Shown here one piece after another: positions 1 through 64,000 of a stretch of DNA of 64,000 nucleotides; the stretch's first letter is position 1, and every line of letters starts with the position of its first letter. A program made the position numbers and the translations under genes. Under the pieces are notes generated by a model, which searched no databases, was not told the origin of the DNA, and saw nothing but the letters and a program-made list of their open reading frames with translations. Source of the stretch: Thermacetogenium phaeum DSM 12270 (GTDB lineage Bacteria; Bacillota; DSM-12270; Thermacetogeniales; Thermacetogeniaceae); NCBI RefSeq assembly GCF_000305935.1, contig NC_018870.1, positions 1,420,001-1,484,000 of the forward strand, read 5' to 3'.

Positions 1-1
1 A

Positions 2-568
2 GAACAACCCCTTTGGAACGCAACGATGGCGGCTTATCACCCGCTCGGTTACCGCCAGCCCTTTGGCGCCCACCAGCGGTATTGGATCCACAGCCGGGCT
101 GAAGGGAGGGTCGAGATCCTGGGCGCCCTCTTATTTGCCGCAGCGGCCAGGAAGGTGGCCGTCCGGGAATCCTGGATTGGGTGGACGGCGGTGGAGTGCA
201 AGCGATTCCGTTACCGCATCATCAACAACAGCCGTTTTTTAATTCTGCCGGGGGTGCAAATACCCCACCTGGCCAGCCATGCCCTGGCGCTGGTCGCCCG
301 GCGCATCCGGGCGGACTGGCAAAAACGGTACGGGTATGCCCCGGTGCTTTTAGAGACCTTTGTCACCCCACCGCACCAGGGGACCTGCTACCGGGCGGCC
401 AACTGGCAGTGCATCGGCGAAACAGCCGGCCTGGGCAGAGAACCCCGGAGGCAAAAAGGCAGTCCGGTAGTCAGGCTGATGTTCGTTTACCCCTTGGTCC
501 GGGAATGGCGGGAGGAGCTTTGCGCACCAGCGCCGGTGGCGGGCAAGTGCGATGAGTTTGATGCGTAA
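2..568 (+). CDS. DUF4338 (DruA-like) protein, 5'-truncated by window edge
   Basis: The reading frame is open from base 2, before the first ATG at 26, so the true start lies outside the window. The text around GYRQPFGAHQRY, NNSRFLILP, LASH.LAL and the late GTCYRAANW motif matches my recollection of the DUF4338 family, the family of the DruA subunit of Druantia. Many family members travel inside insertion elements next to a DDE transposase rather than in defence loci. Here it overlaps the broken transposase gene downstream (552) by 17 bases, so I read it as the accessory gene of that element. The biochemical role is unknown. Confidence 0.75.
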   Translation, partial: EQPLWNATMAAYHPLGYRQPFGAHQRYWIHSRAEGRVEILGALLFAAAARKVAVRESWIGWTAVECKRFRYRIINNSRFLILPGVQIPHLASHALALVARRIRADWQKRYGYAPVLLETFVTPPHQGTCYRAANWQCIGETAGLGREPRRQKGSPVVRLMFVYPLVREWREELCAPAPVAGKCDEFDA

Positions 569-1914
569 TCCGGAGGCAATCAATTCGGCCACCTTACCCA
601 ACCGCAAAAGCCCCTGGAAAACGGTGGAGGAAGAGCAAGAGGCCCGGCAGTCGGCCGTGGAGGCCCAGCTCAATGCCTGGCGGGCGATTTTACCCGGCCT
701 TTTAGAAAAGTTCGGCCGCTTAAAGGATCCCCGCCGGCCCGGGAGCATCAGGCACAAACTTACCGTTCTCATGGTTTTTGGCTTATGTTTGTTTATCTTT
801 CAGTATAATTCCCGGCGCGAGGCCAACCGGGAGCTCAGCTGTCCAGCTATCTTAGATGCGCTGCGGTCTGTCTTTCCCGATGTAGACAGCATTCCCCACC
901 TGGACACCCTGGCCCGGCTCCTGGAAAGGATCCCGGCCGAGCAAATCGAAAACATATTGGGGACCACCGTCCGCAAGCTCTTACGCAACAAGAAGTTACA
1001 GGCGCTTTTGGTCGAGAAGCGCTATGTGGTCGCCATCGACGGCACCCAGAAGTTCACCCGGACCGTTCCCTTCGCCCCGGAGGCGCTCCGATAAACAAGA
1101 CTGCGAATTAAAGGCTTTTTATCGTCTGGCTCCGCGTCTCAAAGAACTGATGGGCAAACTCCCTCTTCTGATCGTGGCTGACGGTCTTTACGCAGGTGGC
1201 CCGGTGATGCAGATTTGCCGGAAGAACAACTGGGACTTCATGATCGTCCTGCCATCAAACTGTCTTCAATCGGTCTGGGAGGATGCTTTAGGAATCCACA
1301 AGCTGGAACCGGAGCAAACCCGGACCCATCAGTGGGGCAACCGGACACAGAACTTCTGGTGGGCTAACGACATTGTCTACGTTTGGCGGGACGCCCAAAA
1401 CCAGCATCATCGCCTGGTGATCCACGTGGTGGTTTGCAACTTCTGTGGCGAAAAGTGAGGGGTCATTATCTTTTCGCATCATCGCCTGGTGATCCACGTG
1501 GTGGTTTGCAACGAAACCTGGGAAGAAAACGGACTAACCTGTCAGACTACCTGGGCGTGGGTGTCGGGCACCCCGATTACCAAAAAAAACGCAATCGACC
1601 GCTGCAACCGGGCGGCCCGTCACCGGTGGGGTATTGAAGAGAACTTCCTGATTGAAAAACGCCGCGGATACAACTATGAACACCCATTTTCATACGACTG
1701 GAACGCTTTGAAAGGGTGGCATGCCCTGATGCGTCTGGCCCACCTGATCAACATTCTTACCCTGCACACCGTGGCCTTATGGGAAACGGTGCAAACGTTG
1801 GGCATGCGCGGCACTCTGCGGTTTTTATGGCAGACATTCACGGGCAACTGGCTTGACCTCTCCAGGTTGAAGAGGCTCCGCGATAAACCGGCTCAACTTC
1901 GTCTGGTGATTTAA
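552..1914 (+). pseudogene. DDE transposase, broken by deletion and by an insertion with stop
   Basis: Three fragments belong together. 552-1094 gives the N-terminal part, including LKDPRR and VVAIDGTQKF with the first catalytic Asp. About 1090-1458 continues in another frame (DKQDCELKAF, LIVADGLYAGGP with the second Asp). 1489-1914 is in the same frame as the second piece (WGIEENFLIEKRRGYNYEH). Family members normally have a strand such as YYVYVLEA between the first and second fragments, and it is missing here, so an internal deletion of roughly 100 bases is inferred near 1085. A 72-bp in-frame insertion at 1441-1512 adds a TGA stop. The gene cannot make a full transposase. Confidence 0.8.
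1404..1512. repeat. 37-bp direct repeats flanking a 35-bp insert
   Basis: The 37 bases at 1404-1440 recur exactly at 1476-1512. Between them lie 35 bases carrying the stop codon TGA at 1456-1458. The unit length is 72 bp, so the frame is kept on both sides but translation is stopped. It lies in the transposase pseudogene. Confidence 0.9.
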
Positions 1915-2259
1915 TCAAGCAAGTTATCTAACCAAACTAAGAAATCACTTCGGGCGAGGGCCACCTCGCCTAATCCTGCTTGGATCAATCCTGTCCGGGG
2001 AATCCTGTAAATAATCAGGCTACTGCTAAATTTACAGTAAAAAACATACCTTTGCCTAAGGACGATACCGCCGGGGGTCGAAAAAGGATTCAAAGAACTT
2101 TGTAAAATATTTCGTGCGTCAGCACTGGTCGTGATATATTTCCCTTGCCAAAACAGCACCTTTTTTGCTAGAATAGGCCTTGTGATAAGATGGCGTTGCA
2201 TCGCATAGGCTAAACAGTTCAGAATTAAGAGTAAAATATTAAGTGAGGAGGATATAAAA
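1915..2259. other. Intergenic stretch between the decayed element and rpmB
   Basis: No convincing gene; the 169-codon minus frame here has no family features. It holds a 7-bp hairpin (GGCGAGG 1953-1959, CCTCGCC 1964-1970) without a T-tract, which could lie near the right end of the element, and the putative rpmB promoter at 2145-2174. Confidence 0.6.
2145..2174 (+). promoter_or_regulatory. Putative rpmB promoter
   Basis: TTGCCA at 2145-2150 and TAGAAT at 2169-2174 are separated by 18 bases, a sigma-A-like arrangement 86 bases before the rpmB ATG. Confidence 0.45.
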
Positions 2260-2448
2260 ATGGCAAAGTGCGCCATCTGCGGTAAAGGGGTCCGCGTCGG
2301 AATGCGGGTTAGCCATTCCCATGTCCGTACAAAAAGGACCTGGACGCCCAATCTACAGCCTGTAAGAACGGTTATCAACGGAAAACCGGTTCGCATGAAA
2401 GTATGCACTCGTTGTCTCAAAGCCGGTAAAGTGAAGCGTGCTCTTTAA
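2260..2448 (+). CDS. rpmB: 50S ribosomal protein bL28
   Basis: 62 residues, the normal length for bL28. It begins [14 protein letters not shown] and keeps the paired CxxC knuckles (CAIC near residue 4 and CTRC near 51), the zinc-binding version of the protein. An AGGAGG-like site (gaggagg) precedes the ATG by about 8 bases. It stands alone, and its stop overlaps the stop of the convergent phosphoesterase gene by three bases. Confidence 0.97.
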
Positions 2449-3008
2449 GCTTTAGGAAGCGCTAAACTCTTTATGCTATTCCCGGAGTCAAGATCAATGA
2501 GGGACACTCTGTTATCCTCCAGGAGGGCGACTGTAGGTCTTCTCCCTTCGCCTTTGGGCAGAGAGGGAGAACCAGGGTTGAGAAAGATAATCCCGTTTTT
2601 CTCCTCCAATAAGGGGATATGTGTGTGCCCGTGAATAAAGAGCTGCACTTGATAGCGCTGTGCCTGTGCCTGCATCTCAGTGTGTTCTAGCCCGTGTCCG
2701 TGATGTACCAGTATGCGGAGGTCTCTTATTTGCAGAAAAGCATAAGGGGATAACAGCGGCCAGGAAACCAAAACTTGGTCTACCTCTGCATCGCAATTAC
2801 CGCGAGCGATAACCACCGGGAGAGGAGCCTTATTTATGACTGCCGCCAGTTCCCGGGGAGCGTACCCTTCAGGTAAGGGATTGCGGGGGCCGTGATAAAG
2901 CACGTCCCCCGCATGAACAATCAGATCAACACTGCGAAAAACAGCTGTTATAGTTCGTTCCCACGCTGTTAATGACCCGTGTGTATCACTGACGATCCCG
3001 ATCCTCAT
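2445..3008 (-). CDS. YfcE/MJ0936-type metallophosphoesterase
   Basis: 187 residues if started at the fourth codon of the open frame ([12 protein letters not shown]), where family members begin; a run of Gs precedes it. Calcineurin-like metal ligands are visible: DTHG (D8, H10), HAGDV, GNCD, HHGHG and HGHTH, followed by NPGSPS, typical of the small YfcE phosphodiesterases. The physiological substrate is not known. It overlaps the 3' end of ribH by 23 bases and is probably the last gene of the rib transcript. Confidence 0.88.
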
Positions 3009-3489
3009 GACCAACACCCCCCTGTTCTTTCATCTCTCGGAAGAGGTTGGCCATTTCTAGAGCTGTCATGGCAGCATCCGCCCCTTTATTACCTGCTTTA
3101 GTACCGGCCCTTTCAATTGCCTGCTCCAAAGTATCGGCTGTAATCAGGCCATATACAACCGGTATTCCTGACTTCAAACCGACCTGGGCGATTCCCTTGG
3201 TCACTTCGCTGGCAATGTAATCGAAATGCGGGGTGGCTCCTCTGATTACGGCTCCCAGGCAGATCACCCCATCATATCCCAAACCGGTCATCTTTTGAGC
3301 AGCCAGGGGGATTTCAAAGGCTCCGGGAACCCAGGCGACATCGATTGCTTCGCGGCTCACGCCATGCCTCACCAAGATATCCAGAGCACCACTTAAAAGC
3401 CTATTGGTGATAAATTCATTGAACCTGGACACAACGATGCCGAAACGAAGGCCCTGGCCAATCAGTTTTCCTTCAAATGTTCTCACCAT
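2986..3489 (-). CDS. ribH: 6,7-dimethyl-8-ribityllumazine synthase
   Basis: 167 residues. It condenses 5-amino-6-ribitylaminouracil with 3,4-dihydroxy-2-butanone 4-phosphate. Family landmarks: FNEFIT near the N-terminus, the V.W.PGAFEIP substrate loop, LGAVIRG.TPHFDYI, and the GLIT...[14 protein letters not shown] segment. The start has an upstream GGAGAA. It follows ribBA with a 14-base gap in the riboflavin operon. The C-terminal tail is slightly longer than usual. Confidence 0.97.
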
Positions 3490-3503
3490 TTAGATTCTCC
3501 TTT

Positions 3504-4718
3504 CTATTTTTTCAGGGCCAGCAGATGCCCCAGTTTCTCTTTTTTGGTTCTTAAGTAACCGCGATTCTCCTCCCGCGGAGGTATCTCTATGGGTACCCTT
3601 TCTACGACCTCCAGTCCGTATCCCACTAGCCCGGCAATTTTGCGCGGATTGTTGGTAAGAAGCCGGATCTTTTTTAACCCCAAATCGACAAGAATTTGTG
3701 CTCCGATCCCGTAGTCCCGCAGGTCTGGTGGAAATCCAAGCAATTCATTGGCCTCAACAGTATCAGCACCACCGTCTTGAAGCTCGTAGGCTCTGATCTT
3801 GTTTAACAGACCAATGCCTCGCCCTTCCTGCCGCATATAAAGGAGAACCCCCCTCCCTTCGGCGGCAATCATTTTTAAAGCTTGCGCCAGCTGATCTCCG
3901 CAGTCACAGCGCAAAGAACCAAATACATCACCGGTCAAGCATTCCGAATGCACCCTGGTTAGTACCGGCTCTACTCCCCGAAGGTCACCCATGATGAGGG
4001 CAATATGGCAGTTATCATCGAGAAGGGATTTATAGGCAACAGCAGTAAATTCCCCGTACTTTGTCGGAAGGTGGGTGCTGGTTACCTTCTGGACCAGCTT
4101 TTCCGTCCGGCGTCGGTATTTGATCAGGTCGGCGATAGTGATTATTTTCAGGTTATGTTTCCTGGCAAATTTCATCAGCTCCGGTACGCGCGCCATGGTA
4201 CCATCATCATTCATGATTTCACAGAGCACTCCAGCTGGATAAAGTCCGGCCAGGCGGGCAAGATCAACAGCGGCCTCGGTGTGCCCGGCCCTTCTGAGAA
4301 CACCTCCCTCCTTTGCCCGAAGGGGAAATATGTGACCCGGGCGCCGCAGATCTTGAGGTTTGGTTTTGGGATCAATAAGCGCCCGTACCGTTGCAGCTCG
4401 CTCGAATGCCGAAATACCGGTGGTGGAAGTGGCTGCATCAACAGATACGGTGAAAGCAGTCTCATGCTTGTCGGTGTTGTGGGCAACCATCGGCTGCAGA
4501 TCAAGTTCATCCAGGCGCTTCCCTGTCATTGGCACACAGATGAGCCCCCTGCCGTAAGTAGCCATAAAGTTGATGGCTTCAGGGGTTACCTTTTCCGCTG
4601 CAATGATCAGGTCTCCCTCGTTTTCCCGATCCTCATCATCGACAACGATAATCATCTTACCAGCTCTAATTTCTTCAATAGCTTCTTCAATGGTGTTAAA
4701 AAACTCCAGTTCCGCCAT
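3504..4718 (-). CDS. ribBA: Bifunctional DHBP synthase / GTP cyclohydrolase II
   Basis: 404 residues, the usual size of the Firmicutes fusion. Residues about 1-205 are 3,4-dihydroxy-2-butanone-4-phosphate synthase, with [10 protein letters not shown] (28-36) for Mg and the substrate. Residues about 206-404 are GTP cyclohydrolase II, with zinc cysteines C260, C271 and C273 and the RQEGRGIGL loop. It supplies both precursors of riboflavin, from ribulose 5-phosphate and GTP. It lies between ribE and ribH, under the FMN riboswitch. Confidence 0.98.
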
Positions 4719-4742
4719 CCCTAAAGCCTCCCGTTTATTAGT

Positions 4743-5393
4743 TTATATAAAGCCATGTTCTGCAAGAAACTGCGGCGTAATACTCTTCTGGTTATCTGGC
4801 GTCATTATTCTACCGACAAGATAGAAGACGTACTTTCCAAGCAAGTCGGCCTCAATATTCACTACGTCTCCAATCTTCTTTGAGCCCAGTGTTGTTTCCC
4901 GGCGCGTATGAGGAATCAGGCTTACCATGAAGGCATCGGGCTGCAGTTCGGCTACCGTGAGGCTGACACCGTCGATAGCAACAGAACCCTGGGGTACCAG
5001 GAATCGATCTAGGTGGGACGGCAGACGAATCCACATTTCCACAGCGATACCCCGCCGGTTCAAACGCAGAATCTCACCGGTAGCATCTACATGCCCTGTG
5101 ACCAAATGGCCGCCGAGCCTTCCCCCCACCTGCAGGGATCGTTCTAGGTTGACCTGGCTTCCCGGAGCAAGCAACCCCAGATTGGTCTTGTCAAGAGTTT
5201 CCGGCATTACATCGACTGTAAAGGTATCTGCAGTGGAGGAGGTTACAGTGAGGCAGGCCCCGTTCACGGCTATGCTTTCCCCCAGATTAATTCCTGCAAG
5301 CACCTTTTGAGCTTCAATTGTCAGCAGAATTGATGAATGCTCTCTTGTTATTTTCCGCACCGTTCCTCGTTCTTCTATAAGACCCGTGAACAA
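4743..5393 (-). CDS. ribE: Riboflavin synthase, alpha chain
   Basis: 216 residues starting MFTGLIEERG, the invariant start of the family, here from a TTG codon with a GGAGGG site upstream. Two lumazine-binding repeats are seen (about 1-96 and 97-190), each with a G.SIAVNG.CLTV or GSVAIDGVSLTV core. It dismutates two lumazines to riboflavin and the pyrimidine. Its start overlaps the ribD stop by 19 bases, suggesting translational coupling. Confidence 0.97.
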   Translation of the reverse strand: MFTGLIEERGTVRKITREHSSILLTIEAQKVLAGINLGESIAVNGACLTVTSSTADTFTVDVMPETLDKTNLGLLAPGSQVNLERSLQVGGRLGGHLVTGHVDATGEILRLNRRGIAVEMWIRLPSHLDRFLVPQGSVAIDGVSLTVAELQPDAFMVSLIPHTRRETTLGSKKIGDVVNIEADLLGKYVFYLVGRIMTPDNQKSITPQFLAEHGFI

Positions 5394-6523
5394 GTATCAA
5401 TAACCCTCCTTCCTGCCGGGTATCCCGAGATCAGAAAATCTTCACCAACTCGCTCAATTTTAAGGGATTCTAGGCGCAGGGCTTTATCAAGGGTATCGAA
5501 ACCGCTTCCCCCGAAGGCGCCCGGTGCATTCTTCCCACCAATGATCAACGGGGAGAGAAAAAAAACAAATTTATCTACGATATCCGCCTGCAGGGCGCTC
5601 GCGTTGAGGGTTGCCCCTCCCTCCAACAGGAGGGTCATTACACCTCTTCTACCGAGCTCTTGGAGTAGTTCCTCAATGCTGACCATGTCATCCTCACCTG
5701 GCATGTCTAAAACCTCGACCCCTCTTTTTTCCAACAACAACTTTTTATCCTTCTGATATTTTCCAGGTACAGCGGCAACGACCACAGGAGCCTCACCAGC
5801 CGTCTGAACGAGCCGAGAATCTACAGGAAGGTGCAGGCTGCTGTCCACTATAACGCGCAGGGGTCTTTTGCTTTCGTCGGGCAATCTAACGGTCAGAAGA
5901 GGGTCATCCGCCAATACGGTGCCAATACCAACCATAACTGCGTCACTTTCCGCCCGAAGGTGTTGTACTTTAAGGCGTGCCTTTTCACCTGTGATCCACT
6001 TAGAGTCGCCGCTGCAGGTAGCGATCTTTCCGTCCAGGCTCATAGCAACTTTGAGTACAACATATGGCAGACCCGTTCTGATGTATTTAAAAAAGGCTTC
6101 ATTGAGCCGCTGTGCTTCTTCTTCCATAATACCAACCTGAACTTCTATTCCTGCTTCTTTTAGCGATCGTATCCCCTTCCCTGCTACAAGAGGATTGGGA
6201 TCACAGGTAGCAATAACCACCTTTTGGATACCGGCTTTTATAATTGCCTCTGTGCAAGGTGGGGTTTTCCCATAGTGGCAACAGGGTTCCAAAGTAACAT
6301 AGAGGGTTGATCCTTTTGCCAGATCTCCTGCCGCCCGCAGAGCATGGACTTCAGCATGAGGGGTTCCTGCTTTCATGTGATACCCCTCACCAATGATGAC
6401 ATCATCCCGAACTACAACAGCACCAACCATTGGATTGGGGCTGGTCTTACCTTTCCCAAGTGCTGCCAGTTCCAAAGCCCTGCTCATAAAGCGGATGTGT
6501 TGCTTTAGCGATTCTTCTCCCAT
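5375..6523 (-). CDS. ribD: Riboflavin-specific deaminase/reductase
   Basis: 382 residues from the ATG at 6523; the open frame extends upstream through the riboswitch terminator, which is not credible coding sequence. Residues 1-145 form the cytidine-deaminase-like domain with zinc motif HAE (56-58) and PCCHYGKTPPC (80-90). The rest is the NADPH-dependent reductase (LKVAMSLDGKIA, SDAVMVGIGTVLADDP, LLLEGGATLNAS). It catalyses the second and third steps after GTP cyclohydrolase. A GGGGAG site lies upstream. It is the first gene of the rib operon. Confidence 0.97.
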   Translation of the reverse strand: MGEESLKQHIRFMSRALELAALGKGKTSPNPMVGAVVVRDDVIIGEGYHMKAGTPHAEVHALRAAGDLAKGSTLYVTLEPCCHYGKTPPCTEAIIKAGIQKVVIATCDPNPLVAGKGIRSLKEAGIEVQVGIMEEEAQRLNEAFFKYIRTGLPYVVLKVAMSLDGKIATCSGDSKWITGEKARLKVQHLRAESDAVMVGIGTVLADDPLLTVRLPDESKRPLRVIVDSSLHLPVDSRLVQTAGEAPVVVAAVPGKYQKDKKLLLEKRGVEVLDMPGEDDMVSIEELLQELGRRGVMTLLLEGGATLNASALQADIVDKFVFFLSPLIIGGKNAPGAFGGSGFDTLDKALRLESLKIERVGEDFLISGYPAGRRVIDTCSRVL

Positions 6524-6615
6524 CTGACCCACTCCCCATTTCTGCGTGATTTTACAGCAAACTGAGTTGCGGGAACCACATGTCTTGGCAAAGAACCCCT
6601 GGCCGCCATTCGGTC

Positions 6616-6646
6616 TAAAAATATAAAAGCCGGCAGAAAAGGCCGG
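6616..6646 (-). terminator. Intrinsic terminator of the FMN riboswitch
   Basis: On the minus strand CCGGC, a 7-base loop and GCCGG (6646-6630) are followed by CTTTTATATTTTT. It lies between the aptamer and ribD, the position of a riboswitch expression platform. Confidence 0.75.
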
Positions 6647-6687
6647 GGTCACAAAATAACACCTAAATAGAAGAAATTCCTTCTCCC

Positions 6688-6876
6688 TTCCAGACTTTAA
6701 CTGTCGGCTCCGGACTTTCACCGGATCAACCCGCTCTCTGAAGGCCCTGATTCCGGTCACAGTTGCCTTTTAACCGCGGGGCCTTTCTCGATCGGATATC
6801 GGGCTCGCGGGCTTACCTCTAAATGAGGATCACCGCCGGTGTGGAATTCCACCATCCCCCGAAGGTCCTTCCTGCA
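6688..6876 (-). promoter_or_regulatory. FMN riboswitch (RFN element)
   Basis: Read on the minus strand, conserved RFN blocks occur in order: ACCTTCGGGG, GGTGGAATTCCACACCGGCGG, GCCCGCGAGCC, TCCGGTGAAAGTCCGGAGCC and GACAGTTAAAGTCTGGA with the closing GGGAGAAGG. These are the junction and loop sequences of the FMN aptamer. With the downstream terminator it should switch ribD-ribE-ribBA-ribH off when FMN is abundant. The exact limits of helix P1 are uncertain by about 10 bases. Confidence 0.95.
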
Positions 6877-6899
6877 TATTCATTATTTTTTCTTAAAGC

Positions 6900-6929
6900 A
6901 TTATACACCTTCTAAAAAAAATACGTCAA
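6900..6929 (-). promoter_or_regulatory. Promoter of the riboflavin operon
   Basis: On the minus strand TTGACG (6929-6924) and a perfect TATAAT (6905-6900) are 18 bases apart, about 25 bases upstream of the riboswitch aptamer. Confidence 0.85.
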
Positions 6930-7063
6930 CTTTTCACCCTGCACAGTCCATGTCAAGATCTAGTAAGTATCTACACACAAAGGTCTTCTCCTCAAGAGGC
7001 CCGAACGCTCAAAATCCTAGCTTCAAGGTATACAACGAAGATAAACCCAACGGGAAGGTAACT

Positions 7064-7267
7064 ATGAGAAAGCTTGTTAATGCATATAAGGACTTAGTTT
7101 TTTTACTGGCTTTAACTGTGCTATCTCCTTCAGCTTTTCGTGCTTCATCGGCCAGCGTGAAACATAAAAAGCTTGAGCTCACTAAAATTCCAGATGGCCA
7201 CGTTCGTGTAGAAGATAACATTAAATCAACAGCAATTTTGCAGCTAATTGTTTGGAAGACAGACTAA
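7064..7267 (+). CDS. Small putative secreted protein
   Basis: 67 residues; I recognise no family. The ATG at 7064 has a good ribosome binding site (GGGAAGG, 6 bases upstream). The N-terminus looks like a signal peptide: MRKLVNAYKD, then a hydrophobic stretch (LVFLLALTVL) and a small-residue site near ASSA. The remainder is Lys- and Ile-rich. It ends inside the 3' end of the opposite-strand secreted-protein pseudogene. It could be chance coding, but the start signal and leader argue for a real peptide. Confidence 0.4.
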   Translation: MRKLVNAYKDLVFLLALTVLSPSAFRASSASVKHKKLELTKIPDGHVRVEDNIKSTAILQLIVWKTD

Positions 7268-8393
7268 ATGTAATGGAGCCATCTCTCCACCAGGTAAAGA
7301 GGTTCTTATCGTGACCGCTTGTGTACCTGTTCCGGTTGTTATCACCCAACCATTATTTGCAGGAATAGTTTTACTGACCATTGATCCACGATTAGATACA
7401 TAGGCAGTTAAATAATGAATGACGCTCCCTCCACCGTTTCCATCGACGCCCAGAGACGGTTCAAGGACCAAAGCCCAGTTACCGCTCGGCGTGTTTACGA
7501 TGATATTTAGATCTTGCCCGTAACTTCCGTAACCATAGACGTATTCGTAATCAATAGCGCTGTATCCTCTATTCAGATCATTTATTGGTACAGGCCAATT
7601 GTTACTCAAAGTTGAAGTGGAAGTAAACTGCTGATTGGTTGAGGCATTCCAGGTCAAATATTTTGGAGCATGATCGAATCGTCCTCTTATATATGAGCCT
7701 GGTTGGACTGGAGTCTTTCGGCAAGATGTTCCTTAAACTACCTGGGTCTGAAGTGCTGGAAATGTACGTCTTTACGGTAATACCACCTGTTACTATATCC
7801 CCAGTGGCGGCGTCTCTTATAATCACATTATACATTCCGGTTCCTCTTAGTCCGTTAGGAATTGAAAATCCGACATACGTATATGAGCCGTTATTTAGTA
7901 GTGCGTAAGTATATTCCGAATCACTTGAACTTAACCAAGAAGAAAGCAGTCTCTGTCCCATGGAAGCACCTGATTCGCCTGACTGTTGGATAGCGTATGC
8001 ACGCTTACCTAAATTGACTTTGACAGTTTTACCTGTATTGTTCCAAACACCAAAGCCAATGTACTTGGAACTACCTGTAGTATTCTTGTGATACCAGTAT
8101 ACCCTGAATTTGCCAGTACCGTTAATCTCACTATCTTTATAAAGTAAACCGGTGCTGGTTGGATCTTCGGGACTATTACTCACAAAAAGCTTGTAATCGG
8201 TCGTGACAGGGGTGAATGTTCAAGAAAGATTGTTAGCTACATTGGTAGGGTTTACTGCCGGTATTAGCTGGTCGTTACTATACGCTGCGAATGCCATTGG
8301 TGCTTGGAGCGAAAATACTAGAACTACAAGTATTATAAGATTAAGATAGACAACCAATCTACGACGCTCTACCATTGCTTTCACCGCTTTCAT
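7244..8393 (-). pseudogene. Secreted protein gene broken by a TGA and a frameshift
   Basis: The gene starts at ATG 8393 with GGAGTTG upstream and encodes a signal peptide (MKAVKAMVERRR followed by a hydrophobic core ending APMAFA). Codon 58, at 8222-8220, is TGA. The same frame then continues (TFTPVTTDYKLFVSNSP) to about 7670, where a one-base shift moves the reading into the frame ending at 7244 (TWNASTNQQF...). Together the pieces would be about 380 residues rich in Ser, Thr, Tyr and Gly, with beta-type segments such as KFRVYWYHKN. I recognise no family. Both lesions are seen directly in the sequence. Confidence 0.75.
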
Positions 8394-8573
8394 CTCTTTT
8401 CAACTCCTTTTTGATTTGGGCTAACTTTTTTGAAACCATCTCCCATCCCTTATTCAACCTACTTTTACTTGTGAGTGGGCTGTAACTCTCCCTGTTCCAC
8501 CTCCTCAACTTGGAATTCATCACCGCCCAACAACCTCGGTTATACCTTAACCTGGTAAGATTTGATTGTCTAT

Positions 8574-8605
8574 TACCCCAGAGGGGTATCTACCTTATTC
8601 TGGGG
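8574..8605. promoter_or_regulatory. Palindromic operator-like site
   Basis: TACCCC-AGA-GGGGTA (8574-8588) is a perfect 6-bp inverted repeat. Its CCCCAGA arm also pairs with TCTGGGG at 8599-8605. It lies between the secreted-protein pseudogene (starts at 8393) and the 3' end of the LuxR-type gene, so it could control the pseudogene's promoter. TACC...GGTA symmetry is common for NarL/LuxR-type sites; the assignment is inferred. Confidence 0.4.
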
Positions 8606-8716
8606 AATTATGCATAATGATCCAAAAATATTACATCAAACCCAGTGGGTGACTCGCTAAAAGGGCAAGAAAAAGCTAGACTCTAATAAGCTTGGGAGGG
8701 GAACGAGAGAGGTAAA

Positions 8717-9586
8717 TCAACGATAAATTTTGGCGATAAGTTGGGGGAAGCTGTGGACGCCAAGCTTACGGTATATGCGCGCGCAGTGGACCTTAACCGT
8801 ATTGGGACTTATGCAGAGTCTTGCCGCTATTTCCTGGTTATCCAACCCTAGTAATCTCAAATTGAGAATTTCCTCTTCGCGTGACGTGAGTTGGAGGGCT
8901 TTGTAGTTAGGATCACCGGCGGGTGGTGGAGAAGGTGTATCTGAAGGTCTGTGGTCAACTTTTCTGAATTCTAAGGTTGTTAACTGTTGCTCAATCAGTT
9001 TCAATAGTTTTTTGAAAAATGCCACGGCGAGGCCAAGTTCTTTGGCGGCAGGCATTGAGATATCGAGGTAACCCAGAGTCCTGCCTTTTTGATTTGTTAC
9101 CGGGCTGGCAATGCACCACCAGTCTTCGAACAGTTTGCAATAGTGCTGTTTCCCGCGGGTGGCTACAAGGCGATTATACTCATGCGCTAGAGCCAAAGCA
9201 TTAGTGCCGCAACTTGCCTCGGTGAAGACCGTTCCAGGTTTTATCCCAAGATCTTCAGTGGCAACTAACACCTCCGGTGCCGCGAAAATTTTCAGCGCCA
9301 CTAATTCCGGATCGCAGAGGATGTAGAGAAAATTTTCGGATGGGCCGGTGTAACAATCCGGGGTGATAACATGTTCGCTAAGTGCAATGAGTAAGGCGTT
9401 CGTTGCCAAACGTTGAGTGAGAGAGGAGTCAGTAAGGATTTTCGCTGGTCTTCCAAGTTCAACCGGAACCCCTAATAAGCGGCAGCGAGCACGAGAAGCC
9501 TCCAATTCCTCTGCGGAGCAGAGATAGTGAAAATAATCACGCCTCTTCGGCTCTTTCGGAAAGGAAGGCATAACCCTTAATCCCAT
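8717..9586 (-). CDS. LuxR-family transcriptional regulator with GAF-like sensor
   Basis: 290 residues from the ATG at 9586, which has AGGAGG 9 bases upstream; a longer open frame reaches 9715 but lacks such a site. Residues about 30-200 resemble the GAF-type sensor of AcoR-like regulators (LLGVPVELGRPAKILTDSS, GTVFTEASCGTNALALA, CIASPVTNQKGRTLGYLDIS). Residues about 225-290 are a LuxR/GerE helix-turn-helix (LTSREEEILNLRLLGLDNQEIA, SPNTVKVH). It probably senses a small molecule. Neighbours are mostly decayed, so the target is unknown; the upstream palindrome at 8574 is a candidate. Confidence 0.8.
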   Translation of the reverse strand: MGLRVMPSFPKEPKRRDYFHYLCSAEELEASRARCRLLGVPVELGRPAKILTDSSLTQRLATNALLIALSEHVITPDCYTGPSENFLYILCDPELVALKIFAAPEVLVATEDLGIKPGTVFTEASCGTNALALAHEYNRLVATRGKQHYCKLFEDWWCIASPVTNQKGRTLGYLDISMPAAKELGLAVAFFKKLLKLIEQQLTTLEFRKVDHRPSDTPSPPPAGDPNYKALQLTSREEEILNLRLLGLDNQEIAARLCISPNTVKVHCARIYRKLGVHSFPQLIAKIYR

Positions 9587-9624
9587 GTTCGCAATCCTCC
9601 TATTGACTGAGGTACCCCCATTTT

Positions 9625-10290
9625 TTAGAACACCACATCCAGGAGCTCCGCCCCCTGCTTGAAAACTAAGGCTTTCATTGAGGATAACATGCCCCACGCA
9701 CTTCGTTTCCAGCACCAGAATACATAGAACCCTACCCCGAAGGGAGCAAGACTCCGCTTCCTTTCAGTGTTCGCCACCAGCTTTCGGTGAAACCCCTCCC
9801 TCTCTGACCAAAGACCAACCAAGGCAAGAAGGAAGTAAACATAGGCCATGAGAAGAAGGAGACGACTATAACGCCCCAGCGAAGAAAGCCTAAGATACCA
9901 AAGCTTAGACCCCTGACACTCATTAGTGAGGTCCCTGAAGAACTCTCCACCTTCACCCGAAAACCATACCAGGGAACGACCCTCAAGGAAGGCTCATCGT
10001 GCGCACTCGTCACAAGAAGCCAATGCTCTTTCTGCTTCGCCTCAAACCAGACAACAATACAAACCAGGTGCTCTGCCACTTTATGGTATCATACAAGCCA
10101 AAGTCCAGCTTTGTGCCTCGGGGAACCTTGAGCTCACCCAATGACCCCCTGAAACTTTTAGATTCCACCCACACCTTCATCTAGGTCTGCATCACAAACA
10201 AACCTAAGCCTCCCAACGTGTTTTAAAGGCGCTACCCTCGTAAAACACCTGTCTGCTAGTTTTACCACCCTACAGCCCCAGGGCAAGAGC
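9625..10290 (-). pseudogene. IS4-like transposase remnant
   Basis: Scattered pieces in three minus frames read like the C-terminal part of an IS4-type DDE transposase: LADRCFTRVAPLKH (about 10260-10210), LKVPRGTKLDFG, WFEAKQKEHWLLVTSA (about 10050), then MAYVYFLLALVGLW and FHRKLVANTERKRS (9849-9740). Several shifts and stops separate them, and no start or complete catalytic set remains. Confidence 0.6.
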
Positions 10291-10830
10291 TTTCTCAAGG
10301 CAGAGAAGAAGTTTCCCTCTATCCTTGTTCTGGTTCAAGGTGAACTTTGCCTTGGTAACAACACGCCAGAAAAAAGATAGTGCTCTCTCTTTGGCGATAA
10401 TTCCAGCAACAAGTGCATGGTGCTTCCCTCATGAAGGTCACCTCACTCTACTACCACAAGAATGAGTTGCCTCGGATAAATGATCGTTCGGGCAAGTGTT
10501 CTTGCAAGCTACTCGAGCGGAATGCACTTATTTCCCAAGAAACGCTCGACTTTTTTTATCCTGTTCTTTTCCGCTGTTCTTGCAGGCAACGCTCTGCCTA
10601 AAGGGACAACTTCTAGCCTTTGAGTCTGCATCAGGGCAAAAGCGAGAAGGGCTATTCTTGATTTGGGTCTTGTGGAATCCCTGAAGCCATGTTATAAAAA
10701 ATTTAGCAAAATGTTTGGTTTCACTTCGAGGATCCCCCCATTCCTGAAAGTGTTGCCTCGGGTAAAATTCGCAGGAGGATCCTTATTTTTTCCTCTCTCT
10801 TTCTTGCAATTTCTCTCGCCTGTGCCCGAC
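10291..10830. other. Stretch without a recognisable gene
   Basis: The short frames here show no family motif. The sequence lies between two transposase remnants and is probably further decayed insertion-element DNA. A TTCTTGCA word recurs (for example near 10500 and 10580), but I see no ordered array. Confidence 0.5.
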
Positions 10831-10850
10831 AAAAACTGGGGATCACTCAG
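10831..10850. repeat. Inverted-repeat arm A (pairs with 13116-13135)
   Basis: AAAAACTGGGGATCACTCAG here matches the reverse complement of 13116-13135 at 19 of 20 positions. It lies 28 bases beyond the C-terminal end of the IS1182-like remnant, where a terminal inverted repeat would be expected. Confidence 0.75.
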
Positions 10851-10877
10851 TCCTATTGATCAACAAGGATCTGATGC

Positions 10878-11440
10878 TCAAGACCTAAAAACTAAACGCC
10901 GGAAACTGATGGCAAAAGACAGCAAACAACATTGGCTCCCTTTTCTTTTGGGTTCCTTCAGCAACTTCAACAACTGCTTGATCTTGTGCAGCGCCATAGC
11001 GAACAGCACTTGTATCTGAACCTTGACCCTTCCCCGTAATTTCGCCCGGCTCAAACCATGCACAGCTTTCATCTCAGCAAATACAGTTTCAACCCAAGGT
11101 GCTCTCTTTTTAATACTTTCTTGCGCCTTTTCTGTTACTAGATGTTGGTCAACCCAATCTACAAGTTCTGTTTTTGTCTTTCTTACGATGGAAGGTCGCT
11201 TTGCTTTGCAGAGAAACCCTTGGTAAGCGCAGCTTCTACAGGCAGACTTCTGCCTCTGGTTGAAGACAAACCTGTTTTCGTAAGCTTTCATACGGTATAT
11301 TTCTTGCCTTGAGGACAGATGTAAAGACCTTCTTTATCGTTATAGACGAAACCAGCACCAAACTTCTCTTTGCGCTTCATGTAGAACAGTTTGCGCTTTG
11401 TTGACTTGTATCCTATCATCTTTTCTAAGTCGCCACCAGG
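10878..11440 (-). pseudogene. IS1182-like transposase remnant (C-terminal part)
   Basis: Two minus frames together give the end of an IS1182-type transposase. About 11440-11290 reads YKSTKRKLFYMKRKEKFG and GLYICPQGKKYT. After a frame change, 11291-10878 reads FNQRQKSACRSCAY, then R-rich text, VETVFAEMKAVHGLSRAKLRG and ALHKIKQLLKLL, which correspond to the Cys-containing segment and the final E..F..MK helix of the family. The N-terminal two thirds is missing or unrecognisable. Confidence 0.65.
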
Positions 11441-11582
11441 GTGGCAAATTTTCTAGGTCTTTTTACCTTAATTCTCCATTGAATACCTGAATTTGCTGGT
11501 GGTTGAAAAAAAGTTTGGCAACAGACCCTTAACAATCTACACATAGAGACAGACGACGAAAAACTAGAGGAAAAACAGGAGC

Positions 11583-12239
11583 GCATTGTGAAACCCTTCA
11601 ACAAAGATGTAGGTGGCGAGAAAAACTGCAAGAGCGGTTGCAAAACCTTTGCCTGCCGCTCCTAAAATATATCCTGCAAAGAGAGAGGCGTGCGAAATCG
11701 GTGCAAGCAAAAACTCGGCCAGGATGCGGCAATTAAGTCTTCCGCAAAGTGAACCAGTTGACGAGGTCGGCGTAGTTACCCGATACGGCCGCCATCAGCA
11801 CCAGGCTGGGTATAAGAAGTCCCAGACAACCACTGGTAGCAGGTGCCGCAAGACTCCCCACGTTCAAGCAAAGATGGCAAGGAAAATGAGTGGACGATTC
11901 AACCCCCCAATGAGAAAGCGCCACTAGCGCCGCCCCAGCAAGGGTGCCGTTGAGAGAGCAGACGAGGGTAGAGAAGAATGCTCGCGACGGCTTTCCGAGA
12001 ACGAGGCAGAGAAAGGCAATGAAGGTGTTGTTCCCAAAGATGAAGAGAAAAAGGCCAACTTCCCCCGCTTTGTCGGACACGCCCACAGGTGTAGCTTCCC
12101 ATCCCGAGCAAGGCGAACCGGGCCCACGACGCCGTTCCCCATTTAGAGCGGCGCTTGCGACCAGTCCCGAGCAGAACACTGTGGCCCAGGGCGCGACCTT
12201 GGAGAAGAAACAGCACGTCATATCATCTCCCTGCTCCAA
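11583..12239 (-). pseudogene. Degenerate membrane protein region, SpoIIM/PrsW-like (weak)
   Basis: A 169-codon minus frame (11733-12239) contains several hydrophobic segments. The block FLFIFGNNTFIAFLCLVLG followed by LNGTLAGAALVAL recalls the NN...NG...G pattern of SpoIIM/DUF95 membrane proteins. A separate frame downstream (about 11745-11583) reads ISHASLFAGYILGAAGKGFA and IFVEGFHNALL, which resembles the end of PrsW-type membrane proteases. The two cannot be one intact gene. The family assignment is tentative. Confidence 0.3.
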
Positions 12240-12561
12240 TGAGTGCTACCCCTGCCGCGCAGAGGAGCGTCCCCGCTACCTGCATGGGCGTGAGTGGCTC
12301 CTTAAGGAAGACCGCCGCGAAGAACGCCACGAGCCCGAAGTTCAGAGCGAGCACCGGGTAGGCCCTGGAGAGGGGCCAGGCGGCGAGGACCTCGAGCCAG
12401 CACAGGAACGAGAGCCCGTAGAGAGAGACACCAATGAGCGTCCAAGGGTTGGACAGCGATTTAACGATGCCCCCGTTGACCCCCAGTTTAAGGCACATCT
12501 GCCCCGTGGAGCCGAGAACCACCGCCCCCAGGGCGAAGAGCCACACGCGCACGGGCACCAC
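12223..12561 (-). CDS. EamA/SMR-type small membrane protein (ArnE-like)
   Basis: 112 residues with four predicted transmembrane helices, the length of a single EamA/SMR half-transporter. Motifs: GSTGQMCLKLGV near residue 18, and PLSRAYPVLALNFGLVAFFAAVFLKEPLT in the C-terminal half, like the ArnE/ArnF flippase subunits and small DMT proteins. It overlaps the end of a polyprenyl-phosphate glycosyltransferase gene by 74 bases, so the pair may have made and flipped a lipid-linked sugar. The partner is broken, so function here is doubtful. Confidence 0.7.
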   Translation of the reverse strand: MVPVRVWLFALGAVVLGSTGQMCLKLGVNGGIVKSLSNPWTLIGVSLYGLSFLCWLEVLAAWPLSRAYPVLALNFGLVAFFAAVFLKEPLTPMQVAGTLLCAAGVALIGAGR

Positions 12562-13024
12562 CCCTCCCGTAGGCCGCCCGCAGGGCGAGCAATGACTTCA
12601 GCATCTCTAGGCCGTGCTTTAGGAGCCTCACCTTTGAACCGTCCCCCGCGCGCCAGAGCACCGGAACTTCGGTAACGACGAAGCCAACGTCCCGCGCCCT
12701 GAGCAGGACCTCCACGTCGAAGGCAAACTTCCCGCACCGAAACGGCTCCAAGAAGAGTGCATGCGCTGCTTCCGCCGTGAACGCCTTGCACCCACACTGG
12801 AAGTCCCGGTAAGGTAGCCCCGTGAGGAGCCTGGCGAGAGAAGCAAAACCCCAGCTGACCAGGGCCCTGATGAGCGTCCTTACCTCGACCGTGCCGTCAG
12901 AAGAGCCATCGTCGGCGATAATGACAACGTAGTCAATCCCCTTCAACTCTTCCCTGATAACGCGGAACATGGAGAGAAGGCGCATCTCCTCGTTGTAAAC
13001 AGGGATCACGATACCTAGAAGCAA
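12488..13024 (-). pseudogene. Family 2 (dolichol-phosphate-mannose-type) glycosyltransferase with internal deletion
   Basis: 178 codons. It starts like a DPM1/GT2 enzyme (MLLGIVIPVYNEE, DDGSSDGT) and ends like one (LTGLPYRDFQCGCKAF, CGKFAFDVEVLLRARDVGF, EVPVLWRAGDGSKV). Between DGTVEV and LARLLTGLP the roughly 90-100 residues that carry the metal-binding D.D of the donor site are absent. Family members are usually about 230-330 residues. The deletion is in frame, so a protein may be made but should be inactive. It precedes and overlaps the EamA gene. Confidence 0.75.
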
Positions 13025-13539
13025 GCTACCATCCCCTTTCTTCTCGCAAAAATAGAAAAAAGACTAAACACACTGCTCAGTTTATTTTGTCCTACTGTCC
13101 TATTGCTCTGACAGGCTGAGTGATCCCCACTTTTTGGCAGAAACGGACGGAAGAAATTAGGAGAAAGGTGGTAGTATCCCAAAGCACGTGGTCCAACTTT
13201 AGGTTGAACAAGTCCTGTACCCTACAGTAGAAAGCTCCTTCTATCTCCTACATGTGGTCAATCAGAAAGCCCAGAGCACGGTAGAGATGGTGCAACTCCA
13301 ACTCCCACTGAGGCCAGTAAACTGTCTTTATTTATTCCAGAACGCGAGCTTAGGTATAGAGTCGAGAATCCGGGTCAGCACCATGGCAAAGGTGTTTTAT
13401 TCAAAATTGGTCTCTATGTCCGTCAGCTTCATCAGGTGGCGGAAGGTAGAGCATAGCTCTAGTGCTTTCCTGTGAATTTCTCCAGTAAACCCTCCAGAAC
13501 CGGAATGATCTTGTCAAAATAAATTTCTTTGTAAGAGAA
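13025..13539. other. Stretch without a recognisable gene
   Basis: It holds inverted-repeat arm B (13116-13135). Frames on both strands are short and interrupted. The 73-codon plus frame at 13254 shows no motif. It is probably remnant insertion-element sequence. Confidence 0.5.
13116..13135. repeat. Inverted-repeat arm B (pairs with 10831-10850)
   Basis: CTGAGTGATCCCCACTTTTT is the inverse of arm A with one mismatch. The two arms enclose 2.3 kb containing the IS1182-like remnant, the membrane-protein remnant, the EamA gene and the glycosyltransferase pseudogene. Confidence 0.75.
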
Positions 13540-13605
13540 AAGTTGCCTCTTTATTGTGCTAAAATTATGGCACGTTTTTTTTTATCACTTCCGGGGAGGC
13601 AACTT
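13540..13605. repeat. 10-bp inverted repeat spanning a transposon gene start
   Basis: AAGTTGCCTC (13540-13549) and GAGGCAACTT (13596-13605) are perfect inverted repeats 46 bases apart. The likely ATG of the DUF6431-like gene (13567) lies in the loop. It could be a control hairpin or an end of the element. Confidence 0.6.
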
Positions 13606-14166
13606 GCTTTGCAGATCATCCATGACTTTGGAGTAACACCTGTAGAGTACAGCAACAGGAGAGAAAATAACGACTTTCCCTTCATCGATTCCTGTCCCAT
13701 GTGCAACGCCAAGGGCACCCTGAAGAAACACGGTTTTTACTCAAGATACGTCTTGTCCTTTAAGAAAGAACTGCAGATTGCTATCAGGAGATTCAAGTGC
13801 TCCTGCTGCAAGAAGACGTTCTCTGTCCTGCCTTCCTTTCTACTTCCTCACTACCAGCACACTGTGGGCTTCATCCTGGGATGCTTGAGAGGCCATTTTA
13901 TCTTAGGGAAGCTCAAAACGTACTACCAGAAGGTCCAGTTCTACAGGAGGCGGTTTCTCAAGAACCTGAAGGCGGTGGAGATGTTTTTCAGGGACCAGGG
14001 CTCAAAAGAGCAGATCCCGGAACCGGATCAAGACCATAAAGCTGCTGAAAATGATCAGGAGATGCGCCGCAGATTCCATGGACGAATCGGCTTTTTCCCA
14101 AAGGTTCTTCAGTCATTTTCATCACAGCTTTATGGCACTTTAATTTTACTATTCCTCCGGGGCTAA
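13567..14166 (+). CDS. DUF6431-like zinc-finger protein of an IS481/Mu-like element
   Basis: About 199 residues from the ATG at 13567; a TTG-started frame reaches 13543, and no clear ribosome binding site decides. A zinc ribbon is visible: CPMC near residue 42, then FKCSCCKKTFSVLPSFLLPHY, the pattern I associate with DUF6431 proteins encoded next to a DDE transposase and an AAA ATPase. The C-terminal third is Lys/Glu-rich with a hydrophobic end. It is the first gene of a three-gene element whose other two genes are frameshifted. Confidence 0.6.
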   Translation: MARFFLSLPGRQLALQIIHDFGVTPVEYSNRRENNDFPFIDSCPMCNAKGTLKKHGFYSRYVLSFKKELQIAIRRFKCSCCKKTFSVLPSFLLPHYQHTVGFILGCLRGHFILGKLKTYYQKVQFYRRRFLKNLKAVEMFFRDQGSKEQIPEPDQDHKAAENDQEMRRRFHGRIGFFPKVLQSFSSQLYGTLILLFLRG

Positions 14167-14279
14167 TGGAAAGAACTTTTTAAACACAGAACTTTTGCAT
14201 GGAATCTTTCTCCTCTCGGCTTTAGACTTTTACGTGTGGCCGAACGGCACCAAAACCAATGTTTCAGGAGGAAGATCCT

Positions 14280-15542
14280 ATGGACGAAAAGGAAAGAGAA
14301 AAGGTAGCGCTGTTTCGCTTTGGCCTGATTGCCCCTATCCTGCAGGGGCAGGTGACCAACATCCGGGAGTATCTGGCCGAAGTAGCCGAAAGGGTGCACC
14401 AGGTCCCCTACTATGGCCCGAAGGAGTACACCCCCAAGACCATCGAGTGCTGGGTGAGGGATTACCGGAGGGGGGGTTTGAAGGGCTTAAACCCAAAGCC
14501 CGTTCCGACAGGGGGCAGAGCAGGAAGATCCCCCCGGAGCTGCAGGAGAGGCTGCTTTCTCTGAGGAAGGAGCAACCCTGTATCCCGGTCTCGGTCTTTT
14601 ACGATCAGCTGATCGCCAAAGGGGTCATCCTCCCTTGTGACTTCTCTTACTCCTCAGTCTACCGGTTTTTGAAAAGACATGACCTGGTGAGGGGAGATAT
14701 TCGCTAGGAGAAGTCGCGAGCGCAAGAGGTTTGCCTACGACACCGTGAATGCGCTCTGGCAGGGGGATGTGTCCTACGGCCCCTACCTCAAGTTGAACGG
14801 CAGGAAGGTGCAGGCCTTCCTCTTTGCCTTTATCGACGACTGCTCGCGCCTCATCCCTTTTGCCCAGTTTTGTCTCTCGGGGAAATACGATTCGCTGAAG
14901 ATCGTCTTCAAGGAGGCGATCTTGCGCCGGGGGATACCCAGGATGGTTTACGTGGAAAACGGAAAGATCTACCACTCCGACCAGTTCCACGTGGTCTGCG
15001 CCTCTTTAGGTATCGCCCTCATCCACACCAGGCCTTATGATGCCCAGGCCAAGGGGAAAATCGAGAGGTTCTTTTTAACGGTGAAACAGCGCTTCTACTC
15101 CCGGCTGGAACCGGACAGTCTATCCTCTCTTGAATCCCTGAACCGGGCCTTCTGGGAATGGCTGGAGACCGATTACCACCGGAGCGTACACACTGCTCTG
15201 GGGATGAGCCCTTTGGACAAGTTTCTGTCCCAGGCAAGCCAGGTCAGAATGGTAGAGGACCCTGCTTCCCTGGAGCAGTTGTTCCTGCAGCGGGAGAGGC
15301 GCACCGTGAAGCATGACGGCACCATCTCCCTCAACAAGCGACTCTTCGAGGTGCCACCCCAGTTCATCGGGCAGAAGATAGAAGTCCGCTTCGACCCTGA
15401 GAATCCCGGCCGGGTGTTCGTCTTTGCCGGCGGTGTCAGGGTTGCCGAGGCGAAGCCTGTCAACCTGGCCGACAACGCCCGGGTGAAAAGAGACCGGTCA
15501 CTCTCTTTCGCCAGGATGCTTGATGAGGAGGGGAAAGGGTAA
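14280..15542 (+). pseudogene. IS481/Mu-like DDE transposase, two frameshifts and Asp-to-Glu change
   Basis: Starts at ATG 14280 (AGGAGG upstream) with a helix-turn-helix (PKTIECWVRDYRRGG). At the G7 run 14470-14476 the sensible reading moves to another frame (KARSDRGQSRKIPPELQE, PVSVFYDQL), and near 14700 it returns to the first (RKRFAYDTVNALWQGD). The rve domain follows: LWQGDVSYGPYL with the first Asp, FIDDCSRL, and YVENGKIYHS. The last normally reads YVDNGKIY, so the second catalytic Asp has become Glu (codon 14955-14957). KGKIERFF supplies the last Glu. The end overlaps the next gene (TAATG). Confidence 0.75.
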
Positions 15543-16337
15543 TGTACCGGGCGTTTTATTCCCTGTCAGGGGAGCCTTTCTCAAAAGGAATTGCACCGGA
15601 GAATTGCTTTTCATCGAGAAACTGGTCGGAGGCAAAGGCCAGGCTGCAGTACCTTGTGAAAGCAAGGGGAATCGGGGTACTGGTGGGGGAGCCGGGGTCG
15701 GGAAAGACCTTTGCCCTGCGCTCCCTTGCGGCAGGGTTGAACCCCGCCCTCTACAGAGTGATCTACCTCCCCCTGTCTACCGGAACGGTGATGGATTTTT
15801 ACCGGGGGCTGGCAGGCGGGCTGGGCGAGGAGCCAAAATTCCGCAAGATCGACCTCTTCGAGCAGATCCAGCGCTCTGTGCTCAACCTCTTTCAAGAGAA
15901 AAAGAGCACTCCCGTCTTTATCCTGGATGAAATGCACTTAGCTTCACCCAAGTTCCTGCTGGATTTGAGTATTCTCTTCAATTTCTCGATGGATTCGCTG
16001 AACCCGTTTGTCTTCGTTCTCTCCGGACTGCCGTTCCTGTTGAACCGCCTGGGCTTAAGCCAGACCCAGTCCCTCGCCCAGCGGGTGGTGATGCGCTACA
16101 AGATGGAACCTCTGGAGAGGGATGAGGTCAAGGATCGAACACCACCTGAAGCTGGCAGGAGCCAATCATACCCTGTTCACCGAGTCGGCTATCGAGGCCA
16201 TCGCTTCCAACTCCCGGGGCTGGCCGAGAATGGTGAACAATCTTGCCGGCACCGCTCTTATGCTTGGCGCTCAGCTCAAGGTGTGTCCTGTGGATGAGGA
16301 TATCGTCAGGCAGGCTGCGGGTGAGCTGGGGTTCTGA
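15542..16337 (+). pseudogene. AAA ATPase (ExeA/TniB-like) of the element, frameshifted
   Basis: About 265 residues over two frames. The first (15542 to about 16125) has Walker A GEPGSGKTFALRSL, Walker B VFILDEMHLAS and the sensor region FVFVLSGLPFLLNRL. After a one-base shift near 16125 the C-terminal lid continues to 16337 (SRIEHHLKLAGANHTLF, ASNSRGWPRMVNNLAGTAL). Such ATPases act as target-selection partners of Mu/Tn7/IS481-like transposases. It is translationally linked to the transposase by TAATG. The shift should inactivate it. Confidence 0.8.
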
Positions 16338-16354
16338 AAACACTGTTGCTCAGG

Positions 16355-16386
16355 AAGGGCTGAGGTGTGACGTACTCAGCCCTTTT
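16355..16386 (+). terminator. Intrinsic terminator after the transposon ATPase
   Basis: AAGGGCTGAG (16355-16364), a 10-base loop and CTCAGCCCTT (16375-16384) form a perfect 10-bp stem ending in TTTT, 17 bases after the ATPase stop. Confidence 0.85.
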
Positions 16387-16507
16387 AGGTTCCCTAAACG
16401 ATTGTGACAATTTGATAAACCGGCTCTCGATGAAATGTTTTATTCTGAAAATTTACCTTGTTTTTTTGAATTAACTGGTCAGTTTAATTCGCAAAATTTT
16501 GGTGAGT

Positions 16508-16806
16508 TTAGTTTGAAAAATCACACTTTCCACAACCGTTCGAGTATATACGCTGGACCCGAGAGTCTTGAGCCCACTTTGCCAAAAACTCTTGGACCTG
16601 CTCCTTTATCCACTGGTTCCTGAAAAACTTGGCCAGGGGTTCGATAAACCGGTCGAGTTCACCTCCCTCCTGTAGTTCATCCAGGCGGCCCAGTCTAGCT
16701 ATGACCTTCTGGCGCACCTTCCCATTTACCTATTCCCTGATCGCCAGCTGGAGCTAGGTCCTTGTGCTACCATCCTTGTTCTTGAAACCTTGGTTCTAAT
16801 AAGCAT
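16508..16806 (-). pseudogene. IS1634-family transposase, N-terminal fragment
   Basis: Reading begins at ATG 16806 (MLIRTKVS). A one-base shift near 16785 leads to KNKDGSTRT, then after a stop LQLAIRE, and finally GKVRQKVIARLGRLDELQEGGELDRFIE and WAQDSRVQRIYS. This is the N-terminal signature of IS1634 transposases (R.KNKDG...YLQL, then KV.Q.VI..LGR.D). Homology stops near 16550, and all catalytic residues are absent. A C-terminal fragment of the same family lies at 57.47 kb. Confidence 0.65.
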
Positions 16807-16978
16807 GGCACTAAGAATAAGCACAATTACCTGCTCACAGCGAGTCACTATCAACAAGACGTGGCACAATAAGTTCAAAAATCCAGAACCCTGACGTGCG
16901 TTTTTCAAGGGCTAGAGCTCTCCGTGGCATCCTAAAACGGTGGTTTACTGTCAGAATCCAGTCATACTAAGCCATTAC

Positions 16979-18328
16979 TCACTTGCGCTTGTTAATCCGT
17001 AAAAGTTTCGTACCAAGGAAATTGAGCCTATTCAGTATTATCGTAAGCCCAAGACCAGCAAATAACGAAAACATGGGCATTATTGGAAAGCGGTAACGAT
17101 CCCAAGCGGGAAAAACGAAATGAACGCCTGAAAAATATAAAATGACAGTGATTGCGGTACAGAAAATGAATTGATTATTAACATGTTCTTTTCTTAAGAA
17201 ACAGATCGCCGCTCCGAATAGCGCTATCAACATGAAAATTTGATAATAACGATTTGCTATATTGGTAATTCTGAGCTTTGTTTTTTCGGAAAGTCGCGGG
17301 TAAGTGGGATTTAGACTGAAAGTTAAGGCATTTCTGTCGTCCTTATAATAGTTGTAGAGCTTTACTAACCCAAGTCTTAAAAACTTATCCGGATTGTTGC
17401 ATATAAATTCCAGGGCTAATTTTCTCGCCACTTGATCCCGTTTAACTTCATCGTTGAAATAAGGCGTTAAAGGATTGGATTCGGGATCACTGGGCCAGTA
17501 GTATCCACCTGTGGCATTGGGATTGTTACCCTGCCATAGGTTTATCCCCCCATTTGTAGAAACGGGTATAAACGATTTGAAGACTATATAATTCCGAATT
17601 GTCAGAGGTGAAATAGTAAGTAACGTACTCGCAACAAGTATCCCTCCCAAAACGACTCCACGCTTGAAGTTTTTAGTAGAAAAGAAATAGATAAACCACA
17701 AAAACAACGGCAACAATAGACCCACAGGTCGAACTAAACATCCCAGTCCCAACAATACTCCGGAAGCTAACGGGTGGAACCAATTCTGCTCCTCTGGCTT
17801 TTTGAGCGTAAATATGTATAAGGAAGTAACCAAAAGGAATGTATAGAGCACTTCGGAGCAAAGTACGCTGGTCCACTCGATTTGGCTCGGCAATATAGCC
17901 AACAGAATGCCAGCACACAAGCCTCCTGCAAAGCTCCATAGATTGCGCCCGAGAAGGAAGGTCAACCCAACTGTAACAGAACTCATGATAATGTTGAAAA
18001 CCTTAGCTACATAAAAATGAACCCCAAATACCTTGTAAAGCGCGGCCAAGAACAAAGGATAGCCGATAGGCCAATAAGCAGTAGGGTTACCGTGAACCGA
18101 GTATCCTTCGCCTTGGATTAGTCCAACTGCGCGTTCATGATACCAGGCAAAGTCCGAGATTGGATAAGTGTGAACAGTAAGATTCCACGCCAATCTAAGA
18201 AGAAAGGCTACGCCCGTAACCAATAAAAATCCAGCCACAGACTTATCTGTGAAGACGTAGGAAAGTAAAGGTGACAAAACTTTTCGGAAACTGTTAGCTT
18301 TCGGCCTAAATGTCACTTTTATCACCAA
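16979..18328 (-). CDS. GT39-type (ArnT/PMT-like) membrane glycosyltransferase
   Basis: About 449 residues with 9-11 predicted transmembrane helices. Near residue 57 it has ISDFAWYHERAV, the acidic first extracellular loop of lipid-linked sugar glycosyltransferases, then AYWPIGYPLFLAALYKVFG, typical of the GT39/PMT_2 superfamily. A long extracytoplasmic segment follows (NGGINLWQGNNPNATGG). It should move a sugar from a polyprenyl phosphate to an acceptor outside the membrane. The start is unclear: only TTG and GTG codons at 18328-18323 and no ribosome binding site. The IS3 element 100 bases upstream may have replaced its promoter. Confidence 0.8.
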   Translation of the reverse strand: MVIKVTFRPKANSFRKVLSPLLSYVFTDKSVAGFLLVTGVAFLLRLAWNLTVHTYPISDFAWYHERAVGLIQGEGYSVHGNPTAYWPIGYPLFLAALYKVFGVHFYVAKVFNIIMSSVTVGLTFLLGRNLWSFAGGLCAGILLAILPSQIEWTSVLCSEVLYTFLLVTSLYIFTLKKPEEQNWFHPLASGVLLGLGCLVRPVGLLLPLFLWFIYFFSTKNFKRGVVLGGILVASTLLTISPLTIRNYIVFKSFIPVSTNGGINLWQGNNPNATGGYYWPSDPESNPLTPYFNDEVKRDQVARKLALEFICNNPDKFLRLGLVKLYNYYKDDRNALTFSLNPTYPRLSEKTKLRITNIANRYYQIFMLIALFGAAICFLRKEHVNNQFIFCTAITVILYFSGVHFVFPAWDRYRFPIMPMFSLFAGLGLTIILNRLNFLGTKLLRINKRK

Positions 18329-18426
18329 GAAATTAATTTTTAAAATCTATTTTCTATTTAGCCCCCTAACGAGATTGAACAGTTAGACCACAATCTGTTA
18401 CAGTTAAGTAAGGGGGTATGATTTAG

Positions 18427-18750
18427 TTGAACAGAAAACAATATTCACCAGAGATGAAAATACAGATCGTGAAAGAAACCCTGGAAACAGGCAATGCCTC
18501 GATCGTGGCCAGAAGACATGATATTGCACCCAGCCTGGTCGCCCGCTGGGCTAGGTGCTATAAAAGATACGGCACATTTTACTCGCAAAAGGAGGTACCA
18601 GGAACAAACGGCTCCTGTATTCCTCCTGATTACAAGAAGATAACAAAGGAGAATGAGCAACTAAAGAAACTGCTGGGCGAAAAAGACCTGGAAATCGCCA
18701 TTCTTCGTGATTTGTTAAAAAAAACGAACCTACCCTTCCCGATAAAATAG
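18427..18750 (+). CDS. IS3-family OrfA (HTH transposase subunit)
   Basis: 107 residues: MNRKQYSPEMKIQIVKE, GNASIVARRHDIAPSLVARW (helix-turn-helix) and a C-terminal leucine-zipper helix KENEQLKKLLGEKDLEIAILRDLLKK. This is OrfA of an IS3-family element. It starts at the TTG at 18427 with AGGGGG upstream. OrfB follows three bases later but is broken. The AAAAAAAC run at 18717-18724 is a plausible old frameshift site. Confidence 0.85.
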   Translation: MNRKQYSPEMKIQIVKETLETGNASIVARRHDIAPSLVARWARCYKRYGTFYSQKEVPGTNGSCIPPDYKKITKENEQLKKLLGEKDLEIAILRDLLKKTNLPFPIK

Positions 18751-18752
18751 CC

Positions 18753-19455
18753 GTGGCGCAAAAATGGATCTCTTTGGGATATAAAGTCTCCCTGGTTTTG
18801 CGGATTATCGGGATCAGCCGCTCCACGTATTACGCTAATTTAAAGCGCCAACCCAAACCCAGGATCTTTGCCGGCGGCCGGCCTAAATCCCATTATACCT
18901 TCACCAGCGATAACAAGGTGGTGAGCACGAACAGGTCAAAGAATGGTTGTGCGAATTAATTACCGCCGAAGGGTTTGCCTATGGATACTTAAAATTAACC
19001 CACTGCCTGCGCCGGAAGTTTCACCTGATCATTAACAAGAAAAAGGTGTACCGGCTTTGCAAGGAACTGGATATCTTAAGGCCGCAGCGGAAAATAAAGC
19101 GCAAACACCCCCGCCGGCTGGCCAGGAACCGGGTCATTACAGCTTCCAACCAGCTCTGGGAAGCCGATCTTAAATACGGCTACATTGCCGGGGAAGATAG
19201 ATTCTTTTTCATCATGCCGATCATTGACGTTTTTGACCGTTGCATTGTAGCTTACCATATCGGTTTGTCCTGTGAAGCGAAGGATGCTCGCGTCATGAGT
19301 TTACCAGCTATGCCGAAGCGTATGCAACGGTTGTCGACTTCATCCGCTTTTACAACGAAACCCGGATTCATTCAGCAACTAAATACTTACCACCGCTGGA
19401 ATGCTATCAACTGCTGAAAAACAACCAGGTAGAGTTAAAACCAGTAAAAGTTTAA
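18753..19455 (+). pseudogene. IS3-family OrfB with frameshifts and deletion of the catalytic core
   Basis: 18753-18870 gives the N-terminus (AQKWISLGYKVSLVLRIIGI, SRSTYYANLKR). A shift near 18930 continues in 18947-19310 (EGFAYGYLKLTHCLRRKF, NQLWEADLKYGYI with the first catalytic Asp, FFIMPIIDVFDR). Then the text jumps to FIRFYNETRIHSATKYLPPLECYQLL, ending at 19455. The stretch holding the second Asp and the Glu, roughly 80-100 residues, is deleted. The right end of the element may be near 19727 (GTCCAATTTCAGGGGGTCA); no matching left end was found. Confidence 0.8.
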
Positions 19456-19480
19456 CATGTTCTTTGGTGGGCCCTGGAGG

Positions 19481-19640
19481 TCTTTGGGCGGCGCCGTCAG
19501 GGAAGCCTTGACGGCCGGGGACCCCGCATAAAATGTGTTTTCCGGCGGGGCGTGCACACCTTGCCTACATGTTCCCCGGAGCCACCCCGTCGGTAGTTCC
19601 TGGCCTACCACCTGCGGGGTGGCAGTCAAGGCCGCCGCCT
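19481..19640. other. GC-rich multi-hairpin element, possible structured RNA
   Basis: Several perfect helices nest in 160 bases. GCCACCCCG (19581-19589) pairs with CGGGGTGGC (19615-19623) and encloses GGTAG/CTACC (19592-19596, 19605-19609). CCCCGC (19522-19527) pairs with GCGGGG (19545-19550). GCCTTGAC (19505-19512) pairs with GTCAAGGC (19625-19632), with GGCGGC/GCCGCC outside it (19487-19492, 19634-19639). A local alternative, GCCGTCA/TGACGGC (19493-19499, 19509-19515), excludes the long closing helix. It is not protein-coding as far as I can see, and I do not recognise a known RNA family. The strand is undecided. Confidence 0.6.
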
Positions 19641-19806
19641 TCCGATTAACCGATTAAACAATTCAATGATACTTTATGAAATAGTTAGCAACAAAGACTA
19701 ATTGTCCAATTTCAGGGGGTCAAGCCGTTTTAGTCTATTTTCGCAGAAAAAAGAGAATTAACATCCCCTGCACAACGAAGATCGGCTAAAAGACAAGTTT
19801 AAGGCC

Positions 19807-20514
19807 TTATTCTCCTTTACTGGATATTCGGTCATGCCACCAACTGTCGATATAAGCAGCCTTGGCGGCCAGCCTGTATTCGTGCAGGGCTGCGACCGGG
19901 TTTTCCTCCCTTAACAGAGCGGAACCGATAACTAAATGATTTGCCCCAGCCTCTACCACAGCCTTGACATTATCCCTGTTGATTCCACCGTCCACCTGCA
20001 GATCAGCCTGTGAGCCGGAACGGATCAGCATCTCGCGCAGTTCTCTAATCTTATGTAACATGCCAGATATGAATTCTTGTCCTCCCCACCCTGGATTTAC
20101 TGTCATGACAAGGACGAGATCGAGATCGGCTAATAGAAAATCCAATACCTGCAGGGGTGTAGCCGGATTAAGTGCAACACCTGCCCGTAACCCCGTCTTC
20201 TTGATGGTCTGAACCACTCTGTGCAGATGACGGCATGCTTCTGCATGTACGGTAATGCTGCGCGCTCCGGCGGCGGCGAAGTCATCGAAAAAGAATTCCG
20301 GATTTTCTACCATCAGATGAGCATCAAGAGGGAACTTCGTAATTTTCCTGATCGATCTGACGACGGGAGGGCCGAACGTGATGTTGGGTACAAAATGGCC
20401 GTCCATAATATCGAGGTGGAGGTCATCAGCTTTCCCTTTTTCCAGAAGTCCTATGAGATTGGGGAGGTCACAGAAGTCTGCCGACAGGATCGATGGTGCA
20501 ATCTTGATTGGCAT
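19807..20514 (-). CDS. rpe: Ribulose-phosphate 3-epimerase
   Basis: 235 residues, slightly longer than the usual 215-225 because of a C-terminal tail. TIM-barrel signatures are present: IAPSILSADF, HLDIMDGHFVPNITFGP, LDAHLMVENP, VMTVNPGWGGQEFI and VDGGIN.DN. It interconverts ribulose 5-phosphate and xylulose 5-phosphate. Its start overlaps the rsgA stop (ATGA), so the two are coupled. The order prkC-rsgA-rpe is typical of Firmicutes. Confidence 0.97.
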   Translation of the reverse strand: MPIKIAPSILSADFCDLPNLIGLLEKGKADDLHLDIMDGHFVPNITFGPPVVRSIRKITKFPLDAHLMVENPEFFFDDFAAAGARSITVHAEACRHLHRVVQTIKKTGLRAGVALNPATPLQVLDFLLADLDLVLVMTVNPGWGGQEFISGMLHKIRELREMLIRSGSQADLQVDGGINRDNVKAVVEAGANHLVIGSALLREENPVAALHEYRLAAKAAYIDSWWHDRISSKGE

Positions 20515-21389
20515 CAGTACATTCGCTCCTTATCAATTATCTCACCGAGGAATCGTTGGTAGTCCTGGTAACGTATGTTACTGATGATCCCCCTTTTTAA
20601 GGCGTTCTTCACTTCACAGTCCGGTTCATCGATATGCAGGCAATCGAGAAACCGGCATTTCCCCGCATACTCGCGGATTTCCGGGAAATAGTGGGCCAGC
20701 TCCGTTCTCTTTATGGATGGGAGTTCGAGATTGCTAAAACCCGGTGTGTCGGCAACATAACCATTGCCGATGGGAAGCAGCTGAACATATCTGGTGGTAT
20801 GCCTGCCTCTTTTAAGCTTTGGGCTGATCTCTCCTGTTGCAAGGGACAAGCCAGGATCAATGGTATTGAGGAGCGTGGACTTCCCTGCGCCCGAAGGGCC
20901 GGCCAGAACTGAGATTCTCCTCTCAGCAGCCAATGATCGATACAGCTCTGTCACCCCAATTTTTTCCAGCGCCGAAGTCAAAAGGGTCCGGTACCCAGCT
21001 TTTCGGTAGATCTCCTCCAGAGATTCCGCCTTCTCCCTTGCAACGAGGTCTACTTTATTGAAGCAGATCAGAATCTCTAATTTTTCCATCTCGCCGAGAA
21101 CCAGAGTCCTGTTGAGCAGTTTAAGGTCGGGCTCTGGTTGGGCAAGTGAAACAACCAGGATCATCTGATCAACGTTAGCCACAGGTGGACGCTGAATCGA
21201 GTTTTTTCTGGGCAGGATCGCTTCAATTAACCCCTCTTTGGAATCTATTTTGGTGAAGAGGACCCGGTCACCGACTAGCAAAGAACCGTCCCGACGGAGA
21301 CGACCGCGCCCTCGGCACCGCCAGGTCTCCTTCCCTGACCGGACAAAATAGAAGCCTCCGTACCCTTTGATTATCAAACCCTCCTCCAT
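20514..21389 (-). CDS. rsgA: Ribosome small subunit-dependent GTPase
   Basis: 291 residues. It has an N-terminal OB fold (about 1-70), then a circularly permuted GTPase: the G4 motif NKVD (near 115) precedes the P-loop GPSGAGKSTLLN (near 175) and G3 DTPGF. A C-terminal zinc site C..LDC.H..EPDC follows (near 250). It helps 30S maturation. It lies between prkC and rpe, with GGAGGT upstream of the ATG. Confidence 0.97.
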   Translation of the reverse strand: MEEGLIIKGYGGFYFVRSGKETWRCRGRGRLRRDGSLLVGDRVLFTKIDSKEGLIEAILPRKNSIQRPPVANVDQMILVVSLAQPEPDLKLLNRTLVLGEMEKLEILICFNKVDLVAREKAESLEEIYRKAGYRTLLTSALEKIGVTELYRSLAAERRISVLAGPSGAGKSTLLNTIDPGLSLATGEISPKLKRGRHTTRYVQLLPIGNGYVADTPGFSNLELPSIKRTELAHYFPEIREYAGKCRFLDCLHIDEPDCEVKNALKRGIISNIRYQDYQRFLGEIIDKERMY

Positions 21390-21407
21390 AAAACCTCCCT
21401 TTTTCCA

Positions 21408-23237
21408 TTAATCATCGATTTTATATTTATCAACCAGCTGACCCTGGAAATAGACCTCAATCTCACCTGGTGTATAAACCTCAAATGGGATCTTCACCCT
21501 GTCGCCTGCTTCGTGGATTTGCTGGTAGGCCACCCTTGTGCCTTTAGCATCTTTGATGACTACCCTTACCTCCCCGGTATTATGTACTCTGAAATCCAGG
21601 GTTTTTACTTCCGGTTCTTCAATGAGGCCGCTGCTCTGAACCACATCGACAGGATCACCTTTTCGAATCAATGTCCCCGGTTCGATACTCTGGCTTATAA
21701 TTACCCCTTGCTCATACTTTTCGCTCGGTTGCTCACGCACCTCTCCCAAAACAAGCCCAACTGCCTCCAGCGTGGCTTTAGCCTGCTCCACATTCAGCCC
21801 GATTAGCTTGGGTACGGGAATATTTCTTGGTACAGGCCCTTCGCTTACCACCAGTGTTATCAAGCTTCCTTCGGTATAGTTGCGGTCACCGGCAGGGGTC
21901 TGTCTAATTACATACCCCTCGGGAACGGTTTCACTGTGTTCCCTCGTTATTCTAACCTGGAAACCCCTGCTCTCCAGGGCAATCTTCGCCTCCCGTTCCG
22001 GTGTTCCTGTGGTTTCCGGGAGCCAAACTAAGGGTTTTCCCTTATTTACCCAAATTTGAACCAAACGGCCTTTCTTAACTTTCATGCCCGCCGCCGGTAG
22101 CTGTCGTACCACGATTCCTTCATCGCTGTCCTCTTCATAGGTTGTAAGAACCTCGGCTTCCAGCCCGGCGGCTTTCAGTTTCTGTTCGGCTTCTGCCTGG
22201 GAATATCCTACTACTTCGGGGACAGCAACAGTCTCTCCAAAATACCACTTGAAGAAGCCCCAAACAGCTCCTGCCAGAAAAATTAAAAATAATAAGACCA
22301 GAGTCCCTATTGCTGCAGGATGCAGACGGCGTTTCCTTCGCTCGATGCCGACTTGATTTTTACTCACCGGAGCCAGATAGTGAGTGCGCTCTTCTGTATA
22401 ATCTTCATAATCTTCGGAGATAAAACCATCCGATAGAGCCTTTTGCATCTCCCGTGCTGACTGAAACCGTTTCGCAGGAGACTTTGACATTGCCCGGAGG
22501 ATAATCTCCTCCAGCTCTTCGGGGATTGCCGGGTTTTCATCCCGCAATCCCGGTGGGTCCTCCTGGAGGTGCTTGAGAGCTATGGAAATCGGATTATCAC
22601 CCTGAAAGGGTACTTTTCCTGAAACTGCTTCGTAAAGAACTACTCCTAAAGAGTAAATGTCCGATTGGGGAGTAGCCTCTTCCCCCCGGGCCTGTTCTGG
22701 GGAAAAGTAATGGACCGAGCCCATCACCGTGCCCGATTGGGTTACAGTGGCGGATGGAATTGAAAGCACCCGCGCCAATCCGAAGTCTGTCACTTTCACC
22801 CGTCCGCCCGGTGTCACTAATATATTATGGGGTTTGATATCTCTGTGAATAATCCCCTTGCTGTGAGCATGCTCGAGGGCGGCACAGACCTGAACACCAA
22901 TGCTGATAGCCTCAGATGGTGGAAGGGCTCCACGCCTGCGGATCATCTCTTTAAGATTGGTTCCTTCAACATATTCCATAACCAGATAAGGCAAGCCGTC
23001 CTCTTCACCAACATCGTAAATACTAACGATATTGGGATGGGAGAGGCTCGCTACCGCTTGGGCCTCCATCTGAAAGCGGCGCACGAAATCCTTATCCTCT
23101 GCCAGCTCCTCGCGCAGGATCTTAACGGTGACAATCCTGTTGAGGACGGTACAGCGGGCTTGATAGACGTTAGCCATCCCACCGGCGCCGATTTTTGTGA
23201 TTATTTCGTATCTATTGCTGAGCATCTTTCCTTTCAT
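21408..23237 (-). CDS. prkC: Membrane Ser/Thr protein kinase with three PASTA domains
   Basis: 609 residues. The cytoplasmic kinase domain (about 10-270) has GAGGMANVYQA, the VAIK-type Lys in TVKILREE, HRDIKPHNILV, DFGLARV and SPEQARGE. A basic juxtamembrane region and one transmembrane helix (about 310-335) follow. Three PASTA repeats (about 345-410, 411-478, 480-548) and a beta-rich end lie outside and should bind muropeptide or lipid II. In Firmicutes this kinase controls spore germination and wall growth. The usual PP2C phosphatase gene is absent from this cluster. Confidence 0.97.
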   Translation of the reverse strand: MKGKMLSNRYEIITKIGAGGMANVYQARCTVLNRIVTVKILREELAEDKDFVRRFQMEAQAVASLSHPNIVSIYDVGEEDGLPYLVMEYVEGTNLKEMIRRRGALPPSEAISIGVQVCAALEHAHSKGIIHRDIKPHNILVTPGGRVKVTDFGLARVLSIPSATVTQSGTVMGSVHYFSPEQARGEEATPQSDIYSLGVVLYEAVSGKVPFQGDNPISIALKHLQEDPPGLRDENPAIPEELEEIILRAMSKSPAKRFQSAREMQKALSDGFISEDYEDYTEERTHYLAPVSKNQVGIERRKRRLHPAAIGTLVLLFLIFLAGAVWGFFKWYFGETVAVPEVVGYSQAEAEQKLKAAGLEAEVLTTYEEDSDEGIVVRQLPAAGMKVKKGRLVQIWVNKGKPLVWLPETTGTPEREAKIALESRGFQVRITREHSETVPEGYVIRQTPAGDRNYTEGSLITLVVSEGPVPRNIPVPKLIGLNVEQAKATLEAVGLVLGEVREQPSEKYEQGVIISQSIEPGTLIRKGDPVDVVQSSGLIEEPEVKTLDFRVHNTGEVRVVIKDAKGTRVAYQQIHEAGDRVKIPFEVYTPGEIEVYFQGQLVDKYKIDD

Positions 23238-23244
23238 AAAATCC

Positions 23245-24642
23245 TTAATCTCCCTGTGACAGGGCTAATGTTATCAATTCTCTGGCTATCGGTGCAGCAA
23301 CCCTACCGCCCTGTCCTCCGTGTTCTACAACCACACAAACAGCCACACTCGGCCTGTATGCCGGAGCAAAGGCCACGAACCAGGCATGAGGGGAACCTGC
23401 AGGATTTTCTGCCGAACCGGTTTTACCAGCCACCTCAATGCCGGGAATGGCTGCAGCAGATCCAGTTCCGTGCTTCACAACCTCAAGCATTCCTTCCTGC
23501 ACAGCCAGGGCTACTTCCGCAGAGGCTGTTACCCTGAGCAGGCTGGGCTTCTGTGACCAAAGCACCTTCCCGTCCGGGGAACGGATTTTCTGGACGAGAT
23601 ATGGCCTCATCATTATTCCGTTGTGACCTAGAGATCCTGCCACGAGGGCCATAAACAGCGGACTTACTGCGATCCCTCCCTGGCCTATGGCTGCTTCCGC
23701 CAGTCCGTTGGGGCACTGCAGGGTGCTGCGCGGGAGTGGAATCGTTGTTGTTGGAATGTCAAAAGGTATCTTTTTTCCCCAGCCAAAAGATTCCAAACCT
23801 CTGATGAAGTCATCCGTCCCTAATCTCAGCCCCAGCTCAGCGAAATAACTGTTACAGGAAACCGCCAGGGCGTCGTTGAGATCCACACTCCCATGTGCCT
23901 GCAGGTCCTTTAAAACCCTTCCCTGGATTGTAATCTCACCGCGGCAGTTATAAATTACCTCATCCAGCTGGGGATATTTCTTCAATCCGAGAGCAGCAGT
24001 GACGATCTTCATTGTTGATCCCGGCGGATAAAGCCCTTGCGTGGCTCTGTTCAGCAAAGGGCGCCTGGCATCATTTTTGATCGCCTCCCATTGCTTCTCT
24101 AGATAATCGGGATTGGAGTTAAATCCCGGAGTGCTCACCATGGCCAGAATTTCACCGCTTCTGGGATCAAGTGCTACTGCCGCGCCTGTGTAAGGGGCAA
24201 GCAGTTCCCATGCCCTTTCCTGGAGGTGGTGGTCGATCGTGAGGTAAATGTCATTACCCTGATGCGAACGCAGTCCCCAACGCACCTCCAGCGCTTGGCG
24301 AAAGGAACCTCTGAGGCCCAGCAGTTCTTCATCATAGGCGGCCTCCAGCCCGGTTTTACCCAAAGTTCTGGAAACATAACCGATCAGGTGCGAATAGGCC
24401 TGCGGGTAGAGATACCTTCTTCTTAATTGATCTCCATCCGGAACGCTTTCCGCTAATTTTTCTCCATCTCGGGCAAAAATTCCTCCCCGTACTACACGAT
24501 TTTCGACGATCCAGGGTCGAGGATTGGCACTATGGCTGTTAAGGGATGGCCCCTGGATCAAAGTGATAAAAACCATATAACCGCCATAGATGAGAAAACA
24601 AATGGCAATAATAACCATGATCTTTTTTATGGAATCATTCAT
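23245..24642 (-). CDS. Class B penicillin-binding protein (PbpA/FtsI-like transpeptidase)
   Basis: 465 residues, short like the actinobacterial PbpA. There is one N-terminal transmembrane helix (about 7-29), a small dimerisation region, and a transpeptidase with S209-T-M-K212, S262-C-N264 and K407-T-G. It cross-links peptidoglycan, presumably with the SEDS glycosyltransferase encoded upstream. The start has AGGAG. The 199-base gap before it is unusual in this tight cluster. That gap holds only a possible 14-codon frame (TTG 24806 to stop 24762) with a strong AGGAGG site. Confidence 0.93.
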   Translation of the reverse strand: MNDSIKKIMVIIAICFLIYGGYMVFITLIQGPSLNSHSANPRPWIVENRVVRGGIFARDGEKLAESVPDGDQLRRRYLYPQAYSHLIGYVSRTLGKTGLEAAYDEELLGLRGSFRQALEVRWGLRSHQGNDIYLTIDHHLQERAWELLAPYTGAAVALDPRSGEILAMVSTPGFNSNPDYLEKQWEAIKNDARRPLLNRATQGLYPPGSTMKIVTAALGLKKYPQLDEVIYNCRGEITIQGRVLKDLQAHGSVDLNDALAVSCNSYFAELGLRLGTDDFIRGLESFGWGKKIPFDIPTTTIPLPRSTLQCPNGLAEAAIGQGGIAVSPLFMALVAGSLGHNGIMMRPYLVQKIRSPDGKVLWSQKPSLLRVTASAEVALAVQEGMLEVVKHGTGSAAAIPGIEVAGKTGSAENPAGSPHAWFVAFAPAYRPSVAVCVVVEHGGQGGRVAAPIARELITLALSQGD

Positions 24643-24841
24643 ACATCACCGCTCCTGAAAAGCGTTTCTTGCACAAGGACATTCCGGCAGGACCACCGGT
24701 TATCCCTTTTATGGCCACTGTCTCGCCAGTCACCGGACATTAGCAACAGGCCCTAACCCTTTTAGCGCAAAAGCAACACACCAGGATGTTGCAGCGTTTT
24801 TTTCAAGGATAGCCTCCTATATTCCTTACTCCTGCACCACA

Positions 24842-26548
24842 CTAATGTTCTCCCGGCGCCATTCGAGAAGGAGAAGCACTCCTTTCTTGGCTCGCCTCTC
24901 TCTCCGAAGCGATCCTGGCCAGCATACCAACCAGGAAGCAATTAGAAATAAAGGAGCTTCCTCCGTAGCTCAAAAAGGGGAGGGGAATCCCCGTCAAAGG
25001 TATTATTTTGGTCACCCCCCCGATTATGATCAAGGCCTGCATGGCTAACAAAGAACTAAAACCGAAGGCCAACAGGCTTCCAAAAACATCAGGGGTATTG
25101 AGGGAAAGGCTGAGCCCTCGCCAGACCAGAACAAAATAGATACCGATGACGCTTAAGGTGCCCAACAGACCCAACTCCTCCCCTATCAGGGAGAAGATAA
25201 AATCGGTATGAACTGCCGGTATCAGTTCAGGGAAACCGCTTCCCAAACCCAAACCAAAGATCCCACCGCTCGCCAAGGCGAAAAGGGATTGGATGATTTG
25301 GTAACCCCCGCTATCGGCCTTGGTCCAGGGATTAAGGAAGATATCTATTCTCTCCTGTACATGAGGAAAGGAATGATACATGACAAAAGCACTTGCTATA
25401 AAAAGAAATAACCCCAGCATCAGAAAAGATAGTCGCCCTGTAGCAACGTAAACCATTAACAGAAAGACGATGTAGAAGAGCAAGGCCATCCCCAGGTCCC
25501 TTTGAAAAACCAGCAGTAGCATAGCCAGTCCACAGGCAGCAAGAAGCGGTCCTAAATAGGGCCAGTCCGGCACATAGAAGCGCCCCACCTTTTTCGTGCC
25601 CTGTTTGAGAATTTCCTTGTTTTCGTCGAGGTAACCGGCCAGAAAAATAACCATCAGGATCTTTGCAAATTCTGAAGGTTGAAAGCGAAATGAACCGAGG
25701 GCCAGCCAGCTGCGCGCCCCTCCTGCCTCGGTGCCGAAAAAAATTGTCATTACCAGAAAGAAGATACTGGTCAGCATAAAAAGGTATTTGAAGTTATGGA
25801 GGTGTCTGTATTCTGTTAAGATCAACTGAACCAGCCAGAAAAGGACAATACCGGCGATTGCCCAGCAACTCTGTCGCATACCGTAATAAGGGTTGGTTCT
25901 GTAAATAAATATAATTCCCAGGGCAATCAGGACACCGGTTAGATAAACGAGCAGGGGATCGCTCCTTAATTTTTTCTCGGCAACCAGGGTACTGATAGTA
26001 AGAATAATGACCAATACCAGCCAGAGGACAAGGTCCTGTGGTCGCAGTAGGTGTTCCCGGTACAGTTCCGGCGCTCCGGCAGCCAGAATCAGCCCCGGGA
26101 AAAAGGGCAAAAGGGAGCAACACCCTTTTTTCTTTTCGGCAGCAACCTCTAGAGTGAGAGTAACCCTTCCTACCTGCAGGTGAGCTCCAGGCTTGAGAGG
26201 TTTCGTGTCGGTCAGTCGCTGACCGTTGAGGATGGTCCCGTTGGTGCTCCCCAGATCCGTAATGTAATAGCGGCCGCCTTGGTAGAATACTCTGGCGTGC
26301 CTGCCGGAAACATAGGGATCTGAGATAACCACCGAACAACGCTCACTCCTGCCCAGGATCGTTTCCCGTCCTAAAATCCATCTCTTTCCCCGCCTGATCC
26401 CGGGAATCTCCGAATTTACTACAACCAGAGATGTTGTCTGACTCCGGTCGGGGATCCTTCTAACTACATGCACCCTGATTAAACAGAAAACAAAGAAAAG
26501 GAGGAGAAGCAGCACCAGATACTTCTGGACCAGAACCAGCCAGAACAC
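24842..26548 (-). CDS. FHA domain fused to FtsW/RodA-type SEDS glycosyltransferase
   Basis: 568 residues in one uninterrupted frame from a GTG start with AGGAGG 7 bases upstream. An N-terminal membrane helix (about 5-27) is followed by an FHA domain (about 55-135) with phosphothreonine-binding residues GRS (66-68), SGRHA (81-85) and STNG (101-104). A linker of about 10 residues leads into a complete SEDS protein with about 10 helices, including GGARSWLALGSFRFQPSE, LVFQRDLGMALLF, LGLGSGFPELIPAVHTDFIF and PLTGIPLPFLSYGGSS. SEDS proteins polymerise lipid II. Relatives normally encode the FHA and FtsW parts separately. Confidence 0.9.
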   Translation of the reverse strand: MFWLVLVQKYLVLLLLLFFVFCLIRVHVVRRIPDRSQTTSLVVVNSEIPGIRRGKRWILGRETILGRSERCSVVISDPYVSGRHARVFYQGGRYYITDLGSTNGTILNGQRLTDTKPLKPGAHLQVGRVTLTLEVAAEKKKGCCSLLPFFPGLILAAGAPELYREHLLRPQDLVLWLVLVIILTISTLVAEKKLRSDPLLVYLTGVLIALGIIFIYRTNPYYGMRQSCWAIAGIVLFWLVQLILTEYRHLHNFKYLFMLTSIFFLVMTIFFGTEAGGARSWLALGSFRFQPSEFAKILMVIFLAGYLDENKEILKQGTKKVGRFYVPDWPYLGPLLAACGLAMLLLVFQRDLGMALLFYIVFLLMVYVATGRLSFLMLGLFLFIASAFVMYHSFPHVQERIDIFLNPWTKADSGGYQIIQSLFALASGGIFGLGLGSGFPELIPAVHTDFIFSLIGEELGLLGTLSVIGIYFVLVWRGLSLSLNTPDVFGSLLAFGFSSLLAMQALIIIGGVTKIIPLTGIPLPFLSYGGSSFISNCFLVGMLARIASEREASQERSASPSRMAPGEH

Positions 26549-26551
26549 AAT

Positions 26552-27328
26552 TTAAACCTCCTCAATCTGAAGCAGGTTCTCGCCGATCAAGAATTGATCC
26601 CCCGGCAGCAGGCGCTGTTGCTCTATGCGCACTCCGTTGATAAAGGTGCCATTGCGGCTTCCCAGGTCAACAAGATAAAGCTCCCCTCCCCGCCATTCAA
26701 GCAGGGCGTGTTCCCGGGAAGCGTTAATATCCGAAAGCACCAGGTGGTTGGTACCCTTGCGTCCGATATAGAAGCGTTCCTCCCCCTGCAGGTTGATCCG
26801 CTTCCCCTGGTCGGGCCCGCTCACCACCAGGAGGTCCAGCCTAACTCTGTTCCTGTTTTTCCTCTCGTTTTTATCAAAAATCAATGTTTGATCGATTGCC
26901 GGTTGATCTGGGGGTTCGTCTTCCGCTTTGATAGAATCAATTAGAGGGTAAGAGGCTTTTTCTTCCGACTTGGCAAAGGCCGAGCTTATTGCAATCTCTC
27001 CACTTTCCAGGGTATCATCTTCCGTAAATGTTATCTGCGGCCTACCGATTAAGGTATAAGCCTTCTCTGCCGCTTTATTTTTAATGTAATCGGCAAGTTC
27101 CCTGCTAAGAGCCTCCTGGAGCGGCGCGCTCTTTACGAAATCATCTTTTCCCAAGCTTACCGTAAATACATTTGGGGCATAAACACGGGATACACTCACC
27201 CGCCTTTGGGCTACCATCTCTCGTACCAGGGCTCGGGCAATCTCCACAGGCTGCAGGGAGCGCTTGCCCTTGCGAAAAATGCCTTCCCAGAATTTTGAAA
27301 TCATCCTTTCCAGATCTTCCAGGCCCAC
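26552..27328 (-). CDS. FhaA-like protein (DUF3662 + FHA)
   Basis: 258 residues from a GTG start. Residues about 1-115 are the DUF3662 domain of FhaA (FWEGIFRKGKRSLQPVEIARAL, VYAPNVFTVSL). An acidic linker follows, then an FHA domain (about 170-258) with YIGRK, INASREHA and SRNGTFING. In actinobacteria FhaA binds phosphorylated MviN and regulates wall synthesis; the same role is inferred here from the neighbouring kinase, SEDS protein and PBP. The gap to the FHA-SEDS gene is 3 bases. Confidence 0.92.
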   Translation of the reverse strand: MGLEDLERMISKFWEGIFRKGKRSLQPVEIARALVREMVAQRRVSVSRVYAPNVFTVSLGKDDFVKSAPLQEALSRELADYIKNKAAEKAYTLIGRPQITFTEDDTLESGEIAISSAFAKSEEKASYPLIDSIKAEDEPPDQPAIDQTLIFDKNERKNRNRVRLDLLVVSGPDQGKRINLQGEERFYIGRKGTNHLVLSDINASREHALLEWRGGELYLVDLGSRNGTFINGVRIEQQRLLPGDQFLIGENLLQIEEV

Positions 27329-27332
27329 GGTC

Positions 27333-28721
27333 TCACCCGCCCTTAATCGTTTTTCTCAAACAGGCCACAAAAAAGCCGTCAGTTCCATGACGGTGGGGGA
27401 ACAACTGCAGGAACCCCGACCGAGCGGTTACCTTATCCTCCTCCCAAACCAGGGGAAAGGGTAGCCGCAGGGAGAGATCTTCCGGCTGAAAATCCTTGCA
27501 TTCTTCTAAAAACTGCCTGATAACCCCGGTATTCTCTTCCGGTTCCGTGGTGCAGGTGCTGTAAACGAGAATACCTCCAGCGGCGAGGCAGCGAGAAGCA
27601 GATTTAAGTATTTCCAGTTGCTGCCTGGCATGCTGCGGTAGATCCTCAGGTTTGACCCTCCACCTCAAATCTGGTCGCCTCCTGATCACTCCCAGCCCGG
27701 AGCAGGGGACGTCGACGAGGATATAATCCGCCTTTTCCTGTAGTTGAAAAGGAAGTTCTCGAACATCCATCAATTTAGGTTCTACAATGCTGACGCCCAT
27801 CCTCTTGCAGGCTTTTGCGACAAGCTCCAGGCGGTGGCTATGGACATCGAGGGCTAGGATCCTCCCCCTGTTCTGCATGATTTGAGCCATATGGGTCGTC
27901 TTCCCCCCCGGCCCGCTGCAGGCATCGATGACAAAAGATCCGGGAGCGGGATTTAAAACCAGAGAGGCGATCATGGAGCTTTCATCCTGAACGGCAAAAT
28001 AGCCTTCCTGAAATAGCCGTAGTTCCGCCAGTGATGACAGATTCGTCACCAGACCCTCAGGCACCAGCATACTGAAACGGGCGATGACATTTTCCCTTTC
28101 CAGTTGCTGCTGCAGTTCTTGCGGAGTTATTTTTAAGGTATTGCAGCGGATAACCAGCGGAGCCGGTTTGTTGTTTGCCCTGCACAGAGCGATGGTCTCT
28201 TCCTTACCGTAACGGTTCAGCCATCGCTCAACCAGCCAGGCGGGATGGGAATATTTCACGCTAATATGTGAAAGAGGATCGACGTCAGGATCGGGATGGG
28301 ATATCTCTTCCCGCTTGCGGGCAATGCTGCGCAGCAGCCCATTTACAAACCCTGCCAGGCCGGCAAGCCTCCACCTTTTGGCCTGCTCCACAGCTTCATT
28401 ACAGGCCGCCCAGGGAGGTATCCGATCGAGAAAGAGAAGCTGATAAACACCAAGGCGCACAATGTTGCGCACGGCATGGCTCATTTTGGATACAGGCGTG
28501 CTGCTGAAACAGTCAATCACCCAATCGATCGTTCCCCGCATCCGCAGAGTACCGTAAACCAGTTCTGTCAAGAGAGCGAGATCATCTGCTCCCAATTTCA
28601 GGTCGGCTCTAATATTTTGTAGGGCCAGATTGGCATAGGCCCCCTCTTTGTCTACTGCTATGAGCACACGCAAAGCGCCATCCCTGGCAGGCGAAGTACG
28701 CTGGTGAGGGTTTTTCCTCAT
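27333..28721 (-). CDS. rsmB: 16S rRNA m5C967 methyltransferase
   Basis: About 462 residues from the ATG at 28721; an ATG at 28742 is possible, and the longer open frame overlaps fmt. The N-terminal NusB-like RNA-binding domain (about 5-140) is followed by a Rossmann methyltransferase with VIDACSGPGGKTTHMA, the PCSG motif in DVPCSGLGVIRRRPDLRW and the second cysteine in YSTCTTEPEEN. It lies between fmt and the FHA genes. The rlmN gene, often next in Clostridia, is absent. Confidence 0.96.
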   Translation of the reverse strand: MRKNPHQRTSPARDGALRVLIAVDKEGAYANLALQNIRADLKLGADDLALLTELVYGTLRMRGTIDWVIDCFSSTPVSKMSHAVRNIVRLGVYQLLFLDRIPPWAACNEAVEQAKRWRLAGLAGFVNGLLRSIARKREEISHPDPDVDPLSHISVKYSHPAWLVERWLNRYGKEETIALCRANNKPAPLVIRCNTLKITPQELQQQLERENVIARFSMLVPEGLVTNLSSLAELRLFQEGYFAVQDESSMIASLVLNPAPGSFVIDACSGPGGKTTHMAQIMQNRGRILALDVHSHRLELVAKACKRMGVSIVEPKLMDVRELPFQLQEKADYILVDVPCSGLGVIRRRPDLRWRVKPEDLPQHARQQLEILKSASRCLAAGGILVYSTCTTEPEENTGVIRQFLEECKDFQPEDLSLRLPFPLVWEEDKVTARSGFLQLFPHRHGTDGFFVACLRKTIKGG

Positions 28722-28755
28722 CTCATCATTACCTCTAATCATCACCCTTATTTTT

Positions 28756-29718
28756 TTACCCCAGGCGCATCCCCGGCGAAATCCGGTAACCGCGCAGGAA
28801 CTCCGCACCACTCATACGGTTTTTACCTGCGGGCTGAACCTCAGTCAGGAGGAGCCGCCCGGAACCAGTCTGGACAACAAATCCCTCTTGCGGATCAAGG
28901 GCAACAACATCCCCTGGTTCACCGCCGCTTGCTTTATTTGAAACTACCAGGGCTCGCCATACCTTGAGGGTCTTCCCTTTAAACACAGTATACGCCCCCG
29001 GCCTGGGGTTCATACCCCTGATCTGGTTAAATATGACACCGGCAGAGCGTTTCCAGTCAATTAACTCCTCTTCTCTGCGGATGGGGGGGGCGTAGGTGGC
29101 AAGCCGATGATCTTGAGCCCGACGTGGCGCCGAGCCCTCTTCCAGCAAGGACAAAGTTTTTAACATCAGTGCTGCGCCCTTTTCTGCCAGAAGGGACGCC
29201 AGTTCACCGGCAGTGGTGTTTTCCCCAATAGGAACCTCCTCTTGGAGAATAATATCACCCGCATCCATTTCCGGAGAAATAAACATCGTGGTCACACCGG
29301 TGCTCCTTTCCCCGTTCATAACCGCCCTTTCAATAGGAGCCGCGCCGCGGTAAGCCGGCAGCAGCGACGGGTGAAGGTTAATGCATCCTAAACGGGGCAG
29401 GTTCAGAACAGGCTGCGGCATGAGCATGCCGAAGGCCACAACGACAATAACATCCGGTAGTGGCTTCATTCCCTCGAGAAGCCTATTCAGCTCCCCGGCA
29501 TCTTCAGGCTGAAAAAAAGGAAGGCCGCATTCAACGGCGAACTCCTTAACGGGAGGCGCCGCAATCCGCCGGCCGCGACCGCGCGGCCGGTCCGGCCGGG
29601 TAACAACCCCCAGCAGCGTCCACTCAGTGTCTTTGAGCCTTTTTAATGTGGGAATCCCAAAGGAAGATGTCCCCATAAACAGGATCTTCAGTATCGCTGC
29701 CGCCCCCTTCCCTGTCAA
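28756..29718 (-). CDS. fmt: Methionyl-tRNA formyltransferase
   Basis: 320 residues from a TTG that overlaps the def stop (TTGA). Motifs: [14 protein letters not shown], a formyl-THF site [27 protein letters not shown], and [17 protein letters not shown], with the C-terminal tRNA-binding domain from about 205. It formylates Met on the initiator tRNA. The def-fmt-rsmB order is conserved in bacteria. Confidence 0.97.
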
Positions 29719-30164
29719 CTCTTGATCCTTATTGCTTTATCAATAAAGAGAATACCGTCTAAATGGTCAATCTCATGTTGGAGCGCCCTTGCCCCTAGGC
29801 CTTCTGCACTGATTACCTGTACCCCACCGTGGCGGTTGAGACCCTTGACTCGCACTCTATAGGCCCTTTTAACCTCCCCGGCAACACCGGGAATACTCAA
29901 GCACCCTTCAACACCGACATCCTCGCCCTCCTGGTAGATGATCTCCGGGTTAATCAGTTCCCAGAGGCCATCACCAACGTCAACCACCACTACCCGCTTG
30001 GAAATACCAACCTGTGGGGCAGCCAGGCCGACACCTTGCGCTGCGTACATCGTTTCCGCCATGTCATCAAGCAGTTTGCGTATACTTTTATTGACCACAC
30101 GTACCGGACGGCTTTTTTGGCGCAGTACTGGGTCCCCCAGTTCTACTATTTTATAAGCCGGCAT
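29715..30164 (-). CDS. def: Peptide deformylase
   Basis: 149 residues from the ATG at 30164, which has AAGGGGG 7 bases upstream; an ATG 18 bases earlier lacks such a site. Metal and catalytic motifs: [18 protein letters not shown] and [12 protein letters not shown]. It removes the formyl group from new proteins, the counterpart of fmt with which it overlaps. Confidence 0.98.
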
Positions 30165-30181
30165 CAAAATCCCCCTTGACA

Positions 30182-32188
30182 TTAATAACCAAAAGGATCC
30201 ACTTCCACACTAATTATAACACTATTGTTTTTGCGATAAACAGCGAGACAGGCTTCAATTTGACTGCGCAAAGGAAGGGTCTTGCCTTTGAGCAATATCT
30301 GCCACCTGTAAAAACCTTTGACCCGCAGAACCGGAGCCGGAGCGGGCCCAAGAACTGCAACCTGATCACCTGAGAGCTGGCGCCTCAGTTCTGCGGCCAG
30401 CTCAGAGGCCAGTACGACAACATCTTCTTCCCTGCGGCTGCTCAGGCGCACCCTGATCAATTCCCCATAGGGGGGATACTCCAGAGCACGCCTTCTTTTT
30501 GCCTCTTCCCGATAAAAAGAGTTGCTATCTCCTCTGCATGCGGCCATGATGCTGTAGTGTTCGGGGTGATAAGTCTGCACCACAACCTCGCCCGGCTGCG
30601 GCCCTCTTCCCGTCCTCCCGGCTACCTGAGTGAGGATCTGAAAGGTGCGCTCTGCTGAGCGGTAATCGGGCAGATTCAGAGAGAGGTCGGCGTTAAGAAC
30701 TCCCACCAGGGTAACGCCGGGAAAGTCGTGCCCTTTGGTCACCATTTGGGTTCCTAGAAGAATGTCCGCTTTTTTCCCGGCAAATAGGCTCAAGATCTGG
30801 CTGTAGGACCCCTTACCGCGAGTGGTATCGTAATCCAGGCGCAGCACCCGTGCCCCAGGGAAAAGCAATGAGAGTTCCTGTTCCACGCGCTCAATCCCCG
30901 TTCCTAAAAAGCAGAGCCTCTTATTGCTCCCGCACGAAGGACAGCTCGCCGGCAACGGGAGACGGGTGTTGCAGTAATGGCAGCGCAGATCCCCTGTCTG
31001 CCGGTGATAAACAAGAGAAATGGAGCAGTTGCGGCATTTTAAAACCTCACCGCATCCAGGGCAAAAAACGAGAGGAGCGTAACCCCTTCTGTTGTAAAAG
31101 AGAATAACCTGTTCTTTTCGCTTAAGGCGCAGATTTATCTGTTCCTGTAGATACCTGCTGAAAATTGAAGGTTCACCACTGTTTAATTCCAGACGCATGT
31201 CTACCACTGTGTTCCTCGGAAGGCTGCGCCCAGGGGGTCGCCTGGAAATTGTCAACAGCTGGAGCCTTTTCCTGACCGCAGCCGTAAAACTCTCCAGTGA
31301 TGGAGTGGCACTCCCCAAAACCACAACCGCCTTATTGAGAAAGGAGCGCATCAGAGCCACCTGGCGGGCATGATAGTAAGGCCTTTCCTGCTCTTTATAG
31401 GAGGGGTCGTGCTCTTCATCGATGATTACCAGGCCGAGATTACAAAAGGGCGCAAAAACAGCTGACCGGGGGCCGATCACTACCCCCTTAGCCCCTTTTC
31501 TGACATCTTCCCAAAGGCGGTACTTCTCCCCGCGTGCCAGGCGGTGATGCCAGACGGCCACCCTTTCACCGAAAGCTTCTTGAAAAAGCGCCCCTATCTG
31601 TGGAGTAAGGGCAATTTCGGGTACCAGGTAGAGCACCTGCCGTCCTAAAGCAAGAGCAAATTCTGTCGCTCGCAGGTAAACCTCAGTTTTGCCGCTCCCG
31701 GTCACACCGTAGAGAAGAAACCTTTCCCCTTTTTCATTGCTCAGCGCCTCTTCAATTCTCCTTAAGGCTTCTTGCTGTTCTCCGGTCAGGTCGAAGTCTT
31801 CAGGGCGCTGCGGGGAAAGTTTCTCTTCCGGAGATGTGCATTTAACCAGCCTCTTAGGCCTGTCCGGTGGGCTCATCAGCTCCAGAATTTCCGCTAAAGG
31901 ATGCAGGTAATACCAGGCCATCCAGCGGGCCAGGTCTAAAAGCTCTTTTGTAAAATCCGGCCGGCCTAAGCCGGCAATCTCCCGCAAACTAATCCCTGGC
32001 TCCGGCTCACTATAACCGACGATCCATCCCTCAACCAGCCGGGATCCGAATGGAACGGTGACCCTGGTACCGGGTTGCGGCTTTCCCATCCCGGCAGGTA
32101 AACGATAATGAAAGATCCGGTTCAGATCGGGATGATTGATGTTTACTACAACCTCGGCGCACTCTTCCCCCACCGGCCCCGCCTCCAT
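30182..32188 (-). CDS. priA: Primosomal replication helicase PriA
   Basis: 668 residues, somewhat shorter than the 720-800 of many homologues because of a compact N-terminal DNA-binding domain (about 10-100). Helicase motifs: [35 protein letters not shown]. The paired zinc sites follow (CPGC, CRNC, CHYCN, CPSCGS), then [23 protein letters not shown]. It restarts collapsed replication forks. It is the gene before def. Confidence 0.97.
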
Positions 32189-32216
32189 GACAACTGTTTT
32201 CCTAGACTATCAATTA

Positions 32217-32222
32217 ATTATA
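32217..32222 (-). promoter_or_regulatory. Possible -10 box before priA
   Basis: A perfect TATAAT on the minus strand 29 bases upstream of the priA ATG. The -35 region 16-18 bases further upstream is weak. Confidence 0.35.
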
Positions 32223-32288
32223 ACAAAAACATTAACCCGGAACAGAAAAAAGCTATCGACAAACAAACCGCCCCAGAAACAGAAAAGA

Positions 32289-32311
32289 CCGGCTCCTTTA
32301 CCTCTCGCCGG
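32289..32311 (-). terminator. Weak terminator after metK
   Basis: On the minus strand CCGGC, a 13-base loop and GCCGG are followed by TCTTTTCTGTTTC, 24 bases after the metK stop. The short stem and mixed T-tract make it only a candidate. Confidence 0.4.
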
Positions 32312-32334
32312 CCTCAAAGGGGTTCTGATGGCTC

Positions 32335-33540
32335 CTAACAGTATCCTCCCAGCGGGATCTTCTCCGCTTCTTTTTTAAGTATCTCTGCACAATCCGTCCT
32401 TTCCCAGGTGAGGTCGAGGTCAGATCTCCCGAAGTGACCGTAGACGGCGGTCTGTTTGTAAATAGGTCGCCTTAGATCAAGATGTCTGATAATGGCAGCG
32501 GGCTTGAAATCAAAACACTCTCTCACCACCTTACAGAGCGACTGATCAGAAATGACTCCCGTCCCAAATGTATCCACATGCACCGCTATAGGGTTGGCCA
32601 CGCCGATTGCATAGGCGACCTGCACTTCACACCGGCGGGCTAGTTTGGCAGCAACTATATTTTTGGCCACGTACCTGGCAAAGTAAGAGGCAGAACGATC
32701 GACTTTCGTAGGGTCTTTGCCGGAAAAAGCGCCTCCTCCGTGTCTCGCCATCCCGCCGTAGGTATCGACGATGATCTTTCTTCCCGTCAGTCCCGTGTCC
32801 CCCTGCGGCCCACCGATAACAAAGCGACCGGTGGGATTGACATAATAGCGCGTATTCTTATCAATGTATTCGGGTGGAATTGTTTCCTTAATAACAGTTT
32901 CTATAATGTCTGCCTTTATTTGCTCAAGAGTAACATCGGGGCGGTGCTGTGCCGAAACCACGACCGCATCTACCCGCACCGGACGGTCATCCTCATACTC
33001 TACGGTAACCTGAGTCTTTCCATCCGGGCGCAGGTAGGGGAGGATTTTCTGTTTCCGGACTTCTGCCAGCCGGCGCGCCAGTCTGTGCGCCAGATCTATG
33101 GGCAATGGCATCAGATTTGGGGATTCATCGGTGGCATAGCCGAACATCATCCCCTGATCACCGGCGCCCAGTTCCATCGTGTCCCTGATCTCCCCGGTTT
33201 TATTCTCCAGAGCCTGGTCAACACCCAGAGCGATGTCGGCGGATTGCTCTTCCAGGGAGGTGATCACGGCGCAGGTATCGCAGTCAAAGCCGTACTTTGC
33301 TCTCGTGTATCCGATATCCCTGATGGTAGAACGAACCAGTTGAGGTATATCAACATAGCATTCTGTGGTGATTTGCCCGGTGATAAAGACAAGCCCTGTT
33401 GCCACCATGGTTTCGCAGGCAACACGAGCTTCATTATCCTTTTCATAGATGGCATCAAGAATCGCATCTGATATCTGGTCGGCAATTTTGTCCGGATGCC
33501 CTTCGGTTACCGATTCAGAAGTAAAAAGTCGTTTCGCCAT
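32335..33540 (-). CDS. metK: S-adenosylmethionine synthetase
   Basis: 401 residues, the normal length. Landmarks: [54 protein letters not shown] and [17 protein letters not shown]. It makes SAM from Met and ATP. The ATG overlaps the coaBC stop (TAATG). No SAM riboswitch precedes it, because coaBC lies directly upstream. Confidence 0.98.
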
Positions 33541-34748
33541 TATCGTTTGTCCTCCTTGGTTCTTCTTAACAGTTTTGCCACCTGATCCAAAATCACACCG
33601 GCCAATTCTTTTTTGGTCAGGCGAGGCAACTCAACAGCTTCCCCTTCCGGAAACAGAATAGTGGCCACATTGGTGTCGACATCAAAACCTGCCCCCTCTT
33701 CCGTCAAATCATTGGCAACGATCATATCGAGATTTTTGCGGGCCAGTTTCTCCCTCGCGTTAACCAGCAGGTCTTCGGTTTCAGCCGCAAATCCTACCAG
33801 GATCTGGTTTGACTTGTTTTGCCCCAGGTAGGCCAGAATGTCCGGGGTGCGTTCCAGTTCCAGCAGAAGGTCCGCCGATTCTTTTTTAATCTTTCCTGAA
33901 GTAACCCAACGCGGACGGAAGTCAGCTACCGCCGCCGCCTTTATGACAACATCCGCTGCCGCAAAATTTTCCTTCACGGCGTTAAACATTTCCTCCGCAG
34001 TCTGCACGGAAATCAGGTTAACCCCCTGCGGCGGCTCCAGCTTTGTGGGGCCGCTGATCAGGGTTACCCTCGCACCCCGTTCTTTCGCTTCCTCTGCCAG
34101 GGCATAACCCATCTTCCCGGAGCTGTAATTGGACAGAAAGCGCACGGCATCGAGAGGTTCCCTGGTGGGGCCTGCTGTGACCAGGACATGAATGCCGGAC
34201 AGTTCATCCTGGCGGTTGAGGACATCCTCTACATAAGAGACGATCCTCTCCGGTGGCGGCAATCTCCCTTTTCCTCTGGCACCGCATGCCAGCCTGCCTT
34301 CGTCAGGTTCAATAAAAAGAAAGCCATAACCCCGCAAAAAATTCATCCAGTGTTGAAAGACGGGGTTTTCATACATGCCGACATTCATCGCCGGAGCAAA
34401 AATCACCGGCGCCCTTGTTGCCATGATCGTAGTTGACAGAAGATCATCGGCGATCCCCCCGGCCACCTTCCCGATAATATTGGCTGTAGCAGGCGCCACC
34501 AACAAAAGGTCGGCCTTTTGAGCGAGGCTGATGTGTTCAATTTCCAACTGCCGGGGGGCAGCAAACATTTCCGTATGTACAGGGCTCTGCGTAATGGATT
34601 GCAGTGTCAAAGGGGTGATGAATTGCGTAGCCGACCGGGTCATCACTACTTCTACTTTATAGCCCTTCTTTATAAGGAGGCTGGCGATTTCGGCCGCCTT
34701 GTAGGCGGCAATGCTTCCCGTAACCCCAAGTACAATGTTTTTCTTCAT
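33540..34748 (-). CDS. coaBC: Phosphopantothenoylcysteine synthetase/decarboxylase
   Basis: 402 residues from the ATG at 34748 (AGAGGA upstream). The N-terminal flavin decarboxylase CoaC (about 1-175) has [21 protein letters not shown] and [11 protein letters not shown]. The C-terminal CTP-dependent CoaB (about 185-400) has [31 protein letters not shown] and a late NDL. It catalyses two steps of coenzyme A synthesis. Confidence 0.97.
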
Positions 34749-34762
34749 CCGGTCCTCTTTAT

Positions 34763-34969
34763 TCATTTCGTTTTCAGCAAAGTGCGCTTGATTACCAGCT
34801 GGTCTTCCGCAATTTCTTTGAGGGCAATGGTCACCGGCTTGATGGTCTCGGGGTTATCGGGATTTTTGCAGGATTCGGTAAGCTGGCGCGCCCTCTTCGC
34901 AGCTGCTACCGCCAGTTCATATTTGCTTTCAACCTTTTTTATCAGCACGTCGAGACTCGGCTGTTCCAT
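34763..34969 (-). CDS. rpoZ: RNA polymerase omega subunit
   Basis: 68 residues, typical of Firmicutes omega. It begins MEQPSLDVLIKKVESKYELA with the conserved AKRARQL helix and continues with KPVTIALKEIAEDQL. It lies between gmk and coaBC, the standard gmk-rpoZ-coaBC-priA order. Confidence 0.96.
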   Translation of the reverse strand: MEQPSLDVLIKKVESKYELAVAAAKRARQLTESCKNPDNPETIKPVTIALKEIAEDQLVIKRTLLKTK

Positions 34970-34987
34970 GCTCTATACCCCTTTACC

Positions 34988-35560
34988 TTAATTCCGGGCG
35001 CTTTTTTCCTTATTGATGATCTCCAGAAGCTCCATGAATGCCCGTTCTTTTCTGTCATTTTGGACGACATAGTCATACATATCTGCAGCCTGGAGCTCCC
35101 GGTAAGCGCAATTCAGCCGCCTTCCGATCGTTTCAACATCCTCCGTTCCTCTCTTGGCAATCCTTTTGCTGAGCTCTTCTATGGAGGGTGGTTTTATAAA
35201 GATCAATAAAGCATCAGGAAAAATCTCTTTAATCTTAAGAGCTCCTTGGATGTCGATCTCCAGCAATACGTCCTTACCGGAGCGCAGAGCGTTTTCTACT
35301 GCAAAGCGGGGGGTCCCGTAATAATGACCGTAAACTTCAGCCCATTCCAGCAATTCCCCTTTTTCAAGCATCCTTTTGAATTCTTCTTCGGTCACGAAAA
35401 AATAATCCACCCCATCCTTTTCATTGATGCGGGGAGGCCTTGTTGTAACAGAAATCGAATAACTAATGTTAGGCAATGCCTTGCGCAGCAACTCACATAA
35501 AGTGCCTTTCCCAGATCCGGAAGGGCCTGATATGACTATCAGCAGTGGCTGTTCGGTCAA
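34988..35560 (-). CDS. gmk: Guanylate kinase
   Basis: 190 residues. P-loop GPSGSGKGTL, the GMP-binding SVTTRPPR and E..GVDYFFV, EWAEVYGHYYGTP, and DIQGALKIK. It converts GMP to GDP. It follows remA. Confidence 0.98.
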   Translation of the reverse strand: MTEQPLLIVISGPSGSGKGTLCELLRKALPNISYSISVTTRPPRINEKDGVDYFFVTEEEFKRMLEKGELLEWAEVYGHYYGTPRFAVENALRSGKDVLLEIDIQGALKIKEIFPDALLIFIKPPSIEELSKRIAKRGTEDVETIGRRLNCAYRELQAADMYDYVVQNDRKERAFMELLEIINKEKSARN

Positions 35561-35587
35561 TGATTTCTCGTTCCTCCATCTTTTGGA

Positions 35588-35854
35588 TTATTCTTCGTTG
35601 GCCGAAGCAGGCTCTTTTGTAGAAAGGCGGTTGGCTACCGTCTCCGGCTGAACAGCAGACAGGATAACATGATCGCTGTCGGTGATTATCACTGCCCTGG
35701 TTCTCCTGCCATAGGTGGCATCGATCAACATCCCCCGGTCTCTGGCTTCCTGGATAATGCGCTTGATCGGCGCAGACTCAGGGCTCACGATGGCAATGAT
35801 GCGATTGGCAGAGACAACATTGCCAAAACCTATATTAATAAGCTTAATGTCCAT
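35588..35854 (-). CDS. remA: RemA/DUF370 extracellular matrix regulator
   Basis: 88 residues. It begins [32 protein letters not shown] and has the [16 protein letters not shown] segment of RemA, a DNA-binding activator of biofilm and osmoprotection genes in Bacillus. It lies between yicC and gmk, as in most Clostridia. Confidence 0.95.
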
Positions 35855-35890
35855 TGTTTACCTCCCCTAATTTGTATACGCCTTGCCTCT

Positions 35891-36769
35891 CTACTCGACA
35901 TTCTGGATCTGCTCCCGCATTTTCTCTAGCTCACTCTTAATCTCCACAACCAGCGGTGAAATAACCAAATCCGCGGCCTTAGCACCGATTGTATTGACTT
36001 CCCTGTTCATCTCTTGAAGTAAAAATTCGATTCTCCTGCCGACTGCTCCTTTTAAATGCAGGAATTCTTCTAACTGTGAGAGATGACTGGACAGGCGTAC
36101 TAATTCCTCGGTGATACTACTTCTTTCAGCAAACAAAATCACTTCCGCCGCTAACCGGTTTTCGTCTATTTCGCAGTCATCTAGCAGAGTCTGGAGTCTG
36201 CTCTTGAGCCGATTGCGTAATTCTTCGCTCAAAAGCGGAGCCCGTTTTTTAATCTCCTCCACGTATCCGGCAATCCGGTTTTTGCGAGGGATTAAATCTT
36301 CGCAAAGCCTTGCTCCCTCACGGGTTCGCATCTCAGACAAATGAGCCATTCCCTCTGCCAGAGCTTTTTCCACAACTGACCAAACCTCGTCCAGATCCTC
36401 TTCAGATTCCTCGACCACCAAAGCATCAGGAAGCTGAGCAAGGTCATTAACTTTTAATTGGAAGTCAATATTAAGCGTTTTTGCCATTTCCTTTAAACTA
36501 TTATAATAGGCAAGGACTAATTCTTTGTCAAGCTTAACATTACGTTTTTTACCACGGCGATCCTCTATATTAACATAAATATCCAGATGGCCGCGGGCAA
36601 TATCCTGTTGCACCCGTTCCTTAATTTTTTCCTCAAGGGAGAAATAGGGGCGAGAGATACGAACTACAAGTTCCAAAAAACGGTGGTTGACGCTCCGTAT
36701 TTCCACCGTGGCATGCAGCCCGTCCTTCTCGTATTCACCCCTGCCGAATCCGGTCATGCTTCTGAGCAC
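35891..36769 (-). CDS. yicC: YicC family endoribonuclease-like protein
   Basis: About 292 residues from the GTG at 36769 (VLRSMTGFGRG; homologues begin M.RSMTGFGR), with AGGA upstream. A longer GTG start at 36817 also has a purine-rich site, so the start is uncertain. Landmarks: SMTGFGRGEYE, VEIRSVNHRFLE, and the C-terminal VGRRIEFLLQEMNREVNTIGAKA. E. coli YicC acts in RNA turnover. Confidence 0.94.
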   Translation of the reverse strand: MLRSMTGFGRGEYEKDGLHATVEIRSVNHRFLELVVRISRPYFSLEEKIKERVQQDIARGHLDIYVNIEDRRGKKRNVKLDKELVLAYYNSLKEMAKTLNIDFQLKVNDLAQLPDALVVEESEEDLDEVWSVVEKALAEGMAHLSEMRTREGARLCEDLIPRKNRIAGYVEEIKKRAPLLSEELRNRLKSRLQTLLDDCEIDENRLAAEVILFAERSSITEELVRLSSHLSQLEEFLHLKGAVGRRIEFLLQEMNREVNTIGAKAADLVISPLVVEIKSELEKMREQIQNVE

Positions 36770-36878
36770 TTTAGCATCCTGGTTCGGGTTACACATCACC
36801 CCGTGCCAGGCTTTCACTCCCTTCTATTTTCTTTCTAACTTTCGTTGCTACCACCTCTTCATTCATTCTGCAGCGGGC

Positions 36879-38054
36879 TTAATGGTACAAAGTACCAAAA
36901 GCCTCTTTCATCCTCCGGAAGGCTTCTTTTAACCGCTCCGTTGCCAGCGTCAAGGATATCCGAAAATAGCCATCACCATATTTGCCGTAGCCAATACCCG
37001 GAGTAACTACCACAGAAGACTTTTCCAGAACCATTTCCGCAAATTCCGTTGACGTCAACCCGGACGGCACCGGCACCCACAGATAGATGGTTCCTTTAGG
37101 TAAGGAGAAATCCCAACCTAGACTTTTTAGACCGGCCACCGCAATCTCCCTTCTCTCCCGATAAATGCGGCGCATTTCCTCGATACAGTCCTGCGGTCCC
37201 TCCAGGGCGGCTATCCCGGCATACTGAATTGCCTGAAAGACTCCGGAATCAAGATTGGACTTAAGAGAAGACAGGGTCTTTATAAGCTCTGCATTCCCTG
37301 CCGCCCAGCCGATACGCCAACCGGTCATGTTATAGGTCTTCGAGAGGGAATGAAACTCAATTCCAACATCCTTTGCACCCGGCACTTCAAGAAAACTAGG
37401 AGCAACATAGCCGTCAAAGGTTATTTCAGAATACGCGGCATCGTGACAGACGATGAGATCATAATGGCGGGCAAAGCTGACTACATCCTGAAAAAACTCC
37501 TTGTCGCATGTTGCCCCGGTGGGATTATTGGGATAGTTGAGGAACAAAAGAGAGGCTTTTCTTGCCACCTCCACAGGGACACTGCTCAAATCCGGCAGAA
37601 AATTGTTCTCCCCTTTTAAGGGAAGGGAGTACACTTCAGCACCGGCTAGGGCAGCGCCTATACCGTAGACGGGATATGCCGGATCCGGCACCAGAGCGAG
37701 ATCCCCCTCCTGTAGATAGCAGAAGGAGATGTGGGCAATCCCCTCCTTAGAGCCGATCAGTGTGACTACTTCAGAAGCGGGATCCAGTTCAACCCCAAAC
37801 CTGCGCCTGTACCAGGAGGCCACTGCCGTGCGGAACGCCAGCAGTCCTGCAGAAGTTGGATAACGATGGTTCTCGGCCTTCTGTGCCTGATCTATCAAAG
37901 CCTTTACAATATGAGAAGGTGTAGGAAGGTCAGGGTCACCGATTCCCAGACTGATCACATCAATACCCCGGCTCTGTAATTTCTCAATCTTCTGTTCGAT
38001 GCGGGCGAAGAGGTATGGCGGCAAAGCAGCCAAGCGGTCAGCAACTTTTTTCAT
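36879..38054 (-). CDS. dapL: LL-diaminopimelate aminotransferase (PLP, class I)
   Basis: 391 residues. PLP-fold signatures: [50 protein letters not shown] and the Schiff-base lysine in [15 protein letters not shown]. The RY.....L...[10 protein letters not shown] pattern and the position directly after dapF point to the DapL route, which makes LL-DAP from tetrahydrodipicolinate in one step. A generic alanine/aspartate aminotransferase is the alternative. Confidence 0.85.
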
Positions 38055-38188
38055 CTCGTAAACCCCCTAGTTTTCGTCATTCTATCATCAGATTAGGCGA
38101 AAGACAACATGACCTCACACATATTTAAACCTGCTCTATCGCAATAGCACATTTCCTCCGCCAAAGGAAGGATGGCAGAAAGCATGGT

Positions 38189-39088
38189 TTACCTGTTACT
38201 TCCATTCGCTTGAGGTTCCGGATTCTCATCCAAAATCCTTTTAATAAATTCGTCGTGAAGATACCCTTGAAAAACCTCCTCAGCAGGTCCTGTCATATAA
38301 ACGTGATTGTTTTCCGCCCATTCTACCAGAAGCTCCCCACCCGGCAAGTAGACACGCACTTTTCTATCCAGATAGCCGGCGAGAGCACCCCCTACGGCGG
38401 TAGCACAGGCACCCGTCCCACAGGCCAGCGTCTCTCCTACACCCCGTTCCCAGACCCTTACCCTGGCCTCCTTACGGTTCAGCACCTCTACAAATTCTAC
38501 ATTGGTGCGGCTGGGAAATAACCTGTGGCACTCCAGGCGCGGGCCCAAGGTGCGCACGGGAGCACTTCCCGCATCGGGCACGAAAATCAAACAGTGGGGG
38601 TTGCCCATGGAGACTGCGGTAAACTTCAAGATGTTGTCACCCACTTCAATTACCTCATTCACAACCCTATCTCCCGGTTCCCCAGCAACAGGTATCTTTT
38701 CCCGTTCCAGGATCGGCTCCCCCATATCCACTTTTGCAGCAGCAACAGAGCCTTCTTCCAGTATCAATTCCGGTACCTTGACACCGGCTTTTGTTTTTAT
38801 TTGAAAGATGATCTCCTTGGCCAACCCTTTCTGATAGGCGTACTTGGCCACGCAGCGGATGGCATTGCCGCACATTTCCGCCTCAGAACCGTCGGCGTTG
38901 AAGATGCGCATATTGATCATCCCTTGCTCGTCCTGAAAAACGAAGACAAGGCCGTCCCCGCCGACCCCGAAATTCCGGTCACAGAGCCTACGGGTAAAGC
39001 TCGGGATTTTATCTTTGGGAAGACTATCTGGCTTCGTTTCCAGCAGAATAAAATCGTTGCCCAAGCCGTGCCACTTGGTGAACTGCAT
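38189..39088 (-). CDS. dapF: Diaminopimelate epimerase
   Basis: 299 residues. The catalytic cysteine pair is visible in AEMCGNAIRCVAKY (about 75) and TLACGTGACATAV (about 220). Start motif FTKWHGLGNDFILLE. It converts LL-DAP to meso-DAP for lysine and wall synthesis. It is followed by dapL after 134 bases. Confidence 0.97.
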   Translation of the reverse strand: MQFTKWHGLGNDFILLETKPDSLPKDKIPSFTRRLCDRNFGVGGDGLVFVFQDEQGMINMRIFNADGSEAEMCGNAIRCVAKYAYQKGLAKEIIFQIKTKAGVKVPELILEEGSVAAAKVDMGEPILEREKIPVAGEPGDRVVNEVIEVGDNILKFTAVSMGNPHCLIFVPDAGSAPVRTLGPRLECHRLFPSRTNVEFVEVLNRKEARVRVWERGVGETLACGTGACATAVGGALAGYLDRKVRVYLPGGELLVEWAENNHVYMTGPAEEVFQGYLHDEFIKRILDENPEPQANGSNR

Positions 39089-39279
39089 CGGGCTGGCCTC
39101 CTTAAAGCGACTTTAAGACAGGCGAAAACCTCCGCTCTGCTACCCCTCTCCTGTACCAGAAAACACCTGCTACTAGATTAACTCAAATCCGCAAAATCGG
39201 CAAGTGGATCAAAAGCTAACAGTTGGATACAATTTAGAGGTGGAATTAATTCCAGCTATTGAGTGGAGAGGGATGTTAT

Positions 39280-41043
39280 ATGTTGCCAGATGGCCTTACT
39301 TTGAACCTCGTTGTGAGAGAGCTCCAAGCCACAATTCTGCAGGGGAGGGTAGAGCGTGTCTACCAGCCTGAGAAGCAAGAGATCATCCTTGTGATTCGCT
39401 ACTCCGGCCGCAGCCTGCGCCTGCTTATTTCCTCTGCTGCAGAATCTGCTCGGATCCACTTGACTACACAGGATAAAACCAACCCTCCCTACCCTCCCCT
39501 TTTCTGTCAGATACTGCGCAAATATCTGGAAGGAAGCCGTCTGAGCAGCATCGAACAGGAGAACCTAGATCGCATTGTGCGCTTGGTTTTCACGCGCTTA
39601 GGGGAGAGCGGTGAATTTCAGAATATGGTGTTGATCAGCGAGATCATGGGAAAGCACAGCAACCTGATTTTAGTGGACGCCGCAACCGGCCTGATTATCG
39701 ACGGCATCAAACGTTATTCCCACGCCTTGAGCAGACACCGCGAAGTGCTGCCGGGACTGCCATACATTCCTCCCCCTCCCCAGAATAGAGCTCACCTCCT
39801 TAACCTTGATGAAGAACAATTTGTCAGGTTGCTGCTTTCAAATCATCTAGAAAAAAAGCTGGAGGATGTTCTTATGCTGACCCTTGCCGGCATAGGGCGC
39901 TCAATGGCGCGTGAAGTGGTCTATCGGGCGGGGCTGGACCCCGAACTGCGCCTGGAATTCTGCGGTGAATACGAGCTGCACGCTCTTTTCCAGTCCTTCC
40001 AGAAAACCGTCATTCCTCTGCTGAGAGGGAACAAACCGGAGCCGGTAATCATCTTTCAGGGAACAACAGCAGTAGACTACGCCCCTCTTCCTCTTACTCA
40101 CTACCGGGGATTAAAATCAATACCGTGTGAAACAGTTAACGAAATGCTTGACCGCTACTACGCAGCGAAGGCAGAAAGCAACCGTCTTAAGCAGATCAAA
40201 ACCCATCTGGAAACGGTCATCAGACAGAATATGGATCGCTGCAGTAAAAAACTCACCCTTCAGGAAAAGGACGAGGCAGAAGCCAGGGAAGCACTTAAGC
40301 TGCGGCTCCTTGGGGAGATGATCTTCGCCCACCTGCACCTGATCAGACCCGGGTCCCGGGAAGTAGAGCTTCCGAACCTCTACCAGCCGGATGCTCCATC
40401 ATTAAAAATAGAGCTGGACCCATCACTTTCGGCGGTGCAAAACGCCCAGCGTCTTTTTCGGAGATACGACAAAGCGAGAGATACAATTAAGGCCTTGGAG
40501 AAACAAATCAAGAGCACCAAAGAGGAAATTCAGTATCTGAACAGCATTAAAACGGCTCTCGAGCAGGCGGAGTGTCTGGCTGATTATCAGGAGATTCATG
40601 AAGAGCTGGAAGATGCGGGTTACATCCGATCCGACGGCAAGAAAAGCCGCCGGAGCAAAGGGACAAAAAAGGCACCGCCGCAGATAATGCGGTTCACCTC
40701 CCGCGATGGCTATCAGATCCTTGTCGGAAAAAACAACCAGCAGAACGACTACATCACCATGCGCCTGGCACGCGATGAAGATTACTGGCTTCACGTAAAA
40801 GATAGCGCAGGAGCCCATGTGATAGTCAAAAGCAAACCCGGTCAGGAGATACCTCCGTCTACTCTGGAAGAGGCAGCAGGGCTGGCAGCTCACTTCAGCG
40901 AAGCCAGATACTCCTCTAAGGTTCCTGTTGACTGCACCAAAAGAAAATACGTCAGCAAACCAGCAGGGGCGCGTCCGGGGTTTGTCATTTATAAAAATCA
41001 CAAAACTATTTACGCAACTCCTAAAGCTCCTACCCCTGAATGA
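39280..41043 (+). CDS. rqcH: Ribosome quality-control protein RqcH (NFACT family)
   Basis: 587 residues from the ATG at 39280 (GAGAGG upstream); an in-frame TTG at 39259 is less likely. It has the NFACT-N domain (LPDGLTLNLVVRELQ, then RLLISSAAESARIHLT), a helical coiled region (about 290-440) and the NFACT-R domain (TSRDGYQILVGKNNQQNDYI, DYWLHVKDSAGAHVIVK). It recruits tRNA-Ala to obstructed 50S subunits for alanine tailing. The older name is fibronectin-binding protein. It is divergent from dapF. Confidence 0.95.
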   Translation: MLPDGLTLNLVVRELQATILQGRVERVYQPEKQEIILVIRYSGRSLRLLISSAAESARIHLTTQDKTNPPYPPLFCQILRKYLEGSRLSSIEQENLDRIVRLVFTRLGESGEFQNMVLISEIMGKHSNLILVDAATGLIIDGIKRYSHALSRHREVLPGLPYIPPPPQNRAHLLNLDEEQFVRLLLSNHLEKKLEDVLMLTLAGIGRSMAREVVYRAGLDPELRLEFCGEYELHALFQSFQKTVIPLLRGNKPEPVIIFQGTTAVDYAPLPLTHYRGLKSIPCETVNEMLDRYYAAKAESNRLKQIKTHLETVIRQNMDRCSKKLTLQEKDEAEAREALKLRLLGEMIFAHLHLIRPGSREVELPNLYQPDAPSLKIELDPSLSAVQNAQRLFRRYDKARDTIKALEKQIKSTKEEIQYLNSIKTALEQAECLADYQEIHEELEDAGYIRSDGKKSRRSKGTKKAPPQIMRFTSRDGYQILVGKNNQQNDYITMRLARDEDYWLHVKDSAGAHVIVKSKPGQEIPPSTLEEAAGLAAHFSEARYSSKVPVDCTKRKYVSKPAGARPGFVIYKNHKTIYATPKAPTPE

Positions 41044-41252
41044 TCGCAACTGGAAACGCTCCCTGGGAAATATATTTTTTCTTTGAGGTTTGTTGCGAGT
41101 TTCTCCTTTAAATCGAACAGCTGTTGACTCGGTTCACCCCCGGAGAACAGCTTATCTATATGTTTTTTGACTTTATCATCGTAATGTGTTGTTTGTATAC
41201 CATCTGCTCCTCCAATCATGAACAAGTCATTAATAACTCCATCTACAGCCAT
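41010..41252 (-). CDS. Truncated HAAS/permease-prefix-like protein
   Basis: 80 residues. KVKKHIDKLFSGG and FDLKEKLATNLKEKI resemble the short helical HAAS/DUF1700-type domain that commonly follows PadR regulators. The downstream membrane part expected in such proteins is missing, and the frame ends inside the 3' end of rqcH. AGAGG lies upstream of the ATG, and padR ends 6 bases before it. It is probably a leftover of a PadR-controlled pair. Confidence 0.45.
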   Translation of the reverse strand: MAVDGVINDLFMIGGADGIQTTHYDDKVKKHIDKLFSGGEPSQQLFDLKEKLATNLKEKIYFPGSVSSCDHSGVGALGVA

Positions 41253-41258
41253 GTACCT

Positions 41259-41609
41259 CTAAACGCCATCGTCCGCAACTCCCTTAATCAACCTCTCTAT
41301 AACCTCTTTGGCGAACTCCCAATCCTTTTTATTCTTTTCATAGAACTCCCTACCTTTATCCGTTATGCGATAATACTTACGCCGCCCTCCCTGGCTTTCA
41401 TTCCCCCAATAGGAAATGATCAACCCATCCTGCTCCAATCGCCGAAAGGCGCTGTACAGAGTTGCTTCTTTTAACTCATACTGCCTTCCGCTCAGCGCAA
41501 TTATCTTTTTGCAGATCTCATAACCGTAGCTATCACCCTGGCGGAGGATATTCAATATTATGGTATCGGTATGTCCACGAATTAGATCATTCGAGATGGT
41601 GCCGGACAT
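41259..41609 (-). CDS. PadR-family transcriptional regulator
   Basis: 116 residues from the ATG at 41609 with AGGAGGG upstream; the open frame to 41639 lies in the operator. It has the winged helix of PadR: LIRGHTDTIILNILRQGDSYGYEI, LKEATLYSAFRRLEQDGLI and SQGGRRKYYRITDKGREF. It likely represses its own promoter through the inverted repeat at 41627-41662. Confidence 0.9.
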   Translation of the reverse strand: MSGTISNDLIRGHTDTIILNILRQGDSYGYEICKKIIALSGRQYELKEATLYSAFRRLEQDGLIISYWGNESQGGRRKYYRITDKGREFYEKNKKDWEFAKEVIERLIKGVADDGV

Positions 41610-41626
41610 ATCATTCCCTCCTGATG

Positions 41627-41662
41627 TACATTGTGTCATATACTACTATGTCAGACAATGTA
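41627..41662 (-). promoter_or_regulatory. PadR operator candidate
   Basis: TACATTGT (41627-41634) and ACAATGTA (41655-41662) form a perfect 8-bp inverted repeat just upstream of the padR start. Further matching (GTCATA...TATGTC) lies inside. ATGT/ACAT half-sites are typical of PadR proteins. Confidence 0.65.
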
Positions 41663-41743
41663 ATTCGCATAAAAATTATATCTTAATATAGCCTATATGC
41701 CTCCTAAAATTCGCCTAATCTTAAGAGATCTACATCTCAGCAG

Positions 41744-41773
41744 AAAAAAAAAGGCCAATCCGGGCTACCGGAC
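41744..41773 (-). terminator. Terminator of the pyr operon
   Basis: On the minus strand TCCGG-TAGC-CCGGA is followed, after TTGGCC, by ten Ts, about 56 bases after the pyrE stop. Confidence 0.7.
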
Positions 41774-41828
41774 AACCCCTTTTCAGCATTTTAATTATTG
41801 TCGGCGCAGTTTATTCGGTCGTCTAACA

Positions 41829-42398
41829 CTAGCTCCTGCTTCCGGGCTTGACGACCGGTAGGCCGTCCCGGCACAGCGGGCAGTCGGCCGGATCGTATGT
41901 ATCTATTTGGAGTTTGAGCAGTGAATAATAGGGCACTCCGAAGTCAAGATCTCCACTGTGGCGATCTACAAGGGAGGCAACCCCTATAAGGACCCCTCCC
42001 TGCGCCTTGACCAGCTCGATCACCTCTCTGGTCGAACCGCCGGTTGTCACAACATCCTCTACCACCACAACCCGCTCTCCTGCTTTGATTTCAAATCCCC
42101 GGCGCAGGGTCATCTTTCCCTGTTCCCGCTCTGTAAACATCGCTTTCACACCCAGAGCACGCCCTACCTCTTGAGCAACAATAATCCCCCCGATGGCTGG
42201 CCCTACCACTAAATCCACATCCAGTCCTTTAAAGTGGGCGGCAAGCTTTGTGCACAGTTCTTCGGCCAGATCGGGATACATCAAAACTTTGGCGCACTGA
42301 ATATAGCGGTTGCTGTGCAGACCAGAAGTCAAACGAAAGTGCCCCTCCAGTAAAGCACCGCGCTCTTTAAAAACCGTCAGAAGCTCATTTTCTTTCAT
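41829..42398 (-). CDS. pyrE: Orotate phosphoribosyltransferase
   Basis: 189 residues from the ATG at 42398 (GGAGG upstream); the longer frame overlaps pyrF. It has the PRPP loop VVVVEDVVTTGGSTREVI, GPAIGGIIVAQEVGRAL and the hood loop FTEREQGKMTLRRGF. It makes OMP from orotate. The C-terminal CPLC pair is a short extension seen in some Clostridial enzymes. Last gene of the pyr operon. Confidence 0.96.
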   Translation of the reverse strand: MKENELLTVFKERGALLEGHFRLTSGLHSNRYIQCAKVLMYPDLAEELCTKLAAHFKGLDVDLVVGPAIGGIIVAQEVGRALGVKAMFTEREQGKMTLRRGFEIKAGERVVVVEDVVTTGGSTREVIELVKAQGGVLIGVASLVDRHSGDLDFGVPYYSLLKLQIDTYDPADCPLCRDGLPVVKPGSRS

Positions 42399-43113
42399 CT
42401 CTTGATTCCTCCATTTCCCTGAGAATACGCCGGGCGGCCTCCCGTGAGTCCACCGCCTGCAAGATCGGTCGACCAACCACAATGTAGTCTGCTCCCGCAT
42501 TAATGGCTTCCCCGGGTGTGCTGATTCTCTTTTGGTCGCCTGCGCTTGATCCCGCAGGTCTGATGCCGGGCGTAACGATCAAAAAGTCTTCTCCAAATCT
42601 TTCCCGGATCGCCGCGATCTCTCGTGGTGAAGCCACAACGCCGGAAAGGCCACACTCCTTCGCTATTTCTGCCCAGAAGAGTACCTGATCCAGGGGCTGT
42701 CTTTCGATGCCCAGGTCGTTAAACAGTTCTTCGGCGCCTAGGCTGGTAAGCACAGTCACGCCTATAATCAGTGGCATCCGCTTCCCCCCGGTCTCATCCT
42801 CCACCTCTTCAACCACGGCTCTCAGCATCTCCCGGCCGCCGGCAATATGGACGTTGAACATGGCCACTCCCAACCGCGCTGCGGCCCGCCCGGCCTGAGC
42901 AACGGTGCGGGGTATATCGTGAAACTTCAGATCGAGAAAAACACGCCCCCCCGCTTCCTGAATCTCCTTCACAAAAGCGGGACCATAATTACAAAACGGT
43001 TCCAGTCCCACCTTGAACATTCCGCAGCAGTCGTGCAGCTGTGAAACCAAACCCAGCACCCGTTCCCGTTCGGCGAGATCCAGGGCTACGATCAACCGCT
43101 CCTTGGTATCCAT
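42385..43113 (-). CDS. pyrF: Orotidine 5'-phosphate decarboxylase
   Basis: 242 residues from the ATG at 43113 (AAGGAAG upstream). The catalytic array FLDLKFHDIPRTV and the phosphate-binding GADYIVVGRPI identify it. It decarboxylates OMP to UMP. Its stop overlaps the pyrE start by 14 bases. Confidence 0.97.
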   Translation of the reverse strand: MDTKERLIVALDLAERERVLGLVSQLHDCCGMFKVGLEPFCNYGPAFVKEIQEAGGRVFLDLKFHDIPRTVAQAGRAAARLGVAMFNVHIAGGREMLRAVVEEVEDETGGKRMPLIIGVTVLTSLGAEELFNDLGIERQPLDQVLFWAEIAKECGLSGVVASPREIAAIRERFGEDFLIVTPGIRPAGSSAGDQKRISTPGEAINAGADYIVVGRPILQAVDSREAARRILREMEESRDERK

Positions 43114-43127
43114 AATCAGTTCTTCCT

Positions 43128-44054
43128 TCACTCCTTACAGCCTTGATTTTTCCAGGCGGCTCCGACTAAACATCTAAGCTCCTCGATTTTATTCCTGGCA
43201 CAGTAACTCTGCAGATCTTCGATGATCTTCACCGCTGTCAGGGGATCATGGAAGAAGGCCGAGCCAACCGCCACCGCTGAGGCCCCGGCAAGGATGAACT
43301 CCAGAGCGTCACGACCGGTGCAGATCCCCCCCATGCCGATGATCGGAAGATCGACCGCCTGCGATACCTCCCAAACCGCCCGCACTGCTACCGGCCGGAT
43401 TGCCGGGCCGGAGAGGCCACCGGTAACGTTGCCCAGAAGCGGTTTTCTAGCCTCAACATCGATGGCCATTCCCAGCAAAGTATTGATCAAAGAAAGGGCG
43501 TGCGCTCCGGCATCCGCAACGGCCCTGGCAAGGCCCACGATATCGGTCACGTTGGGGGTAAGCTTAACGATGACGGGAAGATCAGTGGACTGCACAACGG
43601 CTTCTACGATTTCGGCCGCCGCCTCGGGAACCGTACCAAGGGCCATCCCACCGGCCTTGACGTTGGGGCAGGAGATATTCATCTCCAAGCCCGCCACACC
43701 CGCATTGGTCAGGCGTTCTGCCAGGGCTATGAACTCCTTTTTGGTGCGGCCGGCAATATTGGCGATCACCGGTATGCCAAAGTCGAGCATCTGCGGCAAG
43801 AGGTCATCGATAAAGGAATCTACGCCGGGGTTCTGCAGGCCGATAGCATTGAGCAGACCTGCAGGAGTTTCACAGATGCGCGGGGGCTCGTTTCCCGGAC
43901 AGGGGTCGAGGGTCAATCCCTTGGTAACGAGAGCACCCAGTTTACTCACGTCGAAGACAGGAGCATACTCCACCCCGGATCCGAAGGTTCCCGAGGCTAC
44001 AAGGACCGGGTTTTTCATTTTAATACCGGCGATTTCCACCGAGAGGTCAACCAT
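43128..44054 (-). CDS. pyrD: Dihydroorotate dehydrogenase B, catalytic subunit
   Basis: 308 residues from the ATG at 44054 (GAGGAGG upstream). Class 1B signature: MKNPVLVASGTFGSG, the flavin-site EMNISCPNVKAGG with the catalytic Cys, VKLTPNV, and GMGGICTGRDALEF. It works with PyrK, passing electrons from dihydroorotate to NAD. The genes overlap by 8 bases. Confidence 0.97.
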   Translation of the reverse strand: MVDLSVEIAGIKMKNPVLVASGTFGSGVEYAPVFDVSKLGALVTKGLTLDPCPGNEPPRICETPAGLLNAIGLQNPGVDSFIDDLLPQMLDFGIPVIANIAGRTKKEFIALAERLTNAGVAGLEMNISCPNVKAGGMALGTVPEAAAEIVEAVVQSTDLPVIVKLTPNVTDIVGLARAVADAGAHALSLINTLLGMAIDVEARKPLLGNVTGGLSGPAIRPVAVRAVWEVSQAVDLPIIGMGGICTGRDALEFILAGASAVAVGSAFFHDPLTAVKIIEDLQSYCARNKIEELRCLVGAAWKNQGCKE

Positions 44055-44832
44055 CAAAGATCACCTCCTCAGCGGCGAAAACCGGCCCCTCCAGACAGAC
44101 CCTCAGTTGTTTTCCACCACTACCCCTGCAGGTACACCCCAGGCAGGCGCCCACACCGCAAGCCATGCGCTCTTCCAGCGAGATTTCGGCCGGAATGCCT
44201 TTTTCAATGCTCAACTGCTGCACTCCCTTGAGGACGGGAAGAGGGCCACAGGCAAAGATCTTATCAAAAGAGAACTGCTTCAGCTTTTCCTTGAGAAGCC
44301 CGAGAACGCTTCCTTTCCATCCGCTAGAGCCGTCTTCAGTGGCCACTGCTACCCGGCCGTATAACTCGTACACTTCAGGCCGCAGAATTCCCTCCCGGCT
44401 GCGTGCCCCCATAAGAATGAGGAGCTCCCAACGGCGCTTCTTCAGAGAGGATGCCAGATAAAGGATAGGGGCCACACCTACCCCTGCACCTAACAGCACA
44501 CCTTTCTTTCCTTCTTCGGCGCAGGAAAAACCGCGGCCCAATGGCCCCAACAGCTGAACCTTGTCTCCGGCGCTCCTTTCTGCCAGCAGGGCCGTTCCTT
44601 TTCCCCGTACCTGATAGAGGAACTGAACCTCTCCTTTCTCCCCGTCCACATAGTGGATGCTCAAAGGACGCCGCAGAAAGGGATCGTAACAGTCCCCACA
44701 CCGTATCATAACGAACTGGCCGGGAAGCGCTCCGCGTGCCAGTTCAGGAGCCTCCAGGCTGAGCAGGTAATACCCAGGTGACAGGCAGTTCTGAACGATT
44801 ACCCTGCAAGTGTATTCTCCTGGCTCAATCAT
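44047..44832 (-). CDS. pyrK: Dihydroorotate dehydrogenase B, electron-transfer subunit
   Basis: 261 residues from the ATG at 44832 (GGGAAGG 8 bases upstream; another ATG lies 9 bases earlier). FAD motif RRPLSIHYV, NAD-binding GAGVGVAPILYLA, and four cysteines for the 2Fe-2S cluster in ERMACGVGACLGCTC and LRVC. It is the iron-sulfur flavoprotein partner of PyrD. Confidence 0.96.
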   Translation of the reverse strand: MIEPGEYTCRVIVQNCLSPGYYLLSLEAPELARGALPGQFVMIRCGDCYDPFLRRPLSIHYVDGEKGEVQFLYQVRGKGTALLAERSAGDKVQLLGPLGRGFSCAEEGKKGVLLGAGVGVAPILYLASSLKKRRWELLILMGARSREGILRPEVYELYGRVAVATEDGSSGWKGSVLGLLKEKLKQFSFDKIFACGPLPVLKGVQQLSIEKGIPAEISLEERMACGVGACLGCTCRGSGGKQLRVCLEGPVFAAEEVIFDG

Positions 44833-44851
44833 TTTTTGCATCCTTCCCAAA

Positions 44852-47800
44852 CTAGTTTGTATATTCGTCAAGGGAGAGGAGAGCGCTCTCCTGCCCGCTT
44901 TTCAAGAAAGAAATACAATCGAGCATCGCCCGTGCCGTATCCAGGGATGTGAGGCAGGGTATACCATGCTCCACTGCCGCTCTCCTGATTTGATATCCGT
45001 CTTTAACCGCTCCCCGGCCACCGCTGTGGGTATTGATAACAAAGTCAATCTTACCGGAGTTGATTAGGTCGACAACATGGGGGGAACCGCTCTCGATCTT
45101 GTTGACCTCTTCCACTTCCACCCCGTGCGCTCTTAAGAAGCGGGCAGTTCCCGTCGTTGCCACAAAGCGCAGCCCCATTTCCTTCAAGCCGACAACGATC
45201 GGAAGCACCTCCTCTTTGTCCCGGTCGGCGATGGTTACCAACACCGTCCCCGAAAGGGGAACAGAACAGCCGGCGGCCAAAAGTCCCTTGTAGAGGGCGC
45301 GCGGTACGGAATAGTCCACACCCATTACCTCACCGGTAGACTTCATCTCAGGGCCGAGGAAGGTATCCACTTCCGTCAATTTTCCGAAGGAGAAAACGGG
45401 TACCTTCACCGCCACCAGGGAATTAGGTTCAACCAGACCGCTCCGGTAGCCCATTTCCTTGAGCGTTTTGCCGAGCATAACCCTGGTCCCCAAACCGACC
45501 ATGGGGATTCCTGTAATCTTGCTCAGATAGGGGACCGTCCGGCTCGCTCTGGGATTGACCTCCAGAACATAAATCTCCCCCTGATAGTAGACAAACTGAA
45601 TGTTAAGCAATCCCCTTATCTCAAGAGCGCGCGCCAGTTTCCTGGTGTAGTTGATGATTTTATCCCGCACCTCGTCTTCAAGACGGGCCGGATAGACGGC
45701 GATGCTGTCACCGGAGTGGACACCTGCCCGTTCGATATGTTCCATTATGCCTGGTATTACGATATCCTCACCGTCGCTGATCGCATCCACCTCTAGTTCC
45801 TGCCCCTGGAAGTATTTATCGACAAGAATAGGATGATGTGAGGATACCGCTACTGCTGACTCTACATAGCTGGCCAGCTCCTCTTCGTTGTATACGATCT
45901 CCATAGCCCTCCCCCCCAGAACGTAGGAGGGCCGTACCAACACGGGGAAGCCGATTTCCCTCGCAATGGTCATGGCCTCGTCAAGGGAGGTGGCTCCCCG
46001 GCCGGGAGGCACTGGGATCCCCAACCGGTTGACCAGCCGTTCGAACCTCTCACGGTCCTCGGCCTCATCGATCTTATCCACAGACGTCCCCAGAATCTTG
46101 ACGCCGTTTTCGGCCAGTGGGCCTGCCAGATTGATGGCCGTCTGCCCGCCGAATTGAACAATTACCCCTTCAGGCTTTTCCAGTTCCACAACATGGAGAA
46201 CATCTTCCAGGGTCAGCGGTTCAAAGTAAAGCCGGTCGGCCGTATCGGAGTCGGTGCTCACTGTCTCCGGATTGTTGTTGATGATTATGGCTTCGACACC
46301 CTCGGACTTGAGCGCCCAAACTGATTGCACTGAACAGTAGTCGAACTCAATCCCCTGGCCGATCCGGATGGGCCCCGCTCCCAGCACCAGCACCTTGCGC
46401 CTGGAACTGGGAATGGCTTCATTCTCCTCTTCATAGGTAGAGTAGAAATAAGGGGTTACAGCTTCGAATTCGGCCGCACATGTATCGACCATCTTGTAGA
46501 CCGGTCGGATACCTTTTTCCGTTCTGATCTTCCGGATCCGCTCTTCTTTGATCCCTCTCAGTTTGCCGATCAGGGCGTCACTAAAACCCATGCTTTTAGC
46601 CTTATCCAGCAGTTCGGAAGAGAGGGAAACCGCGGTTGCCAGCTCCTTTTCCATAGTCGTGATCTCTTCGATCTTCTTCAAGAAGAAAGGATCGATCCTG
46701 GTAATTGACGCTAGCCTCTCCATTGTCAGGCCGCGCCGGAAGGCCTCGGCGATCAGAAAGAGGCGCTCATCAGAAGGCACAGAAAGCTTTTCTACGAGCT
46801 TCTCCGTATCCCAATCCGTAAGGCCGGCGAAGGACAGTCCGGTTACCGGAATTTCCAATGAGCGGACGGCCTTTAACAAAGCCCCCGTAAAAGAGCGATC
46901 GATGGCCATAACCTCACCGGTGGCCTTCATCTGAGTTCCCAGGGAGCGGTTGGCCATCCGGAACTTGTCAAAGGGCCAGCGGGGAAACTTAAGGACACAA
47001 TAATCTATGGTTGGCTCAAAACATGCACTGGTTTTTCTGGTCACGAAGTTTTCTATCTCATCAAGCCGCAGGCCAAGTGCAATTTTAGTGGCCACTCTGG
47101 CAATTGGGTAACCGGTAGCCTTCGAGGCCAGGGCACTGGATCTGCTGACGCGTGGGTTGACCTCGATGACGTAGTAATTAAAGCTCTTGGGGTCGAGTGC
47201 AAACTGAATGTTGCATCCCCCCTCCACACCTAAGGAGCGGATGATTTTGAGGGAAGCACTGCGCAGCATCTGTACTTCATCATCGCTCAAGGTCTGGGTG
47301 GGCGCCACAACGACGCTATCCCCTGTGTGGATCCCCATAGGGTCGATATTTTCCATATTACAGACAGTAATACAGTTGTCGGCGCTGTCACGAATCACCT
47401 CGTATTCGATCTCCTTCCAGCCCTCCACACTGCGCTCAAGCAGCACCTGCCCGATCATGCTCAGAGCCAAACCGCGTCCAACCACCTGTCGGAGCTCCTC
47501 TTCGTTATACGCTATCCCGCCGCCGGTGCCGCCGAGGGTATAGGCCGGTCTCACCACCAACGGATAGCCGGTTGTTCCGGCAAAATCAAGGGCTTCCTCC
47601 AGAGATCTCACGACCTTGCTCTCCGGAACAGGCTCGCCGATATCTTCAAGCATCTCCTTAAAGCGCTCTCGATCTTCAGCCTTCCGGATCGCTTCTAAAG
47701 GCGTCCCTAAGAGACGGACTCCGTATTTGTCCAGAACCCCGTTTTCGGCCAAAAGCACTGCCATATTAAGGCCCACCTGGCCACCGAGGGTTGCGAGAAG

Positions 47801-48055
47801 ACCATCCGGCCTTTCCTTATCGATGATATTCGTTATAAATTCGGGGGTTAGCGGTTCGATGTAGATCTTATCGGCCATTTCACGGTCGGTCATGATCGTA
47901 GCGGGGTTGCTGTTGACCAAGACCACTTCCATTCCTTCTTCCTTGAGGGCGCGACAAGCCTGTGTCCCGGCGTAATCGAATTCAGCCGCCTGCCCGATGA
48001 TGATGGGCCCCGAACCGATAACCATAACTTTACGTAAGTCTTTATTCCGAGGTAT
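44852..48055 (-). CDS. carB: Carbamoyl-phosphate synthase, large subunit (ATA start)
   Basis: 1067 residues if read from the ATA at 48055. It has two ATP-grasp synthetase halves ([21 protein letters not shown] and [20 protein letters not shown]) and a C-terminal MGS-like allosteric domain (about 935-1067). The first in-frame ATG (48025) would cut off PRNKDLRKV, residues normally present, and has no ribosome binding site. After the in-frame TGA the only candidate is ATA, 8 bases after a perfect AGGAGG. So either ATA initiates or the sequence has an error. It makes carbamoyl phosphate with CarA. Confidence 0.93.
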
Positions 48056-48096
48056 GGGTCATCCCTCCTAGTTCTAGCTAGTTCGTTAAATTTTTA

Positions 48097-49161
48097 TCAG
48101 AAACAGGATACAAACTTTTCAAAAAGGTGAGTGGTATCAAGGATACCGGGCGAACCTTCGGGATGAAACTGATAGGAAAAGATGGGCTCTGTCCGGTGTC
48201 TGATGCCTTCGACTGTGCCATCATTCAAATTGCGATGGGTTACCACTATTTCACCAGCTGATATGCTCTCTTCGTCGACAGCATACCCATGGTTCTGGGA
48301 AGTAATATAAACCCTCCCTGTTTTCAGATCCTTGACGGGATGATTGGCTCCCCGGTGCCCGTATTTGAGTTTATACGTTTCCCCACCGAATGCCAGACCG
48401 AGGATCTGGTGTCCAAGGCAAACCCCTAGCAACGGCACCTTACCGATCAACTGGCGTGTGGTTTCCACAACCTCAACGGCGTCCCTGGGATCGCCGGGGC
48501 CATTGGAGAGTACCACACCGTGAGGACGGTGGCTCAAAATCTCCTCCGCCGGTGTCCAGGCAGGAACAACGTAAACGGTGCAGTTATTCTGTATAAGGAA
48601 GCGAATAATGTTGCGCTTCACCCCCAGATCCAAAACCACCACCTTGAAGGGGCCGTTCCCAAAAACCTTCTCTTCCTTCGTGCTAACAAATTTAACCAGA
48701 TTCCTTCCTGATATGGGGGGGGCCTGACGTGCCTTCTCAATAAGGGAGTCGGCGTCCTGCTCCCCTGTGGCAATCACACCCCTCATGGTACCACAACTGC
48801 GCAGTCGCCTGGTCAAAGTCCGGGTGTCGATACCGGCCAGGCCGATGATTCCATGCCGGCTGCAGAACTCGTCGAGCTTCATCCGGCAACGCCAGTTGCT
48901 GGGGTATTCACAGAGCTCCTTGATGATAAGGCCCTGTAACCAGGGCCTATCGGATTCGAAATCATCCTCATTGATCCCGTAATTCCCCACCAGAGGGTAA
49001 GTGAGCACGAGAATTTGACCGCAATACGAAGGATCGGTGAGTATCTCCTGATAGCCGGTCATACTGGTATTGAAGACAACCTCTCCGGTCACTATTCCGG
49101 TACTGCCGAAGGACTTCCCCCGAAAGACAGTTCCATCCTCTAAAGCCAACCAGGCTTCCAT
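48097..49161 (-). CDS. carA: Carbamoyl-phosphate synthase, small subunit
   Basis: 354 residues from the ATG at 49161 (GGAAGGAG upstream). It has an N-terminal domain (MEAWLALEDGTVFRG, NTSMTGYQEILTDPSY) and a class I glutaminase domain with the nucleophile in LLGVCLGHQILGLAFGG and the His/Glu in YQFHPEGSPG. It delivers ammonia from Gln to CarB. Confidence 0.97.
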   Translation of the reverse strand: MEAWLALEDGTVFRGKSFGSTGIVTGEVVFNTSMTGYQEILTDPSYCGQILVLTYPLVGNYGINEDDFESDRPWLQGLIIKELCEYPSNWRCRMKLDEFCSRHGIIGLAGIDTRTLTRRLRSCGTMRGVIATGEQDADSLIEKARQAPPISGRNLVKFVSTKEEKVFGNGPFKVVVLDLGVKRNIIRFLIQNNCTVYVVPAWTPAEEILSHRPHGVVLSNGPGDPRDAVEVVETTRQLIGKVPLLGVCLGHQILGLAFGGETYKLKYGHRGANHPVKDLKTGRVYITSQNHGYAVDEESISAGEIVVTHRNLNDGTVEGIRHRTEPIFSYQFHPEGSPGILDTTHLFEKFVSCF

Positions 49162-49208
49162 AAACAGTAGCGCTCCTTCCTTAACCAAAACTTTACCTGA
49201 TTTTGCTC

Positions 49209-50531
49209 TTACCGCTTGCTCTTGCTCGTAACTGCTCGCTCCTGCTTATTGTACCCGGTATCCCAGGTAAACCTGACCTCGCCCCTGATCATCGTCAGCA
49301 CAGGCCAACCCCGCAGCAATCGGCCTTCGAAGGGGTTGTTCTTGCCCAAAGAAAGGAATTCCCGGGTTACAACCGGGCGCTTTAAGTCAGGATCAACAAC
49401 GGTGATATTGGCCTCACCTCCGACCTTGATTACCCGATCCGGGAGACCGATAATGCGTGCCGGGTTTAAGGCCATTTTCTTCGCCAGTTCTACCGGACTG
49501 AGCACCTTCCTTGCCACCAGGTATTCCCACATCAAGGGTACAGCGGTCTCCAATCCGGAGATGCCGAAGGGGGCATAATTATACTCTACTTCCTTTTCCT
49601 CCTTTCTATGCGGGGCATGATCCGTGGCGATAACATCGATCGTCCCGTCTTTAAGACCTTCTAACAGGGCCCGGATGTCATCTTTGGTCCGCAAAGGAGG
49701 ATTTACTTTGGTATTGGTGTCATATCCCCTTACAGCTTCTGCAGTCAGACAGAGGTGGTGAGGGGTAACCTCGGCAGTTACGCTTACCCCGCGTTTCTTC
49801 GCCTCTCTAATCAGGTGCACCGAACCGCCGGTGCTCACATGAGCAACATGAAGGTGTACCCCTGTCATTGCGGCCAGAATCAAATCGCGGGCAACGTGCA
49901 CCTCCTCAGCCGCAGCAGGGATCCCTTCCAGCCCCAGCAGTGTTGAGATGTAGCCTTCATGCATCACACCGCTTCCGCTCAGATTCTTATCCTCACAGTG
50001 GCTGATTACAGGGAGTTCGAACATCCGGGCGTACTCCATTACCCGTCGCAGGACCTCAGCGTTCATGATCGGATCTCCGTCATCTGACAGGGCAACCACA
50101 CCCGCTTCTTTAAGGTCGCCGATCTCTGCAGGCTCCTCCCCTTTCCTTTCTTTGGTGGCACAACCGATGGGATAAACCGGGAAAGATGTCCTTTGAGCCT
50201 TTTCTTTGATATAGGTAACAACCGCACCGTTATCTGCCGGAGGTTTCGTATTCCCCATACAGGCAACGGCAGTAAAGCCTCCCTTGGCGGCAGCCCGGGT
50301 GCCGGTGAGAATTGTCTCTTTTAGCTCCTCCCCCGGCTCCCTCAGATGGCAGTGAATATCTATAAAGCCCGGAAAGACATAGTTTCCTTCCACTACCAGA
50401 ACCTCGGCATCGCTGTCTTCGATACCGGGGCGCATCGCCGCGATCTTCCCTTCATCCACAAGGATATCTAGGGGGGCAACCGTTTCAGCCACCGGATCGA
50501 CGACCATCCCGCCTTTAAGCAGATATTTCAT
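49209..50531 (-). CDS. pyrC: Dihydroorotase
   Basis: 440 residues from the ATG at 50531 (AGGAGG 8 bases upstream). Class I zinc enzyme: [18 protein letters not shown] for metal, [21 protein letters not shown] and [13 protein letters not shown]. It cyclises carbamoyl aspartate. Its start overlaps the pyrB stop by 17 bases. Confidence 0.97.
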
Positions 50532-51456
50532 CTTTTTCACCTCCTGCCATCAGAAGATAAAGCAGGGCCATCCGTACGGCAACGCCATTTGTTACCTGTT
50601 CATTGATCGCCGCATGGTGGCCGTCCTGTACCTCGGCGCTGATTTCAACCCCTCTGTTGACGGGACCCGGGTGGAGGACGAGAACATCCGGGCTGGCCAC
50701 CTGCAGTTTTTCCTCATCAAGACCATACAACCGGGTATACTCCCTAATGCTGGGGAAAAGGCCCTTTTTCTGCCGCTCCAGCTGGATGCGCAGGACATTG
50801 ATAACATCTACATCCTTGAGACCCTCCTCCCAGTTGTAGTAAACCTTAACCCCTAGATTATGAATGTCAGGTGGCATTAATGTAGCCGGGCCAACAACCC
50901 GGACCTCGGCTCCCAGTTTGGTCAAACCCCAGATATTGGATCGAGCAACCCTGCTGTGAGCGATGTCCCCCAGAATAGCTACCTTCAAACCTCGGAAGCA
51001 TCCTTTTTTCTCTCGAATCGTATACAAATCCAAGAGGGCCTGTGTGGGGTGCTCATGGGCGCCATCACCGGCATTGATTACCCGTGAACTCACCCAACGC
51101 GCCAGCTGATGGGGAGCTCCTGCTGCAGAATGCCTGATGATGATCACATCCGCAGCCATAGCTTCGATAGTCCTGGCGGTATCGCGCAGGCTCTCTCCCT
51201 TCTGCACGCTGCTGGTAGCTACTGCAATGCTGGTGGTGTCAGCGCCCAGGTACTTCGCAGCCAGTTCAAAAGAGGTACGCGTCCGGGTGCTCGGTTCGTA
51301 GAAGAGGGTCACAACCGAGCGGCCGCGCAGTGTGGGGACCTTTTTGATCTCCCTTTTCAGAACCTCTTTCATCGACTCTGCCGTGTCCAAAATCAAACTG
51401 ATTTCTTCGGCAGTAAGGTCTTCAAGGCCGAGAACATCCTTTCTCGTAAATACCAT
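50515..51456 (-). CDS. pyrB: Aspartate carbamoyltransferase, catalytic chain
   Basis: 313 residues from the ATG at 51456. The carbamoyl-phosphate motif [20 protein letters not shown], the 80s loop [27 protein letters not shown] and LHPGPVNRG are all present. No pyrI is nearby, as usual in Firmicutes. The PyrR attenuator at 51481-51575 lies directly upstream. Confidence 0.98.
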
Positions 51457-51480
51457 GCAATCCGGAACCCCCTTCGCATA

Positions 51481-51575
51481 AAAAAACCTCTCTGTTCGCC
51501 GCACCAGGCTAACAAAGAGGTGTCTCCCTCTTCCCGCAACCCCCTTGCTAGCCTCACAGGACTAGATTTAAAGGG
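51481..51575 (-). promoter_or_regulatory. PyrR attenuator between pyrR and pyrB
   Basis: On the minus strand the PyrR-binding loop AGTCCTGTGAGGCTAG (within 51575-51546) is followed by a terminator stem (ACCTCTTTGTT paired with AACAGAGAGGT, one G-U) and seven Ts (51521-51481). With UMP, PyrR should bind the loop and favour termination. Confidence 0.9.
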
Positions 51576-51585
51576 CATTCTTTTT

Positions 51586-52146
<561 letters not shown>

Positions 52147-52157
52147 TCATTTACACC

Positions 52158-52247
52158 AAAAAACCTGCTTCCAAGGTACCTTGTAAGCAGGCGCGCGGCA
52201 AACTTTCTATTAATACCTTGCCGGCCTCACAGGACCAGCTTAAAGGC
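52158..52247 (-). promoter_or_regulatory. PyrR attenuator in the leader of pyrR
   Basis: On the minus strand the PyrR loop GGTCCTGTGAGGCCGGC (within 52247-52218) precedes a long terminator hairpin (CCTGCTT-A-CAAGG / CCTTG-G-AAGCAGG, 52191-52164) followed by six Ts. Confidence 0.92.
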
Positions 52248-52258
52248 CCTTCGAAAAA

Positions 52259-52286
52259 AGTATAACACTTCCTATCATCAAGTCAA
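52259..52286 (-). promoter_or_regulatory. Promoter of the pyr operon
   Basis: TTGACT (52286-52281) and TATACT (52264-52259) on the minus strand, 16 bases apart, about 12 bases before the first PyrR site. Confidence 0.8.
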
Positions 52287-52418
52287 TATAATCAAAACAA
52301 AAAATTTACGCTTCATTCTTTTTTCTATCGATACCGCTGGAGACCTTTCCTGATCTTTCTACAACTAGTCGGTCTGACATCTTGTTCCTAGCCAAGGACG
52401 TTTTCAGGATATAAATAT

Positions 52419-53288
52419 TCATTGTTGACGACCGAGCAAATGGCGGCATCTATCACAACCAGAGCAGCGGCAAATGCGATCCTCAAAAACCTGCTGGATT
52501 GTCCGCAAGGGATCGGATTCCCATGTATGATCCGAAACGTGAAAAACTATGGTTTTCGGAACCAGAGTAATCAACATGCTCAACAAATAATCTTTATAAT
52601 TAAACTCTCCACCGTTTACGGAAAAGGACGGGGTGCACAGATGTTCCTTTCTGATAATGTTTCCTCTGCGGTCGCAGATAAAAAAGGTGCTCTCAACTGT
52701 GACAAAAATATGAACCTCGTCCATTTTCGGCTCCTGCATTTCTATAAAGCAGCGAAGCAGCCGAACGAACTCCTGATAATCCTTAGCGTTCAAATATTCT
52801 TGACCGGTTCTCCTGACAAGGCACTGGAGCTGCTTCCAGTAATTACGAAGGCGAAATTTGGCGAAACCCTCTATATTGATGCTCCTGTTATCGGCTAGGA
52901 AGTCGTAAACACTTTGCAGAATTCGGTTTCGCCGGATAATTTTTAATTTTTCCAGCGTTTCCAGTGTACAGCTGACTATTTCAAAACGATCCTGCGGAGA
53001 GCAATAATTATAAACTTTTTCGATGTAATTTTTTACATAATTGGCCTCCAGGTGATTAACGAATAAATCGGTGATCGCCTTGGCTACGGCAAAGCGGCAG
53101 GCGAATCTATGCTCCCCTTGGCGCTCAGCCCGCTCTATCCCAACCATCATAAATGACCAGGGGGGGATTTCTACTTCCCGGTAGAGTACGTCCGCTTGTT
53201 CATTCTGTAAAAACTTAAGCTCAAGATTCAATCTTTTCCGGAGTTCATCTGCATAGGAGATGGTTCCGATGAGAAACCGGAAGGACAC
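52419..53288 (-). CDS. ytxC: YtxC-like putative sporulation protein
   Basis: About 289 residues from the GTG at 53288 (GAGGAAGG 10 bases upstream); a GTG at 53297 is too close to that site. The block INIEGFAKFRLRNYWKQL, then EFVRLLRCFIEMQEPKMDEVHI matches the YtxC family of endospore formers. The function is unknown. The C-terminus carries a Cys-rich tail (CRCSGCDRC). It stands alone between pyrR and the HD-GYP gene. Confidence 0.8.
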   Translation of the reverse strand: MSFRFLIGTISYADELRKRLNLELKFLQNEQADVLYREVEIPPWSFMMVGIERAERQGEHRFACRFAVAKAITDLFVNHLEANYVKNYIEKVYNYCSPQDRFEIVSCTLETLEKLKIIRRNRILQSVYDFLADNRSINIEGFAKFRLRNYWKQLQCLVRRTGQEYLNAKDYQEFVRLLRCFIEMQEPKMDEVHIFVTVESTFFICDRRGNIIRKEHLCTPSFSVNGGEFNYKDYLLSMLITLVPKTIVFHVSDHTWESDPLRTIQQVFEDRICRCSGCDRCRHLLGRQQ

Positions 53289-53381
53289 AAAAATCACCCC
53301 TTCCTCACTGATAAAATATATTATCTATTACATAGTATGTTATTATTCGGAAGGGGTTTTCCTGAATACTTTTTTTACCGC

Positions 53382-54452
53382 CTAACTCTCTTCCTCTAAA
53401 ACCTCCTCAACGAAAACCGTCAGCTCCTGGAGAAGATTGATTTCCGGGTAATTACCTGTATACTTTTTCCCATCAGCATCAGCGATCAATCTGACTATCG
53501 GCCTGGTCGGATAGTTCTTGGGAATATGGATGACAAACCCTTTTTGGCCAGTATTAAGCCGAACAAGGCTACCCAGGGGGTAAACGGCGATGTTAGTGGA
53601 GAAGATTCGTGCCAGTTTAGGATCAAAGGCCCGACCGGCCTGAGCAATAATATACTCAATTGTCTGGTAAGGAGCTAATCGCTTTCCGTACAATCCGCTC
53701 ACCAGAATGTCGTAGGTGTTGGCAATAGCTGCAATACGGGCATATTCGTGGATCTCCTCCCCTTTCAACCCTCGCGGGTAACCCGTGCCGTCATAACATT
53801 CATGGTGCTGGTAAGCTACGTGGGCGGAAAGGAGGCTGAGGTTATTCTCCCGGCGCATGATTTCAAAACCGTAAGATGTATGATTCCTAAACTCCTCACA
53901 ATCTGAAAAGAAAGATGGCTCCGGAGAGTTGAGAATGCGTGCAGGGAGTCTGCTTTTACCAATATCATGGAGAAGCGCCCCTGTCCCCAGTTCCAACAGC
54001 TCTTTTTCACCGTACCTAACGTTGACACCGGTTAATATGGCATAAATCGCAACATTCACAGAGTGATGAAAGAGTTGCTCTCCCGCTATCCTGATCTCAG
54101 ACAGATGAAGTAGGGCTTCACTGTTATCGAGGATTTGCTTGATGATATCTTCAACCATTTTTTTAATCTCCTGAGTATCCAGCCCTTTCCCCAGCCTGAT
54201 ATTTTCCATTGACTCATGTACAATTTCGGCCGCCCGGAGCCTCGTCTCATCATTTACGGAATCGTCGATCTCTATCTCGGCGATGCGCTCATCCCAAATA
54301 TAAACAAAAGGGATTCCAAATTCGCCTAGCCTCCTGATGTAACTTTCCGTAAGCTTAACCCCCCTGTCGAGAAGAATGCGGCCACCTTTGGTATAAACCG
54401 GTTTTTCAAGGAACATACCCGGTTGCAGGTTTTGTACGGCTACCTTTCGCAT
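53382..54452 (-). CDS. HD-GYP domain protein (putative c-di-GMP phosphodiesterase)
   Basis: 356 residues, AGGAGG upstream. After a short N-terminal domain (QPGMFLEKPVYTKGGRILLDRG) the HD-GYP domain (about 115-300) has HHSVNVAIYA, LLHDIGKSRLP, HVAYQHHECYDGTGYPRGL and IANTYDILV. The HD pair and the GYP motif suggest an active cyclic-di-GMP phosphodiesterase. There is no receiver domain. A C-terminal beta domain (GSLVRLNTGQKGFVI) is common in these proteins. Confidence 0.93.
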   Translation of the reverse strand: MRKVAVQNLQPGMFLEKPVYTKGGRILLDRGVKLTESYIRRLGEFGIPFVYIWDERIAEIEIDDSVNDETRLRAAEIVHESMENIRLGKGLDTQEIKKMVEDIIKQILDNSEALLHLSEIRIAGEQLFHHSVNVAIYAILTGVNVRYGEKELLELGTGALLHDIGKSRLPARILNSPEPSFFSDCEEFRNHTSYGFEIMRRENNLSLLSAHVAYQHHECYDGTGYPRGLKGEEIHEYARIAAIANTYDILVSGLYGKRLAPYQTIEYIIAQAGRAFDPKLARIFSTNIAVYPLGSLVRLNTGQKGFVIHIPKNYPTRPIVRLIADADGKKYTGNYPEINLLQELTVFVEEVLEEES

Positions 54453-54679
54453 AGAACAACCTCCTTACCAGGCAGACCTCTCGGCTTTCTGCTCAAGTGT
54501 TTTGTGATTTACTACTCATCTGTAATAGAAGCTTGTCGCCTCATTCAAAATTTCCAGATGCTTTCCAGCCCAAAAGCTATTTAAAATTCGCTGTCTTTAG
54601 AGGACATTATCAATCTTTTCTATTCGGAACAATCTAACTCCTCCTATGGATAAGGGGCTAAGAGGAAATTCGGCTGGAC

Positions 54680-54710
54680 AAAACGACCGCACCTTAGACG
54701 TGCGGTTCGT
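54680..54710 (-). terminator. Terminator after the metal ATPase gene
   Basis: On the minus strand ACCGCAC, a 7-base loop and GTGCGGT (54706-54686), extended by CGA/TCG with one bulge, are followed by TTTTG, about 40 bases after the ATPase stop. Confidence 0.6.
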
Positions 54711-54745
54711 TGTTGATCCAGCAGAAAAAATCTGCATCTCGTTCT

Positions 54746-56932
54746 TTAGATATTTTTTACATACATAGACCTGCTTGCATTAAGGACTGCTATAAGGGCT
54801 ACCCCTACATCGGCAAAAACTGCCGCCCACATGGTGGCAAATCCGAAAATGGATAAAACAAGCACAAATCCTTTAACTCCCAATGCAAAAACAATATTTT
54901 GCCAGATGATACTCCTCGTTCTTTTGGCAATTCGGATACCCTTCTCTAGTAACACCGGTTCATCTGTCATTAAAACCACATCCGCAGCTTCAATAGTAGC
55001 ATCTGAGCCTAAATTCCCCATCGCAACCCCGATGTCGGCCATTGCCAGCACCGGTGCATCGTTGACGCCATCCCCGACAAAAACAAGCTTTTCTTTTTTA
55101 TTTATTTCCTTCTTCAGCCTTTCCACCTGTTGCATTTTATGGTCAGGAAGCATCTCGGTGTAAACCTCATCGATTCCCAACTCCTGCGCTACCCTTTCAC
55201 CCACCATTCTGCTATCTCCGGTTAGCATTATGGTTTTTTTAATACCGAGATTTTTTAGGGCTTTTATTGTTTCTTTGGAGCCTTCTTTAATTTCATCGGA
55301 AATAATAATATAACCGGCATAATTTTTGTTAACGGCAAGATGCACAACTGTTCCAGGTATTTCAACTTCGTCGTAGGGTATGTTTTCTTTTTTCATCAAC
55401 TTTATATTCCCGGCAAAAATCTCTTTCCCACAGGCTATTGTCTTGACCCCATATCCCAGGATCTCTTCATAACTATCAACGGCGCTTTTATCAATTACTT
55501 CTCCGTAACCCTCTCTAATGGAAGCAGCAATGGGATGATTGGAAAACACTTCGGCATACGCTGCTAATTCGAGCAATTCATTATTGCTGAACCCGTTTTT
55601 CGGCACAACTTTTGTAACCTTAAAAATCCCTTTTGTCAATGTTCCGGTTTTATCGAAGACAACCGTAGTAACATCATTTAATGCTTCCAGGTAATTGCCT
55701 CCTTTAACGAGGATTCCCGCTCGAGAAGCTCCGCCGATGCCGGCAAAAAATCCTAGCGGTATCGAAATAACAAGGGCGCATGGACAGGAAACGACTAGGA
55801 AAACTAAGGCGCGGTAGATCCACTGATTAATGTTTGCGCCTTGAGTGACAATCGGTGGTATCAGTGCCAGGGCTAGAGCACCAAAGACCACGACAGGAGT
55901 GTAGTATCTGGCAAATTTAGTTATAAAATGTTCTGTTGGCGCTTTCTTGTTGCTGGCGTCCTGAACTAAATTAAGGACTTTAGAAACGGTAGATTCCTCA
56001 AACTCTTTAGTAACCTGAACCTTGAGCAAACTGTTTAAATTGATAAAGCCTCCCAGGATACTGCTTCCTTCCTCTACATCCCGGGGAACTGATTCTCCTG
56101 TTAAGGCAGAAGTATCAACCATCGATCTTCCTTCGATGACTACCCCGTCCAGGGGAACTCTCTCACCTGGTTTGACTAGAATCACATCTCCTATCTTTAC
56201 CTCTTCAGGGGGTACTGTTTTGATATCATCTCCTACCTGTAAATTTGCGTAGTCCGGCCGGATATTCATCAAAGCAATAATAGAACTGCGAGAGCGCTTG
56301 ACAGCCAGATCCTGAAAATATTCCCCTACCTTATAAAAGAGCATGACCGCTACCCCTTCCGGAAACTGCCGGATGGCAAAAGCACCGATGGTGGCCACAC
56401 TCATCAAAAAGTTTTCATCGAAAACGTGTCCCTTGAAGATATTTCTTACAGCGCTGAGCACTACATCTCCACCAACTATAACATAGCTCACCAAAAACAA
56501 TACGAGCTCAGCAGCAAAAGAGAACTCAAATGCAAGAGCAAAAGAGGTTAACACCACCCCGGTACCGATCTTGATCAGTTCCTTTTTATTGAGCGACTCA
56601 TCCTCGACCAGAGCGGTACCTTTAGCCTCACGGTCCTCAAAGACATCAACATTCGGTGCTATTTTTTTAATGATTTCAGCAACTTCATCTGCAATTTCTA
56701 AGTTCCGCTCGTCGCATATGTGGATCGAAAGCTTCTTGTCCACACAATCCAGAAAGGAGTAACGCACACCTTTTATTTTGTCCACTTCTTTTTTAATTTT
56801 GGCAGCACTTTCAGCACAGCTTAGCCCTTTCAATAGAAACGTTTTTTTAGTAATTCCTGTGTTATAGGTTTTCTTATATGTCTTTTGCCTTATATTAACT
56901 GTGCAGCTTTCACAGCCCCGGCCTATATTCAT
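54746..56932 (-). CDS. cadA: Cd/Zn/Co-type P1B ATPase
   Basis: 728 residues. It has an N-terminal heavy-metal domain, then the A-domain (SALTGESVPRDVEEGS), the membrane metal site SCPCALVISIPLGFF, phosphorylation motif DKTGTLTKG, and VFVGDGVNDAPVLAMADIGVAMG. CPC plus VISIP fits the Zn/Cd/Pb efflux subgroup. Oddly, the metal-domain motif reads GLSCAES (C39 but Ser at 42), while a separate CESC pair sits at residues 7-10. The cadC-like regulator lies 39 bases upstream and should control it. Confidence 0.93.
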   Translation of the reverse strand: MNIGRGCESCTVNIRQKTYKKTYNTGITKKTFLLKGLSCAESAAKIKKEVDKIKGVRYSFLDCVDKKLSIHICDERNLEIADEVAEIIKKIAPNVDVFEDREAKGTALVEDESLNKKELIKIGTGVVLTSFALAFEFSFAAELVLFLVSYVIVGGDVVLSAVRNIFKGHVFDENFLMSVATIGAFAIRQFPEGVAVMLFYKVGEYFQDLAVKRSRSSIIALMNIRPDYANLQVGDDIKTVPPEEVKIGDVILVKPGERVPLDGVVIEGRSMVDTSALTGESVPRDVEEGSSILGGFINLNSLLKVQVTKEFEESTVSKVLNLVQDASNKKAPTEHFITKFARYYTPVVVFGALALALIPPIVTQGANINQWIYRALVFLVVSCPCALVISIPLGFFAGIGGASRAGILVKGGNYLEALNDVTTVVFDKTGTLTKGIFKVTKVVPKNGFSNNELLELAAYAEVFSNHPIAASIREGYGEVIDKSAVDSYEEILGYGVKTIACGKEIFAGNIKLMKKENIPYDEVEIPGTVVHLAVNKNYAGYIIISDEIKEGSKETIKALKNLGIKKTIMLTGDSRMVGERVAQELGIDEVYTEMLPDHKMQQVERLKKEINKKEKLVFVGDGVNDAPVLAMADIGVAMGNLGSDATIEAADVVLMTDEPVLLEKGIRIAKRTRSIIWQNIVFALGVKGFVLVLSIFGFATMWAAVFADVGVALIAVLNASRSMYVKNI

Positions 56933-56971
56933 CTAGCCACCTGCTTTCAGATAATATCCGGATTGCCCAAT

Positions 56972-57355
56972 CTAACGGTGGGTGATATGAGCCATTCCCT
57001 GGTCAAAAATCTGTTTGACGTGCTCATCATCCAGGGAGTAATAAACCATTTTGCCTTCTTTTCTGCATTTGACCAGCCTTGCCTGTTTTAACACCCTGAG
57101 CTGATGGGAAACGGCGGATTGGGACATCCTCAAGAGAGTTGCCAGGTCACAAACACACATTTCCGCTTTAAATAAAGCAAAAAGTATTTTCACTCTTGTG
57201 GTATCACCGAAAACTTTAAAAAGCTCTGCGAGGTCAAAAAGGCATTCATCATCGGGCATTTTTTCTCTCACCAGTTTTACAAGATCGTTATGATCGAGGA
57301 AACCGACAGATTGTTCATGGAGAGCATGATATTGATGCACGGTATCACTTCCCAT
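56972..57355 (-). CDS. ArsR/SmtB-family metal-sensing repressor (CadC/CzrA-like)
   Basis: 127 residues. Winged helix: LAELFKVFGDTTRVKILFALF, MCVCDLATLLRMSQSAVSHQLRVLK, YYSLDDEHVKQIF. Both possible metal sites are present: Cys at 38, 67 and 69 (alpha-3N type) and D110, H112, H123, H126 (alpha-5 type). It should release DNA on binding Zn or Cd and induce the ATPase gene downstream. Confidence 0.92.
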   Translation of the reverse strand: MGSDTVHQYHALHEQSVGFLDHNDLVKLVREKMPDDECLFDLAELFKVFGDTTRVKILFALFKAEMCVCDLATLLRMSQSAVSHQLRVLKQARLVKCRKEGKMVYYSLDDEHVKQIFDQGMAHITHR

Positions 57356-57362
57356 TGAAACT

Positions 57363-57387
57363 TGATCATATATTCATATGTTTAATA
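57363..57387 (-). promoter_or_regulatory. Possible operator of the metal repressor
   Basis: An AT-rich imperfect palindrome (CATATATTCATATG at 57367-57380) just upstream of the regulator start resembles SmtB/CzrA boxes with TGAA/TTCA cores. Only one clear half-site is visible. Confidence 0.35.
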
Positions 57388-57465
57388 TCAGTATATCCAT
57401 TTAACCTCAATTCCGTCAATTCCAAGGAGAGATTTGAAAATGGCAAAATCAATTAGACAATCGGG

Positions 57466-58047
57466 TAGTAGGAGGATGCCGCAGTTTACAGGATCCAGCA
57501 GGCGGTCAGGGAACTCAACGGCCGCACCTACCGGTTCATCGTAGTGCACCTGGACAAGAAGAAAGAGAAAAGCATCAAGAAGATGATCGAAACCAGGGAG
57601 TCGGAGCTGCCTTCTGCCTGTGATGAGCTTGCTAAAAGGAAATTCTTCTGCGAGGCCGATGCCAAAAAAGAACTGGAGATTTTTTTGGCAAAGCATGCTT
57701 CACCGCTCTTTGAATTGAAGATCGAAATCAAAGAGGAGCAGGTGATCAAGCGTCGGGTGCGGCGTAATCTGGCCAAAGAAAGCAAGCCTTTGACGATCCC
57801 CGGGAAGCGCAAGTCTTTCAACCCAACGGGGACAATGCTGCTGGAGATGCTGAAACCACTTACCATAGCCACTATTGAAACCGATTCCGGTTTTATCCAT
57901 CAGGTTTCGGAGAACCAGTTGACCGAAGACATCCGCCGGCTCTTGCATCTGGCCGGTTTCAGTGAAGAGATTTACTCTTGTACGAATTATGGGAGGTCTC
58001 CTTATGCCAACAAGCTTTTATTAGGTGCCTTTTTTAGCCATCAGTAA
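57466..58047 (+). pseudogene. IS1634-family transposase, C-terminal fragment
   Basis: In one frame from about 57466: EDAAVYRIQQAVRELNGRTY, RFIVVHLDKKKEKSIKKMIE, KRKFFCEADAKKELEIFLAKH, then ending at 58047 with LLLGAFFSHQ. This is the C-terminal third of an IS1634 transposase, with the final catalytic region only partly present. Nothing N-terminal is found next to it. The N-terminal fragment of a related element lies at 16.5-16.8 kb on the other strand. Confidence 0.75.
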
Positions 58048-58192
58048 AATTAAAGGTCGTTTTCACCCCAGGGTGCGATATGTGGGACACAAGAACGCCT
58101 GTTTGGGGGAAAAGAAAAGGCTCGGAAGGTTTATCCGGAGGGCTTAAAAAACTGGAGTCCACAACTTACAGTTACCATTTTATTACTTTTTA

Positions 58193-58228
58193 TTGTCTGC
58201 CGATTTGTCTGCCGGATTGTCTGCATAG
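58193..58228. repeat. 12-bp tandem repeat, three units
   Basis: TTGTCTGCCGAT, TTGTCTGCCGGA and TTGTCTGCATAG follow each other without gaps, between the IS1634 fragment and the truncated Rad50-like gene. Confidence 0.8.
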
Positions 58229-58241
58229 TTGCGGAAAACTA

Positions 58242-58796
58242 TTAATGGCAGGGTGCGGAAGACCGGCTGGAGATGCTCTTCAACAGCTCCCCGAACGCCG
58301 CGCTGTACCCCTCGCTCAAGTGCTTGCCCGGCTCGTCGAGGATTATCGGCGCTTTCCCGGGGCTGGTGACCACCGCCGCCAGCGTTCTGAGAGCGAGGGA
58401 CGCCACGTCAACAACTCCCCCGCCCCTGGCATCGAGTATGGGGGTCTCCGTCCGCGCTCCGCCGTATTCGGACTCCACGGTGAAATCGGCATAGGGGCGG
58501 CCACCGCGGTCAGAAACCGCTGCCTTGAAGCGGATCCCCGGCCCTAAGACGGCCTGGAGGGCGTCCGTGACCGCCGCCTCGACCTTGCGGCGGGCGCGCT
58601 CCCGGGCGGACTCGGACGCCGCCCGGAAAACCTCGGAGACCTTTTCCAAGACTTCCGCCTGGTGTTCCAATTCGGCACTCTTCGCTTCCCTCCGGGCTTT
58701 CTCTTCTTCCAGCCGTTCCAGCCGCCCCTTCATGCGGGCGCACTCGGAGCGGGTGGCGTCCAATTTCTCCTTAAGCTGTTCTAGCACTTCTGGCAT
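58242..58796 (-). CDS. Rad50/SbcC-like ATPase, C-terminal half, 3'-truncated
   Basis: 184 residues with GAGGAG upstream of the ATG. A coiled coil (about 1-80) leads into the second half of an SMC/Rad50 head: signature region LDARGGGVVDVASLALRTL and Walker B PIILDEPGKHLSEGY. The GGGVVDV form of the signature is what I associate with phage-encoded ATPases. Homology stops after GELLKSIS, and the frame ends in unrelated residues. The H-loop region is lost at a junction near 58260. Confidence 0.75.
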   Translation of the reverse strand: MPEVLEQLKEKLDATRSECARMKGRLERLEEEKARREAKSAELEHQAEVLEKVSEVFRAASESARERARRKVEAAVTDALQAVLGPGIRFKAAVSDRGGRPYADFTVESEYGGARTETPILDARGGGVVDVASLALRTLAAVVTSPGKAPIILDEPGKHLSEGYSAAFGELLKSISSRSSAPCH

Positions 58797-58838
58797 TGCC
58801 GGTCATCTCCTCGAAGTCTCAGTGATAAAGCCTCTGAG

Positions 58839-59135
58839 CTAGGCATTACCGACCATTTCTTCAAACGGAGCCAGCAGTTCCTCAATCCTTGCGATCTTTT
58901 CATTAATCTCCCGGTCTAGCCGGGCGATCTCCTCTTCCACATTTTCCGGGTCCACCCCTAATTCCCGGATCTGTGCCTCAAGCTCCTGAAGTCTCCGCTC
59001 TGCGGCGGCCTTGCGTTCTTCCGCCTGGATGCGGGCGGTCTTCGCCCGCTCAATGCGGGCCTTCAGTTCGTTCAACTTCACCTCTGCACCGTTGGCACCG
59101 TTAACATTAACACCCGACAATGCTTTCGACGGCAT
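58839..59135 (-). CDS. Small coiled-coil protein between Rad50 halves
   Basis: 98 residues from the ATG at 59135, which has GAGGAGG 9 bases upstream. Residues about 20-98 are a continuous heptad-rich helix (ELKARIERAKTARIQAEERK, then RLQELEAQIRELG and ARLDREINEKIARIEEL). It overlaps the end of the N-terminal Rad50 gene by 29 bases and ends 42 bases before the C-terminal half, so it replaces part of the returning coiled-coil arm. I know no named family. Confidence 0.65.
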   Translation of the reverse strand: MPSKALSGVNVNGANGAEVKLNELKARIERAKTARIQAEERKAAAERRLQELEAQIRELGVDPENVEEEIARLDREINEKIARIEELLAPFEEMVGNA

Positions 59136-60546
59136 GTTCAACAGCCTCCTCATTCAATGGATTGAAGCACACGGGGCACCGCCCCAAAGCAACCATCGTC
59201 TTTTTCATTTCCTCAACAGTCCTGTCAAGAGCAGTTTTCGCCTTAGCCAACACCGTACCTTGCTCTCGAATCTCGCTCTTGAAGCGTGAAGCCTGAGCCG
59301 CAAGGGGCTTGAGCACAGCAGCCTTGTTCAACGCGCTGACGCACCCTTCAAGCAGGGAAGCCGATTCAGGAATTCCCCGGCAGACCTCAATTATTGCTTC
59401 AGCGTGCCCTCGTTCAACCTGAGCCTCTTTCCTTGCAACGGAGAGGTCGGCAAGTGCTTTCTCCCGCTCCTTGCCTATCTCTACTTTCAGCAAAAGGCCG
59501 GCGGCTTCATCCGCTTTTTCAGTCGCTGTTATCACAGTTTCCGCACCGGCGATTGCTCTTGCCGCCTCCTTTACGGTGCTGGCGGCGCTTATGAGGTTCA
59601 GCAGCCTGGCGGTCTGCTGGGTCGAAATTTCGAGAAGATCCGCCGCCTCGCCAGCTCCGCTCGTAGCTTCCAGGGTCCGGAAAGCCTCGTGTATTGAGCG
59701 GGATGCTTCGCTTATTTGCCGGGAGAGAGTGTGGAGCATATTGCTTTTTGCGATGTCTGTGGTTGCCCTACCGAGCAGGTTCTCTGCGGTGTCAGCTGTT
59801 TCCGTTGCGGTAATGACCTTTTCTGAATGCCGTATCTCTTGCCTGAGCCTGTTGACCTCCGCTAGGGTCTGCTCCAAGAACTCTTTTCTTTGGGAGCTCG
59901 ATTCTATTTCGGACAGCAGGGCGCTCGCTTCCCCGACCGCACTTTCGAGGGCGGGGAGATTGTCAAATTTGCCAATCTCTTCTTCGAGTTCCGCTATTCT
60001 CTCATCGTTTTCCCTTTTCTCCCGGCGCACCCTAGAGATGTCGGCCAATGTGTTCTTCAACGCCTCATCAAATACATCCGCCCGGGCCATCATCCCTATG
60101 AGGGACGCCCGCATGGGGCCTGAAGCACCCAACAAAAACGGGGCCTCAAGCTGCCCGGCGATGTTGGGGGCTACTGCTTCCCCACCCACGTCGATCTCGG
60201 ACACGCCGGTTGTTTCTCTGATTTCGGCAAGTGTCTCTATTCCGAAGCCCCTGAATACCGCTGGCTCTTGACCGGGGAACGACACGAGGTAAACGTTGTC
60301 ATCTCCCATTCTCGCCCTGCCTACCTGAGTGCCGTCTTCATATTCGACAACCACGCGGCAATTGCTCTCCCCCGCCCTGACGAACCCCGCTCCCCTCGGC
60401 TGGTTGAGAAAGAGCCACCTCAAGGCGCGGATCACGGCGGACTTGCCCTGGTCGGATTCTCCAACTAGCACGGTCAGGCCGGGGGCGGGCTCGATTTCGG
60501 TGTGAGCGTGGGGCTGGAAGTTTTTGATGGTTATTTTGGTAATCAT
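59107..60546 (-). CDS. Rad50/SbcC-like ATPase, N-terminal half with zinc hook
   Basis: 479 residues from the ATG at 60546 (GGGGGAG upstream). Residues 1-160 are the N-terminal head lobe, with Walker A GESDQGKSAVIRALRWLF (29-46) and a Q-loop region. About 170-450 is coiled coil with an internal Ala/Thr-rich motif used twice (VITATE.AD.A..LL). It ends with the zinc hook CPVCFNPL (C457, C460) 20 residues before the stop. A full Rad50 would continue through a second arm to Walker B; here those parts are separate genes downstream. Confidence 0.8.
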   Translation of the reverse strand: MITKITIKNFQPHAHTEIEPAPGLTVLVGESDQGKSAVIRALRWLFLNQPRGAGFVRAGESNCRVVVEYEDGTQVGRARMGDDNVYLVSFPGQEPAVFRGFGIETLAEIRETTGVSEIDVGGEAVAPNIAGQLEAPFLLGASGPMRASLIGMMARADVFDEALKNTLADISRVRREKRENDERIAELEEEIGKFDNLPALESAVGEASALLSEIESSSQRKEFLEQTLAEVNRLRQEIRHSEKVITATETADTAENLLGRATTDIAKSNMLHTLSRQISEASRSIHEAFRTLEATSGAGEAADLLEISTQQTARLLNLISAASTVKEAARAIAGAETVITATEKADEAAGLLLKVEIGKEREKALADLSVARKEAQVERGHAEAIIEVCRGIPESASLLEGCVSALNKAAVLKPLAAQASRFKSEIREQGTVLAKAKTALDRTVEEMKKTMVALGRCPVCFNPLNEEAVEHAVESIVGC

Positions 60547-60617
60547 TTTCTCCCCCACCCTCTGAGAAAGGTAATTTTTAGGAAATGCATTGGACAAAAT
60601 GTCCGATGCATTTTCTT

Positions 60618-61108
60618 TTATTGGGAAGACATTATCTCCTGAAACCTCCTCCACACCTCCCCCTGGACTTCTGGAGATGCTTGAAAGTGACTCAGCACTT
60701 CATTTAACACTTTTTCCGGCTCCAGCGCGGCGAAGCGGTCGCCGCGGAACTCGTCCAGGCTGGTGAGGAAAGCCTGTCTCCGCTCGTCCCGCAACCGCTC
60801 TATATCGAGGTGGGAGCGGTCGAGCGCCTCAGAGCCGGGTTTGGCGCAAGCGAGTGGGATTATTCGGTGGCTTATTCCGCTCTGTGAACATTCAATTAGC
60901 ATAACGGACGGCGTCCGGTCAATCTCTTCTTGAATCACCGAAAGCCGCACGAGCGCCCCGGGGTTGACCACCCGCTTTTCTCCATCAGATATTTCAAAAG
61001 GCAAGTGGTAGTGGCCGGTGAGCGTGTAGTCAGCTTCGGTGATCCGCAAAATCTCTTCCGCCGCCGTAGCTGCGGTGGTAATCTGGGGGGCGCATTCGCA
61101 GTGGGCTT
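60618..61108 (-). pseudogene. Mre11/SbcD-like nuclease, 5'-truncated
   Basis: About 160 residues of the C-terminal part. ADYTLTGHYHLPFEIS contains the last metal-binding GH.H motif and VVNPGALVRLS follows, as in Mre11/SbcD. The upstream part with the D.H, GD..D, and GNHD motifs is missing. Homology stops near 61108, where the plus strand becomes a prepilin peptidase fragment. It lies upstream of the Rad50-like genes, the normal order. Confidence 0.75.
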
Positions 61109-61488
61109 TTGTCTTTAAGAGCTTGGGGCTGGGCTTGGGCATCGGCGTGCTGTTCTACCTAATTGGCCTGATCGGAGCCGGCGACGCCAAGGCCCTGGCC
61201 GCTTTGAGCGGCCTCGTGGGGCCTGACGCGATGCTGCTCACGGTCATTTGCGCCCTCGCTATTCTGGTGGTGTGGGCCGCCCCGAGGCGGATAAAAAAGC
61301 TGGGGCTCAAAGGCTTCCTGAAGAGTGAGCGGCAAGGGGTGTGGCACTACCTGACCAAGAGGAAGCTCCGGCCCGACCCCGAGGACTGCCCCCCTGAGAT
61401 CGATAAGGTGCCGCTGGCGCCTTTCTTTTTGCCCGGGTTCGTCATATCTATCTTTCTGCTCTGGAGATGGTCCTATGCGCTGGTTTGA
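61096..61488 (+). pseudogene. Prepilin peptidase (A24/TadV-like), 5'-truncated
   Basis: The recognisable part begins near FKSLGLGLGIGVLFYLIGLI, with the catalytic GAGDAKALAALSGLVG (second Asp of the GxGD aspartic proteases), then two more helices to WRWSYALV. The first catalytic Asp and the N-terminal helices are absent; the open frame upstream (from 61039) is antisense SbcD sequence. Its stop overlaps the next gene by 14 bases. It would process pilins in a Tad-type system. Confidence 0.75.
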
Positions 61489-62215
61489 TCACCCGCTACT
61501 TTGGCTTCAAGGTGAGCGGGTGGTGGATGTGATTCCCAGCGGGGTCTTCGGTGAAATCTGGATCACCGAAAACCCTTTTTGCCGCTGCCTCCGGTCAAGC
61601 CCGTTCGTCATTCAGACGGCCATGAACAAGCGGAGACCGTGGGCGCCCTGTTCTTCTCACTACCGCGCAGTGGCTGAAATTTTGCGCAAAATGCCGGAGA
61701 TGAAGAGATTCCTTATGGTCGGCCTCGGCGGGGGCAGCTTTCTGCACACCGTGAAGCACTGCTGGCCTGACGCCGTGGTTGAGGCGATAGACGTCGACCC
61801 CGTAATGCCGGCCATAGCGAGAGAATACTTTGACGTTCCACCGGAAGCGATACTGATTTTGATGGACGCGCGGGACTATTTTCGGGGAGACCGCGGCCCT
61901 TTCGATTTCGTGTTCATCGATGCTTTCGACGGGATGTGCCCACCGAAAGAACTCCTCACCGGGCAGTTCTTTGAGAGCGTGGCGAGAGCGCTGTCGCCCG
62001 GAGGGGTGGTCTGCATGAACACCGTCCGCAAGCACCCATGGGACAGCGATTACGGAAAGGTAAGGGGCTTGTTTAAAAAGGCGTTCGCTCACACGGCAGA
62101 GATGTTTAGCTTGCCGGGAAAGGCCGCTCCGTTGTTCCCTCACAACATTGTCTTATTAGTGGCCAACGGAGCGGATGCCGAGTCAATAACGAACAGAAAG
62201 GAGGGCAAGGGATAA
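61475..62215 (+). CDS. Spermidine-synthase-like protein
   Basis: 246 residues. Rossmann fold of the aminopropyltransferase family: MVGLGGGSFLHTVKHCWPDA, EAIDVDPVMPAIAREYF, DARDYFR and FDFVFIDAFDG. The catalytic Asp position reads DAFDG, as in family members not proven to make polyamines. It sits between a prepilin peptidase fragment and a TadE-like pilin gene with an overlapping start, so it may belong to the pilus cluster. The true substrate is unknown. Confidence 0.75.
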   Translation: MRWFDHPLLWLQGERVVDVIPSGVFGEIWITENPFCRCLRSSPFVIQTAMNKRRPWAPCSSHYRAVAEILRKMPEMKRFLMVGLGGGSFLHTVKHCWPDAVVEAIDVDPVMPAIAREYFDVPPEAILILMDARDYFRGDRGPFDFVFIDAFDGMCPPKELLTGQFFESVARALSPGGVVCMNTVRKHPWDSDYGKVRGLFKKAFAHTAEMFSLPGKAAPLFPHNIVLLVANGADAESITNRKEGKG

Positions 62216-62934
62216 ATGTTTAACCGCACTGTAGCGGCAATAAAAAGCTGCTCTTTTCAAAAAAGGGTTCGTCTCCTGTCGTAAGCTTCGTCATCCTCGC
62301 CCCTCTGATTCTTGTAGTAGCATTTGGAATCTCGTGGTTCGGCCACATGGCCGACGCCCAAAACGTGGTCGAGGAGGCCGCCCGCGCCGGAGCGAGGTGG
62401 TTGGCCGCTCACCCGGGGGACATTGACGGAGCGAAAGCGAGAGCCGCCGAGGTGGTTGAGGGGGCAATAGGCGGCAAATATATCGCAGGGGGGAACATTG
62501 ACGCCCCCAACTTGAATAATAAGCTGATCGGAAAGCTGACTAAAATCGGCCATAAGTATTACATAACAGACAGAAATTTTGGCTCTGTCCAAGTAAAACC
62601 AGCTAACGGAAGCATTAAGAAGACAATGGAAAGTTTGCTTAACCGCACTGTTGTAGCTGATGGGACTTGGAAAAACGTCGATGTCTTCAAAGTGGAGGTC
62701 GCCACGACAAATCCACCCGAAACCCAAACGGTAAATCAGACAGTCCCGGAACAGAGCGGTGAGGACGGTGGGCCAGACGAGGCACCCCGGGCCGTTCGCA
62801 GCGGCTGCCCTGGCGCGGTACGGGGAGGGGCCTTGGGGGACGAAGTGGGGGGCATGGGCCTCCCCCCAACAGGGTTCTGGGACCGTGCCCACGAATGGGG
62901 CTTTGAGAATCCAAGCCACCAGCCACAATACTAA
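62216..62934 (+). pseudogene. TadE-like pilin gene with frameshift near its start
   Basis: ATG 62216 (AAGGAGG upstream) begins MFNRTVAAIK. In the A5 run near 62238-62243 the sensible reading moves to another frame: KLLFSKKGSSPVVSFVILAP, LILVVAFGISWFGHMADAQNVV, EEAARAGARWLA. This is the single N-terminal membrane helix and conserved Glu-containing start of TadE-type minor pilins. One extra A would restore the gene. The stretch after about 62780 is low-complexity Gly/Pro text, and where the protein ends is uncertain. Confidence 0.6.
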
Positions 62935-64000
62935 CAAATACAGCAGTGAATGGATATCTCCGAACGGAAAAAAGATTTACCGAATTCACATTAAAGGGAA
63001 GAGCGAGCGGAATTATGATTACGGATATGTTTATGGGTGGAACGGCTCAAGCTGGGTTCAGCTCGTCAAAAGGTGCAGCCCTTCCTCAAACGCTGAATAC
63101 GACGAATGGGTGGATGTGTCGTCTTACAATGTGACGAAGCTGAAAACGAGGCTGACCACCGATAGGAGCGTTCTGTATAGCCCGACGTATGTAGATGTGG
63201 TTGAGGTGGACACTAACCATCCGTCCTCTCTTTCGGTTTCTTCCAACAGGGCGTTGAGGGTCCAAGTCAGGTCCCACCGCGCTGACAAATACAGCGGGGC
63301 GTGGGCAGCGCCGGGCGCTGGAAAGATCCTCTGCATCCATATGAAAGGAAAGAGCGAACGTAATTACGATTACGGGTATCTTTACGGGTGGAACGGTTCC
63401 TCCTGGGTGCAATTAGCCAAAGAGTGCAGCCCTTCTTTTAATGCTGAATACGACAAATGGATAGATGTGTCAAAATACAACGTGACAAAACTGAAAACGA
63501 GATTAACTACTGACGGAAGCGTTCTTTACAGTCCGACTTATGTAGATGTGCCGGAAATTGTAGTTGATCGCCCAATCAATGGTTCCCCGTTCGATAGTAG
63601 TACATGGTGGATCTGGGGGTAGAGCGGTGCAGACAGGTGCGCCCTCAGCGGTCAAGAGGTGCAGCTGTCGAAGAGCTGTTTCCTTACTTATTACGCTACT
63701 TACACCGCTTACGCCGCGGCTGATGACCACTTTAAGGTTCAGTTTTCTTCCCAAAGTTATTCCAATCCGAGTTTTTTGAGCGGCGACACCACTTGGGTAA
63801 ATGGGGTAGTCCCGGCATCAGAAAAAACTTTGTGGGTCACTAAGCCGGGAAGCTCTATGTACCCAAAAGAGTTCGCTTCAGTGTTTACCATAAATGCATG
63901 GAACGATTACGGCCCAGCGGGGGCCATTTTCGCGCTGAAGCATACAGGTTGGCACTGGGACACTTCATATAAGGGATACAACGCTTACAACAATGGGTAT
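62759..64000 (+). pseudogene. Tandem-repeat surface-type protein, in-frame TAG, runs off the window
   Basis: The frame holds two copies of a domain of about 105 residues. Copy 1 begins GALRIQATSHNTNKYS, copy 2 RALRVQVRSHRADKYS; both share KGKSERNYDYGY.YGWNGSSW and NVTKLKTRLTTD.SVLYSPTY. At 63620-63622 a TAG follows WWIWG, but the same frame stays open to the last base (LSKSCFLTYYATYTAYAAAD, TWVNGVVPASEK, HTGWHWDTSYKGYN). The start is unclear: a GTG at 62759 without a good site, or a shift from the TadE-like frame. I do not recognise the family; the text suggests beta-sandwich, possibly sugar-binding, domains. Confidence 0.55.

What the first reader, a model, noticed from the sequence alone, without database searches (positions are those of the whole stretch)
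19481..19640. Nested, bistable GC-rich structured element of unknown family
Five sets of perfect complementary arms nest inside 160 bases, with a 9-bp inner stem, an 8-bp closing helix and an alternative hairpin that competes with the closing helix for bases 19509-19512. This looks like a folded RNA with a switch, or an element-end structure. It has no coding signal and matches none of the riboswitch families I know. It sits between a decayed IS3 element and rpe.
Basis: partly seen in the sequence, partly recalled or inferred. Interest (0 to 1): 0.7.

Follow-up and report, generated by a model that had tools for sequence, protein, structure and literature searches.

The report
Folded promoter-like hairpin shared by transposons
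The folded block lies inside a jumping gene, not beside it; relatives of the block sit just past the transposase gene in seven unrelated families of jumping genes and fold into what looks like a bacterial promoter built from one DNA strand, so these elements may carry a switch that works only while they are single-stranded.

Summary
The block (19458-19640) lies inside a defective IS3-family element (18354-19727), between the transposase stop codon and the right end; five copies occur in this genome. No Rfam family matches. Diverged relatives occur in about 20 of 398 Bacillota genomes and 43 of 113 genomes of one class, next to transposases of IS3, ISLre2, ISL3, ISNCY, IS481, IS21 and IS6-like families, in both orientations. 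The fold (helices P1, P2, P4, P5; pseudoknot P3) has strong compensatory change. Across 46 non-redundant copies the 5' arm carries TTGACA inside P2 and TGG-TANAAT at the end of P4. The spacing is 17 nt (39 copies) or 18 (7) measured on the 3' arm, although it ranges from 14 to 22 on the 5' arm. Pairing ends at -12, the internal loop covers -11 to +1, and P5 is the downstream duplex: the shape of an open promoter, as in single-strand promoters (Frpo, sso). An 8-14 nt direct repeat links the 5' edge (R1) with the central loop (R2) and co-varies by identity. Best reading: an IS-borne folded single-strand promoter or primer site. The window copy has lost 5 nt and is decayed. Activity is untested.

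The parts
18354..19727 (+). Whole IS3-family element (internally deleted copy), imperfect ends CTATTTAGCCCCCTAA / GGGGGTCAAGCCG
   Evidence: Five copies aligned; ends and IR
18350..18353 (.). Left copy of the 4-bp target duplication TTTT
   Evidence: three of four other copies also have matching 4-bp flanks
19728..19731 (.). Right copy of the 4-bp target duplication TTTT
18427..18750 (+). orfA
18753..19455 (+). orfB remnant: about 217 bp internal deletion and a frameshift; stop TAA 19453-19455
19455..19462 (+). Direct repeat R1 (ACATGTTC) at the 5' edge
19458..19640 (+). Structured block (covariance-model match)
   Evidence: (E 4e-33)
19486..19493 (+). P1, 5' strand
19505..19512 (+). P2, 5' strand; contains most of the -35-like TTGAC(G), 19508-19513
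19515..19520 (+). P3, 5' strand CCGGGG (pseudoknot)
19522..19528 (+). P4, 5' strand, truncated by a 5-nt deletion that removes the extended -10 TGG
19529..19534 (+). -10-like TAAAAT
19543..19552 (+). P5, 5' strand
19567..19574 (+). Direct repeat R2 (ACATGTTC) in the central loop
19574..19579 (+). P3, 3' strand CCCCGG
19583..19593 (+). P5, 3' strand; T 19594 next to it would be the template base for +1
19606..19619 (+). P4, 3' strand
19625..19632 (+). P2, 3' strand
19633..19640 (+). P1, 3' strand

Best explanation
The block is a module that several IS families have acquired in the gap between the transposase stop codon and an IS end. When its top strand is single-stranded it folds into a long hairpin that rebuilds a sigma-A promoter: -35 in P2, spacer, extended -10 at the end of P4, a pre-opened bubble (the internal loop between P4 and P5) and a downstream duplex (P5). 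RNA polymerase would start at the P5 junction and copy the 3' side of P5 and then R2, giving an RNA of about 25-30 nt. In the sense-oriented elements this RNA would be antisense to the transposase and could prime synthesis of the complementary strand across the IS body. Because R1 outside the hairpin equals R2, the RNA copied from R2 could re-anneal to R1 and prime beyond the hairpin. Shown here: location, fold, co-variation, hexamers, constant 17-nt register on the 3' arm, R1=R2 identity. Inferred: that it acts as DNA, that polymerase uses it, primer synthesis, and relocation from R2 to R1. The window copy has probably decayed.
For: Fold: 92% of cells pair, 26 pairs with double changes, co-variation 0.273 against 0.127 in shuffles (0/500) and 0.06-0.09 when slid; RNAalifold finds P1, P2, P4 and P5 unaided. 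Promoter: 46 non-redundant copies have TTGACA-like and, with few exceptions, TANAAT-like hexamers; 3'-arm spacer 17 (39) or 18 (7) while the 5'-arm spacer runs 14-22; -12 T:A pair in 39; the base opposite -11 A is not T in 40 of 46; discriminator 7-8 nt in 44. The hexamer pairs barely vary while neighbouring P2 and P4 pairs show 4-6 pair types. The two bases beside P5 are GT or GC in 40 of 46, so +1 would be a purine. Strand: G.T cells 88, A.C cells 41; DNA fold z -8.1 top, -6.4 bottom for one copy. R1=R2: own match above between-copy match, 0/5000 permutations; mismatches are T in R1 with C in R2 29 times, the reverse 3 times (38 and 0), as expected if a strand copied from R2 must also pair with R1 through G.T. 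Precedents: PMC9849209, PMC4595007, PMC11541004.
Against: No activity data. The source of the single-stranded DNA is not shown. In IS481 and in two IS3 loci the block lies antisense, so a primer would extend away from the transposase. The T/C asymmetry falls mostly in the part that also pairs with P3, so P3 competition could explain that part. The z-scores do not separate the strands sharply. No sequence match to the F plasmid stretches fetched, including much of the leading region. Seven near-identical full-length ISLre2 copies in this genome (six of seven reading frames free of stops) carry only a decayed block, so it is not needed for their spread. Relatedness of copies inflates the permutation results.
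Confidence: 0.55

Rival explanations
1. Ordinary double-stranded promoter: it drives transcription in the direction of the block, either outward from the IS into the neighbouring gene or, in antisense copies, against the transposase gene, and its RNA starts with the P5 hairpin.
For: Extended -10 and TTGACA are conserved; IS outward promoters are well known (general knowledge).
Against: In duplex DNA the spacer is 19-20 nt; the constant 17 appears only on the folded 3' arm. It gives no reason for the paired arms, for unpaired bases starting exactly at -11, or for R1=R2.
Confidence: 0.17
2. The folded RNA is the working form: a structured 3' region of the IS transcript that controls transposase mRNA or titrates RNA polymerase as 6S RNA does.
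For: Complex fold with a pseudoknot, many conserved unpaired letters and G.T tolerance; often directly after the transposase stop codon.
Against: No Rfam match, 6S models included; DNA-type promoter hexamers at promoter register; antisense orientation in IS481 and two IS3 loci.
Confidence: 0.15
3. A bistable switch in which the R1 region and R2 compete for the P3 strand CCGGGG, with the ribosome at the transposase stop codon opening or closing R1.
For: R1 CYYTGG mimics R2 CCCCGG with T for C; R1 starts a few nt after the stop codon in many sense copies.
Against: Most of the repeat lies upstream of the P3 part and has no consistent complement in cis; IS6-like copies lack the competing letters; antisense copies have no ribosome there.
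Confidence: 0.06
4. A passive palindromic hitchhiker or recombination joint exchanged between IS elements, with no function of its own.
For: Chimaeric copies (L055, L058), solo remnants and R1-R2 deletions (L036, L040).
Against: Compensatory change and strict hexamer register over great divergence.
Confidence: 0.05

Closest known systems
Frpo / ssi single-strand promoters of conjugative plasmids (F, ColIb-P9)
   Same: Stem-loop of one DNA strand rebuilds -35 and -10 boxes; proposed start by host RNA polymerase
   Different: No sequence match in the F stretches searched; carried by IS elements and not by plasmid leading regions; has the R1/R2 repeat and a pseudoknot; drives no known gene
RNA-polymerase-dependent single-strand origins (sso) of rolling-circle plasmids
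   Same: Folded strand recognised as a promoter, short RNA primer (PMC4595007); Gram-positive hosts
   Different: Not on the replicon itself but inside DDE-transposase IS elements; no known sso sequence was compared directly
IStrons (group I intron fused to IS elements, PMC4227781)
   Same: A structured nucleic-acid module recruited by more than one IS family in Firmicutes
   Different: No group I intron or other ribozyme match in Rfam to the block; it lies only 3' of the transposase gene
6S RNA
   Same: Similar length and open-promoter-like bubble (general knowledge)
   Different: No Rfam match; carries DNA promoter hexamers; multi-copy and mobile
MRSC-65-2 motif (PMC11109978)
   Same: Structured mobile repeat sometimes near transposases
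   Different: Described as a single long stem with a UYCCGG repeat in many phyla; ours has five helices, a pseudoknot and was found only in Bacillota

Membership tests
Single-strand promoter (Frpo/ssi/sso type) | One folded strand rebuilds -35 and -10 boxes at promoter spacing | tested here: met
   46 copies, 17-18 nt on the 3' arm
Single-strand promoter (Frpo/ssi/sso type) | Fold conserved by compensatory change | tested here: met
Single-strand promoter (Frpo/ssi/sso type) | Only one strand is the working strand | tested here: inconclusive
   G.T 88 against A.C 41 favours the top strand; folding energies differ little
Single-strand promoter (Frpo/ssi/sso type) | Homology to a known Frpo | tested here: not met
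   Model R2 against F 1-50000 and 51000-68000: nothing below E 2.9. Known members of the type are themselves diverse, so this counts against kinship, not against the mode of action
Single-strand promoter (Frpo/ssi/sso type) | RNA polymerase transcribes or primes on the ssDNA | not testable with these tools
   Needs biochemistry
Single-strand promoter (Frpo/ssi/sso type) | Carried on a replicon that passes through ssDNA | tested here: inconclusive
   Found on three Geobacillus plasmids, but next to an IS transposase in two of them
Any Rfam RNA family (riboswitch, ribozyme, 6S, group I/II intron, HEARO/IS605 RNA) | Covariance-model match | tested here: not met
IS3-family element (for the host of the block) | orfA/orfB with rve-type transposase, imperfect inverted ends, short target duplication | tested here: met
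   NCBIfam IS3 for related loci
IS110-type bridge RNA | IS110 recombinase encoded by the same element | tested here: not met
   Neighbouring enzymes scanned are DDE transposases or IstB

The most novel reading that the evidence does not exclude
A previously undescribed class of folded single-strand promoters is carried by at least seven IS families in Bacillota. It makes a primer RNA whose 3' end, copied from R2, moves to the identical R1 outside the hairpin, so that incoming or transposing single-stranded IS DNA is made double-stranded; R1=R2 would be a built-in primer-relocation signal.
Probability: 0.3. Interest if true: 0.9.

Novelty: new variant of a known kind. Interest (0 to 1): 0.75.

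Why it matters
Single-strand promoters are known from plasmids and conjugative elements, where they let genes act before the second strand exists. The same device, shared across unrelated IS families, would mean that IS elements are selected for behaviour while single-stranded, which bears on how IS elements spread by conjugation, transformation or replicative transposition. The repeat pair R1/R2 makes a specific, testable prediction about primer relocation.

Tried and rejected
Riboswitch or known RNA: no Rfam match. Simple IS end: the block is not the inverted repeat and is shared by unrelated IS families. Coding: element lengths vary by single bases (173-199 nt) and the changes are compensatory. 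Cis complement of the repeat R: none consistent. Other internal loops matching the flanks, by identity or complement: none apart from R2 with R1; J4/5 against the upstream 30 nt was weak (8/2000). Column-by-column co-variation with R1: uninformative because of misregister, though the P4 pairs came out on top. The first P3 column choice was mis-set and redone. The helix finder missed many copies and was replaced. Presence in phages or E. coli: none with the L066 copy; the same query found no plasmid, whereas the IS6-like copy found three Geobacillus plasmids.

Full report
Location. The block is part of an IS3-family element, not a neighbour of it. DNA of 19401-19720 has five copies in the genome. 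Aligning them gives an element from 18354 (CTATTTAGCCCCCTAA) to 19727 (GGGGGTCAAGCCG) in the window, with matching 4-bp flanks in four of five copies (TTTT, TTTT, TTCG, CAGT). The window copy and one other share an internal deletion of about 217 bp in orfB. The block lies between the orfB stop (19453-19455) and the right end.

Relatives. A DNA search of 398 Bacillota genomes found relatives at 67-89% identity in about 16 other genomes, some of them short or weak matches. A covariance model found 20 of 398 genomes; a second model found 43 of 113 genomes of one class, one of them with 20 matches, and 11 of 59 of another class. The adjoining transposases are IS3, ISLre2, ISL3, ISNCY, IS481 and IS21 (IstB) by NCBIfam above cut-off, and an IS6-like group below cut-off. 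In most the block follows the stop codon in sense, often within 0-15 nt, about 50-130 nt in IS21 and ISNCY. In IS481 and in two IS3 loci it lies antisense beside the 3' end of the gene. A tree of 52 blocks groups by IS family but needs 11 changes of family (minimum 7), and the window's block groups with ISLre2 blocks, support 96/87. ISLre2 elements without the block exist (L115, L120), and seven full-length ISLre2 copies in this genome hold only a decayed one, so the module is optional.

Fold. P1, P2, P4 and P5 are nested, and P3 is a pseudoknot between the 5' arm and the P5 loop. On 16 copies 95.3% of cells pair with 12 doubly changed pairs; on 30 copies 92% and 26. Slid controls fall to 36-49% paired. 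RNAalifold gives the same nested helices. G.T cells outnumber A.C cells 88 to 41, so the top strand is probably the folded one.

Promoter. In 46 non-redundant copies the 5' strand of P2 holds TTGACA (third position G 37, T 8) and P4 ends with TGG-T, followed by unpaired A-N-A-A-T: T 44/45, A 45/46, last T 45/45. The three positions in between vary most, which is the conservation pattern of a -10 box and not of a helix. The distance between the boxes is 19-20 nt on the 5' arm in most copies (range 14-22), but 17 in 39 copies and 18 in 7 on the 3' arm, the strand that would be the template. Pairing stops at -12, the base opposite -11 is not T in 40 of 46, the discriminator is 7-8 nt, and the opposite loop J5/4 is 12-14 nt. 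This matches the upstream fork, bubble and downstream duplex of an open promoter complex (established knowledge of sigma-70/sigma-A promoters). Inside P2 and P4 the promoter positions barely vary while their neighbours show 4-6 pair types. I know of no RNA function that predicts this register. Published single-strand promoters are stem-loops that rebuild -10 and -35 boxes (PMC9849209), and sso elements are folded strands recognised as promoters that make a primer (PMC4595007).

Repeat. R1 at the 5' edge and R2 in the P5 loop are identical over 8-14 nt in most copies, while the sequence differs between copies (ACATGTTC, ACCTGTTCCC, GTATATCCC, GATATGACCC, CCTTTATATCTG). Own pairs exceed between-copy pairs, 0/5000 permutations, though relatedness inflates this. 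Mismatches are T in R1 against C in R2 29 times and the reverse 3 times (38 and 0). A strand copied from R2 would carry G there and could still pair with T. Two loci look like exact R1-R2 deletions (L036, L040).

Judgement. The fold, the promoter register and the repeat are shown by comparison. That the block works as single-stranded DNA, that RNA polymerase uses it, and that a primer moves from R2 to R1 are inferences. The window copy lacks GGTGG before TAAAAT, so its extended -10 and half of P4 are gone; it is likely inactive. No literature was found that describes such a module in IS elements, but the library is limited to open-access papers.

Noticed in passing
window 6674-6870 (-): FMN riboswitch, Rfam RF00050, 101.6 bits.
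   Followed up: no
window about 13543-16337: A second decayed mobile element: integrase-core-like transposase pieces followed by an AAA-type ATPase in overlapping frames (judged from the reading frames only).
   Followed up: no
L006 right flank (G000:C1 about 2439380 onward): One IS3 copy sits beside a CRISPR-like array (repeat GTTTCAATTCCTCATAGGTACGCTGAGAAC) and is the copy without matching 4-bp flanks.
   Followed up: no
L112, L119, L126, L131, L135, L136, L137: Seven nearly identical ISLre2 copies in the window's genome carry a shortened, decayed version of the block with no -35 box.
   Followed up: partly
L036 and L040: Copies in which the stretch from R1 to R2 is missing exactly, as if by recombination or strand slippage between the repeats.
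   Followed up: partly
L055 (4071-4263, -) and L058: Chimaeras: L055 joins an IS481-like left end to an IS3 right end at the block; L058 has an IS481-type left flank inside an ISNCY element.
   Followed up: partly
L194, L195, L196: Geobacillus plasmids carry the block; in L195 and L196 it lies just downstream of an annotated transposase. They have their own R1/R2 pair of about 8-11 nt.
   Followed up: partly
columns 51-59 of alignment A3: A conserved mini-hairpin CC-GNA/GNNA-GG (GCGAAGC in IS6-like copies) bulges between P1 and P2; role unknown.
   Followed up: no
L078: An antisense block copy next to an IS3 transposase, with methylase-like genes on either side.
   Followed up: no
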